Assembly (NCBI GenBank): GCA_001600355.1
Contig: BCJU01000003.1
Coordinates: 3,101,746 to 3,165,745, forward strand
DNA from: Meira nashicola
Lineage: Eukaryota > Basidiomycota > Exobasidiomycetes > Exobasidiales > Brachybasidiaceae
Reading direction: 5' to 3'
Length of the DNA stretch: 64,000 bases
In this document: positions 1 through 64,000 of the stretch, piece after piece
How positions within the stretch are numbered: the first letter of the stretch is position 1
Layout: the number at the start of each line of letters is the position of its first letter
The notes under the pieces: generated by a model
Told to the model about the DNA's origin: nothing
Databases searched by the model: none
What the model saw: only the letters and a program-made list of their open reading frames with translations
Made by a program: the position numbers and the translations under genes

Positions 1-971
1 TGTCTATACAGGAAGTGCGGGTACAGTACATGAACAACTGTATATGCTCACTTGTTATCAAGAGCCGTTAGCTTGGGATGAAAAAGATCTTCAAAAAAGC
101 TTCAAGCATTTGTCGCCAGAATTCCAAGAGAAAGTTATCTCAAAAGAACTTTTACCAAAAGATGTTTTATCAACTCTTGTAACAAAACAGCAAAGTTCAA
201 CAGAAAATGAGGTGAAAAGCATGGTTAAAGAAGATCATTCAAAGGAAGTAGAAAGTGAAGAAGATCATTCAAACAAAGTAGAAAGTAAAGCAAAAGACAA
301 AAGACAAAAGCTCGCAAAGCAATGACTCAAATGTAGCAGTATTAGACAAGGCCACCAAGACGCATCGTACTGAAGCAGACTGTCTTATTCAATTTGCCGA
401 AAATTGGCGTAATGAAGATGATTATACTGGTGATTTATTTGATAATCTCGATTACAAGATTAAAGAATCTAAATGGATCATGAACATCCTTCAAATTGAA
501 TCGGATTATTGGCCTTATTGCTTCCAATACATCCTTCGTAAACAAGCAAAACATTTTGCTCGTGATAATTTTGAAAGTGAATTGTCATTTGATCAAATAG
601 TTGAAGCTTTAAAAGATCAATTCGAAACTGCTGAGAGAAAGCAATATCATCGTTTCATCTGGACAAATGTCACTTTCAAATCAATCGAAAGCGAAAATCT
701 TACGAAAAGTAAATCAGAAGTCTTGCAAGCTCTCATCACAAAAATACGTGCATGTCAATTTGCATTAGGAGACCAATATGCTGCAAACGTTCATATCGTT
801 GATTGTTTATTACGTGCTTGTCGTGATGAACCTTATTTGGCCTTAGCTTACGATAACATTCCCAGAAACTTTGAAGCTGCTTGTGCTGTACTGCATAAAG
901 CATTAGAAGGTAGAACAAGATTTAACGGTACTACTTCTGTATTTACCGATGAATCCAGCACGATTGACTAA
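1..971 (+). pseudogene. LTR-retrotransposon gag-like remnant, left end cut by window edge
   Basis: Two overlapping open frames make one apparent coding region. The first is open from base 2 and stops at 323-325. The second, in another frame, is open from about 282 and stops at 969-971. The second frame reads with no need of the ATG at 480, since coding-like sequence extends upstream of it. Its protein has an alpha-helical pattern typical of the Gag capsid-like proteins of fungal retroelements: an ER-x(n)-W-x(n)-TF stretch, a KSKSEVLQALITKIRACQ segment and a late DCLLRACRD motif followed by FEAACAVLHKALE. No zinc knuckle, protease, integrase or reverse transcriptase is visible, and the next gene on the right is an unrelated cellular gene. 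The frame change in an A-rich overlap could be decay or a programmed shift. Family assignment is from memory of similar fungal Gag proteins, so moderate. Confidence 0.5.
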
Positions 972-1094
972 GACGTATTGGGTTATTACCATGTTCCTCT
1001 TATTTTTTCTCAACAATCACCAAACTGTAATTAGTCTGAACTGAATAAAATTAATCCATAAAGAGCCGTGACAAGATTTCCCATTCAACGTTGT

Positions 1095-2450
1095 CTAATC
1101 GTTCACATCCATTGATTCGATGCATAAAAGTGCAGCTTGTATGAATAAGCTCACATCATTTGCATTCATTGCATCTTCCATGCTTGATCGAATAATAGTG
1201 CTTTTTGATGCGATTCGATCTGTTAATAAGCGCCCAGTTGCAGTTTCGAATTCAAACGAAGTCATTTGTCCGCCCAAAGTATCGAAATGCACGATAACTG
1301 CAACCTCTTCACAGACTTGTCTAGCATTTTTGTTGGTGACAGAATACAGTATACGCATACTTGATTCTGTGGGTGCATCAATTGATTCAACACCCATCAA
1401 ACCTTGGAATAATCTAATTCGAGCTCTATGATCACGACAAATTGCTTCAACTTTACGATCTCTTTGCTTCTCTGCTCCTGCTTTTGCTTCTCTTGCAAGC
1501 TTTTCAGCAGCACTCTTTTCGGCATTAAGTCTATCAACAGTCTGCAGACTATTTGCCAATTGTCTCTTTGCACTTTCGATCGATTTGAGAAGGTTAGATT
1601 GATTCATTTCTAAACTTTCCATTTCGATCAATTGTTCGTTAAGTACATCTTCTGCTTCTTCTTGAGTGAATGTACCAATCGAAGGTACAATTGTGCCATT
1701 TTGTCCTTTTTCAATTTCTGCTCCAATTCCACGAACTGCTTTCAATCGAGCAAGTTCAAGTTCAATATCTTGTATACGATTGAGAAATGTTTGTGCTTCT
1801 CGTACTCCAGAATCCAAACCTTCAAAATTGTCAAATTGTTCACATATTCTTTCGATCTCTTTACGTAATTCTTTTGATTTATGCTTTCTCGCTTGTAATT
1901 GCGTCTTTAATTCTCGTACCTCTGTCTCTAATTGTCGAACATCAGATACGGTATACACTGTTTGCGTATCATCATTGGTATCATGCACAAATATGGATCG
2001 GGTTTCCTGTTCAAGTTGAATCATTTTCAATCTTCTGAAATAGTCACCAATAGCACGTTCTTCTTCTTCCAATCCGATTGGCCATTGTTTGAAAGATTCC
2101 CAAGCTGGATCTAGAAAAGAATGATTATCCTGCGCATCACCACCAACATCATCTTCATTGTTTGTTCGACGCGAAGGACTTTGAGTTGATCGACGTCGGC
2201 GTTTTGTAGACCGTTGTAAGAGATTTGATTGTAAAGACTTTTGAAGAGATAGCAAAGAATTCGATTCTATACGTGTCGATAAATTCTTTATGATTTCTTG
2301 AACATCTTCTGTGGATGTGGAAGCTCTCTTACTTTTTCTGCTAACCTTTGAATTTGTATTTGCATCTATCTCCCTCAAAGATCTATCGCTACTCCCTCTA
2401 CTTTTTCGAGATTCATGAGTATTGTGCGAGGATATACTTGCAGAAGACAT
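1095..2450 (-). CDS. Coiled-coil protein, candidate kinetochore subunit (Sos7/Kre28-like)
   Basis: A 451-residue intronless protein. Residues 1-110 are Ser/Arg/Lys rich and disordered, with a basic KRRRR patch that could act as a nuclear signal. From about residue 115 there is a helical start (DYFRRLKMIQLEQETRSIF) followed by coiled coils to about 340. The last about 100 residues look like a small alpha/beta domain (VCEEVAVIVHFDTLGG...) resembling the RWD-type ends of kinetochore proteins. The LEQET segment in front of a coiled coil recalls Sos7/Kre28, the Spc7/KNL1 partners, but I cannot confirm this by alignment; another coiled-coil plus RWD kinetochore protein is an alternative. It is divergently transcribed from the gene at 2848 and shares a 397-bp promoter holding two ACGCGT boxes, which would fit G1/S-regulated chromosome biology. 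Confidence 0.45.
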   Translation of the reverse strand: MSSASISSHNTHESRKSRGSSDRSLREIDANTNSKVSRKSKRASTSTEDVQEIIKNLSTRIESNSLLSLQKSLQSNLLQRSTKRRRRSTQSPSRRTNNEDDVGGDAQDNHSFLDPAWESFKQWPIGLEEEERAIGDYFRRLKMIQLEQETRSIFVHDTNDDTQTVYTVSDVRQLETEVRELKTQLQARKHKSKELRKEIERICEQFDNFEGLDSGVREAQTFLNRIQDIELELARLKAVRGIGAEIEKGQNGTIVPSIGTFTQEEAEDVLNEQLIEMESLEMNQSNLLKSIESAKRQLANSLQTVDRLNAEKSAAEKLAREAKAGAEKQRDRKVEAICRDHRARIRLFQGLMGVESIDAPTESSMRILYSVTNKNARQVCEEVAVIVHFDTLGGQMTSFEFETATGRLLTDRIASKSTIIRSSMEDAMNANDVSLFIQAALLCIESMDVND

Positions 2451-2847
2451 TGTTGTATGTGATGGTCTTCAGTTAGCTTCGATGTGCAGGTTTCGATTGT
2501 TGATTGTCCCTAGCCTAGAGATCAACACCAAAAAAGTCAATCAACGCGTTGAGTCCATGTGTTGTTCTGTTTTCTTGACGCGCCAGTGCTTGTAGAATTG
2601 TGAGTGAAGTGCTGCTCAACGCGTAAGATGCCAGTTAAAGGCCAGTAGACTCAGCGTACATAAGCATCATAGACCCTTTAATTTTTACTTCTCTTCTACG
2701 CCACAATCGTTCAGTATTTCATTCCATCATCTTATCCGAAATTACCTAGAGAATCAATAACACGTTGACAATGACAAAAATAACATTAATCTCTACGTGA
2801 TGATATTTGCACACATTGAGAAAGATTCAATAATATCTAAATGAAGT
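2451..2847. promoter_or_regulatory. Divergent promoter with two ACGCGT (MCB-like) boxes
   Basis: The spacer between two divergently oriented genes holds ACGCGT at 2544-2549 and at 2619-2624, each preceded by TCA or CTCA, plus a near match (ACGCGC) at 2578-2583. ACGCGT is the core site of MBF (Mbp1-Swi6) in yeasts, which drives G1/S genes. The sites are seen in the sequence; their use is inferred. Confidence 0.45.
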
Positions 2848-4725
2848 ATGGAAATTTCCGGCAAGGCCTACGATAAAATGGAGATCTTACAGACCATTAA
2901 CGCCAACGCGAACGAACGATCATCCACTTTCCCAATCTATTGTGGGAAGGAAAACGTTCCATTTGCATCATCATCACAGGTGAAACTGGATCAGCTTGAG
3001 AGCTCATATAATGCAAAAACACCATTATGGAATGAAACATCATTGCCCATTCCACGATTAACAAGCTCACGAAATGTCGACTCGGAAGAGCTTACCAATA
3101 AGATCACTGATACTCTACCAGTCAACGAAGCAAGTAACTCGAAAGATCCTCATCCATTCTACGACGTAGATGAAGATGATGAGATGGATTTCACTTCTGA
3201 AACGCAAAAGCTTAGTTTGCAAATCTTCGAGCAACATTTATCACAATTCTCACATACACATGTATCTGAAGAATCTGACTTAATAGGTATCATTCCAGAT
3301 GAACCACTTCCACTTCCGCCTTGTGGACAACAGATAACACCGCCAGCTAGCAAAGCAAAAAAGCCTCAATCAAAGCGGCAGAGTCGGGCAAAACCAGTGC
3401 AACCAAAGTATAGCAAATCTGTAGAACAATTGACGGAGAGAGAGGCGGTCGAAGTCGCAAAGCCTTCTACGAGACCCAAACCACATAGTGCAGCGAAAAA
3501 GAAAACTGATACCAACGTTGAAGTAGAAGCAGAGCCTGAAGTGAAGTCCAAAGCCAAAAGAACGAGAAAATCTGGCAAAAAGGCAAAAGAAGAAAGCATT
3601 GTTGAGCCGGAAGTACATTTCAATATACCAAAGTTCCTGTTCAATGATGAAAGGAAAGAAACTTTCCAAGGTCAAAATCTTGATGATGATAATGATGACT
3701 TCTTTATGCACAATATTCCAACTGCTCCAAAAGACACAGTCGAACTAGATGAAGACGATGATGCGCTTGGTATTCGGGATGATAAACGTCCGCTTTCCGT
3801 ACCTTCAGAGGAAATGACTTCTACTGATTCTATTTTGGAAAGGCCGGTAAAATCTCAATCGAAATATTTTGATCCAAACCTGATTAATCCAGAAGAGAAG
3901 GTAAAAATGCAAAAATCTCTTCTTTCTTTAAACAATTGCCCTTTGTGTAGAGAATTTTGGCCAACGTTGAGCGAAGATAAAGATGGCAAAATTGTCAGTA
4001 AAAGCAAAAGGGTTTGCAAAACTGCAACTGGTCCTAAACGGATCAGTCATTTGCACATGTGTGCCAAAAAGAATGAACAAACGTATGAGGAAGTTATTAG
4101 CCTTTTGCGTCGCGATAAGGTCTCGTTGGATAAGAATAGACGTTTTGAACGGATCAAAGAGATGCAAGAAGAAAGCGTTTGGGAAGAACTTTGCGGTGGT
4201 AATTTGCCATGTACTCAAGTACAAACTAGCGTGCAAAAGATGCTCAAATCTAAAAAGAATTGGTACAAAATCGATCAATTTGTTCGTGGAAAAGCGCAAG
4301 AAGATCTAGAAATTCAAGCCAAAAAGAAATCGAAACGTGTTCGATTAAGAGCGAATGGAGGTACAGATCGTGAAACAAGCATGATCGAAATGCCAATCAA
4401 AGGTTCACATAAAGACGTAGAGAAATGTCACTTGTTGTTCGGTCCTTCTACAAGCTTCAAGGATGTTTCAGTCAAGGACTCAAATGTGGACGACGTCATT
4501 TGCACCAATGATCCTCCTGCATCCTTTTATGATCATAGTGATCAAGCTTGTGAAATGCCGTTTGAAAGCATTTGCAGAGCTAGAAAGAGAAAAAGAGTTA
4601 TGCAAGAAGGACATCCCGAAAACTTTAACAGCAGCGCCAGTTCTCTTTGTACAATGGGAATTCTTTTTGGCGAACGTCTGGCTAAATCGTTTAAATCGAA
4701 ACAATCTTGCATTAAAGAATGCTGA
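2848..4725 (+). CDS. C2HC zinc-finger nuclear protein, possibly SLX4-like
   Basis: A 625-residue intronless protein, mostly disordered, acidic and Lys rich. Basic stretches at about residues 175-250 (KKPQSKRQSRAKP, KAKRTRKSGKKAK) suggest nuclear targeting. A single ordered segment at about residues 360-435 has Cys-x2-Cys (NCPLC), a tryptophan four residues later, then a His and Cys in HLHMCAKKN, followed by an amphipathic helix. This is the layout of UBZ4-type ubiquitin-binding fingers such as those of SLX4 or Rad18-related proteins. I do not see the C-terminal SLX1-binding helical domain expected of SLX4: the protein ends with a divergent tail (KSKQSCIKEC). SLX4 is therefore only a suggestion. 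The first ATG at 2848 and a second in-frame ATG at 2878 are both possible starts. It shares its promoter, with two ACGCGT boxes, with the gene on the left. Confidence 0.5.
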   Translation: MEISGKAYDKMEILQTINANANERSSTFPIYCGKENVPFASSSQVKLDQLESSYNAKTPLWNETSLPIPRLTSSRNVDSEELTNKITDTLPVNEASNSKDPHPFYDVDEDDEMDFTSETQKLSLQIFEQHLSQFSHTHVSEESDLIGIIPDEPLPLPPCGQQITPPASKAKKPQSKRQSRAKPVQPKYSKSVEQLTEREAVEVAKPSTRPKPHSAAKKKTDTNVEVEAEPEVKSKAKRTRKSGKKAKEESIVEPEVHFNIPKFLFNDERKETFQGQNLDDDNDDFFMHNIPTAPKDTVELDEDDDALGIRDDKRPLSVPSEEMTSTDSILERPVKSQSKYFDPNLINPEEKVKMQKSLLSLNNCPLCREFWPTLSEDKDGKIVSKSKRVCKTATGPKRISHLHMCAKKNEQTYEEVISLLRRDKVSLDKNRRFERIKEMQEESVWEELCGGNLPCTQVQTSVQKMLKSKKNWYKIDQFVRGKAQEDLEIQAKKKSKRVRLRANGGTDRETSMIEMPIKGSHKDVEKCHLLFGPSTSFKDVSVKDSNVDDVICTNDPPASFYDHSDQACEMPFESICRARKRKRVMQEGHPENFNSSASSLCTMGILFGERLAKSFKSKQSCIKEC

Positions 4726-5051
4726 ACATATAAGTTGTACAATAACATCTGTATTTTATTCATATTAAGACCTGTATAATACCATGTAATCAATATATTG
4801 ATTTGGCTACTTCTTCCAACCGGACTCGGTCATGCGCTGCGTCTGCGCCTGCGCGAAGCTTTCGGGCGTAATAAGATAAAGCGGGGGGGCCAATTACACG
4901 CACGCACAATTTCGCGAAGATTTAGTCCTATTATAGGAATGGTTAAAGATTGTCTCCACGTACCTGCAATTGACTAAATGCAACGATCGTAGACCAGCTG
5001 ACCTCGGCTGTTTTGATGAGGTGGCAGTGAGATAATCTCAAAAATACAAGG
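4726..5051. promoter_or_regulatory. PIG-S promoter with CGCAGCGC-type element
   Basis: This 326-bp spacer carries a GC-rich block at 4834-4855 (GCGCTGCG followed by two TGCGCC/TGCGCG units), about 218 bp before the PIG-S start, a run of seven G at about 4884-4890, and alternating CACGCACGCAC soon after. The octamer GCGCTGCG (reverse CGCAGCGC) recurs in other promoters of this window. No gene is visible. Confidence 0.35.
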
Positions 5052-7313
5052 ATGGGAAAGAATGGCAATCCAAGCCAAAAGGGCCATTCGGACGAAAATG
5101 TAGAACAATCCTTAATCACTTGGACTTCAAATAAACCAATCTTTCAAACATTAAAGACACGAACTTGGATTTTGATATGCTTCTATACGACTGTCGTTCT
5201 TTCATTACCATTTTGGCTTCAAACTACCACTATTGAACGATTACCACTACCACGTGAAGATGTACAAAAATGGGAAGCAACCTTACCTTGTCCAGTTCGA
5301 TTTAGGCATACGCTTACACTTCGATTACCCGCTGGCATCGTAGCTCGTGAACATGAAGGAAATGTTGCAAAAGATTTAGCAAACGCTCTAAAGGCCGCTG
5401 GAGATGGAGTTTGGACAAATGAAAAGATTCAACATACAATCAATGGCACGGAAACTTTTCAAGAGGTTGAACAACCGATTCCGCTTGAACATGCTGCTTG
5501 CATAGATTGGAACGTACGCATGAACGAGGTAGGCAAATTAGAACCAAGTAGTCTACACTATGTCATCACGATCGCACATGGAGATGCTACTGAATCTTTC
5601 TTGTCCACGTCAACTACTCGACATTTTACCATCAATTCCGCATATCCCTTGCAAGGTAGACCGCACGGAGAGGTTACCTGGTCATTAGCATCGCAATTAT
5701 CACGCTTTTTACAACTACCCTATCGCGATTTATTCTTTCAAGAATATTTTCCTACCATCGGACAAGCATCTCATGGGTCAGTGTCAACAGAAAATGTCTT
5801 GCAACGGATTGGTGTTTTGGAGATGGATAAACGACAGATTCCGTATACCCGCAACGTTCGACTGGTGTTCACATTGGTAAATGAGGACGTCTCTTCTACA
5901 GAGCCTCCTAAAGGGCATCGCGATAACAATTCAAAGAGGCAATTATCCAGCGGTGTAGAAGGATGGGATGAGAAGCAAGTAAGCAGTGTATTCAAGAAAA
6001 AGATTTCTTCATTGACAGAGGCTCTATATGGCACCCATAATTTCGTGACGGAAATGCAAACGATATGGTATGCTCCTCTACAATTTCAGCCACTTGAATT
6101 AGAGATTCCAAGAATCTTGGAAGCAGCAAATACAAAATCGGCAAGATCTAAAAGGCGGAGAAGGAAGAGCGTTCCTACAGCTGTGACAGACGATGAAAGA
6201 GGCGATAAAGATATCAAAGACGAGGACGATATCGAAGATCTGCTTGATGAAGAAGCTTCAAAGAGTGAAGTCAAAGCTGACATACCTGAAATTGTGGAAA
6301 AAGACATTATCAATCTGATCCGTCAAGATGATTTGCAAATCTTTGTGAATGCAGGAGAGTGGGGTCTTTCTTCGAGCGGGAATGAAATTTCAAAGTCTGA
6401 AGCTGAAATTGAAACACAAAAAGAGCAAGAGATGGATCTAGCAAGTCTGATCCAACAGAAAGAGCGTACTCTCCACTTTGTCATTTATGTTCCCAAACCA
6501 TCTCATAGACCGTTGCGAATTTCAGCGGATGAACAAAATAGCAACATAAGCGCTGCCACTGGATGGCTCGTGCCGCAATGGGGAGGTGTTTCGTTGTACA
6601 ATCTTGGTCATGAAGGTCATGAAGTAGGAAAAGGTGGGGGAATGCATGTTGACGAATACGTCGGAAAGATGTTGAATTTCCTTAATTCAAATGATTTGGA
6701 CAAAGCATTTACCTCGTTCGATAAGCAATTACGATCTCTCTTGGGCTTACGCAGACCTAATGGAATCAATGAGGCAGAAGAGGCCGATGCTATGCCTTCA
6801 TCGGATGCAAGATTAGCGCTTGCACTTGATGCACTCGTACGTAGGAGAACGATTGGCTCCATGAGAGAGAGTGTGAGAACACTAGCAAGTATTATTCGAT
6901 TGGTTGATAAGATCAAAATTCTTGGCGTTGGTTCACAAGTACAAGATGATGTACGACAAGCTTTGAAGATGTTGCAAACTGCTGCAGATTTAAGAGATGA
7001 TCAAACTGCGCCAATCTTACGTCAAGGATCTTCTTCTCCCGTTCCGGCACCTTTATCTCCTTTACGAGCTTTGTTGGATCTTCATCATAGCGCTGAATTA
7101 TTGAGCTCAAGAGCTTTCTTCAATCCTGCCATGTTAGGTCAACTTTACTTTCCTGACGAACATAAATATGCCGTTTATACGCCACTTTTTGGACCTTTAG
7201 CAATGCCACTCTTAGTAGCAGCAATTCGATTGATCAAAGAACGAAGAGCACGATCAAAAAAGGAAGCAAAGAACAAATCAAAGAGCGCTGAGACTTCCAG
7301 AAAAGCTCAGTAA
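5052..7313 (+). CDS. GPI17: GPI transamidase subunit PIG-S/Gpi17
   Basis: A 753-residue ER membrane protein, the PIG-S subunit of the GPI transamidase that attaches preassembled GPI anchors to proteins. Residues about 36-57 (WILICFYTTVVLSLPFWLQTTT) form the N-terminal membrane segment, and the LPFWLQTT sequence right after it is the typical PIG-S entry into the lumenal domain. The long lumenal region contains the family-type mixed alpha/beta folds and a W-x-VPQWGG block. The C-terminus has LLSSRAFFNPAMLGQLYFPDEHKYAVYTPLFGP leading to a second membrane helix at about 715-733 with a basic cytosolic tail (KERRARSKKEAK). Length fits, somewhat longer than yeast Gpi17 because of a charged insert at about 365-420 (basic RSKRRRRKS then acidic DDERGDKDIKDEDD). 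The start is the first ATG, in front of the charged N-terminus. Confidence 0.9.
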   Translation: MGKNGNPSQKGHSDENVEQSLITWTSNKPIFQTLKTRTWILICFYTTVVLSLPFWLQTTTIERLPLPREDVQKWEATLPCPVRFRHTLTLRLPAGIVAREHEGNVAKDLANALKAAGDGVWTNEKIQHTINGTETFQEVEQPIPLEHAACIDWNVRMNEVGKLEPSSLHYVITIAHGDATESFLSTSTTRHFTINSAYPLQGRPHGEVTWSLASQLSRFLQLPYRDLFFQEYFPTIGQASHGSVSTENVLQRIGVLEMDKRQIPYTRNVRLVFTLVNEDVSSTEPPKGHRDNNSKRQLSSGVEGWDEKQVSSVFKKKISSLTEALYGTHNFVTEMQTIWYAPLQFQPLELEIPRILEAANTKSARSKRRRRKSVPTAVTDDERGDKDIKDEDDIEDLLDEEASKSEVKADIPEIVEKDIINLIRQDDLQIFVNAGEWGLSSSGNEISKSEAEIETQKEQEMDLASLIQQKERTLHFVIYVPKPSHRPLRISADEQNSNISAATGWLVPQWGGVSLYNLGHEGHEVGKGGGMHVDEYVGKMLNFLNSNDLDKAFTSFDKQLRSLLGLRRPNGINEAEEADAMPSSDARLALALDALVRRRTIGSMRESVRTLASIIRLVDKIKILGVGSQVQDDVRQALKMLQTAADLRDDQTAPILRQGSSSPVPAPLSPLRALLDLHHSAELLSSRAFFNPAMLGQLYFPDEHKYAVYTPLFGPLAMPLLVAAIRLIKERRARSKKEAKNKSKSAETSRKAQ

Positions 7314-9098
7314 TGAAAACTTTGCGAATACAAAATATACATAAGAATAGAAATGTACATATAGATGAAGGAGCGGTTTGTAAATTAATGAACGTGATAA
7401 TCATCTCATTGCGGTCACATGATCGTCGATCTGTTTGTTGGTTTCAGATTAAAGAAATGCGGAAAGCCGATATAATTAGAGGATCGCATTTCTCGGGTCA
7501 TTACGATGTTCCTAATGTTCAGGGTACTTTGCGTTCATATTATGTGGCTGCATGGACTATACATACATGACTTTTCACTTTATTTGCGTAAGGGGGTTGT
7601 AGTCTATAGAGAGTGAAAGAATTGTGAACCGACAAAATGTTCAAAAGCTTAAAGAAGACTAGCTTGCATGCATTAGATTAAACTCGGATCGCCCTGCATG
7701 AGAAATTGCTTACGGGCATTTACTTGATGATGAACTACTATTTTCAGGAATTCTTGTTTAGGCTCTAAATATCCATTCTTGTATCCGTCTTCATTATAGA
7801 GTCAGGTGTGATTTCTGTGCGGGGAACGCGCCACGCTCTACTTATCAAACGCGTTAATAAGTAAGGCCAACACGCTATTAATTTTCCCCTTGCCTACGTG
7901 ATCCTCACTAGCTGATAGTCTATTCTAGTATAACTCTATTCCATCAAATATCAATATTCATTCATGTCGCCATATTCAAAGCACAGGAAATACAAGTGGA
8001 TCTCAGTATGTAAATGTGGCTGTCATACGAGACGAAAGTACAAAAGCAACTCTGAGCGCAAAATCATATATTCAATTCTTATATGCTTCTTTCGAAGTCG
8101 GAGGGTCAATTGAAAGCAATCATTACATACTCATATATGCATTGTGTTAAAAAAATAAAGTTGAACCGTAGGTAAACAGTGACTGTTACTCCTCCTCAAC
8201 CGATCAAATCAAGATCACTTTACGCGTCTTGCTGAGCTACGCATCAGTCCACAATCATTCCTTAACGCGTCTTGTATTCAAGGGCTGAAAATGGTAGCGG
8301 CACCTCTCCTCACTTCTTTTTAATCTGCGATAAAAGTTGTTGTTACTACCCTTTTCCTTATAGAGGGGAAAAGAACATCACGCTAAAATCAGCCTATGCG
8401 TTATCCAATAATGCACATTGCATGACTTGGCCCACCGGTCAACCTTCTTTTCCTTTTTCTTTTTTAGCCTAAAAATTTGGATTTTTTTCAAAGTGGTATG
8501 GGAAGCGCTTTAGGGCACTTTCCAATTCGAAAAATAAAAATATAATACGGCACATGTCCTGAATCCGCACATTAAAATGAAAAACAATAAAAATGTGCAG
8601 GTTTCTACGTGCATACTGTAGATGACCTCTTACATACTACTCGTTAGCCAAAAAAGAGTCGAAATCTGCCTACATGTCAAGATACATGAATATCCTTTAC
8701 TGGTCTAAAAAAGTGTGATCTTCTATGAATGTAGACTACATGCAAGGGTATAGAAAGTGTGTGAGGACTTCATTCCTTTACCGGATCTGCGAAAAAGTAG
8801 CGTGCAAATCTTTAATGGCTATCTTAATCTTCCGTCTTCGTCAACGATCCCAAAAACGACTTTGATCTCTTTGTTGACGTGTGATGACTCAACGTCCCAT
8901 TCAACATCTTCTCAACGATCATCGTCGTAAAGGATCAAGTTGAATTTCCTTGACGTTCTCGTGATCATATTTTATACCCTTACGATTATCGTTCTTTTAT
9001 TTTTATTTGTGTCTTATACCTATTTCAATTCAAAAACGCAAATTGGCGGAAATACACCTACCTAATCAAACCGATTACGAAATATACCCAATCAAATT
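7314..9098. other. Long spacer; upstream region of the 1347-residue gene
   Basis: About 1.8 kb without a gene I can support. Short frames at 7313-7570 and 8272-8472 have no protein-like composition. ACGCGT occurs three times, at 7849-7854, 8222-8227 and 8265-8270; the last two are 43 bp apart and each is followed by CTT. The last 150 bp is pyrimidine rich, as in fungal leaders. No tRNA seen. Confidence 0.3.
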
Positions 9099-12000
9099 AT
9101 GGCGTCCACAGCTTCTTCAAGGAGGCCAAATCCGCCACCAATACGTACAGTATCTTCTACTCCGACACGCAAACCTCCTCCAATTCCACCTCCTTCTTTA
9201 CCTATTTCACGATCTCAACAATTGGCAAATGCCATAGCTGCTGCTGAAGCACAAATGAAAGATGCTCTAGATCAATCACAAAAACAAAACGCACCCTCAT
9301 CACGCCAGCAAGGAACAGAAGCAAATAATGCGGACGTAATATGGCAAGGAAAAGGTGCTTCTTTATTCGAAAAAGGTTTGCCTTCGCCAGGAAATCATAC
9401 TTCTAATGAAGATTCACAAGGTGAATTCGCTGATGCAGATGAAGGATTTGATAGCGATGAAGCAAGAAGTGTAGATGATAATACCACATTTACAACATTA
9501 TCTACTTCTGGCAGTACAACAAAACGATCGACATCCAATCCTATGCCACCATTACCATCTCCTTCTTTACAAAAAGGAACAATTTCAACAGCACCCGCTC
9601 GTCCACAAAGGAAAGCACCTCGACATACACAACCCATCGCAGATGAGAATGAAATGGAAGAAGATGAAGAAGATTCAGGAGATGATGATGATTTGGACGC
9701 AGGTACAACATATGGACATGCTAGCAGAGCTTCCATCGGTTCAAGCATTTGGGCTGGAAGAGGAAAGAAGAAGAATTTCGCTGAAGATGCAGATATACCC
9801 GCATTACCTTCTCCTGATTTATCTGTTTTGAACAATAGAAGCAACCCAAAAGTTCGAAAAGATCGAGTTAGTATGGCAGAAACGAGTAGCGTATACAGTC
9901 AAGGAGGCGCGACTGATTGGAATGATGATGCACATCATCAAGCTCTTCAACAAACGCCACCTTTGGATAAAATACGGCAAATGACAACTCATATGTCACC
10001 TCAATCTCGCGATGATGAATTCGAAATGATGGATACCCAAAGCGTTTATGAAGGTAGATTAAGTATTTCTTCAAATTCTGCCGGTCTTACTTCGCCCACT
10101 TTTGCGCCAAATACTGCTGAACCTGAACGTAGATTACCTGATGGTACATTAGTTCCTAAAATGCCACCTTTGCCGCCTCATCATTATTCTCCCGATCCAA
10201 ACGCACATTCAAACTCAAATGGCGCGCAAAAGAGAGGAAAGAAAGGACGTAGAAATCGTTCACCTATTTTATCATATGCAGATGGCGAAGAAGAAGAAGA
10301 ACGCTTAGTTCAAGAGCGTGAATTACGTGAACATGGCGGAATTGGTGGATTACAAACAACAACGACTGGAATGGGTCCAAAATTGAAAAAGAATTCTCCT
10401 GCTCCATGGGAAATGGATAATGAGGTTGATTTAGATGGTTCTGGTTCAGTAGCAGGAAGTAGTTCTGGCGCGAAAAGATCGACCGATGGACCTTATTCCG
10501 GTTTAAGTTCGCGTCCTTCAATGGAACACTTGTTTGCTGCAGGAATGAAAAATCCTTCAAATTGGGCCCGTCAAAGTATGGAGCAATTCCGTAACCGATC
10601 TGTCTCAAACGGAAGCACGCCTTCTTCTATGCCTAATCATGCAAATCATCCAGGTGCATCAAATATTTCACTTCCTTCTTCCAAATCAACTACTGCTTTT
10701 CCCGGTAATTCTAATTCAATCGGACAAGCTTCAAGTCCTTTAGCAGGTATGCCAAAAGGTGCAAATTGGTTAGATGATGAACCTGCTTCTCAAATCGAAA
10801 GTTTTTCTACTGGAGATGATGCACCTTCAAGACGTTCACGAACAAAGAGTATTTCTGGAAGTGCTGCAGGCATGTTGAAAGGTTTAGGTTTAGCATCTAG
10901 TGCTGCTCCAGCCAAAAAGCAATCCTCTTCACGTCTAGCAAAAGCTTTTCAAAGAGGCAACAAAAATGTACCTCAAAGTGCAACAATGCAAGCTGAAAGT
11001 GGTCGTAAACAATCTCTCAATCTCAGTAGGGGAATCAGTTCAGATGATTATGCTCACTTGCCTCCTTCGCCTACATTGAATCAAAACAATATCAATTTAC
11101 AAGTAGCCAATGGATCTTCGCCTTATATGAGTCATTCAAGTGCAAATTCACATTCTTCCCTTTCTCATCGATCAGATGGCTCTCCAGGTCTTGCAAGCTT
11201 TGTGCCTTCTACTGTTGTTCCTCCAATGCCAAAAAGAACGACAAGCAATGGAGCTAGTGCACAATCAACAACTTCAGCTGTTCCTAATTCAAGCGCAGAC
11301 GGACATTCTCTTACCGGTTCATCTTCTAGTCATAATTTACAGCAAAGATTAAACGGAGGTTTGCATCGAGCAGAAATGATGGATATGATCATGTCTTCAA
11401 ATGCAAAAGCACGTGAATCACATGCTCGTAATCCAACCGAAGGATCCGCTACTGGTTCGGCAGATACTACAGCTGATGCAACTTCTCCTCAAAGACCTAC
11501 TTTCAATATTCAAAAACCGTCTCCTTATAACAAAAAGACTGATTCTCAAGATTCCAGTAGTACATCACCCAAAAATGCAATTCCTTACAAGAATACACTA
11601 GGTTTTGGAGGAGAACGCACTTCATCTGGTGTACCACATCAACAGAGCTTCAAATCACAACAAGGCAATCAAGCTCGTGCAAAAAGTGTACCATCTGGAC
11701 CAGAGGGAGAATCGCGTCCTACTGAAAGTATTGGAAGTGGATCACAAGATAGTAAGAGAACAGGAGAGAACAAAGCTAACAAACCAGTCGAAAACACTCC
11801 CAACGGATTGCCAAAATTGCCTAGCGTTGGTGCGCATGATGGCGTTCCCTACAAATTGATCTCTTTGGAAGAAGCACGTTTGCAACAACAAAGGGCAAAT
11901 CAATCCACTGAAGCAGGAACAGGATTACCTACATCAAATTCTGAAAAGAGTATGGGTTTGAATATGAACCCAGGTGAATTTGGCCCTGGCTCGGAGCGCG

Positions 12001-13142
12001 AGAGAAGTTTGAAGAATAAGAAAAGCGGTGGCTTTTTGCGTAGATTCGGAAAGGAGAAATCTGATAATAATCAAGACAATATCGCTCCTATGCCTTCTTT
12101 TGCGCCTCCCAATCCTTCACAAAATGCATTTCAACAAGGTGATTCGACTGCTGTACAAGCACCACCAACTTTATCAGTTCGCCCAATGAGCTCGATGTTT
12201 AGCGGATTTGCTCCTGGTTTTATTGATACTTTGGCAGTAACAGAAGAAGGTGACGAAGACGCTGAAAGGCAAAATGAAACAAATGATTCAAATGGATTAT
12301 TATCGCCTTCCAATGCAGTTCAACGTACCCTTGCACCTCATTCACCTGCTATCACTGTTGCATCAGTTGATAGTGGAACATCAGGAGCAGATTATTACGA
12401 TGCTCAAGATGGTATCTCAACCAATCCTGTTATTCAACAAAATAATCTCAAAGCACCATCTTCTACAATCAATGGCGCTACATTACGAGCACCAAATTCT
12501 GCTCCAAGCGGAAATTCGCCCACTTTTGTTTCCCATATGTCTTCAAGACCTTCAACGGACAGCAATCAAAGCGATAATTCGTCCGCTTTAGGATTGGTGA
12601 ATGGATTCCCCAACCTTCCAACTACTGGACATGGGGCTACAGCAGCCAGTTTGACAGGCAAAGATCGAGTGGAAGGGACGGGAACGATGACAAATAATAC
12701 CAACTCTTCTGCCGCAAATGCAGATGGAATTTCATCTTTGGCATCAGCAACACGATCGCGTGCATTAGAAATTGAAGCAAAGATGACCGAATTACATGCT
12801 GAACTTGTGAAGTTACGTGTATTTGCAATCGATAGTGGATTGGCAAAGCCTGTTGTTCAACAAGTTTCATCTCCTGATTTGGGAAACAGTATTGGCGGCG
12901 GAGCAACAAAGGAAATCGATCCTGAATTATTGGAAAAAGATCTTGCTCAACAAGAAGATGCTTTACTCATTCCAATCGATCCTTGTTCACATTGTGGTTG
13001 CCATTGTGCTGAACAAAAGAGACTTCAATCTTTGAACGAATTGGCAATCTTGAAAGGAATCAGTGTTTTGGATCGTGGACGTGCATTGAAACCACTTGCA
13101 GGTCAAAATGGAAGTAAATTTGGCGGATATCTCGATCGTTAA
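9099..13142 (+). CDS. Large disordered Ser/Pro/Asn-rich protein with C-terminal Cys cluster
   Basis: A 1347-residue intronless protein of unknown function. The N-terminus is proline rich (PPPIRT, KPPPIPPPSLP), as in SH3 or EVH1 ligands. A long disordered body follows, with acidic patches (EEDEEDSGDDDD at about 187-198), many Ser/Thr/Asn and repeated basic RR/KR-S-S-S elements that could be kinase sites. Only the last about 130 residues look folded: a coiled coil (EIEAKMTELHAELVKLRVFA, about 1220-1245) and then a compact Cys/His cluster PCSHCGCHCAEQKRLQ near residue 1293, followed by LNELAILKGISVLDRGRALKP. Cys-x2-Cys-x-Cys-x-Cys spacing with one His suggests a metal site. A cell-polarity, cortical or signalling scaffold is plausible from the composition but unproven. 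It is convergent with RCO1. Confidence 0.75.
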   Translation: MASTASSRRPNPPPIRTVSSTPTRKPPPIPPPSLPISRSQQLANAIAAAEAQMKDALDQSQKQNAPSSRQQGTEANNADVIWQGKGASLFEKGLPSPGNHTSNEDSQGEFADADEGFDSDEARSVDDNTTFTTLSTSGSTTKRSTSNPMPPLPSPSLQKGTISTAPARPQRKAPRHTQPIADENEMEEDEEDSGDDDDLDAGTTYGHASRASIGSSIWAGRGKKKNFAEDADIPALPSPDLSVLNNRSNPKVRKDRVSMAETSSVYSQGGATDWNDDAHHQALQQTPPLDKIRQMTTHMSPQSRDDEFEMMDTQSVYEGRLSISSNSAGLTSPTFAPNTAEPERRLPDGTLVPKMPPLPPHHYSPDPNAHSNSNGAQKRGKKGRRNRSPILSYADGEEEEERLVQERELREHGGIGGLQTTTTGMGPKLKKNSPAPWEMDNEVDLDGSGSVAGSSSGAKRSTDGPYSGLSSRPSMEHLFAAGMKNPSNWARQSMEQFRNRSVSNGSTPSSMPNHANHPGASNISLPSSKSTTAFPGNSNSIGQASSPLAGMPKGANWLDDEPASQIESFSTGDDAPSRRSRTKSISGSAAGMLKGLGLASSAAPAKKQSSSRLAKAFQRGNKNVPQSATMQAESGRKQSLNLSRGISSDDYAHLPPSPTLNQNNINLQVANGSSPYMSHSSANSHSSLSHRSDGSPGLASFVPSTVVPPMPKRTTSNGASAQSTTSAVPNSSADGHSLTGSSSSHNLQQRLNGGLHRAEMMDMIMSSNAKARESHARNPTEGSATGSADTTADATSPQRPTFNIQKPSPYNKKTDSQDSSSTSPKNAIPYKNTLGFGGERTSSGVPHQQSFKSQQGNQARAKSVPSGPEGESRPTESIGSGSQDSKRTGENKANKPVENTPNGLPKLPSVGAHDGVPYKLISLEEARLQQQRANQSTEAGTGLPTSNSEKSMGLNMNPGEFGPGSERERSLKNKKSGGFLRRFGKEKSDNNQDNIAPMPSFAPPNPSQNAFQQGDSTAVQAPPTLSVRPMSSMFSGFAPGFIDTLAVTEEGDEDAERQNETNDSNGLLSPSNAVQRTLAPHSPAITVASVDSGTSGADYYDAQDGISTNPVIQQNNLKAPSSTINGATLRAPNSAPSGNSPTFVSHMSSRPSTDSNQSDNSSALGLVNGFPNLPTTGHGATAASLTGKDRVEGTGTMTNNTNSSAANADGISSLASATRSRALEIEAKMTELHAELVKLRVFAIDSGLAKPVVQQVSSPDLGNSIGGGATKEIDPELLEKDLAQQEDALLIPIDPCSHCGCHCAEQKRLQSLNELAILKGISVLDRGRALKPLAGQNGSKFGGYLDR

Positions 13143-13502
13143 GGGTGCGTGCATTTACCATGTTACCCTTTTTACAGTACTTTATTCAAGTTTTTTTTTT
13201 CTTAAATTACCTATCTAGATAGCGAAAAGTGTTATTAGACTATACCAGAATTATAATTCCTGAAATATTGTTATGCTTAAATTGAAGAATATTGTAAGCG
13301 ATGCTACAAAAAAAAGTATGGTACAGAGTATGTGATAATTAAATAAAAAATGGGCAAGATCATAAAGCACTTTTAATTTTAATAGAATAAATAGCAGCCA
13401 GCATGCTAGCACACAAAAGGTAGTGTCTTTCAGATAAGCAGCTCTTGAATGCACAAAACCTTCCTTTCGCAAATAAATCAATGATGAGCACATTTTGCAA
13501 AT
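13143..13502. other. Convergent 3' spacer
   Basis: AT-rich spacer of 360 bp between two converging genes, holding a run of nine T at about 13192-13200 and AATAAA-like sequences on both strands (for example AAATAAAAAATG at about 13340). It probably holds the two polyadenylation regions; I see nothing else. Confidence 0.4.
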
Positions 13503-16500
13503 TCATTTCTTCTTTCCCTCCTCTTCAGTCAATAAAAAGTCCAATAATGCTTTGGCACCTTTACGATCAAGTAAAGCTTTGATTGCTCGTAATTTCGATA
13601 ATTCTTCTACGTCTACTGCCATAGCCGAAGCGGATTTTTCTGCATTCAATCGATCTGCAGTTACTTTCGCTTCACGCATCTGTTCCGTTAATTCAGTAAC
13701 AGCAGCAGAAGGTGTGAGCGTAGGCGATATCATTGCAAACGACCTTTCGTCAAATTCTTTTTCATATTCACCAGAAACAAATGTTTGACGTAGTCCACTT
13801 TCACGTACGCCATCAACCTTTGATTCTTGATCTTCAACATTGTCTGTGGAAAGATCCAGACTGGGGAACAAAGTTCGTGCATATTGAGATCCAAAGATTT
13901 GTTCTATACTCCTTTTTGCATCAGTGTCTCCTTCGCTTGGACTTTGACCGGAAGCAATCACAGCAAGGGATTCAGCATTGGCGATCGATGCTAGCACGTC
14001 AAGAGGCTGATGAGCGTCTTCATGAACATGCTGCAAAAAACGAGAAAGCGCACGTTCTCTCTCCATCTCTGCTCTTGACCAGAAATCCAATCGAATCACT
14101 TTCTCGGGAATACGATATTTGAATTTGAGGTTTTTTGACGATGACCCATTGGTCCTTTGAGAAGTATTTGTTGCGACGGAAGTAGCAGTATTGGGAATGT
14201 CTAGCTCTTCCCATCCTTTATCGAAACCTCTGCCACGCTGATCTCCAGAACCACTCACGCTGGATGCCAATGAATGCGTATTCTTCTCTTCGTGTTGTTT
14301 GCCGGATTTGTCATTTTGCCCGTTCTGTGGTGCAACAAAGTAAGTGTCCATAGGATCAGGTATAATATCAATACGCCCATCATTTACAACCCTTGTACGG
14401 TAATGCTTTCCTGGACCAACACTCTTTTCCGATGGTACTGGAAGTTCATGAACGGTCGTACTATTCGCTATCGATTTCGGAACTCTTTCAGTACGAACGG
14501 CATGATCAACATGCGTAGGGCACATCCATTTACGACTTAAGCTGGGCATACTTGCCATCGGAGGCTCAAGACAATCCAAATGCCAATGTAAAGCGCAAAA
14601 GTCGCAACTGATAATCTTTCGCCATCCAATATGATCAGCGTCAGCTGTATCTTTGACTTTTTGTTGATCGGTTGCTTTTCTTGGACTGCTTCTCCTTGGC
14701 TGATTTGCCCTCTTTCCTTGTCCTGAAGGACGATCAGATGGTAGAGCAGACTCACCACATCTGAAACAGAGAATCAACTTCCCATTTTTATCCTTTAACC
14801 TCAAAGGATCTCGCTCTTCAACAACACCAAGCCGATTGATCTTTAAAGGACGAAGCATATTCGAATCGACATAACTGCCATCAGCAGCTGTAGCTACGCC
14901 TTTGAAGTAATTGCGTATCTCTAGGGGCAATGCAAATATGGTCGGATTGGTCTCTTCTATGTAGGTGAATAGAGGTTGAAACCTTGCAACCCCTTTTCCA
15001 TTCGAATTTGCCTTTGCTTTCTCCTTGCTTTTGATTCCTGAATTCTTTCCGTTGGAAAGTGGTTCTGATTTAAGAGTCTCTTTCTCAGTTTTACAAACTT
15101 TGCAGTACCATTTATCATCTTCATCTCCCATCGTGCCAGGCAATTCGTCAATATCCATTGGAGGATTGATACAGGCGAAATGAAAACTACGCGGACATCC
15201 ATCACAACAGATAAAGTGACCAGCGCCATTACACGTTTCGCAATGTTCGTTATTCTCCCCTCCATTATCGATCAAACCTGATCCTGCATGTACCATCTTT
15301 GTACTTTGATTCTTTGAAGCAGAATTACGCAAATTGATCGTCATCGAAGGCTGTTGAGATGCTTTAATCGGGGTAGTGAAACTTGCATCTGCGGCAATGG
15401 CTTGGGCAAGAAGATCTTCGTCCGCTGTGGTTACCGTTGTAGCTGTAAGAGGAACGGGTCCTACTTCTTCCAAGGTAGATGATGCTGCTCGTGATCCATT
15501 TTGTGATTCATCTACAGTTGACATTTGCGCAACATCTTTGTTTTGGTCACTCGCTTCTTCTATCCGCTCTGCTAAAGAATCAGGAGGAGTTGGTGGCTTT
15601 GCATTCCTTCCATAATATCCTCCAATCATCTTCAATCTCTTATGCGCTTCCCGCGGCCTCCTAGACGATGCTGAGTTGATCGAATCAGTCGAGAGATCTG
15701 CCGCAGAAATATCATTGAACGATTGATCCAATACTTCCAATTCCGATTGTCTTTTTCTACGATTAGATCGGGAGCTTGATGACGCTTTTGTTGGAGTTTG
15801 CATAGATGTTGATCCGTTTGTCAGTCCATTGTTACCCGCTATTGAACTGTTGTTGTCCTCGAGTGCTAGATCAATATCCTCTGACGCGGTCACTCTTGCA
15901 ACCGAATCATCGTTATCACCTTCGTCCGCGCTGGCACGTGTCAGGCTTTCTTTAGCCCCGTTCGAAGCCGTATCGCCATACTCTATGTCTATACCCATAT
16001 CGTCATTCCCTATAGCAGATGAATCACGATCATCCATCTCACGCACGATTGCACTGCTCGCTCTAGAGATAGAGTCAAAAGGTGTGGATAGTTGATCTTC
16101 TTCTGTTTTAATTTCTCTGATTGGTGTTTGTTTTGCGTTTTTATCTTGATTATTCATCCATGTCAGTCGCTCGCCAATCTCTTCACGCCGTATGATAGGT
16201 ATAGGATTACCTTTTTGATCTAAACCATTCGTAGCAAGACCTGGATATTCAGGATCAAAAGGTAATTGAGGAGGTGGCGGTAAGATTTTACTTGATTCAT
16301 CAGACGCTTTGACGCGAAAGAGATTTTGCTCCTTTTTTTCTAGAGCTAAATTCTCTACGTCTGAATTTGACGCAGGAATGCCATTCGATTGAGTTAGAGG
16401 AGGAGGTAGTGGCGAAGTAGATCGAGTTTGCCGTATAGATTGCATCTTACTAGACTGTGGACTTGATTCAGACTCAAGATCATTGCTTCTCGTAGACCGT

Positions 16501-16586
16501 TTTGTTGTTGATTTATTTGGAGTTTTTAATAGCGAAGACGAAGGCGGTGCGCTACTTCGCATTTGTGATTCTTTCAGCCTGTTCAT
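13503..16586 (-). CDS. RCO1: Rco1-like double-PHD subunit of the Rpd3S histone deacetylase complex
   Basis: A 1027-residue nuclear protein. The first PHD finger is at about residues 448-500, with the Cys4-His-Cys3 pattern readable from CETCNGAGHFICCDGC through FHFAC to WYCKVC. It is followed at about 535-570 by FQPLFTYIEETNPTIFALP and IRNYFKGV, the Sin3-interacting segment found between the fingers of Rco1 and mammalian PHF12/Pf1. The second PHD finger is at about 605-690 (LCFRCG...CDFCALHWHLDC...WMCPTH). This PHD-SID-PHD order is characteristic of Rco1, which with Eaf3 directs Rpd3S to H3K36-methylated gene bodies to suppress cryptic transcription. The N-terminal 440 residues are disordered and phospho-site rich; the C-terminus has a coiled coil (TELTEQMREAKVTADRLNAEKS). 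The start is the only ATG upstream of the conserved region. One ACGCGT lies 257 bp upstream. Confidence 0.82.
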   Translation of the reverse strand: MNRLKESQMRSSAPPSSSLLKTPNKSTTKRSTRSNDLESESSPQSSKMQSIRQTRSTSPLPPPLTQSNGIPASNSDVENLALEKKEQNLFRVKASDESSKILPPPPQLPFDPEYPGLATNGLDQKGNPIPIIRREEIGERLTWMNNQDKNAKQTPIREIKTEEDQLSTPFDSISRASSAIVREMDDRDSSAIGNDDMGIDIEYGDTASNGAKESLTRASADEGDNDDSVARVTASEDIDLALEDNNSSIAGNNGLTNGSTSMQTPTKASSSSRSNRRKRQSELEVLDQSFNDISAADLSTDSINSASSRRPREAHKRLKMIGGYYGRNAKPPTPPDSLAERIEEASDQNKDVAQMSTVDESQNGSRAASSTLEEVGPVPLTATTVTTADEDLLAQAIAADASFTTPIKASQQPSMTINLRNSASKNQSTKMVHAGSGLIDNGGENNEHCETCNGAGHFICCDGCPRSFHFACINPPMDIDELPGTMGDEDDKWYCKVCKTEKETLKSEPLSNGKNSGIKSKEKAKANSNGKGVARFQPLFTYIEETNPTIFALPLEIRNYFKGVATAADGSYVDSNMLRPLKINRLGVVEERDPLRLKDKNGKLILCFRCGESALPSDRPSGQGKRANQPRRSSPRKATDQQKVKDTADADHIGWRKIISCDFCALHWHLDCLEPPMASMPSLSRKWMCPTHVDHAVRTERVPKSIANSTTVHELPVPSEKSVGPGKHYRTRVVNDGRIDIIPDPMDTYFVAPQNGQNDKSGKQHEEKNTHSLASSVSGSGDQRGRGFDKGWEELDIPNTATSVATNTSQRTNGSSSKNLKFKYRIPEKVIRLDFWSRAEMERERALSRFLQHVHEDAHQPLDVLASIANAESLAVIASGQSPSEGDTDAKRSIEQIFGSQYARTLFPSLDLSTDNVEDQESKVDGVRESGLRQTFVSGEYEKEFDERSFAMISPTLTPSAAVTELTEQMREAKVTADRLNAEKSASAMAVDVEELSKLRAIKALLDRKGAKALLDFLLTEEEGKKK

Positions 16587-17199
16587 TATTATTGTATTAT
16601 TTGAGAAAAGACGGGGAAAGTAGAACCTCTTTCTTCCTTTGCGCTGTTATTCTTGACATTCGTCAATCCCACATGTTTGTCTTCATCGTTTCCTGTATAT
16701 GATAAAGAATGCTATAACGAGACGAATAGAAGGTCTTGCCGACGAAATCCTATCGCGAACGATTAGTAAAAGGATTTTTGGACTTTTTTGTTGCCTTGTC
16801 GGTGTTGGTGGTGGTTAGGAATGAGACGCGCTTCGAATGCCAACGCGTGCAAAACTTTACAGCAATGGTGAAAAGTACTTTCAATGATCATCTTTGAATT
16901 GAATTTCATGACGTGTTTAACAGATTTGGATAGTATTCATATATGAACGGATTTGGATGTGTCAATTGATTCATATTAATGCATTTCCAGCTTTGAAACC
17001 TTCTTTTCTTTTCATTTTTCAACATTGGCACAGGGTTAAATCCTGAATTCGATTTTCAGCCTTTGTTTTAGTACAAGTAGTATTCATTAATCGCATCCAA
17101 AGAACATGAATACAGTATCTTTATATCACATGAGTTGTGAAAATGTATTGAAAGTGGGGAATATTTGGTATGGTGTGGTATATAATGTATACAAAGCTT
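16587..17199. promoter_or_regulatory. RCO1 upstream region and ATG26 3' end
   Basis: 613 bp between the start of RCO1 and the stop of ATG26, both on the minus strand. It holds ACGCGT at 16843-16848 and a related GACGCGC at 16825-16831, then AT-rich sequence with no open frame worth naming. Confidence 0.35.
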
Positions 17200-20100
17200 T
17201 CAATCTGTTACTTTTGGCTCACTTTCATCATCTGTTTCTGTTTCTTCTTCTAATTCACCAGTTTCATCATCACTTTCATCATCATCTAAATCTTCTTCCG
17301 GTTGTATATTCATAGAAGATTCACTTCCTAATAAATCAATCCTTCCAGCTTTTCTCCATTCTTTTTCCAATAATTGTCTTCTCCTTTGATCTTCTTGACG
17401 TGCGTTCAAATGATGTTGTTTCTCTTCTTTTTGAGCATGTTCTTTTTCTTGTTCTGACATTTGTACTTTTGATCCACTTTCAGATTGTCCACGGTGGTGT
17501 GAGAGATGAATACCATGTAATCGAACATCAAAGAAGTTCATATGTGGCATAGAAAGAGATGGCATATTAAGAGCAGTAATTCCAGGCATATGTTGAATAG
17601 GATAATTATACCAACTTTTCCTACTCTTATTATGCAATTCTTCCGGTGCATGTGCTTGATCGATAATCGGTTCTTTACTTTCATGATCAATAATTGTCTC
17701 TGGCTCATCTGTCAATACTTTTGGCTCTAATTCAGTAGTATGATCGTGTAATTTGGATTTACGTCTTGCTTCAACACTTTCTCTACTATGATCACTAGAG
17801 GATCGTTCTGAAATAGTTGACGTATTTGTTTGTGATCTTGAAGGGCTTCTAATGTGCATTTTACTAGCAACATTCTTGACAGACCATGATCCATGTCGAA
17901 TCAACTTCTCCATAGAAGAAGCCGTACGATAAGCTTCACTATTCTTATCTTTTTTGATTTTGGTCGGTACAGAAAGGTCTGAAGAATCTTTGTTGCTATC
18001 TTCCGTTTCAGAAATGGTTGATTGAATGGTAGACGTTCTACTTTCGTCTAAAGGTTGAATAGTGTTTGATCTAGAAATATTACCTTGCTTTTTGTTTCCT
18101 CCTAAAGTTCTCTTTATACGTTTTGACCTTTCTAAAGATTGATAAATGAAATCACGAGCAACATCTAAGCCTTTCTCTTTCCTAATCATTTCTCCTACAA
18201 CTTGAGCTTTTTCACGCAAAAGAATTTCATCTCTTGCACGAATTAATGATTCACTTATATCATCAACAGATAAAGATTTCACTCGAATTCCTGCTCCTAA
18301 TTTTGCCACTCTACCGCTCCAAAAGTATTGATCTCCAAAGAAAGGATGAATTAGAGTTACTAAACCTGCTCTAAGACTTGCACCTGTAGTACCTGCACCT
18401 CCATGATGCATTGCAATATCAATCTTTGGGAAGAGCCATTCGTGTGGAATACTGTCAAGAACGTATGCTTCTTTAGGTACTTCTGGTAAATCAACTTCTC
18501 CTTCACTCTCTTTCTTGGCAATCATTCTTCCTGACCATCCTTTTGCAACGATTGCACGAACATCACTTCGACGAATAGCTTCATATATATTTCTTTGAAC
18601 TCCAACAGGATCAGACATTGTAATAGAACCAAAGCCGATATAGCAAAGCTTTTTATTATCCTCTTTTGCTTTTTGAATGAAGTTCAGTAATTCTTGAGGT
18701 GCTTCCCATTTCGTTGAATCATTTGTCAAGTTCCAATAACCAGTCACTCTAATACGATCTCCCCAATCCAAAGGAGGAGGTACGACTGCAGGTGAAAAGT
18801 TATACATGAATGGTACAGAACTTTGATCGAGCTTATTAAGATCTGTTGGTTCCAAATGAAGCATATGTCTACGCCAACGATTAATTTGACCCGAACTTGC
18901 AAGCCATAAAACTTGATCGAAAACGGTATAAGACATTGAATTATATTGAGGACCTAAATCCACATTTGGAACTGAGAATGCTTGTGGATATGTTGATGTT
19001 CTAGTCCATGGCATTGTAAACGCTCTCATATAATAAGATCCAATCGCTTCAGCAACATGAATTCCTCCAAATGTAGAAGGTGATTCAATTATAAGATCTG
19101 CATCCCAACAAGTTTCCATTATTCCACGCAAGAGTTCGTCAAGCCAATTTCTGAATTTACCCATAGCTTCTCGATAAAATTGTGGAGAGAACAACATCTT
19201 GTTATTTTCAACGCTCAGTTTCATCAATTCTCCCGGATCACCACCGACTGCTTTAAAGGCTATTCCGTTCCCTTCTACCCATTCACGATATTCTTCATGA
19301 CTTACAATCGTACACGTATGAGAATCTTTTTGTAACCTTTTACAAAGAGCAACATATGGCTGAACATCACCTCGACTTCCTATCGTTAAGCAATGGATCT
19401 TCATAGGTGCAACAGTGACATTGACGCTGCGATCCAAATTGATCGTTCTTGGTGCAATATTGATTTGATTGGGTTTCAAAGTGATTACCTTACTGCGATC
19501 TTGTAAAGCAAGAATGTTTGTTTGAGTTGATGGCAATTTGTGAATCTTGTGTTGTACATCACGTTTGTCAGACTGAGACACTTTATCTTGATCTTTTGTT
19601 GACTTGTTTGCTTCTTTACCTTGAACTTCAACTTTTTTCTTGATCGCTTTCATTATTTCTTCTCGTTGCCCTTCATCTTTGATCTCTACAACGATATCCT
19701 CATGTGCAAGAACGTGAATTCGTAAACCTGAATAATGCCATGAAAAAGCTTTTGTATGTTCTGCTCCTTTGATATCACGAAAAGGTACTCGAATTCTTGT
19801 ATCTGCCAAACCTGTCCATCTATGTCTACGATAAAAGCAAAGATGTCTTGGTGTGATGGCTAAGGTACCGGCCAAAGGAAGCGTACGGACAAGGTGAACT
19901 TTGAACGTATTAATTTCTTCGATAGAGCAATCCAAAGAGAATTGTTCCATAAACACTGCTGCTTTACTGTTTGCGATTGAAGTACTTTCTCCACCATTAT
20001 CATTCTTATTCGAATCACGATCTTCACTTTGAGCACGAGGGCCATCAATATCGATAAGAGCGGTAGGTAAAGTATACCATAAAGATTGTTCAACTTTTCC

Positions 20101-21831
20101 TCGTAATTCGGCTGGTCTCTTTAAAGCAGGTTGAAGGTGAGGTAAAATCTTAACCGCATCATTCACCATAGCAAACAAAACATCTGTAGTACTATGAGGA
20201 TCACGATCGGATCTATGTAAACGTGGAATTCTATGTTGTGGAGAATGAGTATCCAAAACATCAACGTGAACCATAGTAGAAATTTCAAGGAAATCGGTAA
20301 AGAATAATTGTGCTATACGAACCAAAGGTATGCAAAGTCGAATTTTATCGAAATTATGAGTTGACATAAAGATTGCCGCATCAATTTCACGTTGCCATGT
20401 CATTGCTGCTTCTGAAGTTTCGAATTCTAATGAAACTTTTTTTCCTTTTACACGAAAATGAACTGCTTTTTCACGAGGAGAAGGTTGAACGTCATCTATA
20501 TCGATCAATCTTGCACCGCCAAGAGGTTCATATAATTCTGTACTGCTAGGATATGCAATAATATTTTCGCTTGTTAATGTGAACCATGCTTTCCTCTTTC
20601 GTCTTGTTAAGCCTGGTCTGTGAATTATTGCAGGTCCTTGTTGAAGAATACGATGTTTTGTAGGACTTGCGGGTAATAATGCAATAAAGCATAAACGATG
20701 TGACGTCAATACCAAATAACCTCTTATCAACACTCTCCTTACCAAAACTGCAGCTTGAGATCCTAGAATACGCTCTTGACCTAACTTTTGATCTTCTTTG
20801 GCATCTTCAATTTCAGGTGCAGGTCCAAATTCTTCAACGATTGCTTCCAACTTTTCTTCATCAGTCATCAAGGGTACAACATTTGTACTTCCTGAACTGT
20901 GACTGCTTGTACGGCTGATTGCAGAAAGAACTTCTTCATCTTTTTCGTCACCTTTGAGTAGTAAATGATCATTTGCATCCCCATCTTGAGCATCTTGCTC
21001 TTTGTGAAGTGGTTCAAGAGGCGTTAGGTTGGTATAAAATGGCGCTACAGAAGAAGGTCTTTGTGTAGAACTTGGAGCAGGAGTGCGAGAACGAGCAGAA
21101 CTTGCTTTTCGAATCCTTTGTAGTAATATTGTCCCTTCATCACTTTCTGAACTAGAATTCATTAATTCCATTTGTTTTGCTAAACTGGCTGTTTGATGTT
21201 CGGGTAAAGGAGTATGTCGTTCATCAGTAGAATGAAAATGATGTTGTAAGAATGCTGGTGTTTTGGCTCTTTGAAAAGGAGAGCTTGATCTTTTGAATAC
21301 TGAGTTTGGAGTATCGGGACGTTGAAGGAAAGGCGGAGTAGATTGTGCATGTGAACGATCGGGTATATCATTATTAAGATGGAGTGGGGTTGATGATTTG
21401 ATTGGCGTTGGCGTTTGTATTTCTCTGGCGTTATCGTAATCATGATCGAAGTTGAATTGCGGTTTGACGTGTGCTGCTGAAAGTGGAGTTAATCCTAGGT
21501 TTCTATTTGTATGCTGTGCTGACAATGGTGATTTAGGTCGATTGATTTCCAAGCCTTCTTTTCCTTTTTGTGATCTTTGTGATTGTCTCGATTTCGCCTT
21601 CCTACGTTCATCTTCCATTTGAGCCGCTTCTCTGATCAAAAAGCTTAGTGATGTATTTATATCATCGTACGATCCTTCTTCAAACACTTTAGGAGATGGC
21701 CTTCTCGCTTGTGGTTTAAGTAAGGGTGGAGATGAAGGTCTTTGGCTTGATTCGTGTAATGAATGCTGAGTATTATCGCTTATCATTCTTTCCGCATTTT
21801 GCTTATCTGCTGCATCAACGTTAGATGTCAT
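17200..21831 (-). CDS. ATG26: Sterol 3-beta-glucosyltransferase Atg26/Ugt51
   Basis: A 1543-residue UDP-glucose:sterol glucosyltransferase that makes steryl glucosides at membranes; in some fungi it is also needed for pexophagy. Order of domains: a disordered N-terminus (1-310, Ser/Pro rich), a GRAM domain (about 320-395, ending [12 protein letters not shown]), a PH domain inserted after it (about 405-495, with [17 protein letters not shown] and TWQREIDAA), a second GRAM domain (about 635-745, [14 protein letters not shown]), and a GT28/GT1 catalytic region starting at about 810 with [20 protein letters not shown]. The UDP-sugar site near 1125-1170 reads [21 protein letters not shown] and [11 protein letters not shown]. 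A 330-residue disordered, acidic tail follows. The GRAM-PH-GRAM-GT arrangement is diagnostic. It works downstream of ergosterol synthesis, to which ERG9 at 57.9-59.7 kb also belongs. Confidence 0.96.
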   Translation of the reverse strand: [1543 protein letters not shown]

Positions 21832-23227
21832 GGCGGATTCAATGTTTGTGATGGTTGTTCGATGTTCAATTATGAGTTTTTTATCCGCCTCTTTTTATTC
21901 ATTTCTAATCTCCTCTCTATATCATGATAACACTGGCGGTACAATGTTAACCGAATTCACACACACTTGTCAGAAGGAGGACATATAAAATGAAATAAAA
22001 AAGCATTAATGTCAACATTACATCCGCGGCAGCCGCATTTAGGCTGCAACCGAGATTCCATTTTTTTAAATGCACTTCTGCGTAATTAAGCACACAATCT
22101 ACCGGCCCACTTCTTCCGTTAATGTACGTATGAACTTCATGCATAAATGCTTTACGCGTACATTTCTCTCCACTTCAACTACGTAGACGCGTAATGAATT
22201 GTCTGCTTATGTAATAAGTGTTACTTTCTCGTCGCCGTATATTCTAGGGATGGTGGACAATAAGCTAAATAATAATCGATTGCTTGGTAAATTATGATAT
22301 AAGCACTTTTGGATTGTTCATGTAGCATGCATTTAGATAGAAGACGTTTAGCTGCCTCAATTCGAGATTATGAGATGAACTATGATAATTATTTATAACC
22401 TTTTTTTATTTTATAATATATTTTATAATAATTCGAAACATAAAATCATTTTCATGCACTTCGCAATTAAATAACAACTGAAAAACACAACAAACGACAC
22501 CAAAAACCATTCATCCGATGAAAAACGAACGTTCAACCGATACGTAAGTCTAATACAATACTTTTTGATAAAACTCGATTTGACGTATAAATATATTTCA
22601 CGATATTCAAAAACAAAGACGGGCTTATTGATCAAGACCCAGACGTCACAACCCACGTCTTCGTACATATCAGCCATCCTACTACAGATTGATGGATTTT
22701 ATCATGATTTTAAGTTTCGTCTTTGGCACGAATCATGACAAAAGTAGAGATCAATCGACAAAATACAAGCCTTCAGCCGTGATGGTATCAAGCTCATCAG
22801 AGTTAACATGAATGTTATCTATTCTCTTTGATTCCAATCATAATCAATCAAAAAGAGAGCAGCCAGAGACACGACTGACATAAAGAAGACGATTCAGCAT
22901 ACCACCATATAAGTACCAAACAACAAACAATATCAATGCACAACAAACTGAAACCAGACAAGCACACACACAAAAGAAATAGGGGCAATGGAATATGTAA
23001 TATTACAGATAAAGGCGGCAGAATACCTCTTGTATATGACAACAAGAACAAAAAAGAGATCGGTAGACTACACAAGCACAAGTACATCAACAGCATCCGT
23101 AAGGACAAGGATATGAAAGGAAAAGGGAGAGCAAAGATAGTCGTTTATACTTGACTTGTTCCTTTCTCTAGTACCATGCATTCTTGCCTTGCGAAACACG
23201 AAGTTGCATCAGACAAAAGGGAACCGT
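21832..23227. other. ATG26 upstream region and H2A 3' region
   Basis: About 1.4 kb. Close to ATG26 two ACGCGT boxes lie 33 bp apart (22154-22159 and 22187-22192). The middle (22380-22440) is very AT rich. No coding sequence is supported; the short frames at 22423-22677 and 22848-23154 have no recognisable composition. Confidence 0.3.
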
Positions 23228-23708
23228 TTAATCTTGGCTAGCCTTTGCCTTCTTACCAGATTTGGCAGGCAAGAGTTCAGATTGAATGAATGGCAAGACA
23301 CCACCTTGGCTGATGGTAACACCACCCAACAAACGTGAAAGTTCGTCATCGTTACGGATGGCCAATTGCAAGTGACGAGGAATGATACGTGATTTCTTGT
23401 TATCACGAGCAGCGTTACCGGCTAATTCCAAAATTTCAGCTGCCAAGTATTCCAAAACGGCTGCCAAGTAAACTGGTGCACCTGCACCGATACGTTGAGC
23501 GTAGTTTCCTTTACGCAAGTGACGGTGGATACGACCGACTGGGAATTGCAAACCAGCCTTGGAGGAACGAGATTGAGATTTGGCGTCTGAACCAGACTTG
23601 CCACCTTTACCGCCGGAACTATGATGATAAAGAAGATATAAGAGAAAGCATGGTCAGTATCACTTGTCAAATATATGCATCATATGATATCATTATTACT
23701 CACGACAT
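23228..23708 (-). CDS. HTA1: Histone H2A (two exons)
   Basis: Core histone H2A, forming dimers with H2B in the nucleosome. Exon 2 (23228-23618) encodes all but the first bases and carries the canonical [40 protein letters not shown] core. I place exon 1 at 23704-23708: five coding bases (ATGTC) followed by a good donor GTGAGT, an 85-nt intron (23619-23703) and acceptor CATAG, which restores an [16 protein letters not shown]-terminus and 131 residues in total. The C-terminus is KASQD, so the SQ phosphorylation site used in the DNA-damage response is present, but the usual last hydrophobic residue of the SQ[E/D]-hydrophobic motif is absent. The acidic patch and docking domain look normal. It is divergent from H2B with about 1 kb between them, the usual fungal arrangement. 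The symbol follows yeast naming. Confidence 0.95.
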
Positions 23709-24741
23709 GATGATTAGTTATGTATAGTTGGGTTGATTAGCGAAAATGCTAAAGAGTTGTTTGAATTGTGATGGATGAAGAGAAAAGGGAAACGTTGACT
23801 TGACAAGCTACAAAACAGGCTTCCTTTATGAAGGATTGCAAACCTTCAAAGTATCCTTGCCATGCTTGCCTATCAAAGAATGGCGCATATGCATTGGAAA
23901 TCCAACACTTGAACAGTGATACAACAAATTAGACGCATGTAACACGCACAAGAAAATATGCACCAAAAAGGCATGTATTCCAGTTCTACACGCAACTTAA
24001 GAGGCGATATACACGTACTCCAGAATATTTACTGACGTCTAATGCAACTAGATCAAAATGGCGCGTATTATTTAGAGGGCTGAAAAAAGCTGACGTCAGT
24101 ATTTTAATTCTTTTGATGTTCGCTGGGCGACAATTTTTAAATGTACACGTATTATTTAAGTGACGTGTAAAAAGCGCGTCCTTCAAATTTACGTGTTGAG
24201 GGTCTTACGCCATTTAATTCAGCCATGAGACCAGTGTACCTTTTTTGATGGGACATGTAAAGAAGATCAAGAGGCGCAGAAAAGGCGATGGATATTCATC
24301 AGGTATGTATTTCGCTCAGAATGCGGCATCATTCCAGTGATGGATATCGTCTGTTGTGTAAATGTTGTGTGTATATTCGCAAGAGAAATACACATCAATT
24401 GCATATTCGGTATTGTCAATGGATATCCTCCTTGTTTCCTACGTTAAACGCGCGCAATCTGTACGTGTTCGTGTTTTATTTCGTACATGCATATGGTCTT
24501 CTATACAATCAGCACTGCAAGGAAAAGGCCATTCTCTGATCCTTCATAAAGAAGCACATTTCAACCTCTGTTCAAAGCCGAACCCCTCTTTCTATCCATC
24601 ACCACAAATCTCTTCTAACAACTCTTTTGTTGTAAGCCTTATAAATCTTAACATCTATCAAGTGAGTAATAACACGCATTCATAACGTGCTATAACAACA
24701 AGTATATTGACATATCATCTTTCATTATCATCATTAATAGA
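23709..24741. promoter_or_regulatory. Divergent H2A/H2B promoter with repeated TGACGT elements
   Basis: The 1033-bp spacer shared by the two histone genes. Three TGACGT elements lie at 24033-24038, 24091-24096 and 24161-24166; the middle one is the full palindrome TGACGTCA (CRE/ATF type). CGTATTATTTA occurs twice, at 24064-24074 and 24148-24158, the second directly before the third TGACGT. TATAAA at 24640-24645 may be the H2B TATA box. A GTGAGT at 24662 and TAATAG at 24735-24740 could bound a 79-nt 5'-leader intron of H2B ending one base before its ATG, but this conflicts with use of that TATA box. Confidence 0.45.
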
Positions 24742-25164
24742 ATGGCACCAAAACCAGCTTCCACTGCCGGCAAAGCCCCATCATCTCAAGCAGGAAAGGC
24801 ACCTGCCAAGGCTCCTGAAGCCGCCAAGAAGACTTCCAAGTCTACCAGCAAGTCTGGTGAAAAGAAGAAGCGCTCCAAGGTCCGCAAGGAGACATACTCC
24901 ACCTACATCTTCCGTGTCTTGAAGCAAGTTCACCCTGACACTGGTATCTCCAACAAGGCAATGGCAATCTTGAACTCTTTCGTACAAGATGTCTTTGAAC
25001 GTTTGGCCACCGAAGCTTCCAAATTGGCTGCTATCAACAAGCGTTCCACAATCTCATCTCGTGAAATCCAAACCGCTGCTCGTTTGATCTTGCCAGGTGA
25101 ATTGTCCAAGCACGCCATCTCTGAAGGTACCAAGTCCGTTACCAAGTACTCTTCTTCTCGTTAA
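24742..25164 (+). CDS. HTB1: Histone H2B
   Basis: Core histone H2B of 140 residues in one exon. The N-terminal tail is Lys/Ala/Pro/Ser rich (residues 1-45, ending in [30 protein letters not shown]), and the histone fold runs through [22 protein letters not shown] and the [21 protein letters not shown] helix. The C-terminal helix holds the Lys in [13 protein letters not shown], whose equivalent is ubiquitinated by Rad6/Bre1 in yeast. Its partner H2A is divergently transcribed on the left. Codon choice in both histones appears richer in C-ending codons (AAG, ACC, TCC) than in neighbouring genes, as expected for strong expression. Confidence 0.98.
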
Positions 25165-25659
25165 ATTGTGTGATTCAATTCACACTCTTTATCTTGGCGA
25201 TCAAGATACGTACAAGTCCATCTCTGTATAACATTCTCAAACGTAGATCATTGTCTTTGATCCTTGTTTGATCCGTGCGTATTTGGATGAAAGGAGATTC
25301 TGTCATTTTCCAAAGTTTTTCCCTTTTCATTTGTCAACTATATTTCAATCGCATGTACTATTTCGTGCCTGTCGATATTCTGTAATATTACCTACCGTGA
25401 TTTCCCTATTGGGGAAATGTACCGTGCTTATTCTCTTTATCTTGTCTGAATTGTGTGTTAAAAAGTAAAAATCTTGAACTTGTTAGTTTGTCTCTTGTGT
25501 AAGTTTCATTAATTCTTACTCAAAAGCATGTGTATAAATGAGCCTTTATACTGGCGTTGTAATTGCTTTCATACTCATTGTCAAAAAGTCACATTGCCTC
25601 AAAAGGTTTCTCTATTATTACAGCATAATACACACCAAAACGGTACTCGTTCAATAATC
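25165..25659. other. Convergent spacer downstream of H2B
   Basis: 495 bp between the H2B stop and the stop of the converging four-exon gene. It is T rich on the plus strand with short TAAATG and TTTATAC segments, presumably 3' UTRs and polyadenylation regions. I see no gene. Confidence 0.35.
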
Positions 25660-27317
25660 TCAATCTTCTTCGCCTCGGTAGTTGTATTCTTGTTCATTAT
25701 CATCTGGAATAAGCTCTTCTGCTTCCCTTTCGTTACCTTCATTCTCTTGCCCGTTTTGCGATTTTGATTTTTCCTTATCATAAGTACCTTCTTCATCACA
25801 TACGCGTAACAGAAATTCTTGTTCAGATTCACCTTCACGCCTTTTGAATGGATTTGCATCTTCATCATCGCTACAATCGTTCGTTTGACCTTTCTTTTTC
25901 TTAGTTTCAAGCTTGATCAACACACTTTTGCGTTCTATTGGCTTTTCACGTCTGTTAAGGTGCAAAGACGGTACGCTATGTCGTTTGGCCAATCCGATGT
26001 GACGAGCACCATTGAATCGTGAAGGTCCCAAAATTGAGCTTATGGCTAATTAAAAAAGACGAATGTTTGTTAGCAGAAAAAGAAAGGTAGGCAAATCCAG
26101 CGTTACTCACATTTACCAGAACGGGGAACAAGCGTTTGGCTCTCGTTCTTCTCAACAACCGTCGTATCTTCAAATGTAGTTCGGCTCGAGCGCTCACTCA
26201 CGACTCCGGAGCTTCCGTTGCTCGATGTAGGCTTTGATTCTTTCGATTCGGCTTTCTAAAAGCGGTGAGAAGAACATGAGTCAGAACATCGATTAGCACT
26301 CTTAAATGCACAACAATGAGCTTACCTTCCCTTTTTTTGAAGTTTTTAATATAGCCTCTTTCCCCATCTCATCATCGCATTCACGCTTTGAACAAGACTC
26401 ATCTTCCTGATGTTCTTTTGACTCATTCTGGCTGGCTACTTCTTGGTCGCTCCCTGAAGGTTTCGGATTGTTCGTATGACTGATTTCCTCTTCTGCTTCA
26501 TCGTCCGCAACGAGCTTCTTCTTGCGGCCTTTCACAGCCTCTTTTTGTTTTGCAGGAAGTACTGTCTCCTCCTCTTCTTCATCATCTGGGACGGTGGTTC
26601 CCTTGTTTTGTTCTTCGGTTTCGGTCAAATCAATCATAAAACTTTGACTGCTATCGTTCATCTTCTTTACCGCTGCTGTACGCTTCTTACGCTTCCCCTC
26701 CGAATCTGCTAATGATGATGTTGGCGTATTGGCCTTTCTCTTCTTGCTTTTACTGCTGTTACTCGAAGATGGCAGCCCTGTTTCCAAAGTTGACTTCTTT
26801 GCTTTTTCTCTGTTAGAGATTTCTGTCCCGTTGGGTGAGCATGTGGGTACATATGTCGTGCCACTTCTTGCTGAATTTCGCTTTGGCCGTTTAGGAGTCG
26901 GCTGTTGTGCATCTCTGATAGCAGCAAGATTTTCAGCGGAGATATCTTCATCATCTAAGTCTGGCGATTCTGGACCGCTTCTTGCTTCATCGATGGACTC
27001 CGCCATTTTATCATCAGCAGGTGTACTTTTGGCCACTTCTACAAATTGATCAAATGAGTCTGCAGGTAAGTGTGTGAAAAGAATCAATGAATATATGCAC
27101 CTAATCTTTTAGCTCGCAGGACCCACTTACCATCTTGTGCTTCCTCCTGGGCAATGCTGCCACTAATTCCAGCGACTACTATCCCATTCGTGTCTTCATT
27201 TGTGCGATTTAAATCCAATTCAGACAATGGTTCACTATATGCACCATTCCACCGAGCAGTTTCTTTTGTCCCGGCCCATGAGCTTTCTTCCATAGCAGCG
27301 AATGTCTCTTCCGTCAT
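25660..27317 (-). CDS. Acidic nuclear protein with RAD51AP1-type RAD51-binding motif (four exons)
   Basis: Four exons joined by GT-AG introns that keep frame: 27131-27317, 26326-27059, 26111-26255 and 25660-26045, giving about 483 residues. Introns are about 71, 70 and 65 nt. An alternative donor six bases upstream in intron 3 (GTAAAT, exon ending at 26117) also keeps frame and removes two residues. An in-frame ATG at 27344 would add nine residues. The protein is disordered, with acidic and Lys-rich runs (KRPKRNSARSGTTYVP, SKSKKRKA, DDEEEEETVLP) and FMIDLTETEE, a possible SUMO-interacting motif. Exon 4 carries RHIGLAKRHSVPSLH, matching the pattern G-L-[SA]-[KR]-x3-[VI]-[KP]-x-L-H of the RAD51-interacting motif known from vertebrate RAD51AP1. 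A role in RAD51-dependent recombination is inferred from this motif only. Two ACGCGT boxes lie upstream at 27521 and 27533. Confidence 0.6.
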
Positions 27318-27344
27318 CTTGGACGGAGAGATTAGAGGATTCAA

Positions 27345-28049
27345 ATTGATAATTAGAAGTTTTCGTCAGTTGAATAGAAAAGCAGGTATCGGCGATGTCG
27401 AATAAACGCAGGTATCAGTGGTGTCGAATAAAAGCTTCAAGGATTAGGCTGAAATGGAATAACGGGAAGAGCAACACTTTTTTTTGTCCGGACACGCATT
27501 ATGATTGCCTGCCTGATTGTACGCGTATACGAACGCGTCAATCAAATATAAAATTTCGCTTACATAAAGCTCGCCCTGCTGTCCTGCCAAGCATTAAGAT
27601 TCACCAGACGAGGTCTGCGATCAAAGGAAGTGACGCTAAACATTGTTACGGATTCTGGAGTGCTGTCATTATTTCAAAAGACACAAAGCCTATATACGTT
27701 GACAGAATAGAAGTAGTAGATCTGTATCATCAAAAAAAGAAAATCCAGCAAATCTCAAGTGGCAACAGCCACATAAGACGATCCGTAAATGAGATCATTT
27801 AGCTGTACGGTCCGTAAAACATGTTATGAACTATTTTAAGCTTACGCGGGATCAACGCGCCACCAAGCGCAGCGCAGCGCAGTTTCGACACTTCCGCATG
27901 AAATTCACCTCCACGAAATAATAAATAAAAAAGTTATAAACAAAAAATGGAATATACTGTTCAGTTGACTTCCACCTCTTTTTTCGCGAAAGTAGTTCTC
28001 TGTTCATTCGACCTGAAGCTTTAGCAATGCTACATTTGACCAGAATAAT
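27345..28049. promoter_or_regulatory. Divergent promoter with paired ACGCGT boxes and CGCAGCGC repeats
   Basis: 705 bp between the RAD51AP1-like gene (minus) and the RRM gene (plus). ACGCGT occurs at 27521-27526 and 27533-27538, about 205 bp upstream of the former. Near the RRM gene, AAGCGCAGCGCAGCGCAG at 27866-27882 contains the octamer CGCAGCGC twice in overlap, about 180 bp upstream of that start. An open frame at 27395-27802 has no protein-like features and I do not call it. Confidence 0.4.
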
Positions 28050-29614
28050 ATGAGTACAAGGCCACCTTTTGTTCGACAATCGATCTCAGATGGTGCTCCG
28101 ATCGGTGTTGCACAAACATATGTTGGTGGACAACAACAGCAGAGAACGAATTCTAGCACAGGAGATCAGATCAACGTACCTGTTTCCCTACCAACAACAG
28201 GTCCTTTATCAGCTTCTGATCCAAGAACGCAGTTGTATGTTTCCAATTTACCATACAGGGTTCGATGGCAAGACTTAAAAGATCTCTTCCGACGTGCTGG
28301 TACGGTGTTACGCGCTGATGTGAGCTTGACTGCAGACAATCGATCGCGAGGTTTCGGTACGGTTTTGTTGGCAACTGAAGATGATGCATGCAAAGCTTGT
28401 GATATGTTCAAAGGCTTTAATTGGCAGGGAAGAACGCTTGACGTCAAAATCGATCGAAGTGGAACGCTTTTAGGCGTTGGTGTCGGACAAGCAGATCAAT
28501 CGAATCCTCTGACAGGTATTGCACATCTGAACGAAAGTAATGATTCACTAGGAGTAGCACCTCATTCACCTCTACCACAACCAGGTAACATTTTGATGAG
28601 CAATTTGGGAAATGCTTCGCCTACACCGTCACCTCTTGGCAATACGACAGGTGCAGGTTATGGCCTTAGTCCTTCTCTAAATGCTATTCATGCTAGTCCA
28701 TTGATACGTGCTGTACCTTCACAACAGCAACAGTACGGCTTGCAGCCTCAAGCCAATCTTACTCAGCATGGTTCGGGAAACTTGCCAACTGGTCTTTCGC
28801 CTGCCCTATTGCCCTTTTTGGGTTCTTCCTCACGCTCTTCAATCTCATCACCATCGCAAAATAACATCTCCTTCAATTCACAACAAAATCTAACGCCATG
28901 GTTACATCAGAATGCTGCTCAAACATACTTACAACAACAAAGGTCTGCATCAATCAGCGCAGGCATGCCAGGCACAATGAATTACGGAAATCAAATGATG
29001 AATATGTCCGGCAGTCCTTCTTTCCTCAATGGGAATGCGGCCATGATGCAATCCAGTGGTCAAGCATCTCCTTTTTATGGCCATCAGAATATGAACGCTA
29101 GAATGATGAATCAAATATCACCTGCGTTGCAAGGGAACAGATCTACCAATCCATCAATTGCATTGCCACAGCCTCCTCTCAACTTGATGCCAGGCAACAG
29201 CTCTACCTATTTTGGACGTGTTCTGTTCGTCGGAAATCTTCCTTTTCATTGTCAATGGCAAGATCTGAAGGATTTATTCCGTGCAGCTGGAAATATTCAG
29301 CGTGCTGATGTAGCTTTGTCCGCGGAAGGTAAGAGCAGAGGATTCGGTACAGTCCTCTTTGCTTCTCCTGAAGATGCTCAAAATGCAGTTCGAATTTATC
29401 ATGGATATGAGTACAGCGGAAGGACTTTAAAAGTGCACTTCGATCGATTTGCACAAGCTACTGCCCCACCTTCAGGAGCTCTACCTGCGTCTCCATCTCA
29501 ATATACCGGTGCATTCGCTGCTGCTAACACGCCTATGCCTGTTTCCAATGCAGCTTCACAACAAGCCTCGCAGCAGAAGCCGCAGCATATGCAAGTACTA
29601 CCGCCCTCACAACA

Positions 29615-29645
<31 letters not shown>

Positions 29646-31430
29646 AGGTCTCCGTACTTTCCTCAGCACTATCAAAGCGTCTCACAAGGCTTCGATACTT
29701 CTTTCCAACATCAAGATATTACTGGCAATTTGCAAGCAAATGCTGGACAGGCTCCCACTCAGCAAAGTTCAGGCAATCATGGATCGTATCTTTCTGGCGA
29801 AACACTATTCAAAGATTCGCAACAATCCATTCAGGACTCCTCATTTGGTGCTCAAGCTCTAAAAAATGATAGCCCATTCCCGAGCATGTTCAGCATTCCA
29901 ACCACTCAAGCAAATTTCAATACTACCACCTCTGTCAGCTCTTCGACAAATTTGGCAGTATCGAATGAGGACGATCAGAGTGAAGGACAGGATGTGTCAG
30001 ATACAACATCAATTTCTGCCCAGAGAGATGGATCGAACGAACTGAAATCTTCCACCACTTCAACACAACAAGAGAAGGCTGAAAGGAAAACAGATGAGCA
30101 AAGCAAAGAAGAGACAGCGAGTCTCAGTCAAGGTATGCAAGAAATGACTATTGCGAACGGTACCAACCATCAGGACACTCAAAGTAGACGTCCATCTCGC
30201 GCTCCTATTGGCTCTGGTGCTCATCCAGGTCGTATTGCCTTGCCACCACAGGCTTTCCCCGTGCCGAATACTGTTCTGCCACCTTATAGCCCTATGCATC
30301 ATCGTATTAGCGTTCCCATGACACCTGGAATGCCGGGCTTTACATTCCACGCCGTTCCAGAAACGCCGCCAGTACATCATCAATTCTTGAGCCCAGGATT
30401 GGGCGGGCCATTCTCTCCTCCTCTGGCAAGTCCAACATATCTGGGGCCTGCTACGCCAGGTGCACCGGCTATTCGACCTTTTGGTGGACATGGCACGATT
30501 GGAAATATTAATCCAGCACCCGGTGCACCGATTCATTTCAATAATGGCACTTCTACGCCTATGGCTGGAATGATGCAAACTTTGCACAATCAATCAAACT
30601 TTAATCCAATGTTCCCTCCTATCGGTATGAACTATCAACAACCTCAAATGGTGCCTACGAACCAGTATACGGGAGCTTCAGATTTACCACAAACGCCCCA
30701 TTGGAGTCAACCTAGACCTCCGCCGCCGCAAAATGCATCATTCAATAGGAACAATCAGCAGCAATCATCTCAGCGAATTTCATCCTCGATGACAAATGTG
30801 AGACAGCAGCAAAGAGAGAATGAAAGAGCAACTATTGGTAAAGGTGTTAGAGGAAACGGTGATGCTAATGCTACATCAAGTTCTTCAATTGATGCTGGAG
30901 GATATCCATTCCCTCTTTTGGACCCAACATCTACCAAATCAGGTGAAACAATTGCGGATGGAGACAATTTGCTCGATGATGAAAACAAAGCAAAAGACGG
31001 CTCTACTCAAAGCGTAGCTACCAATCTGGATTTGCGCGATATTCAAGCATCTACAGGAGCATCCAATACAGAAGAATTGGCAAGAAAGATTGCACAAATG
31101 AGCGCACAGAAAGCATTGCGAATGCAACAAAGAGATCGAGTGGGCAGTAGTAGCGCAGCTTTACCGTCAGCATCTCATTCTGGTAGAGAGCCAAAAGATT
31201 CTTCAAATTTGTCAATGAAACTTTCTCTTGAAACATTAGAAAAGACAGCCAGCAGAAGATCTTTACCAGAAATGGAAAGCGCTGGTGTACATTTGAAAGA
31301 ACGAAAAGAAGATTTAGGACAAGATTATAGCTTGTTTGCTGCCATGAGTGGAAGCGCTTTGGATGATAGCATAAGTAGCGCAGGAAGTGCAGGTTCAACT
31401 CAAGGAGCTATCAAATTTACGAAAGAATGA
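28050..31430 (+). CDS. Two-RRM RNA-binding protein (Gbp2/Hrb1-like RRMs)
   Basis: A 1126-residue intronless protein with two RNA recognition motifs. RRM1 is at about residues 58-133 (RNP2 LYVSNL, RNP1 RGFGTVLL) and RRM2 at about 388-463 (RNP2 LFVGNL, RNP1 RGFGTVLF). The two are very alike, both with WQDLKDLFR-AG and GR-L-V--DR, which is the style of the yeast mRNA-export SR-like proteins Gbp2/Hrb1. The rest is low complexity: Gln/Asn/Ser/Pro/Met rich, with a run of 11-13 glutamines encoded largely by CAG at about 29610-29645 (residue 520) and many QQ elements. No RGG/SR domain like that of Gbp2 is present, so the function may differ; stress-granule or mRNP assembly is plausible for such a prion-like composition. 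No zinc finger or third RRM is seen. Confidence 0.8.
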
Positions 31431-32136
31431 TTTCGATTACAAAGAAAATAACTGGCAATTGGACAATTGGGAAATGTAGACAAGATTAACAATTTTTGGG
31501 CAAAGAAAACCTCAAACCTTAGATCATATAATAGAATCTCACGTTCTCCTGCAAGAAAAACTCATCTTTTTTTTTCATCTCCTCTCATAAGCAATCATTT
31601 GTACAACTTGTCTCATCATTAACTCAAAAAAGCGGAAAAAATTGACGGAAGAATGACCTTGTATTATTTGCCTTCTCATTGTGGAATGCGATCAATGAAA
31701 TGTGTAAAGCCTATGAACAGAATGAGACTGGCAACGAGCCTAAGACTAGAACACGCGTGCGAGCTGAGTGTAACAATTTTGCTACAGCTCAGGCGCTGGC
31801 GTCGCGCAGCGCAGCACAAAATACACATCTGCACGCACGCGCGAAAAAAACAGTTGGATGGGAAGCAGAGAAGATTGCGAACTAACGCATTTCTTCTTTC
31901 CATCTACATCCTTTTTCGTTCTCTCTTCTGAATCAGGTGGTGGTCAAGGTGATATTCACTGCTCGACATTGAAGAGAGATCAGTCTTGTTGTTGATTGAA
32001 GACAAGACAAAATCTGCCTTACCTCATTTCAATCAAGAAGAGGAGAGAGGAACAAAAGCCTCTTTCATTCTCTGACGAATCTTGGATTCAAGAAAAAAAG
32101 TATATACTTTAGACATCATAAAGATATCAAGAAAAC
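31431..32136. promoter_or_regulatory. NUP98-NUP96 upstream region
   Basis: 706 bp with the RRM gene's 3' end on the left. CGCAGCGCAG at 31805-31814, inside a GC-rich stretch that continues as GCACGCACGCGCG at about 31831-31843, lies about 330 bp before the nucleoporin ATG. The remainder is A/G rich; no gene is supported. Confidence 0.35.
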
Positions 32137-35100
32137 ATGTTCGGCTCATCTACGGGTGGTTCAGGCTTTGGTGGCTTCGGTCAGCAAAACAATCAACAAA
32201 CAGGCCAAAGTGGTGGATTGTTCGGACAATCGCAACCTGCTCAAACCAATACACCTTCTTTTGGTGGTTTTGGCTCTGCTCAGCCTCAACAGATGCCAGC
32301 TTTCGGATCAAGCACTACCAATACAGGTGGAGGAGGCTTGTTCGGTCAAACGCAACAACAACCTTCTTCTGGTTTCTCCTTTGGTCAAAATACCACTACA
32401 CCTACTCAACCTTTTGGACAAACTGCTCAAAATAATCAGCCAAAACCAGCAGGATTTGGTGGATTTGGTGCTTCTACGACAGGAACTTCGTCTGGCTTTG
32501 GAGGATTTGGAGCGCATCAGACTCAACAACCTGCTTTTGGCTCTTCTACATCCGGAGCAAATACTTTTGGTGCAAAGCCAGCAGGAGGTTTATTTGGTCA
32601 ACAACCTCAACAAGCAGGTGCTTTCGGTCAGCCTCCTGCAACTGGAGGTCTATTTGGCGGTGGTGCTAATAACATTTCCGCTCAACAGACTGGTGGCATG
32701 CCTACACAAGGAACATCTAATCCTCCATACCAAGCATTCGTAAATAATGAGAAAGACGCAAACGGTACAAGTTCAACTAATTATCAGTACAATACGATCA
32801 CATGTTTACCCGCCTATCGTGCTGCATCAGTGGAAGAATTACGCTTGCAAGATTACCAACAAGGAAGAAAGACGGGCAACGCTGGCCCTAGCACTGGTGG
32901 ATTTGGACAACCTGCAGCTACCAACGCATTTGGAGGGGGTAACACTGGAGGCTCCTTGTTCGGTGGACAAGCTCAACAATCCACCGGCGGCTTTGGCGCA
33001 AGTACAACTGGAGGTGGCTTGTTTGGCCAAAATAATCAACAGCCCCAACAGCAATCAGGTGGCCTTTTCGGCTCTACCAACACGAACACGAACAACACAA
33101 CCGGAGGAGGATTATTTGGTCAACCTGCTCAACAACAAGGAGGTGGAGGCCTTTTCGGTCAAAGCAGTCAGCAACAACAAGGCTCAACAGGTTTCACCTT
33201 TGGACAGAGCCAGCCTGCCAACAATGCAGGATCATCTGGTTTCACATTTGGTCAGAATAATCAACAGCAAAATAAACCTGGAGGCTTGTTTGGAGGTGGA
33301 AGTACGACTGGATTCGGCTCAACAACCACTCAACCTGCTTCTTCAGGCTTCTCTTTTGGCGGAAACAATGCTGCTCAACAACCACAAGCAGGCGGATTTG
33401 GTGGAGCAGCATCATCTGGAGGGTTCGGATTCGGCGCTCCAGCAACGGCGAATCAGTCTAAGCCTGGTGGTCTGTTCGGAGCCACCTCAACAGCACCAAC
33501 GTTTGGTGGATTTGGTGCGACAACATCAACTGCCACAGATGCAAACAAGCCTGCGTTTTCTTTTGGAGGAGGTGCAGGCGGCTTTGGCTCAACGTCTGCA
33601 GCACCTGGACAAACGACCACTGCTGCACCAACAGGTGGACTATTTGGAAATCAACAAAGTACTACAACACAACCGTCTTCAGGATTCTCGTTCGGTGCTG
33701 CTGGTGCAAACAACAATCAAGGGGGGTTGGGTGGAGGTACGAATTCGACCTTCTCTTTCGGCGGTACTCAGCCACAACAACAGCAAGGAAATGCAACAAC
33801 AGGATTTGGCAGCAATACTTCCCTTTTCGGTCAAAACAAGCCTGCTACCGGAGGTCTCTTTGGCTCCACGCAGCCGCAGCAGCAACAAACAGGTACGTTT
33901 AGTTTCGGAGGGACTAACAATGCCACTTCCGGTCAACAAGCTGGAGGAGGATTATTCGGTGCAGGAGCAAAGCCGGCAACAGGTGGTCTATTCGGAAGTA
34001 CCACCGCAGGCGCAGCTCAAGCAGGACAGGGAGGTGGCTTATTCGGAAGTAGCACACTTGGAGGTGGTCAACAAGCTTCTGGAGCGACTGGAGGTCTCTT
34101 TGGCTCCGGGCAAAATACTTCAGGTGGCCTGTTCGGAAATAGTCAAAATACAAATGCTGCTCCTGGTGGTGGCGGCCTTTTCGGTGCCTCATCAACATTA
34201 GGTGGGGGCAATTCTTTTGGCGGTGCTCAATCGACCGGATCATTATTTGGTCAATCACAAATGAATCAATCTGTTGGCTCTAATCTGCAGACCAGCTTGA
34301 ATGCCAATCCTTTTGGCACTGATTCGTTGTTTGGAGGTGCTGCTGCTTCTCTTACAGGCTCGTTATCATCCAATCATGACGCTAGGACAGGTCTTTCAAA
34401 CAGTCAGGCTATGCTTCCTTTCAATGTAGCAAAGCCTTCTATTAAGAAGCAACCTCCTCTCGTTCCTCCTTTCCGGCCAAGTCCTCGTGCATCTACTCGT
34501 ATCACCAAATTACGTGGCTCAACTCCGGGTAGCGGCTTCCGAGAGAGCACACCAGTTCGTGAAGGAACTCCTTCTTTGTTTGCATCTGCAAATGCTACAA
34601 GTCGTCCAATCATCTCAAGTCCTTCAGCCAGCTCACATCTATTCCGCGGATTGAGCGATGACGTTGCAAGATCGCAACGTGAAGCCTCTGTACCAACATC
34701 CTTGCCATCGCAAGCCTTTGTAGGCAGATCAAGCGTGAAACGATTAGTATTGGACGATCAAACAAACAAAAGTGTAAACGCATCCAATCTGCAAGGTCGG
34801 TCGCGATCTTTGTTCGGCGGTCTACGTGGATCCAGCGCTGCGCCTGACCAGAATGGTACATCTCAATCTCATTCACTCTTTGACAGATCTACATCTATTG
34901 CCGCATCCCCAAGACCGATTTCATTCAGTCCCGCTTTAGAGACTGCAGCTGTATCAAGATCTCGCCCTGCAAATGGGAATATCACGTCTGATTTGGGTGA
35001 TGAAAGCACTTTCGGTCATAGTCGCAGCATTGGTGGTTTTGCTGATTCACCCAGCAAGGGCGTAGATAAAGCATATGATGAAAGCTTGCCATCTTTGCAT

Positions 35101-38100
35101 TCTGGCACAAAGATTGCAAAGAGTTCCAAGGTGAACAAAGAAGATGCTCTATTGCCTTTAGATTATTACACCGTTCCTTCGTTATCTGAGCTTCGGGAAT
35201 GGTCTCATGCAGAATTACGCTCTGTCGAAAGCTTTGTTGTTGGTCGTAAGGGATTCGGAAGTGTTGAATTTGTTGAGCCGGTCGATTTGACAACGGTGGG
35301 AGAATTGAACAATATACCCGGAGGCATTGTTCAATTACGCAAAAAGGAATGTTTCGTATACCCAGACGAAGAAGACTGCTTCGATCCCGAAACTGGAAAC
35401 GAGCGAGATGGTGTTCAGCCTGGCTTTGATCCAAAAAGTGTTCCCGGAGGCGGCAAAGCTTCTCGCGGTGAAGGTTTGAACGTGCCAGCTTTAGTCAATT
35501 TAGAAGGTTGCTGGCCATTAGATCGAAGTAATCGACAACCTATCAAAGATATCGAACATCCTCGTGTGAAGCAAATGGTCAACAAGCTGCGCAGACGAAC
35601 AGATTTGGAATTCAAAAATTACGAACCAGTATCTGGTACCTGGACGTTCAAAGTAGAGCATTTTAGCAGATATGGTATCGACGGTGAAGATGAAGATGAG
35701 GAAAAAGATGGAGGCAATCAAAAGAACAAGGGTGATGGTTCAAAAGGCAAGAAGACCGATGATACAGCAGGCCCAACGGAGAAAGAAAACCAAGAGAAAG
35801 ACGACGATGAAGAGATGGTAAATGTCACAAAAGATCGTCTTTCGAGAGTTTCCCGATCTGCAACTCCTAATGTACAACAGTCAACTTCCAAGACTGACTC
35901 ACAGCCATGGGCAGCAACTTTAGGATTAGAAGCAAGAAGAATGCAAGTGATGCAGGCGTCATTCTTTGGCGGTTCGACTGAGAAGCCAAATGAAGTCAGC
36001 TCAAATGCAAAGGCTATCAAAGGCAAAGTGGGTCGTCCAGCCAGCCAGAGTGTTGAACCACAATTAAATAATCTTGGCTCTCGCAGTACTTTTGGCACAC
36101 CGATGCGAGTTGATATTCAGTCATCAAAGGAGACTTTTAACGAGAAACCTACTGGTAAAGCTGTCCAAGAACCATCTCAATCAATCAACATTGAATTGGC
36201 CCCTCCTTTAACAGTACGACCTCGAAAGATTACAAAATTGGCCCTCGAAAAGTCTGTTGCGGATGATGGTCACGAGGTTGTATTGGATGCGGGCTTGGCA
36301 ATGGGCCGAAGTTTTCGCGTTGGATGGGGTCCCCATGGCACTTTTGTGCATCGATCAAAAGTGATTGATACAAGGTGCGTAGTTTAGCAAAAAGAAAGAA
36401 AAGATAGTAAAATGCAATGAAATTGACTTTAAATTTTCTCCGTGTCTGTCCTTTTCCTTTGCCGCTTTAGATCCAATAATAGCAACGTTAGCCAATCTGA
36501 GAGCCTTTCGGTAGTGAAGATGGGAAAGCTACAAATATTCAAGCCTGGAGAAGAGAAAGGAGAATCAGAAACGATCATCGAACTGCTAAAAGTACAATTA
36601 GCAAATTCAATTATTGAATCAGAAGCAGATACACTGGTTCAAAATGAGGAAGAAGAAGGTTCTCTGCCTTGTCCTATAGCATATCCAAATCCGGATCTTC
36701 GATTCAAGCACTTTCTTGTTACTTCTTCTACCACTACAGATCAGGATGCTCTTCAAAAGCGATTTGAATCGGCCATTTTCCGTCTTGGATCTGCTTTGTT
36801 TGATGAAATTGATCTGAAGCTTTCACAAGATGCAGATGAATCTTTGAAGATGCATGCATTGCGAATGCGTAGAAAGCATAGTCTTTCGAAATGGATTCGT
36901 TGGTATGTAGAACATTCTATTCGTGCCGAAATTCGAACGCAGATCGCTTCGCCCGATCGTCAAAGTGGTGAAAAGATCATCTTTAGCCTTCTTAGTGGAG
37001 GATTTTTTGAAGAAGCATGTAAACAAGCATTGGAGATAGGTGATGTTCGATTATCAACTCTTTTGGCTCAAGTGAATGGAGGAGGAAACGATGATGAATT
37101 TCGTTTGGATTTGCTTGATCAATTGAGCATTTGGCGTGCCGCGGGAGCCGATTCTTTCATCTCAACAGAGTATAGGAAAATTCTCGAAATGTTGAGCGGA
37201 AACGTCTTGATCGGCAAAGGAAATGGCAAGCGAAATGAATCGGGAGAACGTGTGGAAGATATCGGCATCTCTGCAGGACTTGATTGGGTGCGAACTTTTG
37301 CCTTGTTCCTTCATTATGATGCACACTTTGAAGATAAAGTTGATGATTCGATCTTATCGTATGAATCGTGCATCGGTAAAGGATTGAATGACCATCTTAT
37401 TGTGCCACCCTTACCTCCTTACTTAGAGAGGGACGTAAAAGTTGGTTCAAAACAACTTCGAGATCTCGTTCGCGAACCACGTTCCTATCCGAATGATATC
37501 CTCTTTGGATTGTTAAAGATCTATTCTCAATCAGACTTTCCTCTTGAGGGAGTATTGGATCCACATCAATACGGCTCAAGTCCATTAAACTTCGGTATCG
37601 CCTTTCACGTTTCTCAACTCTTATCGAGAGTTTTAGGTGTTCGAGATTTTGGTGATCGTATCGATTTGGGAGTAGAGGGAGAGGCAATTGCGAAGGAGTA
37701 TAATTGGCGAGGAAATAGTGCCGCTCATGACAATTTATGTATTCATTTTGCCATGCAACTTGAATCAATGAATTATTGGACTTGGGCAGCTTTTGTGCTT
37801 TTGCATCTTGAAATGCCGCAAAGTAGAAAGGCAAACGTTGTTTCTCTTTTGTCTCGTAACGTGGATCGATTTGGTCAATTAGGAAAAGATGTTCTTCATA
37901 CCAGCGAACGAACCAAAGCAGAATTTGAGACTTCAGATGATGTCAAATTCATTACAGAAAAACTCCAAATTCCCGTCGAATGGATTTATGAAGCTTTGGC
38001 GAGCGCAGCAGCGAATAATAAAGACCGGTTTTTGCAATTCAAACTTCTTTTGCGTGCTAGACTATTTAGCAAAGCTCATTCGATTGCAGTGATCTTTTTG

Positions 38101-38799
38101 GCACCTGAAGGTATTATTCGACATGATTTCACTTTGATTATGGAACTTTTCACTCCTTTCCGCAAAAGTGCTATACTTTCCTCAAAAAATATTCGTGATG
38201 AATTTGAAGAAGAAGAAAATCAACAAGACGGTGGTGATCAGATAGACATTTCAGGCTGGCAAGCAGGAGGACAAACTTTTTTGGATTACATTGCTATTTG
38301 CCGATCTTTGCCTTGGTTGGTTGGCACTCATGCAGCAAACGTAGTCAATGCTATGGAAACAATCTATCCTGACGAACGTAATGAGGAGGTTGATCTGCGA
38401 GAAGCTTTGCAAGCAATTTCGTCTTCTTTCGGTTCAGAGATTGCTGAAGCGATACGCAAGATTGATAAAATTGCTTCGAGAATTCCAAATCTCTTACAAA
38501 GGATTGATGATTTATTCGATAATTTCATCGGTGCAAAAGGAGATCATACGACCATTATGGTAGCACGTAAGCAAATGATACAAAGTGTGCATAATTGCAT
38601 TCGATCTTTAAAGGCGACCAGGATATTGGCAAGATTAGCCAATTTCATTCCATCTTTGAATGTTGATCTGAGTCTGATGGCCGATCAAGAAACAAGGTTG
38701 GCAAATTCTGAAGCAACCCCTTCTTCTCAAATAGAGATTGAGAATTTGCACTTTATGGCCAATGCATATTGCAGCGCTATGGTAGAAATCAACGCTTGA
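32137..38799 (+). CDS. NUP145: Nup98-Nup96 nucleoporin precursor (Nup145-type), two exons
   Basis: One gene encoding the precursor of two nuclear pore proteins. Exon 1 (32137-36374) and exon 2 (36471-38799) are joined across a 96-nt intron (GTGCGT...CTTTAG) that keeps frame, giving about 2188 residues. Residues 1-780 are GLFG/FG repeats forming the permeability barrier. They are interrupted at about 185-240 by a GLEBS motif (YQYNTITCLPAYRAASVEELRLQDY) that binds Gle2/Rae1. The autoproteolytic domain runs from about 1008 (YYTVPSLSELREW) to HFS at 1175-1177, the self-cleavage site between Phe1176 and Ser1177. Downstream is an acidic linker, then the Nup96/Nup145C helical solenoid, a Y-complex scaffold (RKHSLSKWIRWYVEHSIRAEI, WTWAAFVLLHLEMP). 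Reading on through the intron would stop after only three further codons (CVV). The symbol is borrowed from yeast. Confidence 0.95.
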
Positions 38800-39026
38800 A
38801 TAGGATGAGGGAAGAGAGACAAAAAAATGCTTTGAAAGCTCAAGATTGCTATATGTACGAGCATGGATGAGAAAATATTCGATTGAATGATATTTGAATT
38901 AATTATTGTTGAAATTATTCTGATAGATGATTAAAGTACACAATGACGTATGCTCGATATAATTATTAGGCCTCGCTAGATGCGGAAAGTGTGTTTTGTG
39001 TGATAATATTGTAGGAAATCCTTCTT

Positions 39027-39622
39027 TCAATCCTCTTCCATCGTTTCGTCTCCTTTGTAATCTTCATCATTTTCTTCGTCTTCGTGATCGTTTGAGAACG
39101 TCAATCCATTTGTGTTTGATGCATTTTCACTTTCACCTCCTTTTGCATTATCAATTCCAGCTTTTTGCATTGCTTCTGCTGATGAATAATCGATCACTTT
39201 ATTACGTGAACTTCTTTGACGTGAAGGTGGTATGATTTCTGCAACGTCTACTTCGTCTAAAAGGCCATCTAAATCTTCGTCCTGTGATCGATTTGAGTGA
39301 GGGTAAGATGTGGTCAGATTAATGGAGAATTTTTCTTCTCGTTAATATATATACGTACAAGATCATCCTCCTCGTCCTCGTCGTCATCATCTTCATCTTC
39401 ATCGTCATCCTCTTCTTCTTCTGTTGGTTCGACAGCTTTTGCCTTTCCTTTGCCTTTGTCAATCTTTGGAGTAACCTCTTCGATTAATTCTTGTTCCTTT
39501 TCACTTCCTGCTAAGGCAGCGTTACTTCGGAGTTAAAAAAAGTAGGCAGTTAGCTTTTTTAATTCCCTACTTAGAAGCTCTTTTCATCTATTTAATACTC
39601 ACCTGATCTCTTCCGTGTTCAT
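39027..39622 (-). CDS. CHZ1: Chz1-like H2A.Z histone chaperone (three exons)
   Basis: Three exons, found by splicing: 39603-39622 (20 nt, MNTEEI plus two bases), 39359-39524 and 39027-39281, with GT-AG introns of 78 and 77 nt. The product is about 146 residues. Residues about 45-62 are a continuous Asp/Glu run, and then comes LDGLLDEVDVAEIIPPSRQR followed by NKVIDYSSAEAMQKAG, which matches the CHZ motif (E-I-D-x-x-N-I-I, basic patch, then [VI]-D-Y and an A-x-x-x-A-G helix) that binds H2A.Z-H2B dimers. The tail is again acidic. The basic patch RQRSSR differs from the usual RRTRG. Chz1 delivers H2A.Z-H2B to the SWR1 remodeller. The gene is convergent with NUP98-NUP96. An ACGCGT box lies at 39827-39832, about 205 bp upstream. 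Confidence 0.7.
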
Positions 39623-41616
39623 CTTGTTCGAAAGTGTGTTTTATCTTGATGATGGTAATCTGTTTGTGAATCTTTAAGCGGTGAGTATCTCTTGGCTGCA
39701 TTTAATTTACGTGTACGCTCTTATTTTTTCGATGCAATAAAGCCCTCTAGCGAAATAGACTATCCTAGACTATGCACACACACAAATCTGTGCTTTTTCA
39801 TTTTGACGCATTGACAATCCAACGCGACGCGTATATTAGGTAATCATCTGGGCGGCTGTAAGCACGTGGTTCATCGTCATGGTAATGAAAGCTTTCATCC
39901 TGGTACAATCGTGCTATAATTCAGTCATTTTGTTGCCCGATAAAGTATGAAGTGTAAGAGACCTGTCTTGACTTGTATGATTAATGTTATTTAAGATCTG
40001 TGCACCAGTTATAGGTGACTTTCGTTCTCATAAAGAATGAAAATGAATTGTTCGTAAATTTAAAATCATTTTTATATATACATATTGATATCTTGTCACA
40101 ATAGAACTATAAACATATGCTATGTTACTCTTTGAGCGGGATTTAATTCTGTGCAGAATATAATTCACGAAGAAAGATAGACCCGTCGCAATATAGTCTG
40201 ATTAAGTATCGTATATGTTTATGCAAAGATGGAACTATGCAACAATGATATCCTAATCACACCATTAGCACCAATCAGCTACTTCAATAGAGCCAGAAAA
40301 GCGGATCAAGCCTGACTTATCGAAAATAAGTCCGCAAAGCCCACTCATACTGACAATCTCACGAACTCCAGAGATTAGAAGAATATATGACGAATAGAAC
40401 GTGTTCCGTTATCTGTAAAAGCACGTAGTTAGATAAGCATATTGAGAACGTGTCAAGTCTATGCTCAACATCAGGTGAGATTAATTTATCAATCACAGTG
40501 AATAAGCATCGGAAGAGCCGTATAATTTATTGTACCCTTTCAGAAAATAAAATAGATAACAATCAGCTGAAAACAATGAAACTTCTCTATTGAAAGAAAG
40601 CCGAAAAAGTGCCAAGCCGATGCACAGAACTTGCAGTAAATTCAAACGATAATGAAATACAGATAGGCTTATAAATTGCATGAGTGGCTTTTGCTGTTTC
40701 TAGCTACATATAATAGATGTATGTATGTATCTTTCGATCGATATTTCATTTTACGTAAACTGACTTAAATGATTGAAAGCAGCGCATAAGTGAGTACATT
40801 TACCTATTTAGTCTATGTATGTATGTTTGACTCAGATCTTATGTATAAGCCTAGATTAATTACATACCATCTCAGTCAAATGAGCTAGAACTATTATTCT
40901 TCGGATGCGACGGATACAAATTTTTTAACCTACTGCACACTGTGATGTGAATCATTCTAGAAGAGTTTTTTTTCATTTTTTAAAAGATTCCTGCAGCAAG
41001 CATTTCGGCTCAAGCTTGATTGATTGACTGTAAAGATAAAATCAATAACGATGTGCAAATTGCCGAAAAACGACTGTATACATGCATATTCAGGCTCACA
41101 CGCAGCGTAAATCTGTTTGAGACAATTGCGTTATCTTTGCATATAGCATTGCATGAGTGAACAGAAAAAAAAGAAAGAACGCGTGAAACAAACAAGAATT
41201 CTTCGCAACCGCGTGCGAATTTATGCCCCTGTGCTGGTACGGACTCTGAATTTCGGCGAAACGGACTTTAGCCAATTTCTTAATGCAGCCAAACACAGCA
41301 GTATAAACAAACAGTACCTTAAAATTTCATTAAAAGTCTGCTTGAGTGACATTTGTTCTAGCGCTTTTTTTTCTCTTACCGGTAAGACACCATCGATCGA
41401 AAATAAAGTGCATAAATCGACTGTTTAGGTTTCATGTGGTCGACCGTATACCTCTTTGCCCTATTTGAATGATGAACAAAATGCATTTGTTTGCATCATA
41501 ATTCAGAATCAAACTACAATAAAAACCGAATCGATCATCACTACCTTCACTTTCAAATCCTACATCAGAAGGAATCATACCTATCTTTAGAAAGGTAGCC
41601 ATCACAAGTTTCGATA
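39623..41616. other. Long AT-rich spacer between CHZ1 and the GT71 gene
   Basis: About 2 kb between divergent genes. Near CHZ1 lies AACGCGACGCGT (39821-39832). The middle contains short TATG microsatellites (about 40717-40731 and 40816-40829). Short frames at 40493-40681 and 41153-41428 have no protein-like features. I found no tRNA-like box pair. Confidence 0.3.
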
Positions 41617-43338
41617 ATGTCATCGATTGATGTGGAAAAGATGCCATTGACGCCTATTCGTCGTCATAGGTTCTCACTTCGAAGGATAATCATTTTAATT
41701 TTATCGCTTCTGGTAATGCATAGGATTATTCTTTTATTATTCGATACCAAACCTCCTGCAAAGCAACATATCGAATTTCAAGCTGATAAAGGATACGGAG
41801 AAATGTACAAATTATCTTGGCAATCATTATCTCAAGCTCTCAATTCTGCCAAACCAAAAATTGCAACTGTTGGAGATTTTAAGCAATCACCTGGAATTTC
41901 AATAGAATCTATTGAGAGTACGACTACCGCAGTTGATGTTCTTAACGTTTCACCTTCTGTGATCTCTTCTATGCAAACATCACATGCTAATTTTGCTAAA
42001 ACACTCAAAGATGGAAATAAGCTTAGCGTGATTTATCAAAGTGGACAACAAGGAATCGTTGTAACTGCAACTCTTCATGAATTACCACAATTATTAATCT
42101 CTTTAAGACTTTTACGCAGAACAAGATCTTCTTTGCCAGTTGAAATTTTCCTTTTAACACAAGATGATTATGATGCCAAATTATGTCGTGAAATTTTCCC
42201 TAAATTGGACGCTCATTGTTCAATTTTAGAAGAACATCTTGACAGTAGCCCTTTACCTATAATGCCTCAAAGTCGTAACGAAAGAAGGATTCAAGCACAA
42301 GAACCACTTAATAAATTATTGGCAATATTCTTTTCGCGATTCGAGGATATCTTATTACTAGATCCTTCTACTTTGGTTTACAATAATCCCGATATTATGC
42401 TAAAAGAAGAACCTTTCTTGTCTACCGGTCTTTTGATTTGGCCTGATTTTTGGGCTTCAACTGTTTCACCTAAATTGTTCCAAATTCAAAATGCTCCTCA
42501 AGTTAAACGTGTTCGTCGTGATAATATCAGAACTGTTGATTTCGGACAAATGGTAATTTCAAAATCCATTCACAGTGCTACTCTTTTGCTTTCAATTTAT
42601 TACACATACTTTGGTCCAAACTTGTACGAATCTTTACAACAACAAAGTTCAGCTGGCGAAAGGGGTTCTCAAGCAATCAAATGTGCAGCAAGATATTTAG
42701 AAACACCTTATTATATGATGAAAAGAGAAGTTGAAGCTGTTGGATTCCCTGATCTTGATTCGGATAATAAAGGATTTTATGGAGTTGCAATGTTACAATC
42801 ATTTGCTTCTGACGATTTTCATAGATTACCAAAAGATCGTCAAAGACCACTTTTCATTCGTCAAAACAATCCAACTTTACATCCAGCTTACATTATGGAT
42901 CGTAATATTGCAGTATTCAAAAAACAATCAAATCTTAAACAAGAAGAAGATGCAAAGATGGAAGTTAAAGAGATCGATTCTGATTCAAACAAAGGCATGC
43001 AAAAAGTTAAAGCAGCAGCAGCAGCAGCACCTGGAGGAGAAATAACCAAGAAAGATCAATCAAATCCATTCGAAATTCCATCAGTTGCTCCTTCAGACCT
43101 AGATCTTGGCTTGCATCATCGTATGTGGGAATGGTTTGGCGGTAGATGGATGTCAAACGGATGGCGTGATCCTGATCCAGAACGTGCGCTATGGGAAGAA
43201 GTTGCAACAGTTGCATGTGTTGATTATACTCATTTCCGCGTTTGGCCTTCTCGTGATGGTAAAGATACAGCTCAAAATTGCGCAAGAATTAATTATCATA
43301 GAGGTCAATTGGGATGGAAAGAATTCTTTGTTCTTTGA
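41617..43338 (+). CDS. MNN1-family (GT71) alpha-mannosyltransferase, type II Golgi membrane protein
   Basis: A 573-residue type II membrane protein: a basic cytosolic N-terminus (RRHRFSLRR), one membrane helix at about residues 25-41, a stem, and a lumenal catalytic domain from about 140. The core GIVVTATLHELPQLLISLRLLRRTRSSLPVEIFLL and the later LSTGLLIWPDFWAST match the Mnn1-type alpha-1,3-mannosyltransferase domain, which extends N- or O-linked mannan in the Golgi. The place where the family normally has an Asp-x-Asp metal site reads LLLDPSTLVYNNPD (Asp249-Pro-Ser), so the second Asp is missing, and the neighbouring Asp at NPD may not replace it. An Ala run (residues 468-473) and a Lys/Glu-rich insert lie near the C-terminus. 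It converges on an OCH1-type gene, a sensible functional neighbour. Confidence 0.85.
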   Translation: MSSIDVEKMPLTPIRRHRFSLRRIIILILSLLVMHRIILLLFDTKPPAKQHIEFQADKGYGEMYKLSWQSLSQALNSAKPKIATVGDFKQSPGISIESIESTTTAVDVLNVSPSVISSMQTSHANFAKTLKDGNKLSVIYQSGQQGIVVTATLHELPQLLISLRLLRRTRSSLPVEIFLLTQDDYDAKLCREIFPKLDAHCSILEEHLDSSPLPIMPQSRNERRIQAQEPLNKLLAIFFSRFEDILLLDPSTLVYNNPDIMLKEEPFLSTGLLIWPDFWASTVSPKLFQIQNAPQVKRVRRDNIRTVDFGQMVISKSIHSATLLLSIYYTYFGPNLYESLQQQSSAGERGSQAIKCAARYLETPYYMMKREVEAVGFPDLDSDNKGFYGVAMLQSFASDDFHRLPKDRQRPLFIRQNNPTLHPAYIMDRNIAVFKKQSNLKQEEDAKMEVKEIDSDSNKGMQKVKAAAAAAPGGEITKKDQSNPFEIPSVAPSDLDLGLHHRMWEWFGGRWMSNGWRDPDPERALWEEVATVACVDYTHFRVWPSRDGKDTAQNCARINYHRGQLGWKEFFVL

Positions 43339-43687
43339 TTAATCCTCTCGCATCCACCTTGTAAAAATATCATTCTTTCATACCCTGCACTATAAGCACT
43401 CTTTCCCTGGACCCCTTCTTTCTTTTATTCTGACCTGTTACCATACTCATTCATCAACATAATAGACAAATCAATGATAATAATTGCACATTACTCTCTC
43501 CTTAAAGATTGCGTTTGAGCGAATGATCTTCGTTTGTTTTCTCATTATTCACGAACGCACTCGTTTGCAGACAAAATGTATAAACTGGTAACAATGAATC
43601 CATTATGTGTTGATGCTATAGAAACTATGAATGCGAATGCTGTTTGTAAAAATGATGGATGCAATGAGAAAATACAAGGTAAAAAAA
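43339..43687. other. Convergent 3' spacer
   Basis: 349 bp between the stops of the two mannosyltransferase genes, CT rich on the left and AT rich on the right. A short frame at 43534-43740 overlaps the stop region of the neighbouring gene and I do not call it. Confidence 0.35.
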
Positions 43688-45523
43688 TTATGCGGCATTG
43701 TCACTATCCTGTCTCCAACTACCGGAGAAATGATGATTGACCATTGCTTGAGGATGAGTGATATCACCTACAACAGCCATCGCTCCACGATCTAAACCTT
43801 TCCATCTTTGCCAATCAGGCTTCCAAAAAGGTGCAAAACCGGTTATAGGCAAAATTGCAATTTCACCAATACGTGTTGCAGTTTGAATGTTGTGCAATTG
43901 ACTCCAATGAATACCATAACGTGCTTGTAAATAACTGAAAACAGCATCACTAAAAGCTCCAGGACCAGTAGCTTCGATCAAACTCATCTTTCCTCCTCTT
44001 TCTTTATCGAATGGATCGACGGTCAAAAGTTTTCGTAATTGATCCCACAATTCTTGATCTTCTAAATGTTTAATTCTTTCTTTTAATGTAGAGTCTGAAT
44101 TGGTCAATTTACCCAAAAGATCAGCTGCTTTTGCTTTTCGTTCGGAATCCCAATCTTTTACTACGTTCATCGATTCGACAACACGTCTGATCGAATCAAG
44201 ATAAATTGGATGACCAGGAGAACCAGACATTGTCCATTGAACGATTTGAACGGGTCTTGGCCAAAATGTTTCCCAACCAGTCACATCTGGTACATCTACT
44301 TCAATGCCGACAACAACTTGAGGAGGTGCATAAGCAAGCTCTTTTGTTACTTCATCACCCATATCCCAAGTTACTGCATCAGCTGAACCCCAAACGTCTA
44401 CAGGTTTCAAACAATCTGTATCTGTATCACTGTAATAACCACCTTCTAAAAAGATGACCAAATAACGCCAAAAATCGGCTTTTAGAACTACTCTTTCCAT
44501 GCCATCCCAAACTTTTTTCACCAAGCTACCGCCAAAATGTTGTTTGGACCAACTTTCTAGCAAAGAATCATCAAAGAAGTTATAACTTGCTCTTGGATTT
44601 TGATCTTGAAAAGAGTTTCGTATTGTGGGAATATCCTTTCCTGTTTGCCATATTTGTGCAGGTATTCCGTGATTTGCAAGACTTTTGTCATGACGACGAC
44701 GAGGACTACGTGCACGTACAGATTCGACGGCCCAAGAAGCAAGTTGTTTTGGGAAAGCTTGTTTGCTAAATGCAACAAGTTTAGCTTCATATTCAGGCCA
44801 TGTTTTTGCCGTTAGCTTGTACATCTTGTCTTGAAATTCAGGGTAGTTTTGTACCGGATGAGGTTTACTGTTTGAGATGGATTTTGGCTTTCCATCTTTG
44901 AACAAAGCAGGACGCGGGATAACATCTGTCATTACTCTTGCATGATCTACAACCCAGCCTGAACCTTTTCGTAAATAAGATTTGCGAACGGTATAAGGAG
45001 TTGGAGGAGCTCCTTCTGCCTCCAGACTTTCCCTTTGAGTAGGAATCAAGTATACGATCAAACAAACAATCAAAATGATCAAGAGACCTAAATTCCTTTG
45101 CTCTGTTGAAGGTGTTTTGATCGATTTACGCAGAGAAGCGGTAGGTCTACTCGATTGCGTAACTGGATTTGACAAACTCATCCCCCTCTTCTTCCGCAAC
45201 GACAACATCGGCATTGCCATCATCTTGTCTGCTTCAATTTGTGAGCTGGTGGATTTGCCGGTAGTATGACGAGAAGAGAGTAAAGAATTATTTTGACTTT
45301 TGGAGGAAGATGAACTTTCCGTTTCACCTTTATCGTTTTCGAATATGTTGACACTTGTTGTTGCTTGATTACTCCTTCTTGGTGAAGAAAGAGGAGGTGG
45401 AGTTGAGAGTAAAGAAGTTGATGAATGAGAAGGAGATGGAAATCGTCCTTGTAAATAAGGCGAATCTAACCTATCCGGAGTGGATGGCCCCGTCAAAGGA
45501 GGCGTATGCAATTCTTTCGTCAT
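43688..45523 (-). CDS. OCH1/HOC1-type alpha-1,6-mannosyltransferase (GT32)
   Basis: A 611-residue type II Golgi glycosyltransferase. I start at the ATG of MTKELHTPP (45521-45523); an in-frame ATG at 45616 would add 31 residues containing a weak hydrophobic stretch, but the real membrane anchor is the helix at about residues 144-161 (GLLIILIVCLIVYLI), after a long Ser/Pro-rich cytosolic tail. The catalytic domain starts with IPAQIWQTGKDIPTIRN, and the metal site is FLEGGYYSDTDTDCLKPVDVW (DTD at about 366-368), as in Och1, which adds the first alpha-1,6-mannose of the N-glycan outer chain. The C-terminus ends HFSGSWRQ, a typical family ending. The neighbouring GT71 gene could act later on the same glycans. 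A Hoc1-like or other GT32 paralogue role cannot be excluded. Confidence 0.88.
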   Translation of the reverse strand: MTKELHTPPLTGPSTPDRLDSPYLQGRFPSPSHSSTSLLSTPPPLSSPRRSNQATTSVNIFENDKGETESSSSSKSQNNSLLSSRHTTGKSTSSQIEADKMMAMPMLSLRKKRGMSLSNPVTQSSRPTASLRKSIKTPSTEQRNLGLLIILIVCLIVYLIPTQRESLEAEGAPPTPYTVRKSYLRKGSGWVVDHARVMTDVIPRPALFKDGKPKSISNSKPHPVQNYPEFQDKMYKLTAKTWPEYEAKLVAFSKQAFPKQLASWAVESVRARSPRRRHDKSLANHGIPAQIWQTGKDIPTIRNSFQDQNPRASYNFFDDSLLESWSKQHFGGSLVKKVWDGMERVVLKADFWRYLVIFLEGGYYSDTDTDCLKPVDVWGSADAVTWDMGDEVTKELAYAPPQVVVGIEVDVPDVTGWETFWPRPVQIVQWTMSGSPGHPIYLDSIRRVVESMNVVKDWDSERKAKAADLLGKLTNSDSTLKERIKHLEDQELWDQLRKLLTVDPFDKERGGKMSLIEATGPGAFSDAVFSYLQARYGIHWSQLHNIQTATRIGEIAILPITGFAPFWKPDWQRWKGLDRGAMAVVGDITHPQAMVNHHFSGSWRQDSDNAA

Positions 45524-47944
45524 TGTGTTTGAATTGTATTGTATGCTGTTTCCAAAAATGTGAAAAAGAAAAACGAGAGTGTATGTATGTAGTGAATGAA
45601 TGTATGAATGGTACACAGTCCAAAAGCTTACAAGGTTGAAATGCCTTCACTGAATCAAATCATCCTTTTTTGGTAATCTGTGTTTATTCGGAAGATTGAG
45701 ATTAAAGCCATGCTGGTGCGAATGATTCAAGTTTCACCTTTTTTTTGGTCTTTATCGGTAGTACATACATAGGACAAACCAAGCTAGGCCAGATTCAATA
45801 TGCACATCAGGTTTAATATTTGGAAATTTTTAATCCTGCAAAGTTGTCCGAGAAAAGGAAGGGCACTTTTTCACTATGTTTCAGCCAGAGTCATCCGTTT
45901 TACGCGTCCGGTACTGGTGAACAAGTACGTACATATGTAGTCCATATGAATATACATACAGAGACACTGCCCTGCGCAGCGCTGTGCAGGCATATACAGC
46001 CGACGCAAGGCCGATATACAAAGTCTAGAGCGCCGGCGCCTGCACTTAGAAGCTGAACCGTATAAGCAAAATATTATACAATCAAGCCTATTCATAACGA
46101 CCTATTCTGGAAATCATGCTGCACAAATACGGCTTCAATGAATTCGAACTTTAAATTCTCATACGTAGTCTATCCGTATTATTCTTTCTATTTCATTTCA
46201 CCGAGCCAGAGCACATCATTGACACTATAATAAGCTTGAAGGAGCCCGCGCTAATCCCGTCCGAACGGGAAAGGTTTCACAATCTTTTCTTCCTTGCATT
46301 GTACGAAGAAGCGCGTCTCCTTAAAAAATCACATGGCTTGCCGACAAAAAAATTCCATCTTATGCTAACATTGTCTACCAATTAATAATACATACAATAG
46401 TCAGCCCATTTCAAATTTCCATCATTGGGAAATCAATGCATTACTCAAAAATGAAACTGATTGATGAAACCCTGCTTCTTATCTTCTTCGATCACAAAGA
46501 GTTTATCGATCACGTTTTCACTCGAACGGCTCCGAATGGTACAATGAAAAGCCAATGTATCTAAAACAAATGAAGACAGGATTAGCGTTGAATCTTGTAG
46601 CGTGTTTTCTTTGTTTTAGATTTATGTTAGGGTTCCTTTTCTTCCTTCTTTTCCCGCCTTTGCGTAGATAGAAAAGAATAAGGTACAAACGCGCTCTTTT
46701 GTTTGTTTCTTTTGTTTGTTGGTTCAAAAGTACGCTAAAAAGTGCGCGTGCATCTGTTCTTTAAATTCTTCCCGGCTTCAGTTCTTGACGAAAGACTGTT
46801 CAAGTTAAGAGAATATTCTTTCACTCCCCCTACAAACAAATCTCATGCTTTACCTACCTACATATAAAGTTTCAATTAAAGTATACTTACCCAACCAACG
46901 ATCGAAAGATAAACAAATTAATATTCGCAATCGTTCTTCGATAAGCTCAGCATGTTCGATTTGTTTATTGATAGGTTACCAATGTGTCAAATTTTAAACC
47001 TATACAAAGTTTTATTAATCACGCAAATAAGCTATTGAATTAGGATTTTCGGGTCGAAATGAATAGAACCACACTTTTCCTTGCACTTTATCTATACATT
47101 GCCGAAACGTAAGACGAACAAAGATAGGCGCAATACCGGAGTAGTCAATTTATCCCCTTTTCTGAAATTTTCTTGTCCGGCGGTCGTACGTGGAAAAGCG
47201 AGGATAAAAATTAGCGTATATTTTTACAAAAATGATTTGAGTCAGAATAGAGATATAGTGCATTTTATTTATTGTCTGTGCGATTTAATGGGATGATCTG
47301 CATTACAATAAGTTTGAGGGTCTTTAGCGCTAATGGGACAAAATTGACACCCTCTTTATTTATTGTTTCTTCCCTGCTCTTTAGTCTAAAAAAAACAAAC
47401 AAATACATACGTTCATGCGAACAAAGTACGCTAATAATAGGTTAGAAAATTCGATCTTTTTTTTCCTGCAACAAAGATGTTTTGCATTATATAGTGGCAT
47501 CATTCAACATAGTATGGCAATCGAATTGAGTGATTTTCGTGTCTTTGTTCGCCGAAGGTATTGTTTGAAAAGAGTTTGAAGAGTATCGTTCTTATCTAGT
47601 GCCCGCTGATGCAACTGTTAAAGTCCGTTGTCAGCTGTCATGCATTAGTATTATTGTCTTTTAGTGTAATGGCTGATTGGATTTGCCGAGATAGATGAGA
47701 TTAATTGAGCGTTAGGTCATTCCACTATTTCGTTATCGAATCTTACAATTTTCTCTTTCGTCACGACGATCACATTCATTCATTAACCCCTCCCCTTGTT
47801 CTTCCCTTTTCTTCGACCTTTCCTCCATCTCTCGCCTCTCTATTTCACCCTTTTTCAGTCGTCGATCCACCCTTTTTCTTTATTATCATTCGACATTTTC
47901 AACTTTCAAAAAAACAAAATTAAAAAAAAACAACTTTTTCAGCC
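45524..47944. promoter_or_regulatory. Long divergent spacer upstream of secreted precursor 1
   Basis: About 2.4 kb. Near the mannosyltransferase, CCTGCGCAGCGCTGTGCAGG at 45971-45990 is a near-perfect 20-bp palindrome containing the octamer CGCAGCGC, and ACGCGT is at 45902-45907. Toward the secreted-protein gene, TTGTTTGTT occurs at 46699-46707 and 46712-46720 with GTACGCTAA at 46730-46738; AAACAAACAAATACA is at 47393-47407 with GTACGCTAA at 47426-47434; TTAGCGTA (reverse) is at 47211-47218. The last 200 bp is a C/T-rich leader. No gene is supported. Confidence 0.4.
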
Positions 47945-48886
47945 ATGTTAACAATTCGATCTCTCGCTTTAGTCTTTTTGGCTTTAAGCGCAACATCCCT
48001 TTCATTGGCTAATCCCGAAAAACCATATGCACCCGACCTTTATGACCGTGATTCATTAGATGGCGAAATTAACAACCTAAAATCCAACTTTGTCAAACGT
48101 TTAACACCTTCCGATTCAGCTAAACCTTATTCACCTGATCTTTACTTTCGATCTGCATTAGAAGAAGATGAATCAACATTTCCAACAAGATCCGCTCCAG
48201 AAACATTTATCACACAAATAAATAAACGTTCACCTTCGTTAGTTTGTAAACGTGATTCAGATTGCGGTGGTGCTCATTATTGCTCAAGTGGAAGTTGTTT
48301 TATGCGTAAAGCTAAGCGTGCTTTATGTAGCCGTGATTCAATGTGCAATTCTGGCTTTTGTGGTTCGCAAGGAGCATGTTTGGAAAAGCGTTCTTTGGGA
48401 AGTACATGTGCAGATAGTACAAATGCATGCTCTGATGATTTATTTTGTTCGAGCGTTGATAAGAAATGCAAACAAAGACGAGGAGTGGAAGAAGCATGCA
48501 GATTCTCACAAGGTTGTCAAGAAGGTTTAACATGCCTAAACTATAAATGTTCTAAATCCTTAAAATCAAATAAAACATCTTCAAACAATGACGATGAAGG
48601 TGAAGATTTCATTTCATCATTACAAAGCAAATTGAACGATTTAAAGGAAAGCAAAAAGAATCTATGGAAACCTTCACCAAGCGGTTCACCTCACAAACCA
48701 ATTTGGATTGGAAAAAGATCCGAAAATGATCAATCCGATCATGAAAGCAATCCTATTTCTGATTTCTTAGAACATTTAGAAGAACAAAAACATCACTGGA
48801 AGCCAAGTCCAAGCGGTCATCATCATAATCCAATCTTTTTACAAAGAGATGTCAACGAACCATCTCAACCTGCTCCTTCTCGTTGA
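47945..48886 (+). CDS. Secreted Kex2-processed repeat and cysteine-module precursor 1
   Basis: A 313-residue secretory precursor, family unknown to me. Signal peptide 1-22. Two copies of a peptide follow: EKPYAPDLYDRDSLDGE (25-41) and AKPYSPDLYFRSALEED (59-75), each ending at a dibasic Kex2-like site (KR 51-52, KR 94-95); KR 102-103 is a third. Residues 101-202 hold 16 cysteines in four modules spaced C-x5-C-x5-C-x4-C, C-x5-C-x4-C-x5-C, C-x6-C-x5-C-x6-C and C-x5-C-x5-C-x4-C. After an acidic spacer, a second repeat pair appears: WKPSPSGSPHKPIWIGKR (241-258) and WKPSPSGHHHNPIFLQR (285-301). No GPI signal or membrane helix. A paralogue lies 1.7 kb downstream on the same strand. The architecture suggests release of small peptides plus a Cys-rich protein; activity (signal, hydrophobin-like, effector) is unknown. 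Confidence 0.9.
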   Translation: MLTIRSLALVFLALSATSLSLANPEKPYAPDLYDRDSLDGEINNLKSNFVKRLTPSDSAKPYSPDLYFRSALEEDESTFPTRSAPETFITQINKRSPSLVCKRDSDCGGAHYCSSGSCFMRKAKRALCSRDSMCNSGFCGSQGACLEKRSLGSTCADSTNACSDDLFCSSVDKKCKQRRGVEEACRFSQGCQEGLTCLNYKCSKSLKSNKTSSNNDDEGEDFISSLQSKLNDLKESKKNLWKPSPSGSPHKPIWIGKRSENDQSDHESNPISDFLEHLEEQKHHWKPSPSGHHHNPIFLQRDVNEPSQPAPSR

Positions 48887-50559
48887 GAGAATTAAACTCT
48901 TCTATAAATATAATTATATTTTCGTTCTAATACCCGACATCAACTAGTGCATTCCTTCATTTGCTCGACATATAAAAAGTTTACTCAAATCATTCACATT
49001 CATTATTTTATATATCTTCGTCTTCTTTCTTGTATACAATTTTGCATAATCTCTTGTTTTCTGTTTTGTCATGGCAAATTTGACCAGATTCAAGCTTCTT
49101 TTTTTTTTCTTTTTTCTATCCCTTTCATGTAATTACTTTTCTGCTTATCTTTTGAATATGATTACAATTTAACTTAACAGGGTGTATCTCAAAAGGTCAC
49201 CCACGTGCAAAATTGAAGAGAAGAAAGGACATTTCGGTACAATGGTCAATTCGGAATCGAATTTTTAATAACTCGGCAAACATCCGAGACAATACCAATA
49301 ATATGATCTGGACAATATGTTTCAAACAATAAAAATTGAAAATAAAAATTGTGAAACACGGTCTTCACGCGAAGGCAGGCGCCGGATAGCCTTGTTCGGA
49401 CATGTAAGCAAGTCGCACGCCACAAACAAGCAAGCCTGATTTACCAAGAAAAATGGCACATATCCTTCGAACGTTGTCGGATATCCTTTGGCTTCGGCTT
49501 ATCATTGTTTTCTGAGCTCGAGTGCCCAAAATTCGAAAGAATAAAAACAATCGCGTCAACACGGCTTAAGTGGCTGTCGAATTTGAAACCTCTTTTCTTT
49601 CCCTTTTTTTTTGTTTGCTGCAACGCGTACCTAATAATGCCTTGCATGATTCCCGACCTTCGAAGAAACAAACAAATCGATCTGAAACAGAATCTTTGTT
49701 CATCATGCTGCAGGCACTTTAACCGTTTATCATTGTGTTTGTAATTAGCGCGTCGGCAAGGAAGTACTCTTAAAGCTTGCCTATACGGCAAAACCGGGAA
49801 GGGAACATCACCATACATGAGAAAGAAAGAGAAGAAAGATTCTTATGCAGATCAATCTGTACTTTAAATTAAAACACAGATTAAATGGCAATTAGTTTGA
49901 AAAGAACAGTCTCTTGTTTGTTTTTTCGCATAAAAAAAGAAGTGAAACAAACAAATACACCCGAAACACCTAACAAACACAGTAAAGTAAAACCTCTTGG
50001 CTATTTTATTGTTTGTTCACTGATATTTGTACGCTAAACAATGCATATAACGGGAAGACTCATACATCATTTTACCAGCCTCAGAAAGCATAACTAGGCA
50101 CATTCACCCGCCTTTTAGCATGAATTTTAGTTCTTCTTTTAAGGAACATGGAATAATTTCATTATGGTCTTCATTTGACCCCTTTTCTACCCATGTACAT
50201 ATGTAAAAAAAAGTATCTGTCCGGGCAAACTTTCTTGATAGATGTTTGATCGTGGCTGCACTTCGCTCATGCAAATCATAAACCATACGTACATGTTAAA
50301 ACATGGGAAAAGAATTTCCATCTAGATCTACAGAAAAGTTTCAAACATGTGTACATACAGTCTGCATTTGAACCCCTCTGTGAGAATCAGCAGATGTCTC
50401 GTCAATTGCCGTTTGCTTTCATTTTATTCATTAATCCCTTATAAAGGCTTTGACGTCTCTTCTTAATTTTTATCTTTACCCCCCGTTACCATTCATTTTT
50501 CTCTTTCTCCTCTTCGTCTCGTTGTTGCGATCGATTCCCTAAAAATTAAATCAATCAAA
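48887..50559. promoter_or_regulatory. Spacer between the two secreted precursors
   Basis: About 1.7 kb. Upstream elements shared with the first precursor are AAACAAACAAATACA at 49945-49959 and TTGTTTGTT at 50009-50017, with GTACGCTAA at 50029-50037. Further TTGTTTG/CAAACAA copies are at about 49426, 49610, 49669 and 49914. TATAAA at 50440-50445 lies about 115 bp before the second precursor's ATG, followed by a C/T-rich leader. No gene is supported. Confidence 0.4.
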
Positions 50560-51384
50560 ATGGTTTCCGTTCGTTTCGCTTCTGTCATCTTTTTGGCAGC
50601 TTTTATGGCCGCCTCTACAGTTCAAGGTGCTTCAATGAGCAACAAACCTTACAGTCCCGACTTGTATTCCCGTGATTCTTTGATGGCAGAATCAGATGCA
50701 ACACCTTCTTTCGGCATGATGAAACGTGTTCAAGCTGCAAAACCATATGCACCTAACCTTTTCTCTAGACAATCTTTGGAAAGTGAAGAAGATGATGTTG
50801 TTGAAGAAGATGATGAAGTTGTAGAAGAAAGAAGATCAACAGCCGTCAAACGTTCAATCTCTCCTGCAGCCAAAGCAACATGGAGCCTTTTCAAACGTGC
50901 TACTGAAGAATCCGAAGAAGAATTACACTCACGTGGTTTAGTAGATGATGCTCAAATCGAAGCCCGTGGTCGTTGTGATAACGATTCCAACTGTGATTCA
51001 AACCAATACTGTAGCTCAACACGTCACAAATGCTACAGAAAGATCCACGATTACAACCGATGCAGTCGTGACGCAGCTTGTGGTTCAGGTTATTGCTGTG
51101 AATCTGACAGCCTTTGCAAGCCACAAAGAGAAAACGGTGACAAATGTCATGGAAATGATAATGCATGCGGAAGTGGATATTGCTCCGTAGTTTCAAACAA
51201 ATGTCGTGAACCAGCACAAAAAGGTGACAGTTGCCGAGTTGATCAAGGTTGCAAAGGTAACCTTTCTTGCGTAAACGGTACATGCAAGCATTCCGGATCA
51301 AGTCAACCAAGCAAGCCTCATCATCCTCATCATCCCGCTCCTTCAGGTTCAGCTCATGATCGTCGTTCTTTGACACATTTGTAG
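50560..51384 (+). CDS. Secreted Kex2-processed repeat and cysteine-module precursor 2
   Basis: A 274-residue paralogue of the precursor at 47945. Signal peptide 1-23. Repeat peptides NKPYSPDLYSRDSLMAE (28-44) and AKPYAPNLFSRQSLESE (60-76) stand 32 residues apart; dibasic sites are KR 55-56, RR 91-92, KR 97-98 and KR 112-113. An acidic spacer (77-90) follows the second repeat. Residues 139-242 hold 17 cysteines in four modules (C-x5-C-x5-C-x6-C, C-x5-C-x4-C-x6-C with an extra adjacent Cys180, C-x6-C-x4-C-x6-C and C-x5-C-x5-C-x4-C). The C-terminus is His/Pro rich (SKPHHPHHPAPSGSAHDRR) and corresponds loosely to the WKPSPSG repeats of paralogue 1. The repeat peptide and Cys spacing are conserved while the spacers diverge, so the peptide and modules appear to be the selected parts. 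Function is unknown. Confidence 0.9.
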   Translation: MVSVRFASVIFLAAFMAASTVQGASMSNKPYSPDLYSRDSLMAESDATPSFGMMKRVQAAKPYAPNLFSRQSLESEEDDVVEEDDEVVEERRSTAVKRSISPAAKATWSLFKRATEESEEELHSRGLVDDAQIEARGRCDNDSNCDSNQYCSSTRHKCYRKIHDYNRCSRDAACGSGYCCESDSLCKPQRENGDKCHGNDNACGSGYCSVVSNKCREPAQKGDSCRVDQGCKGNLSCVNGTCKHSGSSQPSKPHHPHHPAPSGSAHDRRSLTHL

Positions 51385-52586
51385 AGAACGAGCACTTGAA
51401 TTCTTTCCATCAAATTCCTTGCATTCATCGTACATTTAATTCCAGTATACCTTTTTCTTGACTTCATCCATCATCAAAAGCAATCTTTCCTTTTTCGGAC
51501 TTACTCTTTTTCTTTTCTTTTCCAACATTCCCTTCCAATCATTTGTGTGTACAATATTCATAGAAAGTGTCTCTCCGTCTCATATGATGTTGATGAGACA
51601 ATTCTTGCTTTTACCTATTGCAATTCAAACATTCATTTACCCTATTGAATATTGTGTGAGCGGTGGTAGTGTTCACGTGCTAAATTTAATTCGATACGCG
51701 CACAAACGCTTCTTTTAGGAGAGCGTGCGCACCCTGCATACCTTCGATTTTACTTAAAGAAAAAAGGGTTAATACATAGCTAGAGAATATTCGAAAATTG
51801 TGCCTTAGGAAAAGTCTAGTCATCGGACTTGCGAGGTTGACCTTAATAAAAGTAGCGTGCGCGTAGATGATGCAATTTTGCTTTTCTACCGCTGAATAAT
51901 GCCCGTAAAATTCGCTCGGGCGTTTGGTTTTCGTAGGTGAAGTGCTATGGCATTAGTGCTGCGATTCCGCTCAAAAGGGTTCCCATTCATAGTCCGCTTT
52001 GGTCCGTTTTACACTCTTACGCCGTGTTTATACTTCATTTGATTTTAATTTTTTCAATCAATTAGGCGGATATCAGTGACCCTAGCGTGAAATCTTGCAT
52101 GTTCGATAAACACATGGTAAATCAAATGCAAAAAATCAGTGTGAAAAGCAACAATTATTCGAATTTGGCTTTTAAATTTGCCCCTTCATCTGCACATGCA
52201 TACATTTTTATTGACAAACCGTAGGAGATTAAAAAAAAATCGAGGTTCACATGTGCTTATATGCACTAAAACGATGCAGACTTTTTGCTAATAGACATTC
52301 ATGCTGTACCTACATCGTTGCATATGTCATTCATTGAAATCCCTTTGATGCAATTATATATTGTCTCCAGATCTAATGATCACCATCTTCATTGTGTGTA
52401 AATGTGGCAATAACGTTTTCAATTCAATCGCTACCCTCTCATCAAGCAACTCACACAACATATTCTCCGTTCGCCTTCGTTTTTCGTCCTTTTGTGTGTG
52501 GTCTGGAATCAACATTTGTATCCCTAGTACGTCTTTAAGCAGCAGCAGCAGCAACTCTATTAGCAAAGTCTCATACATCATTCAAA
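51385..52586. other. Spacer upstream of the GH5 glucanase gene
   Basis: 1.2 kb, AT rich, with a pyrimidine-rich stretch near 51440-51550, which is probably the 3' UTR of the secreted precursor, and an AGCAGCAGCAGCA tract at about 52540-52552 in the probable leader of the next gene. No coding region is supported. Confidence 0.3.
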
Positions 52587-55292
52587 ATGGCAAGCTCATC
52601 CTATGCTCCAGTGGAAGGAGATAATTCACACGATACGAATGACAATCTATCTCCTCATAGCACCCCACGATTGGGTGAAATGGATTTAGGTCGAATGAGC
52701 TTCTTTGAGAATGGACAACAACGTGCACAAAGTAGATCAGGCACACCTTTATTAAGAGCAAGTAGTCCTGGTGTCACTCAGTCATACGAAGATGACCGAA
52801 GTAGGACACCAGGATCACCTGGATTGAATCAAGCTTTCTCTTCTGCACAATCTTATGCGCCTTTGAGTTACGATTCCAATAGACCTCCTACTCCCGGCAC
52901 TCCTGGAACGCCTGGCAATGATATGTTACGATCTCCATCTTCTCAGCCATGGCTTTTAAGTGCCCATGGCACCGATAGAGGATCTCATAGATTCTCCATC
53001 GCCAGTTCGCATATGCTAGCCAATTCCGATTATGGTAGTCAACATCAATTGATGCGATATTCCGATTCCGGTGCAATTCCTATGCAAGATTACGAAAAGA
53101 GTACAGGTTCTAGGGTTAGTACACCTGGCCCAGGCACACAATATATGCCCGTCAATGCAAGTAACGGAGTATCAAATAGTGAAAAGTATGGACGATTCGG
53201 TCGGTCGCCAATATCACCCAAAAAGAAATGGCGGATATTTGCTGGAGTTGTTGTAGGTTTGATATTACTGGCAATCGTTATCGCTATACCTTTGGTCGTC
53301 GTACATGATCGTCAACACTCCAATGATGCTTCAGTTGTGGGGACAGGACCACATGGTGAAGTATTAACTTCGGGTGGAAATGGCACTGAAATTCGAATGG
53401 AAAATGGTACAACATTCACATATGTAAATAATTTTGGGGGTGAATGGCGAAGTGATCTCAACGATGATGGAGCAAGAGCTCAGAATTATACACCACCTCT
53501 CAGTCAGGACTGGGATTACACGAAAAACGGAATGTTGGGGGTGAATTTAGGAGGATGGTTAGTATTAGAACCTTTTATTGTACCTTCTCTTTTTGAGCCT
53601 TATGAGAACGACAGCTCAAAGTACGTCGTTGATGAATTCACTTTGATGAACCAATGGAATACCGAAGGCGGTCAAGCATTGAAAGAAAAGAATTTACGTC
53701 AACATTACGATACTTTCATCACTGAATACGACTTTATGATGATCGCTGCTGCAGGTTTGAATTGGGTTCGCTTACCCATTGCTTATTGGGCTATAGCCAC
53801 GATGCCAGGAGAACCATTTGTGCAAGGAATATCTTGGGAATACTTTTTGAAGGCGATAAAGTGGGCAAGAAAGTATGGTTTACGTATCGAACTTGATTTA
53901 CATGCTATCCCTGGCTCACAAAACGGTTATAATCATGGTGGTCGATTGGGCGTTTTTAATTTCCTCAATTCGCCTGTCGGAATGGTTTCCGCTCAAAGAG
54001 CATTAGACACGATCAGAGTGATTGCTGAATTTGTTGCTCAACCTGAGATCGCCAAAGTGGTACCCATCTTTGGTGTTTTAAATGAGCCAAATGTTCCTCT
54101 TGGTATTGGTCAAGATAATATTCGAAGATTTTATATCGAAGCTTATTCTCTTATTCGCAATATTACCGGCTTTGGACAAGATCATGGTCCGATGCTAGCA
54201 TTTCATGATGGTTTCATGGGTTTGCCATTTTGGAACGGATTTTTGCAAGGCGGAGATCGAGTTGCGTGGGACTTGCATCCGTATGTCTGTTTCACAAAGC
54301 CATTCAATGATAGACAAAGTTTCATCAATACAGCTTGCAATGGTTGGGCATCAAACACAGAATTAGGATTAACTCAATACGGTGTAACTTTTGCCGGAGA
54401 ATGGTCTTTAGCACCAAATGATTGTGGCTTATTCTTAAACGGTCCTTTCCAAGGAGTTCGTTATGACGGCACATTCTCTGATGGAACATTTACAAAGACG
54501 GGAGATTGTGGACCTTTTGATGATTGGGAATCCTATTCGAATAGTACGAAGCAAACGATGTATCAAGGCGCTATTGCAGCAATGTCTAGCTTTGATAATT
54601 TCTTCTTTTGGACTTGGAAGATTGGAGATAGCTTACGTACAGGTAAGCCAGTTAATCCGAATTGGTCTTATTTGCTTGGATTACAACAAGGATGGATGCC
54701 AAAAGATCCATATAGAGAATCGCAAAACGCTTGTCGTAATTTGCAAGGACAAGGATTGTCCGGCATCACAAAGACGTCAATCACATGGTCTTCCACTTTT
54801 GCTAATTATCAAACGGGTGCCGCTACAACATATACGCCCAATACGGTCTCGTACAGTTGGCCGCCACCATCGATTACCGTTAGTGGTCAAAGTGGAAATG
54901 TGATTGCGGTAACCGCTTTGCCGACTTATACACCTACGGGAACCGTCGTTATTCCTCCAACACCGACTTATTCTCTCACTTTGACGAAAGAAGTACAACC
55001 AACTATCGATCCATGGACACAAGGCGGTAGACAAACGCCTGCATTTACACCAATCGCAGGATGCACTTACTTTGACAGCATTTGGAACAATTATACTTCT
55101 GCTTTACCTGGTTGGCCTTGTGCTGGAAGTGGTGGAGCTTCTAGGCGAAATTTACAACCAATATACGAAATGGATATTTGGGCAATGGACAAAAGAGGCA
55201 GTCCGTTGATAGAAAAACGTGAAGAGAACGTATATCGACGTGATTTAGGCTTCGGTGGCGCAGCTGCTCCCACACCTGCTCCTCGAGTATAA
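52587..55292 (+). CDS. Membrane-anchored exo-1,3-beta-glucanase (GH5, ExgD-like)
   Basis: A 901-residue glucan 1,3-beta-glucosidase that trims or remodels cell-wall beta-glucan from non-reducing ends. It has a disordered cytosolic N-terminus (1-210, rich in Ser and TPG repeats), a single membrane helix at about 217-238 (IFAGVVVGLILLAIVIAIPLVVV) and then the extracellular GH5 barrel from about 310 (MLGVNLGGWLVLEPFI). The acid/base Glu is in FGVLNEPNV (Glu500) and the nucleophile in GEWSLAPNDCG (Glu605); DLHAIPGSQNG is also conserved. A Thr/Pro-rich tail follows, ending with dibasic stretches (MDKRGSPLIEKREENVYRRD). Type II anchoring and this length match the ExgD group of fungal exoglucanases. 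A second beta-1,3-glucanase (GH128) lies 5 kb to the right. Confidence 0.94.
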   Translation: MASSSYAPVEGDNSHDTNDNLSPHSTPRLGEMDLGRMSFFENGQQRAQSRSGTPLLRASSPGVTQSYEDDRSRTPGSPGLNQAFSSAQSYAPLSYDSNRPPTPGTPGTPGNDMLRSPSSQPWLLSAHGTDRGSHRFSIASSHMLANSDYGSQHQLMRYSDSGAIPMQDYEKSTGSRVSTPGPGTQYMPVNASNGVSNSEKYGRFGRSPISPKKKWRIFAGVVVGLILLAIVIAIPLVVVHDRQHSNDASVVGTGPHGEVLTSGGNGTEIRMENGTTFTYVNNFGGEWRSDLNDDGARAQNYTPPLSQDWDYTKNGMLGVNLGGWLVLEPFIVPSLFEPYENDSSKYVVDEFTLMNQWNTEGGQALKEKNLRQHYDTFITEYDFMMIAAAGLNWVRLPIAYWAIATMPGEPFVQGISWEYFLKAIKWARKYGLRIELDLHAIPGSQNGYNHGGRLGVFNFLNSPVGMVSAQRALDTIRVIAEFVAQPEIAKVVPIFGVLNEPNVPLGIGQDNIRRFYIEAYSLIRNITGFGQDHGPMLAFHDGFMGLPFWNGFLQGGDRVAWDLHPYVCFTKPFNDRQSFINTACNGWASNTELGLTQYGVTFAGEWSLAPNDCGLFLNGPFQGVRYDGTFSDGTFTKTGDCGPFDDWESYSNSTKQTMYQGAIAAMSSFDNFFFWTWKIGDSLRTGKPVNPNWSYLLGLQQGWMPKDPYRESQNACRNLQGQGLSGITKTSITWSSTFANYQTGAATTYTPNTVSYSWPPPSITVSGQSGNVIAVTALPTYTPTGTVVIPPTPTYSLTLTKEVQPTIDPWTQGGRQTPAFTPIAGCTYFDSIWNNYTSALPGWPCAGSGGASRRNLQPIYEMDIWAMDKRGSPLIEKREENVYRRDLGFGGAAAPTPAPRV

Positions 55293-55509
55293 AAACAATG
55301 AATGGACACTTTTTTTACAGTTTTACCTCTCTTTTTTTTGTTATTCTGAAACATGTAAACAAACAACTTGCATCTCATCTCTGGATCGGATTTTTACTCT
55401 TTGCAATTATAACAGAATTGTACCTTTATTTATTTCTACTGCGAGAATGAAATTTAGGATACATAAAATATTTTTAGTACAAATGCGCGCGTGGCTTAAC
55501 TTATATAAT

Positions 55510-57234
55510 TCACGATTGATGATGATAAGCTTTTTCTTCATCACCATGTGGATCTGGAACACGATGACCGTCGCGTTGTTTGCGATCAGCTGCTAATGTT
55601 TGAGCGAATTTTGACCTTTCACGAATGGCTGGACCTTTCCAGTAGAATATATAAATTGGAATTGTGACAAAGATTGCTAAACAACCTAAGATTGTACTTG
55701 CCCATTCATAGTGAAGCGTACCGATATTTTCATATAGAGGTGTTGCATAAAGAGCTGCAATACCTGCAAGGAAATCACGAGCCAAAGCATTTCCACCGGT
55801 AGCACTGGCTGAATAAACTCCGTAAGAAGCCACCATATAATCAATCGTTGCCATATAAATTGCATAGTTTGCAATCGCAATTAAAACGGAAAAGATCATT
55901 GGTGCAATCCAATGAACATGTGGAGGACCTAAACTTGTCCATGCGAAACCGAAAAGGCCAATAGTTTCCAATGGAGCTGTCCATAAAAGCCACCAAAGTC
56001 TTGCTTCGGGTAAAAGAGCATCAGGATCTCTTCTTCTTATTTGTCTTTGACTATGAATGCTAGGGAAAAAGCTAAAGAAAGAAATAATATAACCCAAATT
56101 GATTGGAATAAATGCTAATCCGATTTGAATAGTTGAAAAGTTCCATTGTTTAAATACCAAAGTGAAAGATTCGGTAAATGTGAAAATGAGAGCGTCTGAG
56201 AAACCACTTAAAAGTGAAAGTGATAAAACGATTGGTTCACGAACAAACATTTCAAAAGGTCTAATCCAAGTTACACCAATTTCTTTCATACTAAATCGAT
56301 CTTTGCGTAATTCGTTCGGTCCATAAATATTTTCTCCTTCTTTATTTCCTTGTTTTTTGGCAGTCTTTCTACGTCTTTTTGCCTCTCTATCTAAAATCAC
56401 TGTCGAACGTGTTTCAGGAACGAGGAAAAAGTGTAAAATTTGTGTTGTTCCTCCAAAGATTAATTGAGTCCAAAAGATCCAATATAATGGATTTTGTGCT
56501 GCACCTGCTATAAATCCACCTATCAAAGGTCCAATCGATGTACCACCAACAGAAGAAAGAACGATGAAAGCAACAGCGTATTGTTGATCATCTGCATCAA
56601 ACATATCTGCAACCATACCTAAAGTAACACTACCGCCTGCAGTCCATAAACCTCCAAAGAATCGAGCAGCAATTAAAGATTTAAAATTAGGCGAAAGAGC
56701 TGCCCAAATTTGTGTACAATTGACGAGGAATAAAGAAAGTTGTAAGATTGGCCATCTTCCTAACTCTTCTGACCAAGGAGCCCACAATTCTGATCCGAAA
56801 GCATAAGCTACCAAAAATATCATTTGACCAACACGAGCGCCTTGTTCGCTTACACCTGCAAATCTTGAATCTTCCGTTATTAAAGGAACTGCGCTTGGAT
56901 AAACGGAAGTGTTAAAGTTCATACTCATTTGAACGACAAAGATAACGCTTAGAATCATCCATTTCTTCCAAGTTGGATAAGCATATCCAAGTATTTGCGG
57001 TGCCATTTCATCCGTTAATTCAATCTTTCCATCCGATCTTGCCTTTTTAGGTTCTTCTTTACTCGATTCTGTCTTTTGTAATGCTTTCTCATTACCATTA
57101 TCATCTTTAATTTCATTAGATCGATTATTATCTTCTTCTATCGTTGTTTCTGGAGTGCTTAAGTCACTCTGTCTAGCTTGTTCAGCTTTAGCTGAAGAGT
57201 TTTCCCCTTGTTGATTACTAGCATCCACCATCAT
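55510..57234 (-). CDS. MFS drug/solute:proton antiporter (DHA1-type)
   Basis: A 574-residue major facilitator of the plasma membrane. The first about 80 residues are a hydrophilic Glu/Lys/Ser cytosolic tail. Twelve membrane segments can be traced from WMILSVIFVVQMSMNF onwards. The TM2-TM3 loop has PWSEELGRWPILQLSL, in the position of the MFS D-R/K-x-G-R/K motif, and TM5 contains SVGGTSIGPLIGGFIAG, the antiporter-type motif C (G-x-x-x-G-P-x-x-G-G). A charged central loop follows TM6 (ILDREAKRRRKTAKKQG). Substrate is not predictable: relatives include multidrug and polyamine exporters. There is no biosynthetic cluster around it, so a general efflux role is as likely as any. An octamer CGCAGCGC lies about 430 bp upstream. 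Confidence 0.88.
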   Translation of the reverse strand: MMVDASNQQGENSSAKAEQARQSDLSTPETTIEEDNNRSNEIKDDNGNEKALQKTESSKEEPKKARSDGKIELTDEMAPQILGYAYPTWKKWMILSVIFVVQMSMNFNTSVYPSAVPLITEDSRFAGVSEQGARVGQMIFLVAYAFGSELWAPWSEELGRWPILQLSLFLVNCTQIWAALSPNFKSLIAARFFGGLWTAGGSVTLGMVADMFDADDQQYAVAFIVLSSVGGTSIGPLIGGFIAGAAQNPLYWIFWTQLIFGGTTQILHFFLVPETRSTVILDREAKRRRKTAKKQGNKEGENIYGPNELRKDRFSMKEIGVTWIRPFEMFVREPIVLSLSLLSGFSDALIFTFTESFTLVFKQWNFSTIQIGLAFIPINLGYIISFFSFFPSIHSQRQIRRRDPDALLPEARLWWLLWTAPLETIGLFGFAWTSLGPPHVHWIAPMIFSVLIAIANYAIYMATIDYMVASYGVYSASATGGNALARDFLAGIAALYATPLYENIGTLHYEWASTILGCLAIFVTIPIYIFYWKGPAIRERSKFAQTLAADRKQRDGHRVPDPHGDEEKAYHHQS

Positions 57235-57915
57235 TTTTGCTTCAAACGTAAATGCTTATGTCGATAACTGATGATAATCAAACCATGAAGGAAGGAAGCA
57301 AAAACAATTTAACCGTTCAAATTGCTAGTATTTAAAGTGATTAAGTCGCCGATCTCCACTCATTTTGCATACAAAAAGATCACGCTCAAAAATAAAATAA
57401 CTGCTAACCCGAATCAAGTAGATTTGACCCTGAAGAGCTACGTAATCTTGCATCACCTCTTGTTTAACTCGGCGTACACGCACATTTACTGTAGGGCTAG
57501 TGTAGTCTACGCGTCTTCTTCACCGCCGCATATAACGCAACGCTATGCCACTTCTTGCGGTCAATCTAAACCCATCCGCTTTTTCGGTTGCACAACGAAA
57601 ATTTAGTGAAAATACACACGTTTCATGCATCATTCCATTTCGATCGAACGTCTATCATTTAGCGCAGCGCAAAAAATTATCATTGAAGGCGGATGAGAAG
57701 AATAAGATTGATAGCGTGCGCTGCGTTCAAGTACAATGTGGTCAAACTGTCGATGAAATCATAAGATAACCAGATAGGAAAAATCATTTCTACAGGTCGT
57801 GCCTGAACGAAGAGATCAAAGTTATTGAAGATTAAACTCTTTTGTGCCTACTGCACCCTTGATCGACTGTCATGCCTTCCCAACCAATCTGAGTATTACC
57901 CCACATCTCTTTATT
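57235..57915. promoter_or_regulatory. MFS upstream region and ERG9 3' end
   Basis: 681 bp. AGCGCAGCGC at 57661-57670 and GTGCGCTGCG at 57716-57725 carry the octamer CGCAGCGC in opposite orientations; ACGCGT is at 57509-57514. The short frames in this spacer have no protein-like features. Confidence 0.35.
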
Positions 57916-59650
57916 TTAAAGTTCAATCTTTTTGCGTAATGATTGAAGTCCCTGCCAAGAAAGCAAAGATGGTTCTTGATCTGTGATTGAGGCATGACCT
58001 CCAATAAATTCGGTATACTTTTCTCCTAGCCAAAGCGTGAATGGATCTTGTCCTTCTTGGAAAACATACCAAGCAATAATCCAAGATGCAAGAGCAATCA
58101 CTCCCATCACTAAACAGATGAAAATCATAATGATCACAAAGAATTTAATCATTTCCTTTTGTTCGCGTTTATCTTCTTCTTCGCGTTCACTTTGTGTCAT
58201 TGCTGCTCTTCGTGGATCCAACTCTCCGGTTTTGGGTGCTTGTAATAATCCCAATGCCATTGCTTTTGCCCTTGCCGTATTTTGACGTTGATTTGTGTAT
58301 TTTGTCAAGGCTGCTTGACGAACATCTCCTTCCCGTACTTCTGAGCCCGGAGAAATGAAAGAAGGATAATATGTTTCACACCAAACTTCAATCTTGCCCA
58401 ATTCTACAGACCATTTGAGAAAGTTGGGATCAGAAGGATCGAGTTTAGTACGCATCTCTCGTGCAAATGTTAGGAATTGATAAGAAACGTCTCTTGGATT
58501 TACCGCTCTGATGATTAATTGAACAGCTTGAGATTTGCGAATTTTGACATTTCGCTTCAGAACATTTGGATTGTTGAGCATCAAATTGAGCGTCGCGATT
58601 GCCATTACTTGTGGAATCGCACAAAAGTTGAATACGCTTTGATCTCTCAACAAGCTCAAATAATCCAACGCTCTTGTCGCATGTCGAATTGCATCCAATA
58701 ACATCGAATTTAAAACAAACATTGCCCGCTTTCCTTCGGGACCTGCTACCGCTTTAAACTTTCCACTTCCAGGTGAGGTTTCAACGATTCCTTTTTGTGC
58801 AACTTCAGCTTGTGAGTCAAAGTCGGCTCCTGGTTGAGCCCAGCATTCTCGTGGCCAGAAGAATCGTCCTTCGGCACAATCTTCTGCATAATCACGAATG
58901 ATATTTGTCTTCTGCAAAAATAATCCCATATGATTTGACAAGGTTAATTGATCTCCCAACCATGGCCTCTCGATGCCTGACTCTGCGAACAGACGTGAAA
59001 GACCTTCGCCAACAATGCCAGCAACAAAATGACAATAGAGGTCGTAATCTTGCCATTTGTCAACTTTGAGTGGCTCCTTTGAGGATGCCTCGATGTACGA
59101 TGCCATTCCTGCACCCATTTTTGCGGTAATGTCTGAGATTACAGTTTTGTATCTGGTATAGAAGAAATATGTTAGCTGGGATACCTGCAAAATTAGAAAG
59201 CGCATTCACTCACCCTGCGCCTAATCTGTTAAATTCTTCAATCACTGTATCAAACTCGATCAATAATTGACGATCTTTTTCATTCGGTCCGCTTTCGCTG
59301 AAAGTCCATCCGGGTTGCTCTAGACGTTTATAGAAATCAAGCAAAAGTGAAATCTTCCTTTGTGGATCGATTGTCATATCATCTTCAATTGTATCCAATC
59401 CACGTAGGGGCAAGTAAAATAAACAAATTACTCGACTCAATTCTCCATTTAACTCTTTGATCACTGCACTGAAACTACGTGAAGTCAGATCGAGCAATTT
59501 CCAGCATCTTTGCATTGATTCCCTTTCCCAACCAGAATCAGGATTCGTTTTGATATCGTTCAAAGGATCACGCCATACCTTGTATGTGACTAATGCTCGT
59601 AATTCTTGCGGATGTAGCAATGCAAGAGAGACGATATCAACGATTCCCAT
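57916..59650 (-). CDS. ERG9: Squalene synthase (farnesyl-diphosphate farnesyltransferase), two exons
   Basis: Condenses two farnesyl diphosphates to squalene, the first committed step of ergosterol synthesis, on the ER membrane. Exon 1 (59214-59650) and exon 2 (57916-59152) join across a 61-nt GT-AG intron to give about 557 residues, with LGAGYKTVISDIT at the junction. The first Asp-rich site is DTIED (86-90), the second is NIIRDYAEDCAEGRFFWP in exon 2, and CWKLLDLTSRSFSAVI and KMGAGMASYI are also typical. A C-terminal hydrophobic anchor (FFVIIMIFICLVMGVIALASWIIAWYVF) lies near residues 495-525, with an extra lumenal tail. Length is slightly above yeast Erg9 (444) because of a longer linker and tail. 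The product feeds the sterols used by ATG26 at 17.2-21.8 kb. CTGCGCTGCGCC (59764-59775) lies about 115 bp upstream. Confidence 0.96.
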
Positions 59651-60629
59651 ATTGTTCTATTTTGATCTGTTTGCCGAAAAGAAGGGATGGACGAGAAGAA
59701 TTGTGTTCCGTGCTTAGCCCAAGCAATTAATTGATCAACAAGAAAATTAAGACTTCCTTGTGCCTGCGCTGCGCCGCCTTTTCCCTCTTAATTGATGTTG
59801 CACACACTACCACCAGTACAGGGCAGAAACACACAATAAGCATAGGCGGGGGAAATTGAAGGCTTGATTTAGAGTGTAATCGTGCTTCCTTCGTTTGGCA
59901 CAGGCATAATTCTGCGCGCAACCGAGCTTGAGCTGTGCTGGCTTACAGTTGCGTGTGCTTATATAAGTTTTAAAATTGATTTCTGTCATTTATTTTACGC
60001 CTCCTTGCATATACGTACATATGTGCCTGTCATAAATCTTTGCTAGAGCGAAACAGAAGAGTGCGGAGAGCGGAAGCGTACATACATATACTGAAATTGT
60101 CGTCAGTCTGTCTTGAATTGAAGGACGGACGGGGACACGAAACGTCACCACCCTTTTGTTTCTTTTACAATTGGCTCACAAAACGCGAGGGTCAAAGCTT
60201 CAACACGTAACCAAAATTAGACAAAAAATCACGGCGCCGCTTATGAAAAGAAACAAACGCCTTAGCATCCGTGCTCATTTCTGCTGTGCCCCCTAATTTC
60301 AAGCTGAATCGTGAAAGTGATCCTTTTTTCTCTCTCTCTCTCTTTTCATCTACAGCAACCCCGACATCTGCATGACGAAAGACCTCCTATCTTACGTTCA
60401 AGCATTCTCCTCTCCACTCCCTCTCCACCATTGAAACTCTCCTTTTCAAACAATAACAGTCTTTACAACCTTTTCATCTTTGTCGCTTTCAAGCATATAT
60501 TCACGCTCGCGTACGCGCATTCTCTATAATTCTCTTTCTGGTTCAGAGTCGGAAACATCCTCTTTGCCGTAGATTTCGGCAACAGTGAACACAACATCCT
60601 TTCTCGAAAGATTGGTCTTGCAGCAAAAA
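59651..60629. promoter_or_regulatory. Divergent promoter, ERG9 and GH128 genes
   Basis: About 980 bp. On the ERG9 side, GCCTGCGCTGCGCCGCC at 59762-59778 contains GCGCTGCG. On the GH128 side, a CT repeat (TTCTCTCTCTCTCTCTTTT) spans about 60329-60347 and continues as a C/T-rich leader. No sterol element or gene is visible to me. Confidence 0.35.
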
Positions 60630-61763
60630 ATGGTCGCAAGAAAATTCTTGATTTGCCTTGTAGCAATCTTACTTGCCGTTTCAGCAGTGCAAAGTGATGA
60701 TTTAGCGGAGCCTAAAGCAGAAGATGCTATCTCTCAGCTGATGCGAAGAATTCCAACGAATGAAGCCTCTGATCCATCAACAAGTCTTTCTGTTCTGGAA
60801 CGTGAAGATGAAGTGCCGGCAAACGTCCTGATTAAACGTAGACGAAAACATCACCATCGCAAAGGGCACGGTAGAGGTAAAGGTCATGATCACCGCAAGC
60901 CGCATAAAAGCAAAAATAAGCACCATGGTGGAAAGAAACAAGCTTCTCCTGCAACGACTAATAATGATCAAGATGACAATCAATCTAGCAGATCGTCATC
61001 GAAAAAGGCACCTTTGACCCCCAACGGTATCAAAGCGGGCATTGCTGGTGGACAAAGTCTTGATTTCATCAAAGGTGCAATTGGTTGGTATACGGAATGG
61101 ACTGCTGTACCATATGGTCAACCGCCAAAGGGTGTCGCTTTCGCTACGATGTTATGGGGTCTTGGGTGGAAAGATCATGATAATGATTGGCAACGCTTCC
61201 AAGATTTCAAAAAGATCAAACCTGGCACTTACGATTACGTCATTGGTATGAACGAAGCAGATTTTGAAGGCGGTGGTAGTAGCGGTGTAATTCCAACTGA
61301 CAAAGCTGCCGAAGCATGGGAACAGTACATCGCACCACACGGAAGGGCTGGATCTGTGCTTATCTCGCCTTCATGTGCAAAACAAGCCGATGAAAATTGG
61401 ATGGGCCCTTTCCTTAAAAAGGTCAAAACAAAACCAGATGTGGTGAACGTTCACATTTTCAAAAATAAAGCAAGTCAAATCAAAGGAGTTTTGGATCATT
61501 ATGCTCAATATGGCTATCCATTATGGGTCACAGAATTTGCTTGCATCAATTACTCAAATGGGGCACATGACCCTTGCAATCAAAAGGATGCAGAAGAGTT
61601 TGTTCGAGAATCGGTCAAAATTTTAGAAGCTGATGATCGTGTTAAAGCATATGCTTGGTCAGATGCCAACAATGGGCCTGCTTGCAAATTGACTAAAGCT
61701 GGTGGAAAGCAACTTTCCAAAACCGGTCAAACGCTCAAGGCTATGTTCTCCAGCTTTGCCTAG
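60630..61763 (+). CDS. Secreted GH128 beta-1,3-glucanase-like protein with His/Lys-rich linker
   Basis: I choose the ATG at 60630, since MVARKFLICLVAILLAVSAVQS is a clean signal peptide; an in-frame ATG at 60585 adds 15 residues in front. The product is about 377 residues. After a propeptide ending at dibasic sites (MRR and IKRRRK) comes a linker at about 73-105 of His, Lys, Arg and Gly (RRRKHHHRKGHGRG, HDHRKPHKSKNKHHGGKK), then a Ser/Asn/Asp spacer. The catalytic domain from about 137 is the Asl1-like/GH128 fold: IGWYTEWTAVP, MLWGLGW, IGMNEADF (Glu209, likely acid/base) and LWVTEFAC (Glu302, likely nucleophile), ending KAYAWSDANN. The family hydrolyses beta-1,3-glucan. The basic linker may bind wall polymers or metals, or be removed on maturation. 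Confidence 0.87.
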   Translation: MVARKFLICLVAILLAVSAVQSDDLAEPKAEDAISQLMRRIPTNEASDPSTSLSVLEREDEVPANVLIKRRRKHHHRKGHGRGKGHDHRKPHKSKNKHHGGKKQASPATTNNDQDDNQSSRSSSKKAPLTPNGIKAGIAGGQSLDFIKGAIGWYTEWTAVPYGQPPKGVAFATMLWGLGWKDHDNDWQRFQDFKKIKPGTYDYVIGMNEADFEGGGSSGVIPTDKAAEAWEQYIAPHGRAGSVLISPSCAKQADENWMGPFLKKVKTKPDVVNVHIFKNKASQIKGVLDHYAQYGYPLWVTEFACINYSNGAHDPCNQKDAEEFVRESVKILEADDRVKAYAWSDANNGPACKLTKAGGKQLSKTGQTLKAMFSSFA

Positions 61764-62196
61764 AGAGACCTGGTTGAAGAATGATTCTTTTTCAACATTG
61801 ATGGAAACTTATCTCACAATCTCTCTTTTCGTACTTGCTGATAGCCGCATGATACTCTGCTTGACGCTTTCTTTTTCGATTTCTTTGGATACTCACTGGT
61901 GAGATCACCTTTCCGTTCGCTCGTTCGTTTTCACTGTTGATCAGCTATACGTACTCCTTCAAATATTATCTCTTTCCCGTTGTCCAACAAGGCCTCGCTT
62001 TCATCTATGAGCCATAGTCTATGTGCTGATTTTACTTCTGTACACATTCTATAATTTTGTTCAATGATCGTATATCACACTATAAATACAATAATTCGCT
62101 GCTGGGCAGCAGATTGGTATGTTCGTTCGCTTCATCTCTTTGCTCACGTAATTTGCAAAGTCTAGGATGACTTTCGCCTTGCTTTCAAGATTCACA
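61764..62196. other. Convergent 3' spacer
   Basis: 433 bp between converging genes, T/C rich on the plus strand with TTCGTTCGCTCGTTCG at about 61914-61930. It is probably 3' UTR for both genes; I see nothing else. Confidence 0.35.
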
Positions 62197-63387
62197 TCAG
62201 ATATGAAACGCAGGCTGTGCTAAAGCCATATGGGTTGATGGGTTGTCTATCTGAGCTTGCATGGTCGACAAATCTCCTGCAATACGTTGAGAGGCACTGT
62301 CGTTGGTATCACCATAAGACGCAGACGGTAAACCCAATGCGTAGGCTAAGGCATGTGCACCTTCACCTAAATCGGCCAGATCAAAAGATGTATGAGCCCA
62401 TTGAGTATTGAAAGGATCTTCTTGACTTGTCTGCGTGTCCAACTGTTGAGGAGGCGTTTGAGGGATTGGTGCAACGTTGGGATGTGTGATGCCATCGAAT
62501 GGATGTGTGAATGGCGCATGATTTGCTTTGACTTCATTTGGCAAGGTCGTCGGCCCATTCTTGGGAAATGTCTCATTATTATTGAATTGAAACGGCTGAG
62601 CCGGAGAAGATTGAGTCATATAACCTGGACCAAAGCTAGCAGGCAAGTGCGGACCAGGATGTTGATTGACTGGTGCGGGTGGGTGTGATTGTTGTGGTGT
62701 ATAATACTGCTGTGCATGCTGGGAAGGTGGATGAATGTGTGAGTCTTGAGAAAAGTTGCTCAAAAGGCGCGATCTAGCTCTGTGGGCTTCTTCCACTCGT
62801 TGTCGATGAATGTTATGGTCTACTAGATCCTCTTCTTCATCTTGCAATCCTAATCGAAGTCCCATACTTGGCGCAATACTCTTTGCAAGATCCGAATGTC
62901 TCCAAAGTTCTTTGGCGTATGCTCTATCGAATTGAGGAAAGATTTCACCAACAGGCAAGCGTGAAGATGATCCTTCAACACCGCTTCCTAGATCACCACG
63001 TTGTGCAAGGTTGAGCATAATTGCTTCACCATCGTCCAATCTCAGCATTCTGAGCGCATCTTGCTGTACGACTGGAAATGTGTTTACCAGATAGCCGAGA
63101 ATGCTTTCTAATATCTCAATTTGACCTTCTAATCGTTGCCTTACTCCTTGTAAAGGTCCACGCTTTCGTTCGGGCCGATCATATGTGCATTGTCTGTCTA
63201 AATCTCTGCAAACGCGACAAATAGGTTGTGCACCATCACATCGATCCTTCTTTGCGAAACACGCATCGCATGCTCTCGAAACACGCTTTCGCTTTCTACC
63301 TGGATCAGGTGAATATGAAGTTGATGCTTGACGTGAATGGCCTTGCGTGGAATATTGGCCTTTTTCCGATTGATCGTAATGCATCAT
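62197..63387 (-). CDS. Zn2Cys6 binuclear-cluster transcription factor
   Basis: A 396-residue DNA-binding regulator. The cluster is Cys40-x2-Cys43-x6-Cys50-x6-Cys57-x2-Cys60-x6-Cys67, preceded by a basic RKRKRVSRAC and followed by a basic linker (PERKRGPLQG) and a short coiled coil (VRQRLEGQIEILESILGYL, dimerisation). This is the Gal4-type arrangement. A loop of six residues in the second half is common. The rest is disordered, Gln/His/Pro rich (QHAQQYYTPQQSHPPAP), with an acidic C-terminus that may activate transcription. No fungal-specific transcription-factor middle-homology domain is visible, and the protein is short for the class. A target cannot be inferred. It is convergent with the GH128 gene. 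Confidence 0.92.
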   Translation of the reverse strand: MMHYDQSEKGQYSTQGHSRQASTSYSPDPGRKRKRVSRACDACFAKKDRCDGAQPICRVCRDLDRQCTYDRPERKRGPLQGVRQRLEGQIEILESILGYLVNTFPVVQQDALRMLRLDDGEAIMLNLAQRGDLGSGVEGSSSRLPVGEIFPQFDRAYAKELWRHSDLAKSIAPSMGLRLGLQDEEEDLVDHNIHRQRVEEAHRARSRLLSNFSQDSHIHPPSQHAQQYYTPQQSHPPAPVNQHPGPHLPASFGPGYMTQSSPAQPFQFNNNETFPKNGPTTLPNEVKANHAPFTHPFDGITHPNVAPIPQTPPQQLDTQTSQEDPFNTQWAHTSFDLADLGEGAHALAYALGLPSASYGDTNDSASQRIAGDLSTMQAQIDNPSTHMALAQPAFHI

Positions 63388-64000
63388 AATCGTCTCATTT
63401 GATTGTTATGCGATGTTGATGTTGATGACAGTCAATAGACGGAAACGAAACAATGGTTTTCGAGCGCCCATAATCATTTATGCATGCATTCATTGTGATA
63501 AAATTCGCATGATAATTTTGCACAGCTGTGACGCGTGTTGGGAAATGAAAGCACGCTAAACGGCAATTAAAAATTAAACGCGGAGATATTTCCATTCGCG
63601 CTGATGTAAGCGGCGCAATATTCGCGACCGCATCTCATTCTTTTCCGTGAGAGCAGAGATTTATAGATTGTGCGAATAAAGATCTTTCAAGGCTTTCCCA
63701 ATGACGAGAAATAGGCAATTTGCTTTCAGTGGACTAAAACAACACTTAAATTGCAGCTAATCCAATTACCGATATGTAAGGTAGTATTTATCAATCACTC
63801 TGAACACGGTTTTTTATAAAAACAAAAAAAAAAAGAATAAATTGTTTTACAATCAATTTACACCACCATCCAAATGAACATAAAGCTTGGTCCCGTGTGT
63901 ATGACACGCGTTTCAATAGAATGTTTTGCATTCGTGAACCATAGATGGGCTTGCTTTGGGTGTGTAGCGGAAATGTTGCGCATCTTTGCAGGCGAATAAC
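63388..64000. other. Upstream region of the Zn2Cys6 gene, to the right edge
   Basis: 613 bp, AT rich, with an adenine run at about 63823-63835 and ACGCGT at 63531-63536 and 63906-63911. No coding sequence is supported before the window ends. Confidence 0.3.

Follow-up and report, generated by a model that had tools for sequence, protein, structure and literature searches.

The features described here lie on the forward strand of a 64,000-nt window of Meira nashicola (Exobasidiales) DNA, which contains a tandem pair of intronless genes, g1 (47945..48886, 313 aa) and g2 (50560..51384, 274 aa), each an ATG-to-stop open reading frame encoding a secreted-looking precursor. Hydrophobic stretches mark likely signal peptides at residues 1-22 of g1 (47945..48010, with S/A at -3/-1) and, with an approximate cleavage position, at about residues 1-23 of g2 (50560..50628). 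Relatives in nr carry only the names Dickkopf N-terminal, uncharacterised or hypothetical protein; P0013-P0019 and P0024 fall into the same clade as g1. Several of the genes neighboring the pair are glycan-active.

Both proteins carry two copies of a motif with the consensus KPYxP[DN]L[YF]xRxxL (hereafter KPY), and their start residues lie 34 apart in g1 (26 and 60) and 32 apart in g2 (29 and 61), in agreement with the original prediction of two tandem frames with copies 32-34 residues apart. In g1 the copies occupy 48020..48058 (KPYAPDLYDRDSL) and 48122..48160 (KPYSPDLYFRSAL) and contain the peptides KPYAPDLYDR and KPYSPDLYFR, and in g2 they occupy 50644..50682 (KPYSPDLYSRDSL) and 50740..50778 (KPYAPNLFSRQSL) and contain KPYSPDLYSR and KPYAPNLFSR. 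Copies within a protein are identical at 9 of 13 residues, in g1 and g2 alike; because no internal 13-mer pair shared more than 8 when each mature protein was residue-shuffled 2000 times, the repetition does not look like chance. Nor are the copies recent DNA duplicates: each of the six pairwise comparisons has 7-11 identical residues, and 3-8 of these are encoded by different codons. An imperfect DNA tandem repeat of 18/21 bases does occur in the acidic spacer of g2 (50784..50836). Among 25 relatives, 19 have two KPY copies and 6 have one, and the Arg that ends the motif is retained in 45 of 48 copies. The region is predicted to be disordered (in g2, block pLDDT 37-46 for residues 21-110), and the KPY fragments are hydrophilic, with GRAVY values of -1.35, -0.87, -0.76 and -1.11.

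Across the 17.9 Mb genome, the motif pattern has four matches, all in g1 or g2, compared with one for a reversed control pattern. A looser pattern found three extra sites, and since its own control gave 14 matches it operates near background; all three look unrelated, the first being a Gln-Pro-Tyr within a 43-aa frame, the second KPYVPDLNELYVP within a 257-aa frame with an upstream hydrophobic stretch and without LxxR, and the third KPYPPKL within a long frame. A genome search with the g2 pro-region returned itself, g1 (E 6e-7) and four more matches at E 0.29-0.64, and a literature search for PYAPDL found nothing related. Constraint on the motif and the Cys modules, with diverged spacers, had been proposed originally, and the alignments support this. 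Mean pairwise identity in nine g1-clade rows is 0.81 for motif columns versus 0.32 for spacers (0 of 20000 permutations as high), with P, Y, A, P, L, R and L of copy 1 invariant in 9/9 proteins. The corresponding values for 16 g2-group rows are 0.49 versus 0.28 (p 0.0011), where the motif figure is depressed by gaps or misalignment in rows that no longer have both copies.

C-terminal to the KPY region lies an array of four 4-Cys modules (g1, 48245..48550, 16 Cys; g2, 50974..51285, 17 Cys) with 10-residue inter-module steps, which corroborates the near-even spacing and the Cys counts first reported. The whole proteins barely exceed the Pfam curated cut-off of 25 for Dickkopf_N (PF04706), at 25.4 bits for g1 and 27.6 bits for g2; single stretches in the genome search scored below it (21.7 and 23 bits), as did P0007, P0025 and two paralogues in this genome. 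The structure prediction proposed as a check on the Cys region gave block pLDDT values of 87-94 for the g2 array, with colipase/Dkk-like matches, and a poor model for g1 (mean pLDDT 50.5). Just N-terminal of the g2 array is a conserved SEEELHSRGLVDDAQIEARG segment (50911..50970) that is predicted to be helical (residues 119-124 and 130-136; pLDDT 87-91 over residues 121-140). Beside the colipase/Dkk-like ones, many of the fold matches listed are small disulfide-rich toxins and squash trypsin inhibitors; against PDB, the family profile matched only Dickkopf-4 chains, weakly, and g2 as a single sequence matched only hongotoxin 1 (E 0.54). We regard a resemblance of the modules to single Dickkopf/colipase subdomains as probable, and likewise this fold class for the g2 array.

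To our knowledge, fungi have no Wnt pathway. Neither gene encodes a Dickkopf proper, which has two CRDs of five disulfides each and hence 20 Cys rather than 16 or 17 in four modules (PMC6078440), and compared with the Dickkopf CRD/colipase fold (PDB 5o57, 1lpb, 3s2k), g1 lacks the extra loop pair, all its Cys belonging to 4-Cys modules. Since P0012 has five modules, the unit appears to be the single subdomain; P0025 has a partial array. The KPY and Cys parts, in turn, look separable, since both paralogues have the modules without KPY (C6 with a preceding dibasic, LDKRHG, and C10 after a short linker only) and P0026 has two KPY copies joined to another C-terminus without such an array, its source being a 984-base contig that is possibly incomplete. 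The original claim that no described family combines the peptide with this Cys array holds in that none appeared among the papers listed, but the array itself matches Dickkopf_N. Searches combining Dickkopf with smuts, effectors or fungi gave nothing on such fungal proteins among the matches listed, the one rust paper referring to a wheat cultivar. Exobasidium is mentioned in none of the 12 matches listed by a separate literature search.

Candidate processing sites are arranged around these parts. As originally described, a dibasic follows each KPY copy: in g1, KR 51-52 between the copies (48095..48100) and KR 94-95 ahead of the array (48224..48229, R95 invariant in 9/9 of the g1 clade); in g2, KR 55-56 between the copies (50722..50727), then RR 91-92 and KR 97-98 (50848..50853; mean pairwise identity 0.76 for K97 and 0.88 for R98 in 16 g2-group rows). 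Between copies, a dibasic is present in 18 of the 21 two-copy proteins (g1 and g2 included) and [LIV]xxR in the remaining 3; ahead of the Cys array, 26/26 proteins have a dibasic. A single kexin-type gene, encoding Peptidase_S8 and P domains, was identified in the genome. Dibasic enrichment is by itself modest (g1 p 0.10, g2 p 0.03). The KPY peptide also ends in LxxR, a Kex2-type site described as an expanded Kex2 motif (PMC8528282), and both pro-regions are enriched in [LIVM]xxR (g1, 3 versus 0.75 expected, p 0.02; g2, 7 versus 1.7, p 0.0003), although strict LxxR in the g1 pro-region is not significant (2 versus 0.44 expected, p 0.06). A cut there may not define the peptide, because residues beyond it, including the Leu three past the Arg, are also conserved. 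The earlier description of Kex2-bounded peptides fits at the dibasics after the copies but not at the N-terminus of copy 1, which would not be set by Kex2 since it starts 3-5 residues past the likely signal-peptidase site. By eye, STE13 (XA/XP) signatures past the Kex2 sites are not consistent.

A disordered N-terminal region followed by a folded protein is also the plan of K2PP effectors such as SnTox3, whose N-terminal disordered pro-domains end in KR/RR or LxxR (PMC8528282), and g1 and g2 have such a region in their first half, judging from g2 pLDDT and site counts. The KPY region could then be no more than a pro-domain that serves folding, sorting or silencing and is discarded, with the Cys array as sole product, and the dibasic that precedes the array in 26/26 proteins (P0025 with its partial array among them), and in C6, which has no KPY, would fit. 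Unlike in SnTox3-type proteins, however, the N-terminal region holds two copies of a precise, conserved motif, which a pro-domain function alone leaves unexplained, and this motif is joined to a different C-terminus in P0026; the C10 array, which lacks KPY, indicates that such arrays need not have it. We therefore consider the pro-domain reading possible, though rather doubtful.

The arrays of the two sisters differ in their linkers. In g1, KR 124-125 (48314..48319), KR 148-149 (48386..48391) and RR 178-179 (48476..48481) lie in the linkers between modules 1/2, 2/3 and 3/4; these positions are dibasic in 9/9, 9/9 and 9/9 g1-clade proteins and in 1/15, 6/15 and 0/15 g2-clade proteins, respectively. 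Altogether [KR]R is found in 27/27 linkers of the g1 clade (9 proteins) versus 7/45 of the g2 clade (15 proteins), counts that omit P0012, P0025 and P0026, and the 9/9 conservation does not amount to nine independent events because the rows are related. With Cys fixed, 0.36 such sites are expected in g1, and three were reached in about 0.1% of shuffles. The g1 array may itself be cut, because every linker has a dibasic. Folded Cys domains can shield dibasic sites. Dibasics of the g1 clade are found within modules too (9 versus 28 in linkers), as would be expected if the proteins were left uncut as secreted or wall-bound structural proteins, their dibasics serving as basic linkers and KPY and PSPSG as binding or cross-linking motifs; the glycan-active neighbors would suit this too. 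Such a role would not account for the exchange of KR and RR that preserves the dibasic in 27/27 linkers, nor for the [LIV]xxR found in 3/3 cases where the dibasic between copies is lost, and by eye no GPI or transmembrane anchor is evident, so that we find it quite unlikely.

At its C-terminus g1 has two PSPSG cassettes, WKPSPSGSPHKPIWIGKR (48665..48718) and WKPSPSGHHHNPIFLQR (48797..48847), which pair at 10/13 residues, a value reached in 0 of 2000 shuffles. The single g2 element, PAPSGSAHDRR (51334..51366), has P261, S262, G263 and R269 invariant in 16/16 g2-group rows, and P0016 and P0024 have three PSPSG elements each, counted by eye. Besides itself, the g1 tail had one match in the genome search (E 0.475). 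These cassettes, the LxxR peptide end, the Dickkopf_N match and the g1 linker dibasics are features beyond those of the original prediction, whose picture of an apparently secreted precursor in which Kex2-type sites delimit conserved peptides is supported at the sequence level.

On this anatomy, we consider it fairly likely that g1 and g2 are kexin-processed, multi-product secreted precursors, and we infer their cleavages and product boundaries as follows. Signal peptidase would free the N-terminus just ahead of KPY copy 1. Later, in the late secretory pathway, kexin, a Kex2-like protease, would cut both proteins at dibasics and, probably, at the LxxR closing each KPY motif. Linear peptides of about 10-45 residues bearing KPYxPDLYxR would be released, and the remainder would be the Cys array of four Dickkopf-type 4-Cys subdomains. 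The g2 array would stay one folded protein with its helical N-terminal segment; that of g1 may be cut into separate 4-Cys mini-proteins, with the C-terminal PSPSG cassettes set off likewise. The most likely site of action of the products would be extracellular, with a host, a neighbor or the fungus itself as target. A fuller version, which we offer tentatively and think somewhat improbable as a whole, has g1 as a complete polyprotein from which kexin makes two KPY peptides, four 4-Cys mini-proteins with two disulfides each, and PSPSG peptides, while g2 keeps its modules as one protein; the array would then be a present-day instance of the single 4-Cys subdomain proposed as the ancestor of Dickkopf and colipase domains.

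Ustilago shares a subphylum with Meira, which counts for a reading of the products as Rep1-like, Repellent-type surface peptides assembling on hyphae. The Kex2 logic is similar (PMC4617103), but the KPY fragments are hydrophilic, as opposed to the amphipathic 34-55 aa repeats of Rep1, and we judge this extremely unlikely. The nearest architecture to the multi-product precursor that we favor is Hum3 of Ustilago maydis, described in PMC4617103 as one secreted precursor in which Kex2 sites separate the repeats and a folded domain containing Cys comes after them; the Hum3 repeats are amphipathic, number 17 and span 31-36 aa, and its domain is a hydrophobin domain, whereas g1 and g2 have two short hydrophilic motifs and Dickkopf-type modules. 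As in KEPs, which have a signal peptide, a likely one in the pair precedes conserved peptides between Kex2 sites (PMC6339444, PMC7329392, PMC9769878), and such sites flank the repeats. The assignment to Kex2-processed repeat protein architecture does not stand under the published rules, since KEP surveys require three or more repeats lying between Kex2 sites (PMC7329392, PMC6339444) and the pair has two KPY copies and, in addition, a folded Cys array; the rule was judged here on the KPY copies. Dikaritin RiPP precursors of the ustiloxin type also have a signal peptide, like the likely one here, and share a Tyr-containing peptide and Kex2 sites (PMC9769878, PMC7329392). We set this assignment aside on the two copies and on UstYa/DUF3328: of the 20 further ORFs in the window with at least 150 aa, 16 were covered, and none of these matched (partly in a listing at E <=0.01). 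Also set aside was FTSP, a fungus-to-whitefly salivary protein family that names Meira, whose homologues, as described in PMC10583550, span Ascomycota and oomycetes; among the protein matches listed, most of them nameless, none was insect-named.

Release of these parts, if it occurs, would mean that a short pair of genes yields three kinds of secreted product from one precursor, namely linear peptides, Cys mini-proteins and tail peptides, and that the KPY peptides escape KEP surveys with a three-repeat rule. Meira was discovered in the cadavers of mites and afterwards reported as an endophyte of plants (PMC10583550), so that targets could be a host, mites or microbial neighbors. Modules of one subdomain each, present four or five times, are also relevant to the idea, put forward in PMC6078440, that a single 4-Cys subdomain gave rise to both Dickkopf and colipase domains. 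As sisters, g1 and g2 would allow cut and uncut arrays to be compared in a natural setting and, were the g1 polyprotein true, would present the same modules in cut and uncut form side by side.

Both secreted-looking precursors, g1 (47945–48886, + strand, 313 aa) and g2 (50560–51384, + strand, 274 aa), agree with the original prediction in open reading frames, motif copies, spacing, dibasic sites and cysteine counts. Copies 1 and 2 of the KPYxP[DN]L[YF]xRxxL peptide (KPY motif) share 9 of 13 residues, whereas 2000 shuffles of each protein reached at most 8, so the repeat is beyond chance. It is also old rather than newly copied, since identical residues often use different codons (8 of 10 between copy 2 of g1 and copy 1 of g2). 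Genome-wide, the motif pattern has four matches, all of them the g1 and g2 copies, and the reversed control has one; a looser pattern is near background, with 7 matches versus 14 for the control. Within the acidic spacer of g2, positions 50784–50836 form an imperfect 18/21-base DNA tandem repeat, which is consistent with a spacer free to vary.

Three protein searches returned P0001–P0026, of which P0001 is g2 itself, leaving 27 proteins for examination (g1, g2 and P0002–P0026). Two KPY copies are present in 21 of these and one in the other 6; P0010 and P0011 keep a V-F-A-R at the end of an otherwise decayed second copy. In the KPY-bearing pro-region, conservation was 0.81 for motifs vs 0.32 for spacers among nine g1-clade rows, and 0.49 vs 0.28 among 16 g2-group rows. 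In a tree of the Cys array, the four 4-Cys modules that follow, a fully supported branch (100/100) separates 9 g1-like from 15 g2-like proteins. Support is weak for 15 of the 23 inner branches, and the placement of P0012 and of the C6 paralogue, both on long branches, is uncertain. P0012 (251 aa) has five 4-Cys modules (20 Cys) and one KPY copy, suggesting that modules were gained singly.

The window is the final 64 kb of a 3.17-Mb contig in a 17.9-Mb genome. Meira miltonrushii (Exobasidiales), the nearest named relative, encodes P0003 (78% identity to g2) and P0016 (67% identity to g1), each on a contig of 1273998 bases; the same pairing recurs in a second source for P0002 and P0014, each on a contig of 119338 bases, and the tandem pair therefore seems conserved between species. 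Exobasidium rhododendri also has a g2-like protein, P0007. Glycan-active genes lie on both flanks of the pair (41617–45523 and 52587–61763), among them Mannosyl_trans3, a DXD glycosyltransferase, a weak GH5-like protein (below cut-off) and a Glyco_hydro_cc protein, although this neighbourhood may be meaningless.

Kex2-type sites accompany the motif throughout. Between the two copies a dibasic occurs in 18 of 21 proteins and [LIV]xxR in the other three, and from the last copy to the array a dibasic occurs in all 26 proteins (the array of P0025 being partial); in P0026, which lacks such an array, none was found within the 35 residues counted after the second copy. L[YF]xR forms the end of the motif itself, and a review (PMC8528282) gives LxxR as an expanded Kex2 motif. 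Both pro-regions are enriched in [LIVM]xxR (g1, p 0.02; g2, p 0.0003); for strict LxxR the enrichment is clear in g2 (p 0.0008) and doubtful in g1 (p 0.06), and for KR/RR alone it is weak (g1, p 0.10; g2, p 0.03). The genome search found one kexin-type gene, with subtilase and P domains. Kexin probably processes g1 and g2 into KPY peptides and a Cys-rich product; these products may serve in host signalling, antagonism or self-signalling.

The main rival, which we consider rather unlikely, is that the KPY region serves as a pro-domain only. Array and peptide look separable. Two paralogues in the genome carry Cys modules without KPY. The one on contig C6 (L005:2184–2873) has LDKRHG (containing KR) before the array, and its module 1 seems, on visual inspection, to be interrupted by an intron. 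In the one on contig C10 (L019:2317–2784, minus strand; 155 residues), four 4-Cys modules closely follow a signal-like region, with practically no pro-region. Conversely, P0026 (157 aa), which has no Pfam match, has two RPYAPDL[YF]SR copies with KR between them, followed by a different, Cys-containing C-terminus (its contig is only 984 bases). Such cases speak more for two separate products, peptide and array, than for a region that is purely a pro-domain, but do not decide between them. A further locus (L020:2469–4097) encodes a 542-residue protein, possibly a surface protein, with a weak match to Dickkopf_N and an apparent transmembrane stretch.

A point new relative to the original prediction is that all three nine-residue inter-module linkers of g1 contain [KR]R, as they do in 9 of 9 g1-clade proteins (27/27 linkers), with KR and RR interchanging and neighbouring residues varying. 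The corresponding count in the 15 g2-clade proteins is 7 of 45, and the middle linker accounts for 6. Shuffles of g1 with Cys fixed gave a mean of 0.36 such linkers, and all three in about 0.1% (0.0006 and 0.0014). Because the g1-clade proteins are related, this is one conserved state, not nine events; counting against linker cleavage, dibasics also occur inside g1-clade modules (9 over 679 residues vs 28 over 243 in linkers), and the predicted g1 model (mean pLDDT 50.5) is too poor to judge linker exposure. The C-terminal end of g1 carries two WKPSPSG cassettes, its strongest internal repeat (10/13, reached in 0 of 2000 shuffles). By eye, P0016 has a KR-bounded cassette copy in direct tandem and P0024 three elements; g2 has a single PAPSGSA element, then RR.

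This architecture has a precedent in U. maydis Hum3 (PMC4617103), where Kex2-separated repeats are joined to a hydrophobin domain; here Dickkopf-type modules take the place of that domain. Among the literature entries listed, searched mostly by terms other than the peptide letters and outside the supplementary tables of surveys of KEX2-processed repeat proteins (KEPs), the combination of KPY motif and such modules did not appear. The three-repeat rule for KEPs would miss the KPY peptides.
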